From Gammaproteobacteria bacterium (GTDB taxonomy: Bacteria > Pseudomonadota > Gammaproteobacteria > Steroidobacterales > JABDKV01): DNA of 41,117 bases. Positions 1 to 41,117 of this stretch are shown here, in pieces. A program made the position numbers and the translations under genes. The stretch spans positions 1-41,117 of the forward strand of contig JAHEKH010000016.1 of NCBI GenBank assembly GCA_024638445.1, in the 5' to 3' direction. The stretch's first letter is position 1; each line of letters begins with the position of its first letter. Under the pieces are notes generated by a model. That model saw nothing but the letters and a program-made list of their open reading frames with translations. It made no database searches and was not told where the DNA came from.

Positions 1-275
1 CGGCGAAATTACCGGCAAAACAAATTAAGGGACCGCCGGCTAATCCTGGTCACGGTCGGCGCGTCTCCGCGGGTTTTCAGGAAGCGCGGGTTGCACCTGC
101 ACCTAAACCCGGCCATCGCCACGGGACTCCGGTACCGCAATGCACCCGTTTGCGCGCTGCCTGTGCACTTGCTGCGCTGTTGAGCGATTCTGTGCGAGTG
201 GCTATAGCCCGCGATTAGTCGCCAGGAATCATGGCCGAAGCCGCTCCCACCGAGAGCTCAAAGTGAGAGCCGGCG

Positions 276-1955
276 TCAGGCGCGTGCGGTAGCCATTGCG
301 GGTTCCGGGCAGTCTTCTTCCGGTGTCCCGGGATGCTGGTGAATCGCAGTCTGGTCGCGGCCGCGGTGCTTGGCGCGATAAAGTGCCGCGTCGGCTGCAC
401 TCAATACGGGTTCGAGCTGGTCGAGGCCGGGACCGATTTCGCAGATACCCGCGCTGAAACCGACCTCGATGAGGCGGCTGTCAAACTCGACGGGACTGCT
501 CTTCAGGTCGTCACGCGCCCGCTGCAATACCGTGTCGGCGATCGCCGCGCAGGCCGTGGGCAGCAGCAACACAAATTCTTCGCCGCCGAATCGTGCGACG
601 ATATCGTGGCTGCGTGATATCCGCTGCAGCCGCCGGGCAACGTCCTTGATGACGGCGTCACCAGCGGCATGACCCAGCGTATCGTTGATCTGCTTGAAAT
701 GATCGAGATCGACGATGGCCACGGACAGCGGTTCCCCACTGCGTCGCGCCTCTTCGAAAAGGCGGCGGCCGTTCTTCATCAGGTAGTGACGATTCCAGGC
801 ACGGGTCAGCTGGTCCCGGTTCGCCTGGCTGTGCAGCAGCTCCAGCGGGGTCCAGGCCGAGTTGGCCAGCAATGCGCCGATCAGCAGGGCGACCAGCAGG
901 ATGCCGATCGCCACGTACAGGTTGTTGCGTTCGGTCGAGCGAACGTCCTTGAGAAAATCGCTGCGGGCCGCATAGGTGCCGACCAGCCATTGTTCGCCGT
1001 CCGAAAGGCGCATCGGCATGGCATCGGCGATATAGCGGGTCTTGCCAACCGTAAAGCTCGCGGAGCTGCTCTTGGTCATCCTGCGGCTGGCGGTGCGAAT
1101 CGATTCCAGCACCTGGCGACCGATAGGGTCTGCCATGGCGCTGATCGACAGGGACGCCAGGCTATCGGTCCGCTCAATGATTGTCGGCGTCGCAATCAGC
1201 AGGCCGTCGCTGTTGGTGATGAATGCCGAACCCGATTCGCCGATATCAAGGGCCGCGAGAAAGCCCGCAAGATCCTTGAGCTCCAGGTCTACCCCGATCA
1301 CGCCCAGCCGTGTGCCGTTGGCGTCGAACAGCGGGCGGGCGGCGGTGATACCCAGCCGCTGCGAGGTAAAGAAGATATAGGGATCCGTCCACACAAAACC
1401 GTTGGCCGCATTAGCCTCGCGAAACCAGGGCCGGGTGCGGGGATCGAACTGCCCGGGCGCCTCTTCGGTCGCCGTTGGCTCGGCGTGCACATTGTCGCGC
1501 CAGCGCAGGTCTGTCTTGCTGACTCCGCCATCCGTGTGAATGTGCTTGGTCCTGAACTGCTGGCGCTGCGGGTCGCGGGACACATAGAAAAACTCGCCCG
1601 CCGACGTCCCGATGTAGAGACCGGCAAATGATTCGTTGTGCGCGAGCTGGCTGAGGAAATAGCGCTCCAGCCTGTCCGTGTCCGACATGTTCAGCACGCC
1701 CGTGCTGAACAACTCGGCGGCAAGGCTCGCCTCGTGATAGGCATCGTCCAGGAACGCCTCGGTCTGGGCGATGGTTTCCGAGGTCGCACCATTGAGGATC
1801 TTCTGCGCCTGAGTCAGGAGCGCCGACTCGCTCGCCAGGCTGGAAAAGAACAGGATCGCGATTACGGTCACTGCCTGGAGGACGACCAGCAGCAGGATGG
1901 TCCAGCGCTTGAGCCGGTCCAGTTGCGGGTTGTTGTGGTCTGCCGGATCTGCCAT
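276..1955 (-). CDS. Membrane diguanylate cyclase: N-terminal TM, periplasmic dCache-like sensor, second TM, GGDEF domain
   Basis: ORF translation; RFGGEEFVLLLP active-site motif with an RxxD inhibitory-site motif (RSHD) five residues upstream; DLDHFKQINDTLGHAAGD signature; two hydrophobic segments flank the sensor region. Confidence 0.95.
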   Translation of the reverse strand: MADPADHNNPQLDRLKRWTILLLVVLQAVTVIAILFFSSLASESALLTQAQKILNGATSETIAQTEAFLDDAYHEASLAAELFSTGVLNMSDTDRLERYFLSQLAHNESFAGLYIGTSAGEFFYVSRDPQRQQFRTKHIHTDGGVSKTDLRWRDNVHAEPTATEEAPGQFDPRTRPWFREANAANGFVWTDPYIFFTSQRLGITAARPLFDANGTRLGVIGVDLELKDLAGFLAALDIGESGSAFITNSDGLLIATPTIIERTDSLASLSISAMADPIGRQVLESIRTASRRMTKSSSASFTVGKTRYIADAMPMRLSDGEQWLVGTYAARSDFLKDVRSTERNNLYVAIGILLVALLIGALLANSAWTPLELLHSQANRDQLTRAWNRHYLMKNGRRLFEEARRSGEPLSVAIVDLDHFKQINDTLGHAAGDAVIKDVARRLQRISRSHDIVARFGGEEFVLLLPTACAAIADTVLQRARDDLKSSPVEFDSRLIEVGFSAGICEIGPGLDQLEPVLSAADAALYRAKHRGRDQTAIHQHPGTPEEDCPEPAMATARA

Positions 1956-2016
1956 CCGTAGCAGCCTCCGAGTGCCTGGTGACCGTTCCAGACTAGACCT
2001 GGTTCAGCACGGCTTA

Positions 2017-2032
2017 CGTGACCTGTGTCACA
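2017..2032 (-). promoter_or_regulatory. CRP-like box TGTGA-CACAGG-TCACG upstream of the diguanylate cyclase
   Basis: 9/10 match to TGTGA-N6-TCACA. The hexamer TAGTCT (minus strand, 1995-1990) lies where a class II (-41.5) promoter would have its -10. Confidence 0.5.
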
Positions 2033-2082
2033 TCAAACCGCCGTAAACACAAAAGGTTACAAATACCGGTCCCGAGCAACCG

Positions 2083-3396
2083 TTATCCGAGGTGCGGCCG
2101 GGTGAGGTTTTCGTGCCCCGATGCCGTTATGTACACATCGTCCTCGATCCGCACGCCGCCATAGGGCCGGAACCGCTCGACCGCATCCCAGTCGACGCCT
2201 GCAGCGGAGTCCGACCCGCGAAGCTCTGCCAGCAGCATGTCGATGAAATAAACGCCCGGTTCGATCGTGCAGACCGCGCGCGGCGTGAGCGTACGGGTCA
2301 GCCGGAGAAAGGGATGCGCCTGTGGCGGCGGCTGCACCTCGCCGGCCGGGCTGGCCTGGTGGCCGCCGACGTCGTGTACCTGGGTGCCGATGTAGTGCCC
2401 CAGCCCGTGTGGGAAAAAGGTGCCGACGATCCCGCGCTCGACTGCAGTTTCCGCGCTGCAGGTCAGTACGCCATGGTCCACCAATACAGCCGCCATGCGC
2501 CGGTTCGCCTCCAGGTGCAGGTCCACGTAGTCGACACCCGGCGCGGCGAGATCGCAGATCTCCAGCTGTGCCGCATTCACCGAGCCGATAAGCCCTGCAA
2601 AGTCGTCCTCTTCGGCCGAGTAGGTGCGGGTAATGTCCGCGGCATAGCCGTTGCAGGAGGCACCGGCGTCGATCAGGAAAGCCCGTGGTGTGTCGCGCCG
2701 GTCTTCGTAAGCATGGTAATGAAGTACAGCGCCGTGGCCGTTCAGCGCGATGATGTTGTCGTAGGGAAGTTCGGCAGGCGTCTGCCCGCAGGCGCGGCAA
2801 TACTCCAGGTGTATGTCGAACTCGGAGCCGCCGTCGCGAAAGACTCGCTCCGCAGCCAGGTGGCCGCGCGCGGCGATCGCGTTGGCGCGTCGCATGCACT
2901 CCACCTCGTAGTCTGTCTTCGCGGCGCGCTCGAAGTGCAGGATGTCGATCAGCGACTTCGGATTGACCTCGCCAAGGGCCGCCAGGCCTTCCGGAAGCGC
3001 TTCCCCGATGATCGCGACGTTTCCGGCCAGGTCCGCCAGTGCTGCAACGACTTCGTCGTCGCTGCGCACGATTTCTACTTCGAAATGTTCCGTCCAGTAG
3101 CCGGCCGGGTCCTGCGGTGGCAGGTGCCAGTAGTCGCGCGGCTGCAGGTAGATCAGCCGCGGTGTTTCGCCGCTGCCGGCCACGACGGCGCAGCCGGGAT
3201 GTTCGGTCAGCGGCACCCAGCACTTGAAGTGGGGGTTTGCCTCGAAACTGCAAAGGCGGTCATCGAGAAACTGTGGGTGCGGCTGGCCGGAATAGACAAT
3301 GACCCGGTCGAAGCCGCTAACCGCCAGCGCCTCGTCGTGGCGCGTGCGCAGGGTGCGTTGATGGGCGGCAAAGAGTCCGGCAATCGGGTCAGTCAT
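2083..3396 (-). CDS. pepQ: Xaa-Pro dipeptidase (prolidase), M24 family
   Basis: Full-length similarity by eye to PepQ: LIDAGASCNGYAADITRTY, FFPHGLGHYIGTQVHDVGG, TIEPGVYFI, RIEDDVYIT metal-binding motifs. Confidence 0.92.
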   Translation of the reverse strand: MTDPIAGLFAAHQRTLRTRHDEALAVSGFDRVIVYSGQPHPQFLDDRLCSFEANPHFKCWVPLTEHPGCAVVAGSGETPRLIYLQPRDYWHLPPQDPAGYWTEHFEVEIVRSDDEVVAALADLAGNVAIIGEALPEGLAALGEVNPKSLIDILHFERAAKTDYEVECMRRANAIAARGHLAAERVFRDGGSEFDIHLEYCRACGQTPAELPYDNIIALNGHGAVLHYHAYEDRRDTPRAFLIDAGASCNGYAADITRTYSAEEDDFAGLIGSVNAAQLEICDLAAPGVDYVDLHLEANRRMAAVLVDHGVLTCSAETAVERGIVGTFFPHGLGHYIGTQVHDVGGHQASPAGEVQPPPQAHPFLRLTRTLTPRAVCTIEPGVYFIDMLLAELRGSDSAAGVDWDAVERFRPYGGVRIEDDVYITASGHENLTRPHLG

Positions 3397-3459
3397 GGTT
3401 ACGGTCCCCCAGGTGAGACCCCATGATATGCCGAATGGGCGTGGCCGCCCAAGCGGAAT

Positions 3460-3879
3460 TCAGATTGCGTTGTAGCTTACGTAGATCTTGAAGTTCAGCT
3501 CGAAGAAGCACTTCTGCTGGCCAACATTAGAGGCGTCGCGCCAGCCCTGGCAAACACGGCGTCCGGTGATTTCGTTACGCCCTTCGTTAACGGCATTGAT
3601 GATCTCTTCCTGCAGGTCGAAGCCGCCGTCTACACAGTCGACGTTTTTACAGCGGAAGTGAAAGTAGGCACGTGACTGAGGACCAAAGCTCCGGTTGTTG
3701 AGACTCGGTTCGATCTCGTTGTCCTGGCCGCGAATCGACAGGTTTACCGCAAGATGCCGCACGCCGGGCAGCACATCTGCGATCGTGTTGGATTCGACCA
3801 GGTTGCCCATACCACAAGTCTCGGTGGCCTCGGCAGGCTGATCTGATTCCTGTTTACGCTTTTTGAATATGCTGAACAT
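3460..3879 (-). CDS. Uncharacterised small Cys-containing protein under riboswitch control
   Basis: ORF; start taken at the internal Met (MFSIFKKRKQES) preceded by GCAGGAAACAGG. CKNVDC and CQGW..KC cysteine clusters. No family recognised. Confidence 0.7.
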   Translation of the reverse strand: MFSIFKKRKQESDQPAEATETCGMGNLVESNTIADVLPGVRHLAVNLSIRGQDNEIEPSLNNRSFGPQSRAYFHFRCKNVDCVDGGFDLQEEIINAVNEGRNEITGRRVCQGWRDASNVGQQKCFFELNFKIYVSYNAI

Positions 3880-3893
3880 TGTCCTGTTTCCTG

Positions 3894-3928
3894 CAAAAAA
3901 CTGACGGCCCGGTGACATGCACCGGGCC
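3894..3928 (-). terminator. Terminator/attenuator-like hairpin immediately upstream of the 3879 start codon
   Basis: Perfect 9-bp stem GGCCCGGTG-CATGT-CACCGGGCC, then GTCAG and TTTTTT on the minus strand, ending about 15-20 nt before the ATG. Confidence 0.6.
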
Positions 3929-4040
3929 CGCCGGTCGGGTCAGGGGATTGTCACGCAAGGGAAGGACGTTGCCTGTGACGAGTCGCACATAAGTGGGACA
4001 GCATCGCTTGAGCGGATGCGACTCGTTGTCGTGGCAGCTC

Positions 4041-4121
4041 CGCTGTCCGGCCGGCTGGCGCCTGGCTTGGGACCGGTGGCTTTGCGTCCCCGCCTCTCGG
4101 TGGGTTTGCCCTGGTCACGCG
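4041..4121 (-). promoter_or_regulatory. Cyclic-di-GMP-I (GEMM-I) riboswitch aptamer
   Basis: Minus-strand sequence CGTGACCAGGGCAAACCCACCGAGAGGCGGGGACGCAAAGCCACCGGTCCCAAGCCAGGCGCCAGCCGGCCGGACAGCG contains the GEMM-I hallmarks: AGGGCAAACC, GNRA loop (GAGA), GGGACGCAAAGCC, CCGG...AGCCGG. The P1 pairing is less obvious by eye. Confidence 0.88.
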
Positions 4122-4148
4122 CGTCAGTGCGACGCGTTGTGGAGTGTA

Positions 4149-4154
4149 GTTATA
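4149..4154 (-). promoter_or_regulatory. -10 hexamer TATAAC of the predicted riboswitch-leader promoter
   Basis: 5/6 match to TATAAT, about 21 nt upstream of the aptamer on the minus strand; no good -35, as expected for an activator-dependent promoter. Confidence 0.5.
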
Positions 4155-4175
4155 CGTCATGCAATGATGCATTGC

Positions 4176-4191
4176 GGTGATCGCAATCACA
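4176..4191 (-). promoter_or_regulatory. CRP-like box TGTGA-TTGCGA-TCACC upstream of the riboswitch leader
   Basis: 9/10 match to TGTGA-N6-TCACA; centre at 4183.5, i.e. -41.5 relative to the start implied by TATAAC. Confidence 0.6.
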
Positions 4192-4204
4192 CTTCCGCCA
4201 GGCA

Positions 4205-4237
4205 CAAAAAAGCCGCATCTGACGATGCGGCCTTTTA
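4205..4237 (-). terminator. Intrinsic terminator of the VPLPA-CTERM gene (T-rich on both sides)
   Basis: Stem GCCGCATC-GTCA-GATGCGGC at 4212-4231 followed by TTTTTTG on the minus strand. Confidence 0.85.
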
Positions 4238-4255
4238 TTGTCTAATTAGACGCTC

Positions 4256-4852
4256 TTAGCTGCGGCGGCGCAGCAGCCCGAGACCCATCAGGCCCGAGGC
4301 AAACAGCAGCAGCGGAGCCGGGATCGGCACCTGCGCGCTGAAGGCGATATCGATACCGATGCCGTTGGCTTCGTCACCGGCCCAGCCGTAAAGGCTGAGC
4401 TTGCCGTTTTCGAGAGTCGATGAGTTGAACGGCGAGTTGCCGTAGCTCGCTTCGGCGAAAGTAAAGGTGCCCGCGAAGGAACCGTCCATCGGCCCGCCGG
4501 TTACATCCATCGTGTAATCCAGGGTGCCACCGGCAAAACCGTTGGCGCCGCTGAGGTCGAAGCTGGCGCTGAGCAGGGTGAACGTCGCGGTCGCGCCGTT
4601 ATCGCTGGTCAGGTTGTATTCCTGCGGTCCGCCCGCAGAAAGAATGGAACCGGTGAGATCGAGCATAATCGTCTGGCCCGGGTCCCAGCGCAGGAAGTCG
4701 GCGGGCGCTGTATTGCCCGGCGTGGCGCTGTCATGCACCAGGGTCCAGCGGTTGCTGTCGAGGAACGTCCCGATCAATGTCGCCGCGTTCGCGCTGAGCG
4801 TGAACAGCGAAAGCGTTGCAACTGCCGCGAGGCGAATCATAAAGGTCTTCAT
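4256..4852 (-). CDS. VPLPA-CTERM/PEP-CTERM-type exosortase-substrate surface protein
   Basis: N-terminal signal peptide MKTFMIRLAAVATLSLFTLSANA; C-terminal sorting tail VPIPAPLLLFASGLMGLGLLRRRS (motif + TM + Arg cluster). Confidence 0.88.
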   Translation of the reverse strand: MKTFMIRLAAVATLSLFTLSANAATLIGTFLDSNRWTLVHDSATPGNTAPADFLRWDPGQTIMLDLTGSILSAGGPQEYNLTSDNGATATFTLLSASFDLSGANGFAGGTLDYTMDVTGGPMDGSFAGTFTFAEASYGNSPFNSSTLENGKLSLYGWAGDEANGIGIDIAFSAQVPIPAPLLLFASGLMGLGLLRRRS

Positions 4853-5091
4853 CTTGTTATCCCTTAGTCTCTTAAACCGGCCAAACGCCGTTATTTATTT
4901 TGTCTTGCGGTGAAACCACCGACCCCCGATCCTGGCCCCCCTCTCGAGGCCAGCACATGGAGATAGTTTAGGCGCTGCGCCGACCCCGGCGCAAATGTTA
5001 AATAAGTGATATTTCTATGTATTTGATCCGTAGGGGTTGAGGCGGCACTACTTCACATAATGCCATAAGGTTTTCAATCGCTTAGCGCGAA

Positions 5092-6609
5092 TCACGCCTT
5101 GCGCGGCCCTTTTTCCAGGGCCTCGCGGACGGCATCGACAATCATCTCGATTTCCGTCGAGGTGATCGTAAACGGCGGCGTGAACCGCAGCGAGTGCGTG
5201 CCGCCGTGAATCACACCGATCCCATGCTGGCGCAGGTATTCCTCGATGCTGCCGCTGCCATAGCACTTGTAGCGGTCACGGTTCAGCTCGCAGCTCACCA
5301 GCAGGCCGGTTCCCTGCACCGCGGTGATGGCATCGCCGGTTTCGCGCGCCAGCGCTTCCAGGCGACGCACGAACTCCTGGCCCCGTTCGCGGATGTTTTT
5401 CCGCAGGTCGTCGTCGAGGTTGCCAAGGACCGCGCAGGCCACGTCGAGAGCGCGCGGATTGGTTGTCATGGTGTTGCCGTAGACACCGGGACGATAGACT
5501 GAGGTAGCACGCTCGCCGATCGCCAGTACCGATAGCGGGTACTGGCCCGCATTGAGGGCCTTGGAATAAGTTTCCAGGTCCGGTGCTTCGCAGTCCCCGA
5601 AACCCGGGTAATCGATGATCGACAGGCAGCCATGGGCCCGCAGCCCCGCCTGGATCGAGTCGATGACCAGCATCGACCCGTGCTCGCGGGTGAGTTGGCG
5701 GGCCGCGTCATAGTATTCGCGCGTGATCGCGCTGCCGGGGTTGCCTTCGCCCATGACCGGTTCCATGCACAGCGCTTCGACGAAGTAGCCCTGCTCGTCG
5801 GCCATCGCGAAGGCTTCCTCGAGCTGCGCAATGTTGTTCTGGTCGATGGTGATCGGACCGGTGCCGTCCCGAAAGCTGGCCAGGTTGGATTCGTAGTTGC
5901 CCAGCGTCGAATCGGAATAGCGTGCCGGGCGGTCGGTGCGGCCGTGAAAGCTCATGTTCAGCGCAATACGGCGAATGGGTTTGCCGGCATGCCGGGCGCC
6001 GGGATCGGTCTGGACCTTGGCGTTGATGTCGGCAATGCGAAGCGCCACGGTCATCGACTCCGAGCCGCTGTTGAGACAGACAAAACTGTCGAAAGGACAG
6101 CTGCCGCGGCGATGTCCCAGCTCCGCGCGCATGGCGTCCACGAAGCGCCGTTGTGAAACGCTGGGCGTCATCACGTTGGCCATGACCTGACGCTGATTCA
6201 TTGCGTCGAGCACCAGCTTTGGCGAGTGCCCGAGCCCGAGCATCCCGTAGCCCCCGGAATCGTGAACCACCGCGCCATTGAGCGTGACGACCCACGGCCC
6301 GCTGGCCGCGATCGCGACGTAGGGGTTGACCGCATCGGCCGCATAAAAATTGGTCAGGCCTTCCTGCAGGCTCGCCGTCTGCTCATGCTCCGGCGCACTC
6401 ACGAGGTCGGGCCGCTCGATGCGCAGCTGGCGGTGGGTGACGGCGGCATCGTTGATCGCCTGTTCGAGGGCAGGATCGATGGCGAGGAAGGTTTCGATAA
6501 CCGGGTCGGGCAGCCCCACCGTGGCCGGGCCGGGGGCGGCAGCGGCGCGGATCTCCGCCAGTAAATCGAGACTGGCGGTGCCGGCATTGATGTCTTTCGG
6601 GTGCAGCAT
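5092..6609 (-). CDS. Class III PLP-dependent aminotransferase
   Basis: GGYGMLGLGHSPK, NSGSESMTVALRIA, FHGRTD, CMEPVMGEG, DSIQAGLRAHG, TYSKALNAGQYPLSV (candidate PLP Lys), GNTMTTNPRAL motifs. Confidence 0.88.
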   Translation of the reverse strand: MLHPKDINAGTASLDLLAEIRAAAAPGPATVGLPDPVIETFLAIDPALEQAINDAAVTHRQLRIERPDLVSAPEHEQTASLQEGLTNFYAADAVNPYVAIAASGPWVVTLNGAVVHDSGGYGMLGLGHSPKLVLDAMNQRQVMANVMTPSVSQRRFVDAMRAELGHRRGSCPFDSFVCLNSGSESMTVALRIADINAKVQTDPGARHAGKPIRRIALNMSFHGRTDRPARYSDSTLGNYESNLASFRDGTGPITIDQNNIAQLEEAFAMADEQGYFVEALCMEPVMGEGNPGSAITREYYDAARQLTREHGSMLVIDSIQAGLRAHGCLSIIDYPGFGDCEAPDLETYSKALNAGQYPLSVLAIGERATSVYRPGVYGNTMTTNPRALDVACAVLGNLDDDLRKNIRERGQEFVRRLEALARETGDAITAVQGTGLLVSCELNRDRYKCYGSGSIEEYLRQHGIGVIHGGTHSLRFTPPFTITSTEIEMIVDAVREALEKGPRKA

Positions 6610-6729
6610 GGCGAAACCTCTCTGGATCAGCCGGACAGTATACGGGAGGGCCCCCGGCAGGCTCCACCGATCCGGTCAGCGGCGGAGCCGGCCGATGGGT
6701 TAAAATGACCCGATAACCGGAGAGCTACC

Positions 6730-7185
6730 GTGCCCGACGAAGACTCGATCCACGTATTTGCAACGCACCTGTGGGAAAACGACGACGACTACCTGCGTCT
6801 GTTCGACTACCTGGGCGATATCGACAACTTTTATTATGTGAACCACAGCGCGCCGGAGGACGAACCCGAGGGCGCCGATGCGCTGGCTTCCCGCGAGGCC
6901 CTGCTGGCGCAGATCGAGCCGGCGGAGGTGGTCATCGTCCTGTCGACCCAGTACCTCAGGGACCCGGTGATGATCGAACTGCAGATGGCCACGGCGAAAC
7001 GGCACGGGAAACCCGTCCTGGCCGTCGAACCCTTTGGCCCGGATCCTGTTCCGGAAAAGATTAAAGAAATGTCAGATAAGGTGGTGGAATGGTACGCGCG
7101 CAAAATTGTCGATGGTATAAAGATGCTGGCGCGCGGCGAGGAAGAGCATCGCTTTGACACGATCGACTGGCCCGGCGACCTCTGA
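6730..7185 (+). CDS. TIR-like domain protein (ThsB/MTH538, DUF1863-type)
   Basis: GTG start. Alternating strand/helix pattern HVFATHLWEND..FDYLGDIDNFYYVNHS..LLAQIEPAEVVIVLSTQYLRDPVMIELQMATAKRHGKPVLAVEPFG resembles ThsB-type TIR-like proteins; conserved Glu before the 'GKPVLAV' strand. Confidence 0.6.
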   Translation: MPDEDSIHVFATHLWENDDDYLRLFDYLGDIDNFYYVNHSAPEDEPEGADALASREALLAQIEPAEVVIVLSTQYLRDPVMIELQMATAKRHGKPVLAVEPFGPDPVPEKIKEMSDKVVEWYARKIVDGIKMLARGEEEHRFDTIDWPGDL

Positions 7186-7212
7186 TTAAAGACAGCTATC
7201 TGGAGAGATTCT

Positions 7213-7833
7213 GTGACTAAAACAGCAGCACTGGTTTGTATTGCATCGCTGGGACTGGCCGGAACGGCCGTCGCGGCCGACCTGGACAAAGGCAAGGCCA
7301 GCTATGAAGTTTGCGCGGCCTGCCACGGCCCGGACGGGGGCGGCAACAAGGATCTCAATGCCCCGCTGATCGCCGGCATGCCCGCCTGGTATACCGAGCG
7401 ACAGCTGCAGAATTTCAAGGACGGCGCACGTGGCACCGACCCCAAGGACATCTATGGCGTACAGATGCGGCCGATGGCAATGACACTGGCAGATGCTGAT
7501 GCGATCGCAAACGTGGCGGCCTACATCGAGGCGATGGAGGCACCGGCAGTCAAGGCGACTGTCGAGGGTGACGTCGAGAAGGGCAAGACGGCCTACGCGA
7601 CCTGCGCGGCCTGCCATGGTCCCGACGGCAGCGGCATGGAGGCACTCAATTCGCCGCCGCTGGCCGGCCAGCACGACTGGTACATCGCTCGTCAGCTCGA
7701 GGCCTACAAGAGCGGTCTTCGCGGCACGAACCCGAAAGACACCTTCGGGATGCAGATGCGGCCGATGTCGATGATGCTGGCCGATGAGCAGGCCATACAT
7801 GACGTCGCCGCCTACATCGCAACGCTGGACTGA
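7213..7833 (+). CDS. Diheme c-type cytochrome (c4/c553 family), periplasmic
   Basis: Signal peptide; two CAACHG heme motifs in duplicated domains with MRPMAMTLAD / MRPMSMMLAD axial-Met regions. Confidence 0.92.
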   Translation: MTKTAALVCIASLGLAGTAVAADLDKGKASYEVCAACHGPDGGGNKDLNAPLIAGMPAWYTERQLQNFKDGARGTDPKDIYGVQMRPMAMTLADADAIANVAAYIEAMEAPAVKATVEGDVEKGKTAYATCAACHGPDGSGMEALNSPPLAGQHDWYIARQLEAYKSGLRGTNPKDTFGMQMRPMSMMLADEQAIHDVAAYIATLD

Positions 7834-8235
7834 GTGCTACAGGCTTTTTTCTGCGATAACGCGGCCGCCGATGGCGGCAAGCTGCACATCCACGGCATTT
7901 TTAACGAGCTGATGGCCGAGGGCTTTCCCGCGCGCCAGGAGCGGCTCGTCCTGTGTGGCGTCATTGAATGGCACGACAAGGCGGCCGGACGGCAGGAATT
8001 TTCTGTCGACCTGCTCGACCCCGGAGACCAGTCGGTTTATACCGTTGAGGGTCATACCGACGTACACGCCGTGATCTCCGGCCGCCCGCCGCCACGCACG
8101 CACCTGGTTTTGCCACTGGAAAACGTGGTGTTTCCTGTTGCGGGTCGCTATCGCACCCGCTTCCGCCTTGCCGAGGGCGAGATTTTCGGTCCCGATCTTT
8201 ACCTGTCGGACGCGCGCGAACTCGATCCCACCTAG
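7834..8235 (+). CDS. Hypothetical protein (possibly DUF6941-like)
   Basis: GTG start immediately after the cytochrome stop; LQAFFCDNAAADGGKLHIHGIFNEL. Family assignment uncertain. Confidence 0.7.
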   Translation: MLQAFFCDNAAADGGKLHIHGIFNELMAEGFPARQERLVLCGVIEWHDKAAGRQEFSVDLLDPGDQSVYTVEGHTDVHAVISGRPPPRTHLVLPLENVVFPVAGRYRTRFRLAEGEIFGPDLYLSDARELDPT

Positions 8236-8319
8236 CTGCGTTGCAGCATGACAGCGAACCGTTAACAAGTGCAACATGCTGTAACTCTTGCATCGCACTA
8301 ACCATAAAGGATCTGGGGG

Positions 8320-8865
8320 ATGTCCGTATCGGTTCTCGCGGCGCTGCGGACCTTTAAAAAATACGCTCTGATTGCACTGGCCGTGATCGTCGGTTTTACT
8401 GCTGGTCACTGGGTAAATGCGGCGTTTTACAGCGAAAACGCACCGGTGCAACCAATAGAGTTCAGTCACAAGATTCATGCGCAGGACAACGAGATCCCGT
8501 GCATGCATTGTCACGTTCACGTTGCGCGTTCCATCAACGCAACCGTTCCCAGCGTCAACAAGTGCATGAACTGCCACCGCAATATGCCGGGCGTCTGGGA
8601 AACCCCGGAGATCGTCAAGCTGCGTGGTTACTGGGAACGCCAGGAACCCATCCCCTGGATCAAGGTGCACGACCTTCCCGATTTCGCCTATTTCCCGCAC
8701 AAGCGGCATATCCAGGCGGGCGTCGATTGCGCAAATTGTCATGGGGACGTGGCCGGAATGGACCGGGTCAAGCAGGTGGAGCCACTGAAGATGCAGTGGT
8801 GTCTGGATTGCCACAACGAGCGGCAGGTCGAGCACGGGCGCGACTGCTGGACTTGTCACAAGTAA
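8320..8865 (+). CDS. actA: Alternative Complex III subunit ActA-like pentaheme cytochrome c
   Basis: N-terminal TM; five CxxCH motifs (CMHCH, CMNCH, CANCH, CLDCH, CWTCH); first gene of the act operon. Confidence 0.9.
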   Translation: MSVSVLAALRTFKKYALIALAVIVGFTAGHWVNAAFYSENAPVQPIEFSHKIHAQDNEIPCMHCHVHVARSINATVPSVNKCMNCHRNMPGVWETPEIVKLRGYWERQEPIPWIKVHDLPDFAYFPHKRHIQAGVDCANCHGDVAGMDRVKQVEPLKMQWCLDCHNERQVEHGRDCWTCHK

Positions 8866-8882
8866 GGCGGGATTGATACGAG

Positions 8883-11084
8883 ATGTCGGGCATAGACCGG
8901 AGAGATTTCCTGATGCTGGTCGGTGCCGGAACCGCGGGTGCCGGAGCGGGTTTCCTGGTCAAGGAAAGCAGCAAGAACCGGCCCGAGCAGTACATTCCCT
9001 ACGTTGCCACGCCCGAGGATTACACCCCGGGCATCGCCACCTGGTACAAGACCGTCTGCCAGCAGTGCGCTGCGGGTTGCGGTATCGAAGTGCGGGTACG
9101 CGAAGGACGCGCCAAGAAAATCGAAGGAAATGCCCTGCACCCGGTCAGCCAGGGCCGCAGCTGTGCGTTGGGCCAGTCGTCGCTCAACGTGCTCTATAAC
9201 CCGGATCGCCTGCGCCAGCCACAGCAGTCCCGTGGCGAACGCGGCTCGGGGGTGTTTCAGCCGATCGGGTGGGAGCAGGCCTATACAACGGTATCGGACC
9301 GGCTGGCGTCGTTGCGTCGCGCCGGCAAGGGCGATCGCGTCGCGCTGCTGACGGGCAACGTACGCGGTCACCTGCACGAGCTGCTGGAAACATTCATGGC
9401 GGGTGTCGGCTCCAGCCGTTACCTGCAGTACGACTTCCTGGTTCCGGAAAACCTGCTCGCCGCCAACCAGGCCAGCTACGGGCGTGCGGAGCTGCCTTAT
9501 TACGACATCGGCAATGCCGACTTCGTGCTGTCTTTCGGCGCCGATTACCTGTCGCACTGGCTGTCGCCGGTGCACTACGGACTGGGCTACGGCAAGCTGC
9601 GCCAGGGCCCCGGCCGCGAGCGCGGACTGGTCGTGCAGGTTGAGCCACGCATGTCGCTGAGCGGCGCAAACGCTGACCACTGGCTGCCGGCCAGGCCCGG
9701 CAGCGAGGGACTGGTCGCGTTGGCGATTGCGGGAAGGCTGGGCGCGCCGGGCGCGTCGGCTTACAGCGTCGAGCGTGCGGCCGCCGCCAGCGGTCTCGAC
9801 GCGGCAAAGATCGAAGACCTGGCCCAACACTTTGCAGAGGCGAAAAAACCGCTCGCGCTCATCGGCGGCGCGGCGCTTGCCGCGGAAAACGGCATGGCCA
9901 ATGCCGCTGCCGTCAACCTGCTTAACTCGGCCGGCGGCGGCGCCGTCACCAGCAATCCCGACCCCGCGTTTGGCGCCAGCGCCGCAAAACATATCGCCGG
10001 CTACCCGGGACTCAGGAAACTGGTTGACGAAATGAATGCCGGGCAGGTGGATGCGCTGATAATTGCCGACACCAATCCACTGCATTCGACGCCCGAGTCG
10101 CTGGGTTTGCGCGAGGCGATTGCCAGGGTGCCCTTCGTCGCCGCGATTTCGCCGTTCATCGACGACACATCGGCGATGGCCGACGTGATCCTTGCGCCTC
10201 ATTCCTTCCTAGAAAGCTGGTCCGATGACACGCCGCAGCCCGGCGTCGGCATCGCCAGTGCGTCGATTGCGCAGCCGGTAGTGGCACCGGTACACGACAC
10301 GCGTGATTTCGGCGACATCGTGATTGAAATTGGCCGGCGGCTGGGCCGCGATGTCGCCACGCAGCTGCCGTGGGAAAACACGCTGGAGTTTCTACAGGCA
10401 CGCTGGCGCGAACTCTATGGTCCGCGCAGCGCCGAACTGGGCAGCATGGAGTTCGGCAAGTTCTGGAACAACGTGCTGCAGGCGGGCGTGTGGGCCGAGA
10501 ACCGGAAGGGACCGGCGCTGCCCGCGGTCAGCCGGGTCATCGATCCGGGCGAACCGGCAGCAGCGGGCGACGGTTTCTACTTTCACCCTTACGTGAGCCT
10601 GGCGATGGCCGATGGCCGCGGCGCCAACCTGCCCTGGCAGCAGGAGCTGCCCGATCCACTGACCGGCATGGTCTACAACAGCTGGGTCGAGCTGAATCCG
10701 GCAACGGCAAAGGAACTCGGTGTGGAGGACGGCGACGTGGTCACCGTCAGCGCTGCCGGCGGCAGCCTCGAAGCGCCGGTCGTCGTTTATCCGGCGGTGC
10801 GGCCCGATGTCGTCGCGATGCCCATGGGGCAGGGTCACCGCACCTTTGGCCGGTACGCCAGCGGCCGGGGCGCCAATCCCCTGTCGATCGTCGACGAAAC
10901 CGTCGACCGCGACAGCGGCGCGCTGGCCTGGGGTTCGACCACGGTAAGCGTTGCGAAGACGGGCCGGCGGGTGAAGCTGATCCGGCAGTCCGGCACGCCG
11001 CGTGACCTGGGCCGCTCGATACTGGGTCCGTACGGCGAGGGCGGCAAACCCGCCCCGCATGGCGATGATGAACATCACGGTTGA
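8883..11084 (+). CDS. ActB1-type molybdopterin-oxidoreductase-like subunit, Tat-exported
   Basis: Twin-arginine leader (RRDFLMLVGAG); CX2CX3CX27C N-terminal Fe-S motif (CQQCAAGC...C); molybdopterin oxidoreductase-like body; C-terminal domain with VVAMPMGQGHRTFGRYASGRGANP. Confidence 0.9.
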   Translation: MSGIDRRDFLMLVGAGTAGAGAGFLVKESSKNRPEQYIPYVATPEDYTPGIATWYKTVCQQCAAGCGIEVRVREGRAKKIEGNALHPVSQGRSCALGQSSLNVLYNPDRLRQPQQSRGERGSGVFQPIGWEQAYTTVSDRLASLRRAGKGDRVALLTGNVRGHLHELLETFMAGVGSSRYLQYDFLVPENLLAANQASYGRAELPYYDIGNADFVLSFGADYLSHWLSPVHYGLGYGKLRQGPGRERGLVVQVEPRMSLSGANADHWLPARPGSEGLVALAIAGRLGAPGASAYSVERAAAASGLDAAKIEDLAQHFAEAKKPLALIGGAALAAENGMANAAAVNLLNSAGGGAVTSNPDPAFGASAAKHIAGYPGLRKLVDEMNAGQVDALIIADTNPLHSTPESLGLREAIARVPFVAAISPFIDDTSAMADVILAPHSFLESWSDDTPQPGVGIASASIAQPVVAPVHDTRDFGDIVIEIGRRLGRDVATQLPWENTLEFLQARWRELYGPRSAELGSMEFGKFWNNVLQAGVWAENRKGPALPAVSRVIDPGEPAAAGDGFYFHPYVSLAMADGRGANLPWQQELPDPLTGMVYNSWVELNPATAKELGVEDGDVVTVSAAGGSLEAPVVVYPAVRPDVVAMPMGQGHRTFGRYASGRGANPLSIVDETVDRDSGALAWGSTTVSVAKTGRRVKLIRQSGTPRDLGRSILGPYGEGGKPAPHGDDEHHG

Positions 11085-11100
11085 GCAGACGGAGTAACCC

Positions 11101-11845
<745 letters not shown>

Positions 11846-11853
<8 letters not shown>

Positions 11854-13192
11854 TACCGAATACCGCGAACCCGAATGGGATGAGGTAAACAAGGACGTCC
11901 TGCGCTCGATGCTGGTCACCACGCCAAAGTACTGGTGGCTGCTCGGCACGATGATGACCATAGCCGCGGTGTGTTTTTTCCTGCCGTGGATCTACCAGTG
12001 GAACGTCGGCGTCGGCGCTGCGGGCATGAACCGAAATGCCGTGTGGGGCACCTACCTGTCCAACTTCATCTTCTGGATCGGGCTGAGCCACTCGGGCACG
12101 CTGCTGTCGGCGGTGCTGCACATCACCCAGAGTTCCTGGCGCAAGACTATTTATCGCAGCGCGGAGGCCATGACGCTGTTCTCCCTGATGACCGCGGCGA
12201 TGTTCGTCATGGTGCACGTGGGCCGGGTCTGGTACGTGCACTGGAGTTTCCCGCTGCCCAACGCGATGGGCCTGTGGCCGAACTTTCGCTCGCCGCTGAT
12301 GTTCGACGTCATGGCGATCACCACTTACCTGACCGCCAGTTCGATCTTCATTTACATGGGTTCGGTACCGGATTTCGCCGCGGTGCGTGACAACAGTACG
12401 GGTATGCGGCGGCGGCTCTACACAATCTTCTCGTTTGGCTGGCGTGGCACCGAGCACCAGTGGCATACGCTGAACTGGGCCTACACCTTCTTTGCGGTCT
12501 TCGTCATTCCGCTGGCGGTGTCGGTTCACAGCATCGTGTCCTGGGATTTCGCGCTGTCCGTCGTGCCGGGCCTGCACCACACGATCTTTGCGCCGTATTT
12601 CGTTTGCGGCGCGATCTACTCGGGCACCGCCGGCATCGTCACCGTCATGTATCTGCTGCGTAAAGCCTTCGGCTACGAGAAATACATCCGCGAGATTCAC
12701 GTCGACAATCTCGGCAAGCTGCTGCTGGTGCTGTCGCTGATCTGGACCTACATCAACATCATGGAAGTGTTCAATGCCTGGTACGGCGGCACCTCGGCCG
12801 AGGCCGAGTGGCTGAAGTTCCGCATGGCGGGGCCGTACGCGATCCTGTACTGGGAGATGATCCTGTTCTGTGCCGTTGCACCGCTGGTGATGTTCTCCAA
12901 CAAGTTCCGGCGCAACTGGAACAAGATGCTGGTGCTGTCGATCCTGATCAATATCGGCATGCTGACCGAACGTTTCATCATCGTCGGTACCGCGCTGCCG
13001 CGTAAGTACCTGCCGGATTCATTCGGTTTTTACCTGCCCAGCCTGGTCGAGGTGTCGATCACCATCGGCTCGTTCGCCATTTTTGCCACGCTGTTCCTGA
13101 TCTTCGTCAAGTGGGTTCCCTGTATCTCGATCTACGAGACCAAGGAAACGCTGACGCCGCTGCGGAGGGATGCCAAATGGCAGAAAGCCTGA
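11846..13192 (+). CDS. actC: Alternative Complex III subunit ActC, NrfD-like integral membrane protein
   Basis: Multiple TM helices; NrfD/PsrC-like WSFPLPNAMGLWPNFRSPLMFDVMAI; starts inside the end of ActB2 (overlap). Confidence 0.93.
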
Positions 13193-13674
13193 TCGCAACG
13201 TACGAGTACGAAGAAGACTTTCTCGACGTAGCCGGGAAACTGAAGGGCATGAACGTGCCGCTGACCGTCATGACGCCCATTCCGATGCATGATGTCGAGA
13301 AGGTGCTGGGCATCGGCAAGAGCAAGGTTCGTTTTTTCTCACTCGCCGGGGCGATCCTCGGCGGCCTGTCGGGTTTTGCGCTGGCCGTCGGCACGGCGAT
13401 GGTCTTCGTCCTGCCGACCGGCGGACGGCCGATCATCCCCATCCCGCCTTACCTGGTCATCGGCTACGAGATGACGATCCTGTTCGGCGTACTCGCCACG
13501 CTGCTCGGTTTTCATGTTGTCTCACGGCTGCCTGCCTGGGAGGAGGCGCCGTACACGCCGGAGGCGAATATCGACCGTTTCGTGATTTCCGTACCGATCG
13601 AGGGCGATGTATCGGCGGTCGAGAGCGTCCTGCGGGAAGGCGGCGCGGACCAGGTCAAGCGGGTGGAGTACTGA
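13177..13674 (+). CDS. actD: Alternative Complex III subunit ActD (DUF3341)
   Basis: MAESLIATYEYEEDFLDVAGKLKGMNVPLTVMTPIPMHDVEKVLG; two TM helices; overlaps the ActC 3' end by 16 nt. Confidence 0.92.
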   Translation: MAESLIATYEYEEDFLDVAGKLKGMNVPLTVMTPIPMHDVEKVLGIGKSKVRFFSLAGAILGGLSGFALAVGTAMVFVLPTGGRPIIPIPPYLVIGYEMTILFGVLATLLGFHVVSRLPAWEEAPYTPEANIDRFVISVPIEGDVSAVESVLREGGADQVKRVEY

Positions 13675-13675
13675 G

Positions 13676-14188
13676 ATGCGGCGCATAGTGTTCTTGCTGA
13701 TGCTGGCAACGAGTGGCGCGGCGCTGGCTTTGCCCTGGTCGAAAGACATGGTCGATCAGCCTTCGGTCAAGCCGCAGGAAACGCTGGTGCGCGAGGCTCC
13801 GGACTCTGTGCCGAAGTCCGGCAAAGAGGCGATGCCCGTGCCTTCGGATGTCGCTGAGGTCGTGCGCTCGCGCCTGCAGGCTGGTCAGCAGCTCAACAAC
13901 CCGGCATCGATGACGGCGGAATCGATCGAGCGCGGCAAAGAGATTTACGAGATTCATTGCCTGGTATGCCACGGCGACACCGGCAAGGGCGACGGTGCTG
14001 TCGGCAAGAAGTTCGTGCCACCGCCGATGGACCTCTCGACCGACTACGTGCAGCTGCAGGCCGACGGGCAGATTTACTACACGATTACTCACGGCGGCGT
14101 TGCCATGCCGTTCTACAGGGATGCGATCGAGGAAATCGACCGCTGGCACCTGGTTAATTACGTCAAGAGCGAGTTGAAAGCGCAATGA
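13676..14188 (+). CDS. actE: Alternative Complex III subunit ActE, monoheme cytochrome c
   Basis: Signal peptide; single CLVCHG heme motif; GVAMPFYRD axial Met region; position after ActD. Confidence 0.92.
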   Translation: MRRIVFLLMLATSGAALALPWSKDMVDQPSVKPQETLVREAPDSVPKSGKEAMPVPSDVAEVVRSRLQAGQQLNNPASMTAESIERGKEIYEIHCLVCHGDTGKGDGAVGKKFVPPPMDLSTDYVQLQADGQIYYTITHGGVAMPFYRDAIEEIDRWHLVNYVKSELKAQ

Positions 14189-15471
14189 ACGAGGCCAGCG
14201 CAACGGCGGCGATTCCCCGTCACTACGGCGTCGACCGCCGTCCGGCGTACAACACCGCCCGGCTGGTCGTAGCCGCCGTGTTTGTGCTCAGCACCGTCGC
14301 GGCGATCTTCGCCCTGCCGGGTGACGATGCCGGGGGCTGGGGCATGTTCCTGGCAACCTTCCTGTTCCTGCAGGGGTTGACGCAATTTGGTATCGCCTTC
14401 ACCGCCATCATGCGGTTGTCAGGCGGATTCTGGGCGCGGCCGCCGTTCCGTTTGGCCGAAGTCACCACGCTGGCGTTCATGCCGATTTCCTTCATCGGCA
14501 TCCTGGTGATTTACTTTGGTGCCCGGCACCAGCTGTTTTTCTGGCTGTCGCCGGAGCCCGGCGAACACCTGAGCCCCTGGCTGGGCGAGGGCAAGCTGCT
14601 GTTCCGGGCGCTTGTCACGCAGGTCGTCTTTTACGCCTTTGCCTTCCACTATGTGCGCATGAGCGTGCGGCCTGATATCAACGCCTCCGCGGGCGAGTCT
14701 ACCGGTGGGCTGGGACGACTCGTGCGCAGCCTGTTTGGCGGTGGCGGCGCAACCGATCCCGCGGCGCTGACGCACCGGCTGTACTGGTGGTCGGTACCCA
14801 TCCTGATGATCGCCGGGCTGGCGAACACTTTTATTTCCTGGGATTTTGCAATGATGCTGTGGCCGCACTACCACAGCACCATATTCACGATGTACTACAT
14901 GATTGGCTGCATCTTCGGCGGCACGGCACTCGTTTTACTGCTGGCGGCGCTGCAGCGACGTTACGTCAGCATGGACAGCGTGTTCAGCACGCGGCAGGTC
15001 AAGAACATCGGCATCATGCTGACGGGCTTCATGTGCCTGTGGCTGTATTTTTTCTGGGCCCAGTACTTCGTGTCCTGGTTTGGCAACCTGCCGCACGAAA
15101 TGCGGCCTCTCAACGCCAAGATGACCGGTCATTACGGACCGATTTTCTGGGTGTCGATCGCCTGTCTTTTCATGTTGCCACTGGCCTTCCTGATCTTCGC
15201 CAGGGTCAAGCGCAACCTCTTGCTGGCCAGCATCGTGGCTACCCTGATCTGCACCGGTGTCTGGCTCAACCGGTATCTCATGGTGGTGCCGGCGCGCTGG
15301 GAGGAACACCTTCCGTTCAGCACCCTGGGCGGGGCGGCTGGTACAATCGCACTTTTCAGCGGCTTTCTGCTGCTGCTGCTGTTGCTGTTCGATGCGTTCC
15401 CGATGCTGGCGCGCTGGGAGCTGGAGCAGATCCCGGAAAAAGACCGGGAACAATGGCACAGTAAGCACTGA
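14185..15471 (+). CDS. actF: Alternative Complex III subunit ActF, membrane protein
   Basis: About ten TM segments, ActF-like; ATGA overlap with actE. Confidence 0.92.
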   Translation: MNEASATAAIPRHYGVDRRPAYNTARLVVAAVFVLSTVAAIFALPGDDAGGWGMFLATFLFLQGLTQFGIAFTAIMRLSGGFWARPPFRLAEVTTLAFMPISFIGILVIYFGARHQLFFWLSPEPGEHLSPWLGEGKLLFRALVTQVVFYAFAFHYVRMSVRPDINASAGESTGGLGRLVRSLFGGGGATDPAALTHRLYWWSVPILMIAGLANTFISWDFAMMLWPHYHSTIFTMYYMIGCIFGGTALVLLLAALQRRYVSMDSVFSTRQVKNIGIMLTGFMCLWLYFFWAQYFVSWFGNLPHEMRPLNAKMTGHYGPIFWVSIACLFMLPLAFLIFARVKRNLLLASIVATLICTGVWLNRYLMVVPARWEEHLPFSTLGGAAGTIALFSGFLLLLLLLFDAFPMLARWELEQIPEKDREQWHSKH

Positions 15472-15493
15472 TCTCGGGCCGCGGGAAGCGGAT

Positions 15494-16450
15494 ATGCCGG
15501 TAATTCATCTCCAACGCAAGATCAAGGCCCACGCCGATGTGGTCTGGCGGGTAATCAGCGACCTGGAGTCCTTCGCCGAGGTTTCATCCCATATCGCCAG
15601 CGTGGAGATGCTGGGCGGCGAGAAAGAAACCGTCCGTCGGCGGCTGACCAGTCATCACGGCTATTCCTGGACCGAGCACTGCGTCATGTGGAACGAGGGA
15701 CATGGTTATGCCATGGAAGTCGATTCCAGCGACAAGGTCTATCCCTTCAGGTCGATGCACCGGCGTTTCGAGCTGGAGGAGCACGACGACGGCGTAGTCC
15801 TGAGCATGCACTACAAGTACAAGCCCAAGTACGGCCTGTTTGGCCAGGCCTGGGACCTGCTGTTTCTGCATCGCAAGCGGCGCCAGCTATATGAAGACCT
15901 GCTCAATAACTGGATTGCGCGGATTCGCGATCTCGAATGGGCCTACACGGTAACCGTGGCGACGATACTCCAGAGCAAAGGCAGCGACGTGGTAACCGCC
16001 AGCGTCGACGACAGTATTTTCGAGGTCGCCAGGATACTGCGCAAGCACCGCATTGGCTGCGTGCTGATACGCGATCATGACGGCAGCCTGGCCGGGCTCG
16101 CTTCAGAACGCGATATCGTGTCGGGTCTTGGCGATCACGGACCCGAGGCCCTGAAGCTGCCGATTTGCGACGTCATGTCGCGCAAGCTCGTCGTCTGTGA
16201 GCCCCACAACGACATGGTATTCGTGATGGCCTGTATGACCGATCGCAAGGTGCGCCACCTGCCGGTCCTCGACGGCGGCGAGCTGGCCGGAATCATCAGC
16301 ATTGGCGACGTGGTCAAGGCCCGTATTTACAGCCTCGAGTCTGAGTCGGAGACGATGCGGGAGTACATTGCGGGACGCGAGTGGCGTTATCACCACAAGG
16401 TAACGGGTGTTCACGACGTCGCTGCATTGCGCCAGGAGCTGGGCAACTGA
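15494..16450 (+). CDS. SRPBCC (START/polyketide-cyclase-like) domain fused to a tandem CBS-domain pair
   Basis: N-term MPVIHLQRKIKAHADVVWRVISDLESFAEVSSHIASVEML is SRPBCC-like; C-term has two CBS repeats (VTASVDDSIFEVARILRKHRIGCVLIRD..., ...VMSRKLVVCEPHNDMVFVMACMTDRKVRHLPVLDGGELAGIISIGDVVK). Confidence 0.88.
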   Translation: MPVIHLQRKIKAHADVVWRVISDLESFAEVSSHIASVEMLGGEKETVRRRLTSHHGYSWTEHCVMWNEGHGYAMEVDSSDKVYPFRSMHRRFELEEHDDGVVLSMHYKYKPKYGLFGQAWDLLFLHRKRRQLYEDLLNNWIARIRDLEWAYTVTVATILQSKGSDVVTASVDDSIFEVARILRKHRIGCVLIRDHDGSLAGLASERDIVSGLGDHGPEALKLPICDVMSRKLVVCEPHNDMVFVMACMTDRKVRHLPVLDGGELAGIISIGDVVKARIYSLESESETMREYIAGREWRYHHKVTGVHDVAALRQELGN

Positions 16451-16545
16451 GATTGTAAATTGTTGCTACCCGGCGCCCCGTGGTCCGGGTGTTCCTTTAC
16501 AATCGCCGCATCATTAAAACCCACTTTATTCGGAGGAAACCGGGG

Positions 16546-16950
16546 ATGGCCAGAATTGCTGACATTGAGGGGATTGGCCCCGCCTACGCTGAAAAGCTGC
16601 AGGGTTGCGGCATCAAGACGACCGAGAAATTGCTGGAGATGGGCAGCTCGCCCAAGGGGCGCAAGGAAATCGCTTCCAAGTCCGGCCTGCCCGAAAAGCA
16701 GATCCTCGGCTGGGTAAACCGAGCCGACCTGACCCGCATCAAGGGCGTTGGCAGCGAGTATGCCGACCTGCTCGAATGCGCCGGCGTCGATACCGTGCCG
16801 GAGCTGAAGAATCGCAGCGCCCAGAACCTGCACGCCAAGATGGCCGAGATCAACGAGCAGAAAAAGCTCGTTCGCAAGCTTCCTACGGCCGACCAGGTCA
16901 CCGACTGGGTGGCACAGGCCAAGAAACTGCCGCGTGCAGTGAACTACTGA
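16546..16950 (+). CDS. DUF4332 helix-hairpin-helix protein
   Basis: IADIEGIGPAYAEKLQGCGIKTTEKLLEMG and IKGVGSEYADLLECAGVDTVPEL tandem HhH-like motifs; good RBS CGGAGGAA. Confidence 0.88.
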   Translation: MARIADIEGIGPAYAEKLQGCGIKTTEKLLEMGSSPKGRKEIASKSGLPEKQILGWVNRADLTRIKGVGSEYADLLECAGVDTVPELKNRSAQNLHAKMAEINEQKKLVRKLPTADQVTDWVAQAKKLPRAVNY

Positions 16951-16975
16951 TTGCGCCCGGCCACGAGCGACCAGA

Positions 16976-16999
16976 GGCCGGGCTTGTCCCGGCCTTTTT
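16976..16999 (+). terminator. Intrinsic terminator after the DUF4332 gene
   Basis: GGCCGGG-CTTGT-CCCGGCC-TTTTT. Confidence 0.88.
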
Positions 17000-17118
17000 A
17001 CATTCTGTGGCACCGGTAACGTGTCGTCACAATGAATCAACAACTGCAAAGTTTGCTGGCAGACGGGCAGGCGCGGGCCGATAATTTGTGCTCACCTGCT
17101 GCTCAAGGATAACAGTCG

Positions 17119-17307
17119 TTGAATTTCTTCTTCCGTAAACGGCGTGACAAAAAGACGGTCGCGCGCAAAGACAGTTCGCGTCAGCAGCCCGGCGAGATCG
17201 GGACTGATAAAGAGCCCCGTGGCTACGACCCTTATGACACCTTTCCCGGTGTATCACGGGAGCGTTTCGGCATGCGTCGTCGCAACGACGGCAAGTGGTC
17301 GTTCTGA
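17119..17307 (+). CDS. Small basic hypothetical protein (62 aa)
   Basis: TTG start with AAGGA upstream; MNFFFRKRRDKKTVARKDSSRQQPGEIGTDKEPRGYDPYDTFPGVSRERFGMRRRNDGKWSF. Confidence 0.5.
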   Translation: MNFFFRKRRDKKTVARKDSSRQQPGEIGTDKEPRGYDPYDTFPGVSRERFGMRRRNDGKWSF

Positions 17308-17323
17308 CTTAATACGCCCGCCG

Positions 17324-17356
17324 AAAAATAAAAAAACCCCGCTGATTAAAGCGGGG
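17324..17356 (-). terminator. Minus-strand-oriented intrinsic terminator
   Basis: 7-bp stem AAGCGGGG/CCCCGCTT-type (17337-17356) followed on the minus strand by TTTTTTTATTTTT. Confidence 0.65.
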
Positions 17357-17775
17357 TGTTCAGGTCCGGCGGTGGTGTTATTTTTATTCTTTTCTTGTTG
17401 TAGTTATAGCTCGCGGTTTTTGTCAGTTTCGCTTCGGGCGGATCGGGCATTCGGCGTCGCGGTAAGTCTGGGAACCGTGGCGTGACGCATTTCGAAATCT
17501 TCTCCCTGTCTGATCTCCCTGCATGCCGCGTCGTTTTCTCTTGCGGAAACTCGTTGCGTGCATACAGAGACTTATAAGCAGGTTCTGTGCCAGCCTGGCG
17601 GGTTGCTATGCGAATCAGCCGGATACACGATCCGCTGCTAAATTTATGTAAAATAAGAAAAAATTTGGGTCCTCGATAGGGGTTACGCTGTAAGAAATGC
17701 CGACAGCCGCAGCAGGACTTAAGTCATGACGCAAAACGGGTGGTTACGCCGCGACCCTGGCAGTACGCTTTGTCC

Positions 17776-18642
17776 ATGAACGACAAGAGCCAGTTACGGG
17801 ATTACCAGCGGATCGCCGTCGCAATCCGGTTTATCGATCAATCCATCGACCATCAGCCGTCGCTGGAAGAGATCGCCCTCGCGGCAGGCGTCAGCGTTCC
17901 GCACTGCCAGCGGCTGTTTCGCCGCTGGGCCGGCGTCAGCCCGAAACGCTTCCTCGAGTTCCTGACCGTGAAGCACGCGAAGCGGCTGCTCGACCAGTCC
18001 GGCAGCGTGCTGGACACGTCGCTGCAGCTGGGGTTGTCCAGTCCCTCGCGTCTGCACGACCAGTTTGTTTCGATCGAGGCGGTAACGCCCGGGGAATACC
18101 GCAGCGGCGGGGATGGCCTGGAAATTGTCTACGGGCATCACGTGAGCGCATTCGGCCCGGTGCTCGTGGCGCTGACGGTCCGGGGTATCTGCGGTCTGGC
18201 GTTTTGTGACGGGGAGGGCGTGGCCAAAGAACTCGAGCGGCTGCAGAAATTATGGCCGGGGGCCAGTCTGCGTGAGGACGTGCAGTCGACCCGCGCCGTG
18301 GCGGGGCGTCTGGAGCAGCCGGCGGATGCAAGCCGGCCGCTGTCGCTGCTGGTCTCGGGCACCAATTTCCAGATCAAGATCTGGCAGGCTTTGCTCGATG
18401 TGCCGCCGGGAACCGTATGCACCTACGGTCAGCTGGCCGAACGCGCCGGCGTGCCCGGCAGCGCGCGGGCGACGGGCACCGCGGTAGGCGCAAACCACAT
18501 TGCCTGGCTGATCCCCTGCCACCGCGTAATCCGCAGCACCGGCGAGACCGGCCAGTATCGCTGGGGTGCAACCCGCAAGCGGGCGATGCTGGCCTGGGAA
18601 GCGGCTCGGCACCTGTCCGGCAACGTGGCGGCGGTCAGCTGA
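17776..18642 (+). CDS. AraC-type HTH fused to O6-methylguanine-DNA methyltransferase (Ada-like)
   Basis: AraC HTH (SLEEIALAAGVSVPHCQRLFRRWAGVSPKRFLEF) + MGMT C-terminal domain with the IPCHRVI active site. Confidence 0.92.
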   Translation: MNDKSQLRDYQRIAVAIRFIDQSIDHQPSLEEIALAAGVSVPHCQRLFRRWAGVSPKRFLEFLTVKHAKRLLDQSGSVLDTSLQLGLSSPSRLHDQFVSIEAVTPGEYRSGGDGLEIVYGHHVSAFGPVLVALTVRGICGLAFCDGEGVAKELERLQKLWPGASLREDVQSTRAVAGRLEQPADASRPLSLLVSGTNFQIKIWQALLDVPPGTVCTYGQLAERAGVPGSARATGTAVGANHIAWLIPCHRVIRSTGETGQYRWGATRKRAMLAWEAARHLSGNVAAVS

Positions 18643-19517
18643 GCGTTCCGGCCGAACTGAGGCTGGCCGTCAACGGCCGGACGCTCGCCGCACGCCACTG
18701 GGTGCGTCCCGGCGCCCCGCGTGTGATAGCGATCCACGGCTGGCTCGACAACGCGGCAACCTGGGACCTGCTGTTACCGCTGCTCGAATGTTATGACGTT
18801 TGCGCGCTCGATCTCCCCGGTCATGGTCACTCTGATCACCGCCCGGCGGGCGCGCCCTATCATTTCGTCGATAACGTTGCCGATGTCATCGGTGCCGCGG
18901 ATGCCCTGGGCTGGCAGGAATTTGGCCTGCTGGGCCATTCACTCGGCGCTTCGGTGGCAACCCTGGTGGCCGGCACCATTGCAGATCGCGTGACGCATGT
19001 CGTGTGTATCGAGGGATTCGGTGCGCTGACTACACCGGCAGACGGGGCGCCGGCCCAGCTGCGTAAGTCGATCCGGCGCTATGCCGACTCGCGTGGCGAG
19101 AGGCGGCGCTTTTCGTCGCTCGACGAAGCGGTCAAAGCCCGTGCAGGCGCTACCCGGGTCAGCCTGGATGCGGCGCGGCACCTTTGCGAGCGCGGGACCC
19201 TCGAAGACAGCGAAGGGCTGACGTGGAGCTCAGATCCGCGCCTGCGTTATGACTCGCCGGTGCGTCTGACCGAGGAACAGGTGCTGGCCTTTATTGCTGC
19301 GATCCGGGCACCGGTCCTGCTCATCCGGGCAAAGGACGGGCTCGACTTTCCGAAGGACATTTACAGGGTCCGGGTGGCGGCCTGCCGCAACCTGCGTCGC
19401 GTCGAGTTGCCCGGTCATCATCACCTGCACCTGGAAAGTGAAACGGTTGCTGCCGTGGCGGGCGAGATTGCTTCGTTCGATGCCGCGTGTGACTATGTCA
19501 ACAGCACAAGCCTGTGA
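18639..19517 (+). CDS. Alpha/beta-hydrolase fold protein
   Basis: HGWLDNAATWDLLLPLL, LDLPGHGHSDH, LLGHSLGASVA nucleophile elbow, C-terminal PGHHHLHLE. Start codon uncertain (CTG/other near the ada stop). Confidence 0.8.
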   Translation: MSVPAELRLAVNGRTLAARHWVRPGAPRVIAIHGWLDNAATWDLLLPLLECYDVCALDLPGHGHSDHRPAGAPYHFVDNVADVIGAADALGWQEFGLLGHSLGASVATLVAGTIADRVTHVVCIEGFGALTTPADGAPAQLRKSIRRYADSRGERRRFSSLDEAVKARAGATRVSLDAARHLCERGTLEDSEGLTWSSDPRLRYDSPVRLTEEQVLAFIAAIRAPVLLIRAKDGLDFPKDIYRVRVAACRNLRRVELPGHHHLHLESETVAAVAGEIASFDAACDYVNSTSL

Positions 19518-19584
19518 CACAGGCCGCGGCGAAAACCGCGATCTGCCGTTATAGTTCCGGGCAGTTTTTGACAGGATTCGTTTC

Positions 19585-19740
19585 GTGAAAGCCAAAGACG
19601 AAAAACGCCGCGACGAGCCGGCGAGTTCTCCCCAGCCACTCGACCGGCAGGAGTGGATAGCCCGGGCGGTCGCTGCGGCAGCGATGCGCCCCGGCAAGAA
19701 CAACGATAAGGCAGTCGACGACCCCGACGAGGAAGACTGA
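19585..19740 (+). CDS. Candidate 51-aa charged small protein
   Basis: GTG start, reads VKAKDEKRRDEPASSPQPLDRQEWIARAVAAAAMRPGKNNDKAVDDPDEED then TGA; below the length cut-off of the supplied track. Confidence 0.4.
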   Translation: MKAKDEKRRDEPASSPQPLDRQEWIARAVAAAAMRPGKNNDKAVDDPDEED

Positions 19741-19751
19741 CCCTCCCGCGG

Positions 19752-19767
19752 TGTGACCCGCATCACG
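19752..19767 (+). promoter_or_regulatory. CRP-like box TGTGA-CCCGCA-TCACG
   Basis: 9/10 match to TGTGA-N6-TCACA; centre exactly 41.5 bp upstream of the start implied by TAACAT (19789-19794). Confidence 0.55.
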
Positions 19768-19825
19768 GCTGAGAACCCGTCCAGCTTTTAACATCACTCG
19801 CTCCTGTTCCCATCGGAAGCGCGCA

Positions 19826-20038
19826 ATGCAACAGCTGGCCCGGCTCATGGATGATTTCGACGACATGCTCGGTGTCTGCAGCGCTGCGAGTTCTCCGGCG
19901 TTCATCCTCATTGCCTTCCTGAGTATCGTGTTGCTGCTCGTGGCGACAGCGGTGCTGGGTATTACGGGTTTTGGCGGCGGTCTGCTGGCAGTGGGTGCTG
20001 CGACCGGTGCCGCAACCCGGGCCAAAAAAGACGCCTGA
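19826..20038 (+). CDS. Small single-TM protein (70 aa)
   Basis: MQQLARLMDDFDDMLGVCSAASSPAFILIAFLSIVLLLVATAVLGITGFGGGLLAVGAATGAATRAKKDA; downstream of the CRP-like promoter. Confidence 0.6.
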   Translation: MQQLARLMDDFDDMLGVCSAASSPAFILIAFLSIVLLLVATAVLGITGFGGGLLAVGAATGAATRAKKDA

Positions 20039-20140
20039 CGCCCCTGTCAATCTCGCTGGGCGCAGGGGTTTGTCCGGTCTGCGCGATGCACAGGGAAGCG
20101 TCTGCACAGCAAGCCGGAAGCCGTTCCCGGTCTGGCCTTT

Positions 20141-20169
20141 TTGACCGCCAGAGAACAGCATGCTATACA
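20141..20169 (+). promoter_or_regulatory. Sigma-70-type promoter of the actin-like gene
   Basis: TTGACC - 17 bp - TATACA; 28-nt leader to the ATG at 20204. Confidence 0.7.
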
Positions 20170-20203
20170 GCCTCGCTTTCACCTTGCCGTCCTGGGGATA
20201 ACG

Positions 20204-21241
20204 ATGGAAGTAATCGGGCTGGATATCGGCTTCGGCTATACCAAGGCAACGAACGGCCAGCGATTCATCGTCTTCAAGTCTGTTTACGGAGAGGCTTCGG
20301 AGCTACAGTTTCGTGAGCAGCTGTTAAGCGATCCGGACGAAGAAGAATACCTGCATCTCGAGATCGACGATCACAACTATTTCGTCGGAGAACTCGCCGA
20401 GCGGCAGAGTGTGGAAAGGTATTTCACGCTCGACCAGAGCCAGTTCGTGGCTGAATTCACCAAGGTGCTGGCGCTGACGCCGCTGTCGCAAATGGTCGAA
20501 CGCCAGGAGCCCGTCAAGCTGGTGGCCGGATTGCCGATCAGCCACTACCGGCGTCACCGTTCCGAGTTGATCAATATCCTGAAGGGTCAGCATCCGCTTG
20601 TCATCATCAACAAGAACGGTGAACGCGAGGACTCGGTGGTGCGGGTTTCAGACGTGAAGGTCGTGCCACAGCCGTTTGGCACCGTGATGAACCTGATGCT
20701 GAGCGACCTGGGCGAGGTGCGCGACCGGCGATTCCTCGGGGAAAAAATCGGCGTCATTGACGTGGGTTTCCGGACCACCGATTACACGATCGCGGACCGT
20801 ACCCGCTACTCGGAGCGCGGCAGCAAGACAACGGACACCGGCATCTCGCGGGCCTACGCAACCATTGCGGCCAAGCTGCAGGAGTCGAGCGGGATCAACG
20901 TCGAGTTGTATCGTTTATACAATGCCGTCGACCGCGGTTCGATCAAGATTCACGGCAAGCGCTACGATCTGAAGCTCGTCAAGGAGCACGCCTTCTCGCA
21001 GCTCGCTTCGCAAATTGCCACAGATGCCAACAGGCTTTGGGCCAACGACTGGGATATCGATCGTGTGATGATCACCGGCGGCGGTGGCGCAGTGCTGGCG
21101 CCGTTCATGTCCAGTCACCTGAAGGGCGAGATTATGCCGGTAGAGCCTGGAACCGATACCCGGCTCAATAACGTGCGTGGCTACTGGAAGTATGGAAAAC
21201 GGCTGTGGACTCGTGGCGCAACGGCGACCCAGACCGAATGA
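20204..21241 (+). CDS. ParM-type actin-like ATPase
   Basis: Phosphate-1 loop GLDIGFGYTKA, phosphate-2 loop IGVIDVGFRTTDYTI, adenosine motif VMITGGGGAVLAPF; ALP/ParM-like overall. Confidence 0.85.
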   Translation: MEVIGLDIGFGYTKATNGQRFIVFKSVYGEASELQFREQLLSDPDEEEYLHLEIDDHNYFVGELAERQSVERYFTLDQSQFVAEFTKVLALTPLSQMVERQEPVKLVAGLPISHYRRHRSELINILKGQHPLVIINKNGEREDSVVRVSDVKVVPQPFGTVMNLMLSDLGEVRDRRFLGEKIGVIDVGFRTTDYTIADRTRYSERGSKTTDTGISRAYATIAAKLQESSGINVELYRLYNAVDRGSIKIHGKRYDLKLVKEHAFSQLASQIATDANRLWANDWDIDRVMITGGGGAVLAPFMSSHLKGEIMPVEPGTDTRLNNVRGYWKYGKRLWTRGATATQTE

Positions 21242-21282
21242 AAATTTTATAGTTTTCAATTTTTAAGGAATGTAACGCAGGC

Positions 21283-21312
21283 TTGATATCAACTTTTGGC
21301 GGCCGTTAGAAT
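21283..21312 (+). promoter_or_regulatory. Sigma-70-type promoter of the small exported protein
   Basis: TTGATA - 18 bp - TAGAAT. Confidence 0.55.
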
Positions 21313-21346
21313 GCCAGCTCCGGCGATACCCTGGAGACAACAAGAG

Positions 21347-21595
21347 ATGAAAAAGCTGATATTGATTGCCGCGCTCGGTCTGTTCGCTGCCGCGAGTCAT
21401 GCGTACAGCATCAAGCACAGTTATTCAGGTAAAGATAATTCCACTGAGTACTACGGATCCTGCGACAACGGGCAGCTGCTCAAGGTCGTCGAGCATCGCG
21501 ATGGGCGTTTTTCTTATGAGGGTCCCGCCGGCAACGGCACCGTGCGCGGCACCGGTGCCCTGGACAAGGCTGCGGCTGCAGCCTGCGGCGAATAG
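21347..21595 (+). CDS. Small exported hypothetical protein (82 aa)
   Basis: Signal peptide MKKLILIAALGLFAAASHA; mature part with two Cys. Confidence 0.75.
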   Translation: MKKLILIAALGLFAAASHAYSIKHSYSGKDNSTEYYGSCDNGQLLKVVEHRDGRFSYEGPAGNGTVRGTGALDKAAAAACGE

Positions 21596-21604
21596 TCCCC
21601 ACGG

Positions 21605-21620
21605 TGTGATCCAGGACACA
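21605..21620 (+). promoter_or_regulatory. CRP-like box TGTGA-TCCAGG-ACACA
   Basis: 9/10 match to TGTGA-N6-TCACA; centre 41.5 bp upstream of the start implied by TAACCT (21642-21647). Confidence 0.5.
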
Positions 21621-21706
21621 TTTCCCCTCACACCCCGCTGCTAACCTCTAAAGGGCCACTGTTTCGTCCGCGAATCATCGCGGACTCGTATTGTGGCCCG
21701 ATAATC

Positions 21707-22681
21707 ATGATTGTTACCGAAGAAAACAAAGCAGCAGCAGATCCACTGGTGGAACTGGTCTCGAATGTGGAGACCCGGTTTTCTATTGCCTGCGATGCGG
21801 TAAGCGGCGGGAAATCTCACGCGGAAGAGGCGGCCGGCCAGTTTTTCGGCACGATCGACAAAGCGCTGGCCGGTTGCCGCGTCGAAGGTCCCTCCGACCT
21901 GCCGCTGGATGAGCGAATCCTCGGACTGATCGAGCGCCTGAAGCCGTTGCGAAACTATTTGCTGCAGTTTGTGGAGATCGTCGAGAAAAGCGACAACGGT
22001 GAGGCTGCACACGCCGCGCTGCGTCCGTTTCTCGGCAGCCTGCTCGGCTTCAAGCATGCTCCGCGCAATGTCATCACCTTCAATCACCTGTGGTGCGATC
22101 ACTACCGGTTCTTTTTGCGTGAAGTGTTTCTCGGTGTCGTTGCGACGCTGATTGCACGCCGCAATTTCGAGGAGATCGACCGCTATCTCGGCTTCGACTA
22201 CCGGTTCGAGACATGCCGGGGTCCGCAGCGTGCGGCTTTCCTGGGATTCGATGCCTACATCAAGACGCTGGATGAGTTTCGCGCCCGCCGCCTGCGGCAG
22301 AACCGCCTCTCGGTCTCGACCGACCTGCTCAACGCCCGTGCAGACATGCCGATGTGCTCTTTCAAAGACATGATGCAGGCTGACTTTATCCTGTGTGTCC
22401 GGGGTCTCTTCGACCATCCGAAAGCGCTGACCCGCTGGTTTCCCCGCACGCTGGTGTTCGCTCACGACTACGAGAAGAGCGGCTTCGACCTGTTTTTTGC
22501 CGCACAGTCAGCCGACAAGTTCGGGCCGGTGGCCAAGCTGCTGGGGGTCAGGAACCGGGCCGAGCTGGTCGAAAAATTTGCGGCAGTTTCCCGGCAGTGC
22601 CGGCTCGACGACTGGAAGTTCGGCGGCATATCCATTCCCTTCGGCAGCTACCTGGCGCTCGATTCAGCCGTTAGCGCCTGA
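21707..22681 (+). CDS. Hypothetical protein, 324 aa, no recognised domain
   Basis: Long ORF with normal codon character, intergenic promoter region upstream. Confidence 0.8.
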   Translation: MIVTEENKAAADPLVELVSNVETRFSIACDAVSGGKSHAEEAAGQFFGTIDKALAGCRVEGPSDLPLDERILGLIERLKPLRNYLLQFVEIVEKSDNGEAAHAALRPFLGSLLGFKHAPRNVITFNHLWCDHYRFFLREVFLGVVATLIARRNFEEIDRYLGFDYRFETCRGPQRAAFLGFDAYIKTLDEFRARRLRQNRLSVSTDLLNARADMPMCSFKDMMQADFILCVRGLFDHPKALTRWFPRTLVFAHDYEKSGFDLFFAAQSADKFGPVAKLLGVRNRAELVEKFAAVSRQCRLDDWKFGGISIPFGSYLALDSAVSA

Positions 22682-22729
22682 GACACTGTCCGTTTGGCGC
22701 ATTGGCGCCAGAAGTCTTATCCTGTCCGG

Positions 22730-23134
22730 ATGAGCGACTATGACAAACAAGACGAGCGTCAGCGCCTGACTCCGCTGCAACTTGCGGTAACCCGTGAAGG
22801 TGCAACTGAACCGGCCTTCAGCGGCGATTACGTTTATCACAAGGGTGACGGCAGCTACCACTGCGTTTGCTGTGACAGCCCGCTGTTCGATTCCGCCACC
22901 AAGTATGACTCGGGGTCAGGTTGGCCGAGCTTTACCGCACCCCACGACAACCGCAACGTAACGACCCTGCTCGACACCAGTCACGGTATGCGCCGGCTGG
23001 AGGTTCGTTGTGCCAACTGCGATGCACATCTCGGCCACGTTTTCGATGACGGGCCGGGTGCCGACGGCAAGCGCTTCTGCATCAATTCGGCGGCGCTGAA
23101 TTTCGAGGGCGAAGAAGAGGCCAGCGACGAATGA
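22730..23134 (+). CDS. msrB: Peptide-methionine (R)-S-oxide reductase
   Basis: [45 protein letters not shown]. Confidence 0.96.
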
Positions 23135-24417
23135 AGCATGGATTTCCGAAGCTGCTGGCAGCGGCAGTTGCCCTGGTCGTGCCGGTCATGTCCGGTGCGG
23201 GAACCGTAATCCATGCCGGTTCCGTCGTAGACCCGGTCATCGGAGTCCTCGGCGAGACCAGTATCGTTGTCGAAGATGGCCGTATTACCGCAATCGAACA
23301 CGGCCATATACCGGCGGGCGGTCATGCACTGGTCGACCTGGGTGATTACACCGTGTTGCCCGGGCTCATGGACATGCATGTCCACTTTACCAGCGCCTAC
23401 AGCCGAGACTCCTACCTGGAAAAGTTCCGCATGGATGCCGCTGACCTCGCGTTGCGTGGTGCGGCTGCGGCCGGGAAAACCCTGGCTGCCGGTTTCACGA
23501 CCGTGCGTGATCTCGGTGATCGCTTCAATGTCAGCGTTGCCCTCCGTCGCGCGATCGACAAGGGTTACGTGCAGGGTCCGCGTATCTTCGCCGCCGCGAA
23601 ATCGCTGGGAACCACCGGCGGACATGCCGACCCGACCAACGGCTGGCGGCCGGACCTGCGCGGCGATCCCGGGCCGCGGGAAGGCGTGGTCAACGGCGAG
23701 GACGATATCGCCAAGGCCGTACGACAGCGCTACAAGGATGGCGCCGACCTGATCAAGATTACTGCGACCGGTGGCGTGCTCAGCATGGCCAAGAGCGGCC
23801 AGAACCCGCAATTCACCGAGTCGGAAATCGAGGCGGTCGTGCGCATCGCGCAAGACTACGGTTTTCATGTTGCTGCGCATGCCCACGGGGCCGAGGGCAT
23901 GAAGCGCGCAGTGCGCGCCGGCGTGCGCTCTGTCGAGCACGGGACCTACATGGACGCCGAAATCATGCGACTCATGAAGCGTCACGGCACGTACTACGTG
24001 CCGACGCTGCTGGCCGGCCGGTGGGTGGCAGAAAAAGCCGCCGAGCCGGGTTTCTTCCCGGAGGAAGTTCGGAAAAAGGCGGCGACCATCGGTCCGCAGA
24101 TTACAGCGACATTCGCCCGCGCCCACGAGGCCGGCGTAACGATTGCCTTTGGCACCGACAGCGGCGTTTCGGCGCACGGAGAGAACGCCCGCGAATTTGC
24201 GTTGATGGTCGAGGCCGGCATGTCTCCGGCCGATGCTATCCGGGCAGCAACGTTGACCGCCGCCGAGCTGCTCGGCGTAGACGACCGGCTCGGCAGCATT
24301 GCCGTTGGCAAGCTCGCGGATCTCGTGGCGGTGCGCGGTAATCCGCTGGATGATATTGCCGTCCTCGAGAACGTCAGCTTCGTCATGAAAGACGGCGTGG
24401 TCTACCGGAGTCCCTGA
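23131..24417 (+). CDS. Exported amidohydrolase (imidazolonepropionase/prolidase-like)
   Basis: Signal peptide; [57 protein letters not shown] metal-ligand motifs; ATGA overlap with msrB. Confidence 0.93.
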
Positions 24418-24419
24418 CG

Positions 24420-24677
24420 ATGACGGCGCTGCGGCTCGCGATTTCGTTGCTGCTCGGCATCGTCGTCGTGCTGGCCATGCTGGTGATCGGCCTGCGCCTG
24501 TTCTACGGCAAGGAGGCCCCGCCCGAGTCCTCCCTGGAGGCCTTCGAGGTCGAGTACCTCACGCCGGAGGAAGCCGCCAGGCTGCTCGGCGAGGATCCAG
24601 ACCGCCGCAGGCTGCCCGACATGCCTGTTGCGCCGCCATCGCAAGTGGCACCCGCGGATCCACCCGAACGGCGCTAG
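24420..24677 (+). CDS. Small single-TM hypothetical protein (85 aa)
   Basis: Starts directly after the amidohydrolase stop; N-terminal TM RLAISLLLGIVVVLAMLVIGL. Confidence 0.65.
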   Translation: MTALRLAISLLLGIVVVLAMLVIGLRLFYGKEAPPESSLEAFEVEYLTPEEAARLLGEDPDRRRLPDMPVAPPSQVAPADPPERR

Positions 24678-25762
24678 CCGCGTCTCTGCCGCGCCAGGGT
24701 GGCCGCCTGCTCGATCCAGCGATCGCGCACGATGCGTCCGGGGAAGCTCTTGAGGTGACGCGCGACCCACAGGATATCGTCCTTGCCGAACGCGGCAATC
24801 TGGTCGAAATGAAAAACGCCGAGGGCGTTGAGCTGTTGCTCGAGCTTCGGGCCGATGCCGTAAATGGCCTGCAGGTTGTCCTGTTGCCCGCGCGGCTGGT
24901 CCAGGCGCCAGTCGGGTTCGTACGGCCGCCGGGGTGGCGGGGTGGGGGTTGCCATGGGCAGGTCCTGCTGCGGACTGCTGGTCGTGTTCGCCGTGTCGTT
25001 TTCCGAAGCCGGCGTGCGATCTCCGGTAACGACCGGTGCTGTATGCCCGGCAGCCGGCGCCACGGATTGCGGGGCGGGTGCGGGGCGCGGCGCCGGGGCT
25101 TTCGGCCGCATCGGGGTATCAGCATCCGGCGTCGCCGCAGGCGTCTCTGGAGTTGTGCCGGCGGCTGAAGACACCGTTACGGGTTCTTCCGGCGCGTCGT
25201 CGCGTCGTTGCGCCTGTTCCAGCCGCAGCTGCGCACCGCGTAACGAGCGCATCTCCTTCTGCAGGGTGGCGATCGTATTGATGGCGTGCTGGCGTTCCTG
25301 GCTCATTCGGCCGATCTCGCTCTCCCGCTCGCGCAGTCGCTGTATCAGCAGCTCCTTGTCCCGGGCGCCCTGTTCCACCTGCTGCCGGTAATCGTCGGTT
25401 GTGGCCTGCAGACCGGCCACCTTTACCTGCAGGTTTTCCTGTTCTGCTCTTGTGGCGCCGCTCTTCCCGCGCGCGGATTCTGCACCGGCCAGCCCAGTCT
25501 TCAGCGTCTCGAGCGCCGCGTCGCGTTGCGCGAGCTGCTGGCGTAGCTGGCCGATCTCGGCGGCATCCCCGGCCATGGCGGGATCGGCCGTGCGCAGGTG
25601 GTTGAGCTGGGATTCCAGCTCGGCCAGGCGTGCGCGCCAGCCGGCCTCCAGCGACTCGGTCTGGCGGGACGTCCCCAGGCCGCGGAGCAGCCAGCCTACC
25701 GTTATGCCGATAACCAGCGTGAACAACAGGCACAGGATGATTTGACCAACGAGGTAGAGCAT
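24674..25762 (-). CDS. Membrane-anchored coiled-coil protein with C-terminal HhH domain
   Basis: N-terminal TM; Gln/Arg-rich coiled coil; Pro-rich linker; DNLQAIYGIGPKLEQQLNALGVFHFDQIAAFGKDDILWVARHL. Confidence 0.85.
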   Translation of the reverse strand: MLYLVGQIILCLLFTLVIGITVGWLLRGLGTSRQTESLEAGWRARLAELESQLNHLRTADPAMAGDAAEIGQLRQQLAQRDAALETLKTGLAGAESARGKSGATRAEQENLQVKVAGLQATTDDYRQQVEQGARDKELLIQRLRERESEIGRMSQERQHAINTIATLQKEMRSLRGAQLRLEQAQRRDDAPEEPVTVSSAAGTTPETPAATPDADTPMRPKAPAPRPAPAPQSVAPAAGHTAPVVTGDRTPASENDTANTTSSPQQDLPMATPTPPPRRPYEPDWRLDQPRGQQDNLQAIYGIGPKLEQQLNALGVFHFDQIAAFGKDDILWVARHLKSFPGRIVRDRWIEQAATLARQRRG

Positions 25763-25765
25763 GCG

Positions 25766-26980
25766 TTACCTGTTCTCGAAAACGAATTCTATGCGCCGGT
25801 TCACCGCCCGGTCCTCTGCGGTTTCGTTCGGCACCAGGGGACTTTCCTCGCCAAAACCCTGGGCGGTCATACGGCCGAGACTGATGCCTCGCGCCACCAG
25901 GTGCTGCATGACTGCTTCAGCGCGCTGCTGGCTGAGTGCGAGGTTGTTTTCCAACAGGCCCTGGTCGTCGGTGTGACCCTCGATCGACAGCCTGGTGCCC
26001 GAACAGCTCTTCAACACGACGGCAAGCTCGTCGAGCAGCTGCCTGCTGTCTGCCGTGAGCGTGGCGCTGGCCGTATCGAACAGGATACGGCGGTCGCCGA
26101 GGGTCTCGCGGAACCGCAGCTCACAGTCCGAAGGCGCGAGCACTTCCGGCGGCGGCAGGGGCTCTGTCCGGTTCGCAGCCCGCTGTGACAGCCGCTGCGC
26201 CAGCGCAGGTGTCGTTCGCAGTACCGATTCGAGTTCCGTACGCGCGCCGGTCTGCGCGGTGCCGGCGTAGCCGGCGGGCAGGGATTCGGCCACCAGGCGG
26301 CGCACCCGTTCATCGCCTTCACGCGTCGCGGTCACCCCGGTGACGTGCAGGGCCTGGTCGACCAGGGTCACCTCGCCGAAAACCAGTTCGTCGGCGATAT
26401 CGAGCGCCAGTGCAGCCGCGGCGAGCCAGCCGTCGGGTGCGGGCGTGCCGCTGTCACGCAGCTGCGCCTCGACCGTGGCGATACCAAAACGCGATTGCGC
26501 CAGCTCCACCAGGTCGCGTCGCTGTCGCTCACCCGGTGCGGCGCCTTCGAGCACCAGCCGGCCGTCGACCACGACAATCCGTGTCCGGGCCGGTTCGCTC
26601 GTTTTGACCGGTTGCTTCGGGACCGGTGTCACCGTGGCTTCGCGCCGGCGGGCTTCGGCAGCTCGGGGACCGGACGCCACGTAGTCGACGACCGTCGTCA
26701 GGTTGCTGGCCACCAGTCGCACGCCCGCGACCCGGGCAATCTCCGTGGCGGCCGCCAGTGCGTCGTCATCCGGCGCGACACCGGTGAGCGTGAGGTCGCG
26801 TCCGCTCATCTCGACGCTCGCCCAGCCCATGCGCTGCTTTTTCAACGCCTGCGATGCACGGTTGGCCAGGTCGGCTTCGATGGCCGGCACATTGTGACGA
26901 ATGCACAGCCCTCCGAAAACGACCACGGCCAGGATGCCGGCGCCCAGCACGGTTGAACGATTGATGGATTGTCCGGCCAC
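25766..26980 (-). CDS. OmpA-family protein with N-terminal BON-like repeats
   Basis: N-terminal TM; C-terminal OmpA domain ILFDTASATLTADSRQLLDELA...IEGHTDDQGLLENNLALSQQRAEAV...GFGEESPL. Confidence 0.9.
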   Translation of the reverse strand: MAGQSINRSTVLGAGILAVVVFGGLCIRHNVPAIEADLANRASQALKKQRMGWASVEMSGRDLTLTGVAPDDDALAAATEIARVAGVRLVASNLTTVVDYVASGPRAAEARRREATVTPVPKQPVKTSEPARTRIVVVDGRLVLEGAAPGERQRRDLVELAQSRFGIATVEAQLRDSGTPAPDGWLAAAALALDIADELVFGEVTLVDQALHVTGVTATREGDERVRRLVAESLPAGYAGTAQTGARTELESVLRTTPALAQRLSQRAANRTEPLPPPEVLAPSDCELRFRETLGDRRILFDTASATLTADSRQLLDELAVVLKSCSGTRLSIEGHTDDQGLLENNLALSQQRAEAVMQHLVARGISLGRMTAQGFGEESPLVPNETAEDRAVNRRIEFVFENR

Positions 26981-27120
26981 GGCGTGACCCAGGCCCCTCG
27001 ACGAGTACGATGCGCCATTCTACCGGCGGCCCGGCTGCCGGGGAACCGCGCCGGGCTGTTGTTGCCGCCGGTTCCGGCTGATACCGTTATCCCCGTTGCG
27101 CAGGCAGGGGAGCGTAAGGC

Positions 27121-28992
27121 TTGGAACACCATCTATCAGTCGTCATCGTCGCCATCGTGGCGCTGGGCGTCGGCGCCCAGTGGCTGGCCTGGCGGACCCA
27201 TCTGCCCGCCATCATCCTGCTCGCCGTGGCCGGGCTGCTGGCCGGCCCCGTATTCGGCCTGATCGACCCCTCGGAGGAGCTGGGCAGCCGGCTGCCGGCT
27301 GTCATCAGTCTCTGTGTCGCCATTATTCTCTTCGAGGGCGGGCTCAACCTGCAGCTGCACGAACTCAAGGTGGCGGCAGCGGGCGTACGCCGGCTGGTTT
27401 ATGCGGGTGCACCCCTGGCGTGGGGGTTTTCGAGCGCGGCGGCGCACTATATCGGCGGCCTGGGCTGGCCGGTGGCACTGGTATTCGGGGCGATCATGGT
27501 CGTGACCGGTCCGACGGTGATTATGCCGATGCTGCGCCAGGCGCGGCTCAACCGCCGCACCGCGTCCTATTTCAAGTGGGAAGGCATCGTCAACGACCCT
27601 ATCGGCGCACTGCTGGCGGTGCTGGTGTTCCAGTTCATCTCGTTCCAGGACCTCGGCCTGGCCGGGGTCGCCCAGGGGCTGGGCTGGGCGCTGCTGTCGG
27701 GTGGCCTGCTCGGCGGTGTCGGCGGCTGGCTGACCGGTCTGGCGTTCAAGAAAGGTCTCGTACCGGAATATCTCAAGTCACCCGTCATGCTCGGCCTGGT
27801 GCTGGTGGTGTACGTGCTGTCCAATGAGCTGCAGCACGAAGCCGGGCTACTGGCCGTGACGATTATGGGTATCACCGTCGGCAACATGCGGCTGGCGGGC
27901 ATCCAGGACATGAAACGATTCAAGGAATACATCACCGTCATGCTTGTGGCCGTGGTGTTTGTGATCCTCACGGCGGATCTCGAGCGCGAGGTGCTGGGCC
28001 GCATCGACTGGCGTGGTGCTGCGCTGGTTGCCGCCGTGCTGCTGATCACGCGTCCGGCGACCATCATGCTGGCGACCATCGGTGCCGGCATGGACATTCG
28101 CGACCGCCTGCTGCTGTCGTGGATTGCGCCGCGCGGCATCGTCGCTGCAGCGACTGCCGGTGTCATGGGCTCGGCGCTGGTCGCCCGTGCGGCGGAAATC
28201 GGGCCGGAGGCGGCCGGCATGGGTGCCGACGCCCAGTCGCTGCTGCCGCTGGTCTTCGCGGTTATATTTGCGACCGTCTTTTTTCACGGCATCAGCATTC
28301 GCTGGCTGGCACGGCGGCTCGATCTCACCACCGGCGACCAGATGACCCTGCTGATCGTCGGGGCTTCGCCGTGGAGCATCGCGCTCGCTGCAAAGCTCAA
28401 GGAGATCGGAATTGAAGTCATGATCGCCGACAGCTCGTGGCAGAAGCTGCGTGCGGCGCGGCTGGCGGGTTTGCCGGTGTTTTATGGCGAGATACTGTCC
28501 GACTTCGCCGAGGAATCGGTCGAGATCAGTCACATCGGCCTGGTGCTGGCGGCGACCAGCAACGACGCCTACAACGCGCTGGTCTGCACCGCCCTGTCGC
28601 ACGAAGTCGGGCGCAGCAAGGTATTCCAGCTACCGATGGGCGATGGCGACGAAGAAGATCCGAGAGCGGTGGCACGGCCACTGCGGGGCCAGCCGGCGTT
28701 CGACTCCGGTGCGGTGTTTGAGCGCCTCTGGCGGCTGCAGGTGCGGGGCTGGAAGTTCTACCGCACCCGGATCACGGCTACGTACAAGTACAGCGACTTC
28801 CTCGGCGATTTTCCCGCCGACGCGATCCAGGTCCTGGTGGTACGGGCCGATGGCACCTTCCGGCTGGTATCCCCCAGCGATACCCGGGAGCCGGTTGCCG
28901 GCGACACGATCCTGTACTTTGCGCCGGAACGCCAGGCAGCCCGCGAGAAGCCGGCGGAGACGCCGGTCGAGCCGGCACCCAGCCCGGTATGA
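27121..28992 (+). CDS. CPA-family Na+(K+)/H+ antiporter with C-terminal TrkA-N-like domain
   Basis: TTG start; multi-TM exchanger domain, then LLIVGASPWSIALAAKLKEIGIEVMIADSSWQKLRAARLAGLPVFYGE. Confidence 0.9.
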   Translation: MEHHLSVVIVAIVALGVGAQWLAWRTHLPAIILLAVAGLLAGPVFGLIDPSEELGSRLPAVISLCVAIILFEGGLNLQLHELKVAAAGVRRLVYAGAPLAWGFSSAAAHYIGGLGWPVALVFGAIMVVTGPTVIMPMLRQARLNRRTASYFKWEGIVNDPIGALLAVLVFQFISFQDLGLAGVAQGLGWALLSGGLLGGVGGWLTGLAFKKGLVPEYLKSPVMLGLVLVVYVLSNELQHEAGLLAVTIMGITVGNMRLAGIQDMKRFKEYITVMLVAVVFVILTADLEREVLGRIDWRGAALVAAVLLITRPATIMLATIGAGMDIRDRLLLSWIAPRGIVAAATAGVMGSALVARAAEIGPEAAGMGADAQSLLPLVFAVIFATVFFHGISIRWLARRLDLTTGDQMTLLIVGASPWSIALAAKLKEIGIEVMIADSSWQKLRAARLAGLPVFYGEILSDFAEESVEISHIGLVLAATSNDAYNALVCTALSHEVGRSKVFQLPMGDGDEEDPRAVARPLRGQPAFDSGAVFERLWRLQVRGWKFYRTRITATYKYSDFLGDFPADAIQVLVVRADGTFRLVSPSDTREPVAGDTILYFAPERQAAREKPAETPVEPAPSPV

Positions 28993-29633
28993 AGCGCCCG
29001 GTCAGCGAACGCCTGGTCGTCGCCGGACCGGCCGGGGCGCTCGAGACCCTCGTCGAAGCACCCGAAAACGCCGTCGGTATCGCGGTCGTTTCGCATCCGC
29101 ACCCGCTGTACCAGGGCACCATGACCAACAAGGTCGCACATACGCTGGCGCGGGTTTTTAACGATCTCGGTTTCGTTGCCGTGCGCTACAACTTTCGCGG
29201 TGTCGGCGAGAGCGAGGGCGAATACGCTGAAGCTATCGGCGAAACCGACGATGCGCTGGCGATGGCTGACTGGGCGCGACAGCGCTGGCCCGGTCTGCCG
29301 TTATGGCTGGCGGGTTTTTCCTTCGGCGCTTTTGTGTCGCTGCGCGCGACGGACAAGGCCGGTCCGGCCGGCCTGGTGACGGTTGCGATCCCGGTGCAGC
29401 GGTTCGAGGTTGGCGGGGTGGCGCAACCGTCCTGTCCCTGGATCGTGGTCCAGGGCGACCAGGATGAGCTGGTCGATGTAGACGCAGTGGTCGACTGGGT
29501 CGACCGGCTGGAACCGGGACCCGAACTGGTGGTCATGGAAGGTGTGGACCACTTTTTCCATGGCAGGCTGCGGGAATTGCGTGAGCGTCTTTATGACCTC
29601 GTGACGCGGCACCTCGATTCGGCCGATGCTTGA
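28989..29633 (+). CDS. Alpha/beta hydrolase (CocE/dienelactone-hydrolase-like)
   Basis: SHPHPLYQGTMTNKVAHTLARVFNDLGFVAVRYNFRGVGESEG...LAGFSFGAFVSLR; ATGA overlap with the antiporter. Confidence 0.9.
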   Translation: MKRPVSERLVVAGPAGALETLVEAPENAVGIAVVSHPHPLYQGTMTNKVAHTLARVFNDLGFVAVRYNFRGVGESEGEYAEAIGETDDALAMADWARQRWPGLPLWLAGFSFGAFVSLRATDKAGPAGLVTVAIPVQRFEVGGVAQPSCPWIVVQGDQDELVDVDAVVDWVDRLEPGPELVVMEGVDHFFHGRLRELRERLYDLVTRHLDSADA

Positions 29634-30090
29634 CCGTTTGCGCGAGTTGCTCGGCGGTCGCAGCGCGGAGACCGAACCGGCCGACGATTCGAAAGCCCTG
29701 CGGGTCGCCACCGCAGCGCTGCTGGTCGAAATGGCGCGCGCGGATTTTTCCGAGGACAGCGACGAGCACGCGGAGATACTCCGGGTTCTCGCCGATCATT
29801 ACAGCCTCGAGGCCGACGAGGCGAGGGCATTGCTGGACAAGGCCGGGACTCGTGCGGACGAGGCAGTTTCGCTGCATGAATTCACGAAGCTGTTGCACGA
29901 GCAGCTCGATGTCGAAGAAAAACACCGGATCGTTGAAATGCTCTGGCGCGTTGCGCTGGCCGATGCCGAGCTGGACAAGCACGAGGATTATCTCGTTCGC
30001 AAGGTCGCCGATCTGCTGTATGTCTCGCACGGCGACCTCGTGCGGCTGAAGCACCGCGTGCTCGGCGAGCTTGACGCCGGCGAGGACTGA
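29626..30090 (+). CDS. TerB-family protein
   Basis: ALLVEMARADFSEDSDEHAEILRVL..., MLWRVALADAELDKHEDYLVRKVADLLYVS; 8-nt overlap with the hydrolase. Confidence 0.88.
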   Translation: MLDRLRELLGGRSAETEPADDSKALRVATAALLVEMARADFSEDSDEHAEILRVLADHYSLEADEARALLDKAGTRADEAVSLHEFTKLLHEQLDVEEKHRIVEMLWRVALADAELDKHEDYLVRKVADLLYVSHGDLVRLKHRVLGELDAGED

Positions 30091-30142
30091 TACCGTAATC
30101 CGTTTTCTGGATTAGCCCGGCAGGGGCGACTACGCTCAGGAC

Positions 30143-31006
30143 ATGGATAGCGTAGGATCGGGCCCGTGCAGCTGGCCGGCCAGGATGGCGCTTGCCGTCC
30201 TGCTCGTCGCCCCCGCCTGCGAAACGATGCGCACACCGGTCAACCCGCATAATTTTCGCCCGCAGGAAAGTTACGATATCGTCCCCGCCGATACCCTCAT
30301 CGGTACGCAGCGAGTGCCGCACAATTGCAGGCCCTGCGGCACCGAGGCACTGGCGCGTTGCGAGTCCGGCAGCGCCGGCAGCTTTCCCCGCTGGTATGGT
30401 TTCGACAGCGAGGGTGTGTGCAACGCACAGTGCACGTTCAACGGCGGTAATCAGTACATCGGAACCCTTCGTGGCAAGCCGGGGCAGGCCTGTATCTACC
30501 GGCTCGACATGCCGCCGCTGCAATTTAACGGTCCGGTGTGCCCGACAGACGCCAACCTGGCACGGGGCGATCGGGAGTTCGACGGGCACGGCCCGTGGTT
30601 GCAGCTTGGTCTTACCGGGCGGGTTTCTCCGGACGGCCGCCGGATCATGGCCGTCGTGCAGGCGCGCTGGACCGAGTTAGACCGGGCCAGCCGCCGCTGG
30701 GCAGGCGACGGCACCGATGTTGATCTTTCGCCCCGGGTCGTTGCCATGAGCCGGGACCTGGGCTCGGATTACCTGGGAAACCCTGTTCGGGTGCGGCAAC
30801 ACTGGTTCAACGGACTATTTGAGAGTCGTTACATGGAGGACAGTCGCGAGGCGCTGGAGGATTTCTCTGGCAGGCCCTATGTATGGGTCGTAGGCGACAC
30901 CAGCGGTCTCGACGTCAGTGACGATGACGATTGCAATGACGATACACGAATTGACGCGATCGACTTTCCGTCCTACGAGGTCGAGATCGGCCCGCCCGGG
31001 CCATAA
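30143..31006 (+). CDS. Hypothetical exported protein, Cys-rich N-terminal half
   Basis: Hydrophobic N-terminus MALAVLLVAPAC (Met at 30185 is an alternative start); no family recognised. Confidence 0.75.
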   Translation: MDSVGSGPCSWPARMALAVLLVAPACETMRTPVNPHNFRPQESYDIVPADTLIGTQRVPHNCRPCGTEALARCESGSAGSFPRWYGFDSEGVCNAQCTFNGGNQYIGTLRGKPGQACIYRLDMPPLQFNGPVCPTDANLARGDREFDGHGPWLQLGLTGRVSPDGRRIMAVVQARWTELDRASRRWAGDGTDVDLSPRVVAMSRDLGSDYLGNPVRVRQHWFNGLFESRYMEDSREALEDFSGRPYVWVVGDTSGLDVSDDDDCNDDTRIDAIDFPSYEVEIGPPGP

Positions 31007-31033
31007 AAAAACCGGGGCACTGCCCCGGCTTTT
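31004..31033. terminator. Bidirectional intrinsic terminator between convergent genes
   Basis: AAAAAAA-CCGGGGCA-C-TGCCCCGG-CTTTT. Confidence 0.9.
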
Positions 31034-31055
31034 ATCTTTCAGGAGAGCCGCTGGC

Positions 31056-31379
31056 TCAGACCATGTCTTTCAGGCCTTTCAGTGCCGATACCTTCACGAC
31101 TTTGCGTGCCGGTTTGGCTTTGAAAATGGTCGGTTCGCCGGTGAACGGATTGATGCCTTCGCGTTCTTTTGTCGGCGGCTTCTTCACGACCTTGATTTTC
31201 ATCAGGCCGGGTACGGAAAAGACACCCGGGCCACGGCGGCCAAGGTTCTTCTTGATCAAAGTCTGCAGACTGTCGAAAACGGAACCGACCTCTTTGCGGG
31301 TCAGACCGGTATCGTCAGAAATAAAGCGCATGATCTCGCCTTTTGTCGGCGGCTTTGCTGCGGTGCTCTTAGTAGCCAT
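31056..31379 (-). CDS. HU/IHF-family DNA-binding protein
   Basis: KGEIMRFISDDTGLTRKEVGSVFDSLQTLIKKNL...PGLMKIKVVKKPPTKEREGINPFTGEP. Confidence 0.93.
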   Translation of the reverse strand: MATKSTAAKPPTKGEIMRFISDDTGLTRKEVGSVFDSLQTLIKKNLGRRGPGVFSVPGLMKIKVVKKPPTKEREGINPFTGEPTIFKAKPARKVVKVSALKGLKDMV

Positions 31380-31510
31380 TTGCGTTCTCCTCGATGAGCG
31401 TTTGCACTGAAAATAAAGCCGAATCGTGATCGTCTCGGCGCAGAAAATAGCACAAGATAAGGGGTAAGGTAAGCGGTTAAGCTAATTCTTTTTGGCGCGT
31501 GTTTCCCGGT

Positions 31511-32005
31511 TTAGCGGGTGAAGAACTGTTGCTGAAAACGCACCGTCATCGGTTGTGTCGTTCCTTCCGGAGTTGCCTCGATGTCGAAGACCAGGACTTC
31601 GCTATCCGCAACCTGAATGGTTCCGATGTAATAGGTCGCATCACCCTCTGTGAGAGGACGTAGCTCTAAGTTCTTGAGTTGTCCCGTTAGATTCGTGGTC
31701 TTCGCGGTGACTTCACCTTTCACGGAACGGCCCAGGGTTCCTTCGACCTTTTGGATCATTACAATATTGAGCATTGCCCTCGACTTGCTCCTGGCGATGC
31801 CGAAGTTCTTTGCGACATCGGCGGGCAGCTGATCCGTGGTCAGGGCATTGAAGTGAAGGACGTAATCACCGAAATCCTTAGACCGCTCCGCAGCCTGGGG
31901 TGCGGCCGGACGGGATGCGCCCGATTCCGGGCTGGAACCCCCACAGCCGGCCGCCAGCATCGCCGCGGTCAACAGGCCGGTGGCCATCGCGAGTCTGGTA
32001 TTCAT
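31511..32005 (-). CDS. DUF4426 lipoprotein
   Basis: Lipobox LAAGC; YVLHFNALTTDQLPADVAKNFGIARSKSRAMLNIVMIQK. Confidence 0.88.
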   Translation of the reverse strand: MNTRLAMATGLLTAAMLAAGCGGSSPESGASRPAAPQAAERSKDFGDYVLHFNALTTDQLPADVAKNFGIARSKSRAMLNIVMIQKVEGTLGRSVKGEVTAKTTNLTGQLKNLELRPLTEGDATYYIGTIQVADSEVLVFDIEATPEGTTQPMTVRFQQQFFTR

Positions 32006-32078
32006 GCGTGACTACTCCCTGACGATTCTGCGAATCGCCGTACTATAGCCTATCCGGCAGGCCGGATTGCAAGCGTGC

Positions 32079-32381
32079 TCAACCATTCGGGTCAATCTTG
32101 TCGAGTACGGAGCGGGCCGGTCCTTTCCCGGGGCGGGCAACACGAACGCGCTTGCGGCGCCCGGTTGCGCCGCGCAGGAGCCTGACCGCCGACGGGGCTA
32201 CCGCGAAGGCGTCGGCCAGAAGCCGGACTACTTCGCGATTCGCCCGGCCGTCCTGTGGTGCGGCGCTGACCCTGATTTTCACGGCATCACCGTGCAATCC
32301 GGCAATGCCCGGGCGGGAGGCGCCGGGTTGTACGTGCAGGGACAGCAACAGGTCGTCGCCGTCCCAGCGGTGCCAGCTCAC
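32079..32381 (-). CDS. yggU: DUF167/YggU family protein
   Basis: LHVQPGASRPGIAGLHGDAVKIRVSAAPQDGRANREVVRLLADAF; GTGA overlap with yggT. Confidence 0.9.
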   Translation of the reverse strand: MSWHRWDGDDLLLSLHVQPGASRPGIAGLHGDAVKIRVSAAPQDGRANREVVRLLADAFAVAPSAVRLLRGATGRRKRVRVARPGKGPARSVLDKIDPNG

Positions 32382-32908
32382 CGCAACTCGCCGAGAAGGA
32401 TTATGAACGCCTGGATGGCCAGCAGCGCGAACAGCGGCGACAGGTCGAAGCCCGCAATGGGCGGTATCAGGCGTTGAAACGGACGCAGAACCGGTCCGGT
32501 CAGGGTATGCAATACGCCGGCGATCGGGTGATGCGGGGCGAACCACGACAACAGCACCTGCGCGATGATCAGGAACCAGACGATCTGCAGGATCATCATG
32601 CCCATTTCCCACAGGGACCCGATGAGCAGCCCGGGTACATCGCCCAGGGCCTGACCGAGTATGAGTCGGCTGACGACTGCCGCGAGCACGATCAGCAAAT
32701 AGGCAATCAACAGCGTGGAGAGGTCCATCCCGCGAAAGCCGGGCACGAAGCGCCGCACCGGCCGCGTTACCGGGTTGGTTACCTGGAAAATAAACTGTGA
32801 GAGAGGGTTGTTGAAACCGGTTCGGGTCCACTGCATCAGGAACCGCAGAATGAAAGTCATCGTGTACAGATGGAACAGCGTGCTGACGATAAACTCGAGT
32901 GCGCGCAT
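32378..32908 (-). CDS. yggT: YggT family membrane protein
   Basis: Two YGGT repeats: LRFLMQWTRTGFNNPLSQFIFQVTNPVTRPVRRFVP and LLSWFAPHHPIAGVLHTLTGPVLRPFQRLIPP. Confidence 0.94.
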   Translation of the reverse strand: MRALEFIVSTLFHLYTMTFILRFLMQWTRTGFNNPLSQFIFQVTNPVTRPVRRFVPGFRGMDLSTLLIAYLLIVLAAVVSRLILGQALGDVPGLLIGSLWEMGMMILQIVWFLIIAQVLLSWFAPHHPIAGVLHTLTGPVLRPFQRLIPPIAGFDLSPLFALLAIQAFIILLGELR

Positions 32909-32911
32909 GCT

Positions 32912-33739
32912 TTAGTCCTTTCCGAACTCGTCGGCCAGTTCGATGGCACGGTCGCGTGCCCGGCCGATCGCGGTTTCAATCAGGCTGGACAAGGCATCGC
33001 TGTCCAGGACTTCCAGTGCAGCCGCCGTCGTCCCGCCGGGCGAGGTGACCTGGTGACGCAGCGTTGCGAGATCTTCGCTGGTCTCCAGCGCCATGCGTGC
33101 CGCACCCAGCGCCGTTTCGACGGTCAGCAGCCGGGCGATGTCGGGCGCCAGCCCGGTTTTCCTGGCTGCGGCAGCTATCTGTTCCATGAAAAGGAAAAAA
33201 TAAGCGGGGCCGCTGCCGGACACCGCGGTGACTGCATCCATTAGCCCCTCGTCGTCGAGCCAGACCACGGCACCGACGGCACGCAGTATGGATTCCGCCA
33301 TCTCCCGCTGTGTTTCGCTGGCCTGTTGGTTTGCGTACAGGGCGGCTACGCCGCTGCGTAACAGCGCAGGTGTGTTGGGCATAGCCCGCACAATGGCTGC
33401 ATTGCCGCCGAGCCAGCGACGTATGTCCGGTTCGCGGATACCGGCCGCAATCGAGATCACCAGCGTCTTGCGCTCGGTTACCGTCGCGGCAATTTCCCCG
33501 GCGACGGCACGCAGCACCTGGGGCTTGACCGCGGTGACGACGACGTCGGCTGCAGCCGCCGCGTCGGAGTTGGCGGCGTAAGTCCGGATCCGGAAGTTTC
33601 GCGCGAGGGCGTCGCGCTGAGTCTCATCAGGATCGGCGGCGCAGATGCTTTCGGGCGATGCGCCGTCAGCGATCAGCCCGCCAATCAGGCTGCGCGCCAT
33701 ATTGCCCGCGCCAATGAAACAGATTGTCTTGTCGCGCAT
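32912..33739 (-). CDS. proC: Pyrroline-5-carboxylate reductase
   Basis: CFIGAGNMARSLIGGL Rossmann motif; VRAMPNTPALLRSGVAAL; TAVSGSGPAYFFLFMEQIA. Confidence 0.97.
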   Translation of the reverse strand: MRDKTICFIGAGNMARSLIGGLIADGASPESICAADPDETQRDALARNFRIRTYAANSDAAAAADVVVTAVKPQVLRAVAGEIAATVTERKTLVISIAAGIREPDIRRWLGGNAAIVRAMPNTPALLRSGVAALYANQQASETQREMAESILRAVGAVVWLDDEGLMDAVTAVSGSGPAYFFLFMEQIAAAARKTGLAPDIARLLTVETALGAARMALETSEDLATLRHQVTSPGGTTAAALEVLDSDALSSLIETAIGRARDRAIELADEFGKD

Positions 33740-33794
33740 TCGGTTTCGACCCCGATTAATGAGTGCCTAGGATAACCATCGCCATGCGTCCGGG

Positions 33795-33853
33795 CTAGCC
33801 TGCATGATTCATGAGGGAACGCGAGGAGTGCTCTCGTGAATCATGCAGGCTAG
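33795..33853. repeat. Long imperfect inverted repeat (19/20 arms) between proC and yggS
   Basis: CTAGCCTGCATGATTCATGA ... TCGTGAATCATGCAGGCTAG; right arm overlaps the yggS stop codon. Confidence 0.85.
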
Positions 33854-34533
33854 TCACGCTCGCCAAAGATTGCAGTGCCGACCCGTATCATCGTCGAGCC
33901 GGCAGCTATGGCGGCTTCCATGTCGCCGGTCGTGCCCATCGACAGGGTGTCGAGTTCGTAACCGGCCTGCCGTAATGACTCATAAATACCGTATGTCTTG
34001 TCGAAGTGCTCACGCTGCAGCTGCGGATCGGTTTCCAGCGGCGGCATGCACATCAGGCCGCGCAGGCGCAGATGCGGCAATTCGCTGATCGTCGCCGCCA
34101 GCGCCGGCAGATCCTCCGGTGCCGCGCCCGGGCGCTGCGGATCGTCACCCAATGCGACCTGCAGACAGACTTCGAGCGGCGCCTGGTGCGCGCCGCGATG
34201 CTGGTTCAGGCGCCGCGCGATGCGCTCCCGGTCGACGGTCTGGACCCAGTCAAAGTGGCTGGCGATCGCGCGGGTCTTGTTGGACTGGACCCGGCCGATG
34301 AAATGCCAGCACGCATTCTGCCCGGAAAGCGTCTGGATTTTGACGGTGGCTTCCTGTAGATAGTTTTCACCGAAGTCGCGTTGGCCGGCTTCGAGGGCCT
34401 CGCGGATCATCCGGGCGGGCTTGGCCTTCGATACGGCCACCAGGCGGATACGGGCGTGATCCCGGCCTGCCGCTGCCGCGGCCGCAGCGATACGATCGTG
34501 GATTTCTCTAAGTGTGACTGTGACTTCCGTCAT
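33850..34533 (-). CDS. yggS: YggS family PLP homeostasis protein
   Basis: RIRLVAVSKAKPARMIREALEAGQRDFGENYLQEA, WHFIGRVQSNKTRAIA, LSMGTTGDMEAAIAAGSTMIRVGTAIFGERD. Confidence 0.97.
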   Translation of the reverse strand: MTEVTVTLREIHDRIAAAAAAAGRDHARIRLVAVSKAKPARMIREALEAGQRDFGENYLQEATVKIQTLSGQNACWHFIGRVQSNKTRAIASHFDWVQTVDRERIARRLNQHRGAHQAPLEVCLQVALGDDPQRPGAAPEDLPALAATISELPHLRLRGLMCMPPLETDPQLQREHFDKTYGIYESLRQAGYELDTLSMGTTGDMEAAIAAGSTMIRVGTAIFGERD

Positions 34534-34642
34534 ACTGGCATAACGCCCGCTCGGCTATACTACGCCGCGCGCAGTGGTCAGGTGCGAGCGGCGATAACGC
34601 AACTCTTTGTTTTGCCTGATGTAACTCACGCAAGGATATCGT

Positions 34643-35683
34643 ATGGCTGTTGACATTTCGCAACTTCTTGCTTTTGGCGTCAAGAACGACGCCTCGGACC
34701 TCCACCTGTCGGCGGGCATGCCGCCCATGATCCGGGTGGATGGCGACATGAAACGTATCAATATGCCGTCGCTCGAGCACAAAGAAGTGCACAGCATGGT
34801 GTACGACATCATGAATGACAAGCAGCGCAAGGACTTCGAGGAATTCCTGGAGACCGACTTCTCCTTCGAAATTCCCGGCCTCGCCCGTTTTCGTGTCAAC
34901 GCCTATAACCAGAATCGCGGCGCCGGCGCCGTGTTCCGGACCATTCCCTCGAAGATCTTAAGCCTCGAAGATCTCAACGCACCGAAGAGCTTCAAGGAAA
35001 TCGCCCTGACCGCACGTGGCATCGTCCTGGTGACTGGTCCGACCGGTTCGGGTAAGTCCACCACGCTGGCGGCGATGATCGACTACATCAACGACACCCG
35101 CCCGGATCACGTCCTCACCGTCGAGGATCCGATCGAGTTCGTGCACGAGAGCAAGAAGTGCCTGATCAACCAGCGCGAGGTGCATCGCGACACGCTGGGC
35201 TTTAACGAGGCACTTCGTTCGGCGCTGCGCGAAGACCCGGATGTCATCCTGGTCGGCGAGATGCGCGATCTCGAAACGATCCGCCTTGCGCTGACCGCGG
35301 CCGAAACCGGTCACCTGGTGTTCGGCACCCTGCACACCAGTTCCGCCGCCAAGACCATCGACCGTATTGTCGACGTGTTTCCCGCGGGCGAGAAAGAAAT
35401 GGTTCGGTCGATGCTGTCGGAATCGCTGCGCGCGGTGATTTCGCAGACGCTGCTGAAGAAAAACGGCGGCGGCCGGATAGCGGCGCACGAAATCATGATT
35501 GGCACACCGGCAATCCGAAACCTGATCCGCGAAGGCAAGATCGCGCAGATGTACTCGGCGATCCAGACCGGTCAGCAAAGCGGCATGCAGACCCTGGACC
35601 AGTGCCTGCAGGATGTCGTCAAGGCCGGCCTCGTGTCCCGCGAGGAAGCTCGCTACAAGGCAGTTAACAAAGAGAACTTCTAG
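34643..35683 (+). CDS. pilT: Type IV pilus retraction ATPase PilT
   Basis: ASDLHLSAGMPP; Walker A GPTGSGKSTTLAAMIDYIN; AIRNLIREGKIAQMYSAIQTGQQSGMQTLDQ (PilT AIRNLIRE motif). Confidence 0.97.
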   Translation: MAVDISQLLAFGVKNDASDLHLSAGMPPMIRVDGDMKRINMPSLEHKEVHSMVYDIMNDKQRKDFEEFLETDFSFEIPGLARFRVNAYNQNRGAGAVFRTIPSKILSLEDLNAPKSFKEIALTARGIVLVTGPTGSGKSTTLAAMIDYINDTRPDHVLTVEDPIEFVHESKKCLINQREVHRDTLGFNEALRSALREDPDVILVGEMRDLETIRLALTAAETGHLVFGTLHTSSAAKTIDRIVDVFPAGEKEMVRSMLSESLRAVISQTLLKKNGGGRIAAHEIMIGTPAIRNLIREGKIAQMYSAIQTGQQSGMQTLDQCLQDVVKAGLVSREEARYKAVNKENF

Positions 35684-35710
35684 CCCCGGGGGCACTTGGA
35701 GAACGACCAG

Positions 35711-36871
35711 ATGGAACGAGACCAGGCAATTAAGCTCATGCGTGAGCTGCTGCAAAAGATGGTCGACAGCGAGGCCTCGGATCTTTTTATTACCGCGGGC
35801 TTTCCGCCGGCTCTCAAGGTCGACGGGCTCGTCAAACCGGTGGCCCAGACCGGTCTGACCGCTACCCAGAGCGCCGCGCTCGTCCGTTCGATCATGAACG
35901 ACAAGCAGAGCAAGGAATTCGATTCCACCAAGGAATGCAATTTCGCCATCAGCCCCAAGCCGATTGGCCGGTTTCGCGTCAACGCGTTTATCCAGCAAGG
36001 CATGATGGGCGCAGTCCTGCGCCGGATCACCACCGATATCCCTGAATTCGATCAGCTGCGGCTGCCACCGATTCTCAAGGACGTGGTGATGGGTAAACGC
36101 GGGCTGGTGATCATCGTCGGCGGCACCGGTTCGGGTAAGTCCACCACGCTGGCGGCGATGATCGGTCACCGCAACGCGAACTCCCGGGGACACATTGTCA
36201 CGATCGAGGACCCGGTCGAATACGTGCATCCCCACCTGGGTTGCGTGATAACCCAGCGTGAGGTCGGGGTCGATACCGACTCCTGGCACATGGCATTGAA
36301 AAACACCTTGCGCCAGGCGCCCGACGTCATCCTGATCGGCGAGATTCGCGATCGCGACACAATGGAGTACGGCGTCCAGTTCGCGGAAACCGGTCACCTG
36401 TGCCTGGCTACGCTGCACGCCAACAGCGCCAACCAGGCGCTCGACCGGATCATCAACTTCTTCCCCGAGGAGCGCCGCGACCAGCTGCTGATGGACCTGT
36501 CGCTCAACATCAAGGGGCTGATTTCGCAGCGCCTGATCCCGCTGGAAAACGGCACCGGCCGGATTGCCGCGATGGAAATCATGCTGAATTCGCCGCTCAT
36601 CGCCGACCTGATCTTCAAGGGCGAGGTAGCCCAGATCAAGGAAGTCATGGCCAAGTCCAACCGGCTTGGCATGAAGACCTTTGACCAGGCGTTGTTCGAT
36701 CTTTACGAAGAAGGCCTGATTGCCTACGAAGACGCGTTGCGCAATGCAGACTCGAAGAACGAGCTGCGGCTGCGTATCAAGCTGGAGAGCAAGCGCGAGT
36801 TCCAGGCTAGCGAAGAGGGCGGCCAGTCACTTCGTATCATGGACAATGAGTCAGGCGGCTCGCACTTCTGA
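35711..36871 (+). CDS. pilU: Type IV pilus ATPase PilU
   Basis: ASDLFITAGFPPALKVDG; GGTGSGKSTTLAAMIGHRN; LATLHANSANQALDRIINFFPEERRDQLLMDLS. Confidence 0.95.
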   Translation: MERDQAIKLMRELLQKMVDSEASDLFITAGFPPALKVDGLVKPVAQTGLTATQSAALVRSIMNDKQSKEFDSTKECNFAISPKPIGRFRVNAFIQQGMMGAVLRRITTDIPEFDQLRLPPILKDVVMGKRGLVIIVGGTGSGKSTTLAAMIGHRNANSRGHIVTIEDPVEYVHPHLGCVITQREVGVDTDSWHMALKNTLRQAPDVILIGEIRDRDTMEYGVQFAETGHLCLATLHANSANQALDRIINFFPEERRDQLLMDLSLNIKGLISQRLIPLENGTGRIAAMEIMLNSPLIADLIFKGEVAQIKEVMAKSNRLGMKTFDQALFDLYEEGLIAYEDALRNADSKNELRLRIKLESKREFQASEEGGQSLRIMDNESGGSHF

Positions 36872-36885
36872 TCGCCGGAACCTGA

Positions 36886-37941
36886 ATGAATACAGAACCA
36901 CTGTTCAAGCTGATGGTGGAGAAGCAGGCGTCTGACCTGTTTTTCACCCCCTACGCCCCCGTGATGGTCAAGATCGAGGGCAAGATCATTCCGGTCAACC
37001 AGACCGAGCTGACACCGAAGATGATCAAGCAGGCGGCGCTCGCGTTGATGAACGACGACCAGGTCGACACCTTCGCCCGCGAGCTGGAGATCGATTTCGC
37101 GATCTCCGAGCCCGGCCTGGGCCGCTTTCGTGTCAACGTGTTTCACCAGCGTGGCAACCCGGCCATGGTCATGCGTTACATCACCGGCGAGCTGCCGCGG
37201 CTCGATGAGCTGGGTGTCCCCCAGGTCCTGAAAGACTTGTCAATGCGCAAGCGCGGCATGATCCTGATGGTCGGCGCAACCGGCTCGGGTAAGTCCACGA
37301 CGCTGGCGGGGATGATCAATCACCGCAACGAGAACAGCGCCAACCATATCCTCACGATCGAGGACCCTATTGAATTCCTGCACCCGAACAAGCGCTCGAT
37401 CATCAACCAGCGTGAGATCGGCGTCGACACCAAGTCGTATGCAAGGGCGCTGAAAAGCGCAATGCGCGAGGCGCCCGACGTCATTCTCGTCGGCGAAATT
37501 CGCGAGCGTGAAACCATGGAGGCCGCGATTGCCCTCGCCGGCACCGGTCACCTGGCCATCTCGACCCTGCACGCCAACAACACGGCCGAAACCCTCGACC
37601 GGATCATCAACATGTTCCCGCAGGCCCAGCACGCCCAGATCCTGATGGACCTGGCGCAATATCTGCGGGCAATCGTTTCGCAGCGGCTGGTCCCGGCCAA
37701 AGACGGCAAGCGGGTGGCCGCGGTCGAGGTCATGATCAATACGCCGCACATCGCCGACCTGATCAAGGCCGGCGATATCCATGGCGTGAAAGAGGCGCAT
37801 CGCGACAGCTCCGAGCCGGGGATGCAGACTTTCGACGATTCGCTCTACCAGCTGTATCGTGACGGCCGTATCGAGCTGGAGGCTGCGTTGCTCAACGCCG
37901 ACTCGCGCGCCAACCTGGAAGCGAAGATCAATTTCGGCTGA
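36886..37941 (+). CDS. Third PilT/PilU-family ATPase (PilU-like paralogue)
   Basis: LMVEKQASDLFFTPYAPVMVKIEG; GATGSGKSTTLAGMINHRN; STLHANNTAETLDRIINMFPQAQHAQILMDLA. Confidence 0.93.
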   Translation: MNTEPLFKLMVEKQASDLFFTPYAPVMVKIEGKIIPVNQTELTPKMIKQAALALMNDDQVDTFARELEIDFAISEPGLGRFRVNVFHQRGNPAMVMRYITGELPRLDELGVPQVLKDLSMRKRGMILMVGATGSGKSTTLAGMINHRNENSANHILTIEDPIEFLHPNKRSIINQREIGVDTKSYARALKSAMREAPDVILVGEIRERETMEAAIALAGTGHLAISTLHANNTAETLDRIINMFPQAQHAQILMDLAQYLRAIVSQRLVPAKDGKRVAAVEVMINTPHIADLIKAGDIHGVKEAHRDSSEPGMQTFDDSLYQLYRDGRIELEAALLNADSRANLEAKINFG

Positions 37942-37965
37942 TAGCCATTGATCGCAAGAACCGAA

Positions 37966-37989
37966 GGGACGGCCCGGCCGTCCCTTTTT
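37966..37989 (+). terminator. Intrinsic terminator of the pilT-pilU-pilU2 operon
   Basis: GGGACGGC-CCG-GCCGTCCC-TTTTT. Confidence 0.9.
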
Positions 37990-38001
37990 CGTTTCAGGCG
38001 A

Positions 38002-38883
38002 TCAGAACACCAGGGCGGCGTCGAAGACCGGCCCGTCCACGCAGACGCGTTTCATCGCCAGGCCCTCGGGGGTGCGAACTTCCACCGCGCAGCCGGCGCA
38101 GCCACCGACCGCGCAGGCCATGTATTCCTCCAGCGAGACCTGGCAGGGCAGATCGAAATCGCGCGCAACGCCGGCGGCCGCGCGCAGCATCGGTGTCGGC
38201 CCGCAGGCGAAAATCTCGATCTCGTTTCGCGTTGTTTCATCGAGCGAATCCAGCCACACACGGGCCAGCTCGGTGACAAAACCGTCGTAGCAGCCGGCAA
38301 AACCGCTGAAACTGGCCAACCGGCTGGGGATACCCCAGTCGTCGAGTAGCGGCATGCAGCCAATGACACCATCGGGGATCCCGGGCACCAGGAGTTTCGA
38401 CGGGCGAGTGCGAAACGGAAAAGGAATTTCCGAACCCATGAACACCATGGGGTTCCAGCGGCCGGAATCGTTTTTCAGCCACTCGGAGAGAAACACCATC
38501 GGCGGGATGCCGACACCGCCACCGATCAGGACGGTCCGTGGGCGCTCCGGGTGCGGGCGAAACGGCTGGCCGATCGGGCCGATCAGGCTCACGGTGTCGC
38601 CGGGACGACGCGAGGCGAGATGACGCAGGCCGTCGCCGACAATCTTGTAGAGAAACTCCACCCAGCCGGCGTCAGCATCGGCCCGCATGATCGACAGCGG
38701 CCGGCGCATCGGGACTGCCGGGTCGCAGGTGAGATGGCCAAAGCAACCCGGTTGCGCGCGGGCAGCGCATTTCGGTGCCTCGAGACGCAGCACGAACTGG
38801 TCTCCGGGATACGCGCGCTGCTCCACGACGACGCCTTCCTCGACGTGGATCGTGCCGCGATGAGGTTTATCGTTGGTCATCAA
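38002..38883 (-). CDS. PyrK-like dihydroorotate dehydrogenase electron-transfer flavoprotein
   Basis: FAD/NAD reductase fold (RRPLSIMRAD, GPIGQPF, VLIGGGVGIPP); C-terminal 2Fe-2S motif CAVGGCAGCAVEVRTPEGLAMKRVCVDGPVF. Confidence 0.9.
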   Translation of the reverse strand: MMTNDKPHRGTIHVEEGVVVEQRAYPGDQFVLRLEAPKCAARAQPGCFGHLTCDPAVPMRRPLSIMRADADAGWVEFLYKIVGDGLRHLASRRPGDTVSLIGPIGQPFRPHPERPRTVLIGGGVGIPPMVFLSEWLKNDSGRWNPMVFMGSEIPFPFRTRPSKLLVPGIPDGVIGCMPLLDDWGIPSRLASFSGFAGCYDGFVTELARVWLDSLDETTRNEIEIFACGPTPMLRAAAGVARDFDLPCQVSLEEYMACAVGGCAGCAVEVRTPEGLAMKRVCVDGPVFDAALVF

Positions 38884-39344
38884 TCGTGCCTTTCGTGCCC
38901 GGTTTGTGCCAGCCAGCTTTCCAGGATCAGTCGCGCCGCAATACGGTCACTGTCATCGCGCCTGACCCGGCGACGCAGCATCCCGCTTCTGCGCTGATGA
39001 CGCAACTCGGCATCCGCTTCCCGGGAGGTCAGGCTCTCGTCGACAAGTTCGACCGGCAGCCCGTAGCGCTCGCCCAGCGCCGCACCGAAAGCACGGGCGG
39101 CCTTGCCGGTGTCGCTCTCGCGGCCGTCGGCGTGGTGCGGGACACCGACCACGAGCACGACAGGTCGCCATTCCCCGACCAGTGAATCCAGCTTTGCCCA
39201 GTCGGGCTCGCCGTCGCGCGCCGCGACCGTATCGAGACCGGATGCCGTGCGGGGTTCGCGCTCGCCAACCGCGACGCCAATGCGGCGGCCACCGTAGTCA
39301 AAAGCCAGGATCGTACCGCGCGGCGGAACGCCGGACGGATTCAC
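38880..39344 (-). CDS. ruvX: RuvX/YqgF pre-16S rRNA nuclease
   Basis: ILAFDYGGRRIGVAVGE; VVLVVGVPHHADGRESDT; VELVDESLTSREAD; GTG start overlapping the yqgE stop. Confidence 0.95.
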   Translation of the reverse strand: MNPSGVPPRGTILAFDYGGRRIGVAVGEREPRTASGLDTVAARDGEPDWAKLDSLVGEWRPVVLVVGVPHHADGRESDTGKAARAFGAALGERYGLPVELVDESLTSREADAELRHQRRSGMLRRRVRRDDSDRIAARLILESWLAQTGHERHD

Positions 39345-39904
39345 GCGTGGCCGGCCTCGCTGGAGATGCGGTCTATATCGACGCCGACCAGCTGCGCGGC
39401 CGCCTGCCAGCGGTTGTCGTAGGGCGTGGAGAAGATGATTTCGCCGCTGGCCGGAACGCTGAGCCAGGCGTTGGCCTGCATTTCGGCCTCGAGCTGACCG
39501 GCCGTCCAGCCGGCGTAACCGAGGGCCACCAGCGATTCCTGGGGCCCGTCGCCGCTGGCAATTGCCGTCAGGATATCGCGGGAGGTCGTCACGCCGATCT
39601 CGTCGGAGACGCGCAACGTGGATTCCCATTCGTTGTCGGGGTGGTGCAGAACAAAGCCGCGCTCCTGCTGCACCGGACCGCCGTTGAGCACGTGGCGCTC
39701 GGCGACTTCGCTGGCCGGTTCGCTCAGCTCGAGCTGCTCGAATATCTCGCCCATCTTCACGGTCATCGGCCGATTGATGACAATGCCCAGCGCACCGTCC
39801 TGGTTGTGTTCGCAAATCAGTGTGACGGTACGCTTGAAGTTCGGGTCGCCCAGTGCCGGCATGGCGATGAGCAGCTGGTTGGTAAGTCCGTCGAAAGCGT
39901 TCAT
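39341..39904 (-). CDS. yqgE: YqgE/AlgH family protein (UPF0301)
   Basis: LTNQLLIAMPALGDPNFKRTVTLICEHNQDGALGIVINRPM; LNGGPVQQERGFVLH; LGYAGWTAGQLE. Confidence 0.96.
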   Translation of the reverse strand: MNAFDGLTNQLLIAMPALGDPNFKRTVTLICEHNQDGALGIVINRPMTVKMGEIFEQLELSEPASEVAERHVLNGGPVQQERGFVLHHPDNEWESTLRVSDEIGVTTSRDILTAIASGDGPQESLVALGYAGWTAGQLEAEMQANAWLSVPASGEIIFSTPYDNRWQAAAQLVGVDIDRISSEAGHA

Positions 39905-39920
39905 GTCTCCAGTATCCACG

Positions 39921-39938
39921 TTGTCAGGTTCCTGACAA
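39921..39938. repeat. Perfect palindrome TTGTCAGG-TT-CCTGACAA
   Basis: 18-nt element with perfect 8-bp arms between yqgE and the tonB-like gene. Confidence 0.85.
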
Positions 39939-39942
39939 GCGC

Positions 39943-40869
39943 TTAGACATCCGAGTCGGGCCGGGGTTTCACCGCCGCTGACTGGCCCTCGATAAACTGC
40001 CATTCATAGACGAAACGCAGGACATCGTATTGATTTTGCAGGTCTATCGGGAATGGATCGAAAGGGGAAGACATGCGCAGTATCTGTACTGCTGCTTCGT
40101 CTACCGCGCGAACCCGCGACGAACGGCGAACGACGATATCGTGCAGGTGGCCGTCAGAGCGCACCGCCACTTCCAGTACGGGGTTCTCGGCGCGCGCCCC
40201 GAGTTCATTCAGCGCGGGGAAGTTCAGTGTGCCGACCTGCTCGATCTTGCGTTTCCAGCCGGCCAGGTAGCCGGCAATCTCCGATTCACGCGTGCTGACC
40301 GAAACGATTTTCTCGCGCGGGTCGTCGTCGCGGCTGCGGGTTTCGTCGTAGACGTCGCTCAGCGGCACATCCAGCGACGGCGCGCTCTGCATCAGGATGG
40401 CTTCTTCTCGCTGCGAATCGGTTTCGCGCAGCGAGATCAGCGAAAACGCCGACAGTGAGCGGGTAACGACCAGTTCCAGTGTCGGATCCTCCGGCCCCGG
40501 GCGACTGCGTTCCGGTGCGGTGCCATCGGGCACACCGGCGGAATCGGCTGGCGCGGGTTCCGCCGACCGGCTGGCGGGTGTAACCCGCTCGCTGGTGTTG
40601 CCCGCGCCGAGGCTGTTTTCCATCGACAGGTAGCGGGCAGTCTCGTTGGTTTCCGCGGTCGGCGTGATGCTGTTGACCAGCACCACTTCGAGGGTCGGGT
40701 CGACGACGCTGTCCGGGAAGAGGCCGGCGTTGAACGAGATGCCGAGTATCAGCAGGCCATGAAACAGGGTCGCGATGAACAGCGTGGACACCAGCCGGTC
40801 GTTCGCCGCGTTTTCCGCGACGGCGAAACGCATCGATTCGCGGCCTTCGGCGATCAGTTCCTGTTGCAT
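39943..40869 (-). CDS. TonB-like energy transducer
   Basis: Single N-terminal TM; C-terminal TonB-box-binding-like domain NPVLEVAVRSDGHLHDIVVRRSSRVRAVDEAAVQILRMSSPFDPFP. Confidence 0.88.
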   Translation of the reverse strand: MQQELIAEGRESMRFAVAENAANDRLVSTLFIATLFHGLLILGISFNAGLFPDSVVDPTLEVVLVNSITPTAETNETARYLSMENSLGAGNTSERVTPASRSAEPAPADSAGVPDGTAPERSRPGPEDPTLELVVTRSLSAFSLISLRETDSQREEAILMQSAPSLDVPLSDVYDETRSRDDDPREKIVSVSTRESEIAGYLAGWKRKIEQVGTLNFPALNELGARAENPVLEVAVRSDGHLHDIVVRRSSRVRAVDEAAVQILRMSSPFDPFPIDLQNQYDVLRFVYEWQFIEGQSAAVKPRPDSDV

Positions 40870-40944
40870 TACAAAATTATACCGCGCGATTGACCGCAGG
40901 AGCGGCTTCCGGCCGCGATCACTCGGGCTTTTTTGCGAGATTGC

Positions 40945-41021
40945 GCGAGCGATCTGCCGGTACCTTTCATTGCTGCCGAGGATCTGACGTCATCAAAGAA
41001 AGGCACCGGCAGCTCTCTCGC
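40945..41021. repeat. Imperfect inverted repeat (21/24 arms)
   Basis: GCGAGCGATCTGCCGGTACCTTTC (40945-40968) vs GAAAGGCACCGGCAGCTCTCTCGC (40998-41021). Confidence 0.8.
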
Positions 41022-41117
41022 TGGGGCTGTTGCAAGCCTGGGGGGATTCCCGGTCGGGGCAGCTTGCTGCGGCGACGCCTGGGGTGTTGTGGCGAGATTG
41101 CGCCAGCGAGCTGGCGG

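Follow-up and report, generated by a model that had tools for sequence, protein, structure and literature searches.

Known c-di-GMP-I leaders and the aptamer of the window

In the GEMM-I (c-di-GMP-I, RF01051) riboswitch Vc2, the bases G20, A47 and C92 are the named ligand-contact set (PMC11218506). In Vibrio cholerae gbpA, a CRP-activated promoter and a GEMM-I aptamer (Vc1) are combined in the leader of one gene (PMC4545359, PMC4744006), and Vc1 is an ON switch (PMC4744006). The Bc1 GEMM-I of Bacillus thuringiensis controls mcpE through a long expression platform, with two terminators before the ribosome-binding site (PMC11218506). The variant class c-di-GMP-I-GGC has its own covariance model (RF03167).

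We analyzed a 41,117-nucleotide stretch of DNA (the window) from a 3.04-Mb draft genome that is ∼82% complete. When the whole window was searched with cmscan, the sole Rfam match above the gathering score was RF01051 at 4120-4030 of the minus strand (47.5 bits vs. a cut-off of 35, E 2.3e-6), and it covered the model end to end (positions 1-87 of 87). An earlier note on this DNA had read a GEMM-I riboswitch from a conserved core and had named a covariance-model search as the check: the core that it quoted is present on the minus strand, and the match obtained there is significant and of full length. The note had placed the element at 4041-4121. This span takes in most of the aptamer but leaves off the last 11 bases, which form the 3′ strand of P1 and include the predicted ligand-contact base C92.

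In Vc2 numbering, the predicted ligand contacts are G20 at 4110, A47 at 4083 and C92 at 4034 (minus strand), and all three carry the canonical letter. The window aptamer is thus like Vc2 in its full-length covariance-model match, in G20, A47 and C92, and in its GNRA-capped P2 (a GAGA loop in the covariance-model alignment). It differs from Vc2 by one A·C mismatch in P2, which is common to two relatives (three species with the window), by a platform of ∼150 nt between the aptamer and the start codon of the next gene (P0001), and by a target gene without a known family.

In a permissive scan of the aptamer region alone, RF03167 gave a higher bit score than RF01051 (55.3 vs. 47.5), although it stayed below its own gathering score of 59. 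The core consensus lines of the two models differ at the base after GACGC, which is equivalent to Vc2 A47: it is A in RF01051 and G in RF03167. On the basis of these consensus lines, we take the ‘GGC’ of the class name to denote the three contact bases. A GGC variant with a different ligand would account for the higher RF03167 score and for the four relatives that pass the RF03167 cut-off, but the window and every family aptamer examined have A as the diagnostic base, and the window aptamer scores under the cut-off; we rejected this class for the window RNA and consider it highly improbable. The aptamers of loci L006, L005, L007, L001 and L008 also score higher with RF03167 than with RF01051 and meet the RF03167 cut-off, yet they have the canonical A47. 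The RF03167 model alone therefore does not separate the two classes; for the window RNA, the higher RF03167 score reflects overall resemblance rather than the diagnostic base. Since G20, A47 and C92 are canonical, the window RNA is, by its diagnostic bases, an ordinary c-di-GMP-I (GEMM-I) aptamer despite that resemblance. A 3′,3′-cGAMP-type GEMM-I was rejected as well, because position 20 (4110) is G and not A, and the G20A change is associated with cGAMP binding (PMC7288161).

Two further GEMM-I aptamers were found in the same genome, both scoring higher than the window aptamer, which has the lowest score among the 24 GEMM-I aptamers of the family. G20 and A47 are kept family-wide (20 of the 24 aptamers read by pattern and the other four by eye), with the identity of C92 read in the window aptamer. 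The family's other GEMM-I aptamers mostly lie upstream of lipoprotein or secreted-protein genes, and in this the P0001 locus stands apart from the rest of the regulon. One genome of the set (G002, contig C49, 55803-56093) has a tandem GEMM-I pair (L035 and L043, with ∼110 nt between them) that precedes a gene for a predicted secreted protein.

Association of the aptamer with P0001 and pepQ

The gene that follows the aptamer, P0001 (3460-3879, minus strand), encodes a 139-aa protein of a lineage-restricted family. As the earlier note had stated, it belongs to no recognisable family: P0001 had no match in Pfam or NCBIfam at E up to 1 and none among PDB sequences, and its 15 homologues gave only stray single-member matches in Pfam and NCBIfam. 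Cysteines C77, C82, C110 and C124 are invariant, with the spacings C77-x4-C82 and C110-x13-C124 kept without exception in the 15 homologues, which suggests a structural zinc site. An AlphaFold2 model built from seven sequences (pLDDT 73, pTM 0.63) consists mostly of strands with one helix; with this model of moderate confidence, Foldseek searches of the PDB and a viral library returned nothing with an E of 0.001 or below. The target of the c-di-GMP riboswitch is thus a new protein family; the RNA class itself is already known.

Homologues of P0001 are present in all five genomes examined of the window's family and in 20 of the 197 genomes of the order. A search with the family alignment found P0001 in one further genome only of a class-wide genome sample, and a search with the single protein found no homologue in named genomes. 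The family-alignment search also identified six P0001 loci in gammaproteobacterial MAGs, and the arrangement of the locus recurs in independently assembled MAG contigs. The distant P0001 homologues at L027 and L016, which belong to other families, have genes for small RRM-type RNA-binding proteins nearby instead of pepQ.

The aptamer is directly upstream of P0001 in all five genomes of the family, the window included, and in one (L009) of three genomes of a second family. At L011 and L012, the other two loci of the second family, no aptamer was found before P0001 at E up to 0.01; both have the P0001 homologue, pepQ and a CRP-like site. In four loci of the first family a PEP-CTERM-like gene lies upstream of the aptamer, and pepQ lies downstream of P0001 in every locus read of both families. 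The association of aptamer and gene is thus conserved, and the earlier proposal that 3460-3879 is a c-di-GMP-regulated gene is therefore a fair one. Its suggested tie to motility, pili or surface structures is unsupported for P0001, because neither a signal peptide nor a lipobox is visible by eye in the protein (N-terminus MFSIFKKRKQE), and because the next gene downstream in both riboswitch-bearing families is pepQ, predicted to encode a cytosolic enzyme.

The pepQ gene (2083-3396, minus strand) encodes a 437-aa Xaa-Pro dipeptidase (PepQ_N 6.8e-46, Peptidase_M24 4.5e-38), and the gene order is the same in relatives. P0001 and pepQ are separated by 63 nt and are probably co-transcribed, a point that the earlier note did not mention. 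The gap contains a small hairpin, and pepQ could have its own promoter, leaving P0001 alone under riboswitch control. We regard this as unlikely: a scan that started at 3400 and ran to 4900 found no sigma-70-like promoter, nor any terminator-like site in the portion of the gap towards P0001 that it covered, and two families share the gene order.

A CRP-like promoter upstream of the aptamer

A perfect TGTGA-N6-TCAC lies at 4191-4177 of the minus strand, downstream of the PEP-CTERM-like gene and ahead of the aptamer; like the probable co-transcription, it was not mentioned in the earlier note. It is part of the CRP-like 22-mer AAGTGTGATTGCGATCACCGCA (4194-4173, minus strand), which has nine of the ten half-site letters and was equalled in 3 of 1000 shuffles. 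TGTGA-N6-TCAC occurs three times in the window, when compared with 0.25 occurrences expected by chance. At a class II promoter the CRP site is centred at about −41.5, which corresponds to 29 nt before the −10 hexamer when the hexamer starts at −12. The centre of the 22-mer falls at this class II position, 29 nt before a −10 box TATAAC (4154-4149, minus strand; five of the six letters of TATAAT).

A CRP-like site is present at all six riboswitch-bearing loci (the window and five others). Its distance to the best −10-like hexamer is 29 nt in five of them, namely the window and four of the five others, L028 being the exception. Riboswitch-free L010, L011 and L012 keep both the site and the 29-nt spacing, which makes it probable that the promoter predates the riboswitch at P0001 or is independent of it.

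The leader is like that of gbpA in combining CRP control of the promoter (predicted here) with a GEMM-I aptamer in the 5′ leader. The outputs differ: the gbpA product is a secreted chitin-binding colonisation factor, whereas in the window the aptamer precedes the gene of a four-cysteine protein, predicted to be cytoplasmic, and then pepQ.

Ten cNMP-binding matches were found in the genome, and the one examined in detail, a CRP-family protein, has E. coli CRP and Vfr as its closest matches (2.3e-79), with the Xanthomonas-type Clp more distant (3iwz, 1.3e-63). A c-di-GMP-sensing, Clp-type activator is less likely, as the homologue examined is closer to CRP and Vfr. A class I adenylate cyclase was not found in the draft genome, and four matches to the class III nucleotide cyclase domain were. 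The CRP/Vfr-like protein and the class III cyclases support, but do not prove, the action of cAMP-CRP at this predicted promoter.

A second perfect TGTGA-N6-TCAC (TGTGACACAGGTCAC, 2018-2032, minus strand) is intergenic and lies upstream of a gene for a dCache-GGDEF diguanylate cyclase (276-1955), a hint that c-di-GMP synthesis may also respond to cAMP. The diguanylate cyclase gene is not beside pepQ in the relatives read.

The expression platform and a proposed two-messenger model

Two conserved hairpins lie between the aptamer and P0001 on the minus strand. The first, GAGTCGCA...TGCGACTC (4024-3980), directly follows the aptamer; one pair is changed on both sides (U-A vs. C-G), and 97% of the cells are paired across four species. 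The second (3928-3895), just before the ribosome-binding region, resembles an intrinsic terminator: the hairpin GGCCCGGTG-CATGT-CACCGGGCC (3928-3906) is followed by GTCAG and six T. Two of its pairs are changed on both sides across four same-genus leaders; with four leaders of one genus, the covariation of the platform is modest evidence. The six-T run occurs in the window and is absent in relatives, and the scanned region contains two terminator-like sites when compared with 1.5 expected by chance. A further hairpin (3977-3947) was dropped, with 56% of its cells paired and no conservation.

Thermodynamic folding of the window leader revealed no clear switch between states. Enforcing the aptamer fold costs ∼8.5 kcal/mol in the window and hardly alters the accessibility of the start site, and the terminator hairpin forms both when the aptamer is enforced and in the minimum-energy fold, which lacks the aptamer. 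Bc1 resembles the window leader in being a GEMM-I whose platform is long and has terminator hairpins ahead of the ribosome-binding site, and differs in having two terminators, in controlling mcpE and in coming from a different phylum; we claim no sequence relation between the platforms. A Vc1-like ON switch and a Bc1-like long platform with a weak native response are both possible models for this leader.

The Bc1 comparison also bears on whether the window aptamer is a decaying remnant that no longer switches expression, since Bc1, whose platform is likewise long, showed scarcely any response to c-di-GMP in its native context (PMC11218506). The lowest score among the 24 family aptamers, the P2 mismatch, the competing folds that are more stable than the aptamer and its absence from two relatives point the same way. 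Decay is nevertheless distinctly unlikely: five species belonging to two genera, and one genome from another family, keep the core bases of the aptamer, and the mismatch in P2 recurs in three species and is not a random lesion.

These data suggest that the P0001-pepQ leader is probably that of an operon controlled by two messengers, with a CRP promoter, a GEMM-I aptamer, an expression platform and P0001 with PepQ as output. In this predicted scheme (i) cAMP-CRP bound at the 22-mer would activate transcription from the TATAAC box; (ii) the nascent leader would fold into the canonical c-di-GMP-I aptamer; (iii) binding of c-di-GMP would alter, upward or downward, either transcript read-through past the stem-loop at 4024-3980 and the hairpin at 3928-3895 or translation after them; and (iv) the production of the small cytoplasmic four-cysteine P0001 and of PepQ would thereby be set. 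The aptamer, its conserved linkage to the gene, the canonical contact bases, the CRP-like site with its spacing and the conserved hairpins are read directly from the DNA. Against the two-messenger model stand the lack of a clear folding switch, the unconserved T run, the absence of the aptamer from two of the three second-family relatives and its rank as the weakest of the 24.

A more specific and tentative proposal is that P0001 and pepQ form a cytoplasmic operon under cAMP (through CRP) and c-di-GMP, in which P0001 might take part in peptide metabolism, with a possible role in dipeptide use, or might be a new c-di-GMP output protein. If true, the two-messenger arrangement, known at gbpA for a secreted adhesin, would also apply to a new family of zinc-type proteins and to the breakdown of dipeptides.

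As c-di-GMP-I aptamers are a well-known class, the presence of one here is unsurprising. The value of the locus lies in an undescribed, conserved protein family that appears to be under c-di-GMP control, beside a dipeptidase and behind a conserved CRP-like promoter. If borne out, it would add a second example of a single leader that responds to both cAMP and c-di-GMP, probably with a cytoplasmic and not a surface function, and would offer a handle on a protein family without annotation.

Upstream of the riboswitch, the gene at 4256-4852 (minus strand) encodes a PEP-CTERM/VPLPA-like secreted protein that weakly matches the flocculation protein PepA (26.6 bits vs. a cut-off of 80). It holds this position in four genomes of the family and has its own terminator-like hairpin before the riboswitch promoter. 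Further along, the small protein encoded at 6730-7185 (plus strand) has a sub-threshold ThsB_TIR match (18.9 bits vs. a cut-off of 21.2), and its counterpart at L033 scores above the cut-off (25.4 bits). Both in the window and at L033, the ThsB_TIR-like gene is close to a gene for a class III aminotransferase (5092-6609 in the window).
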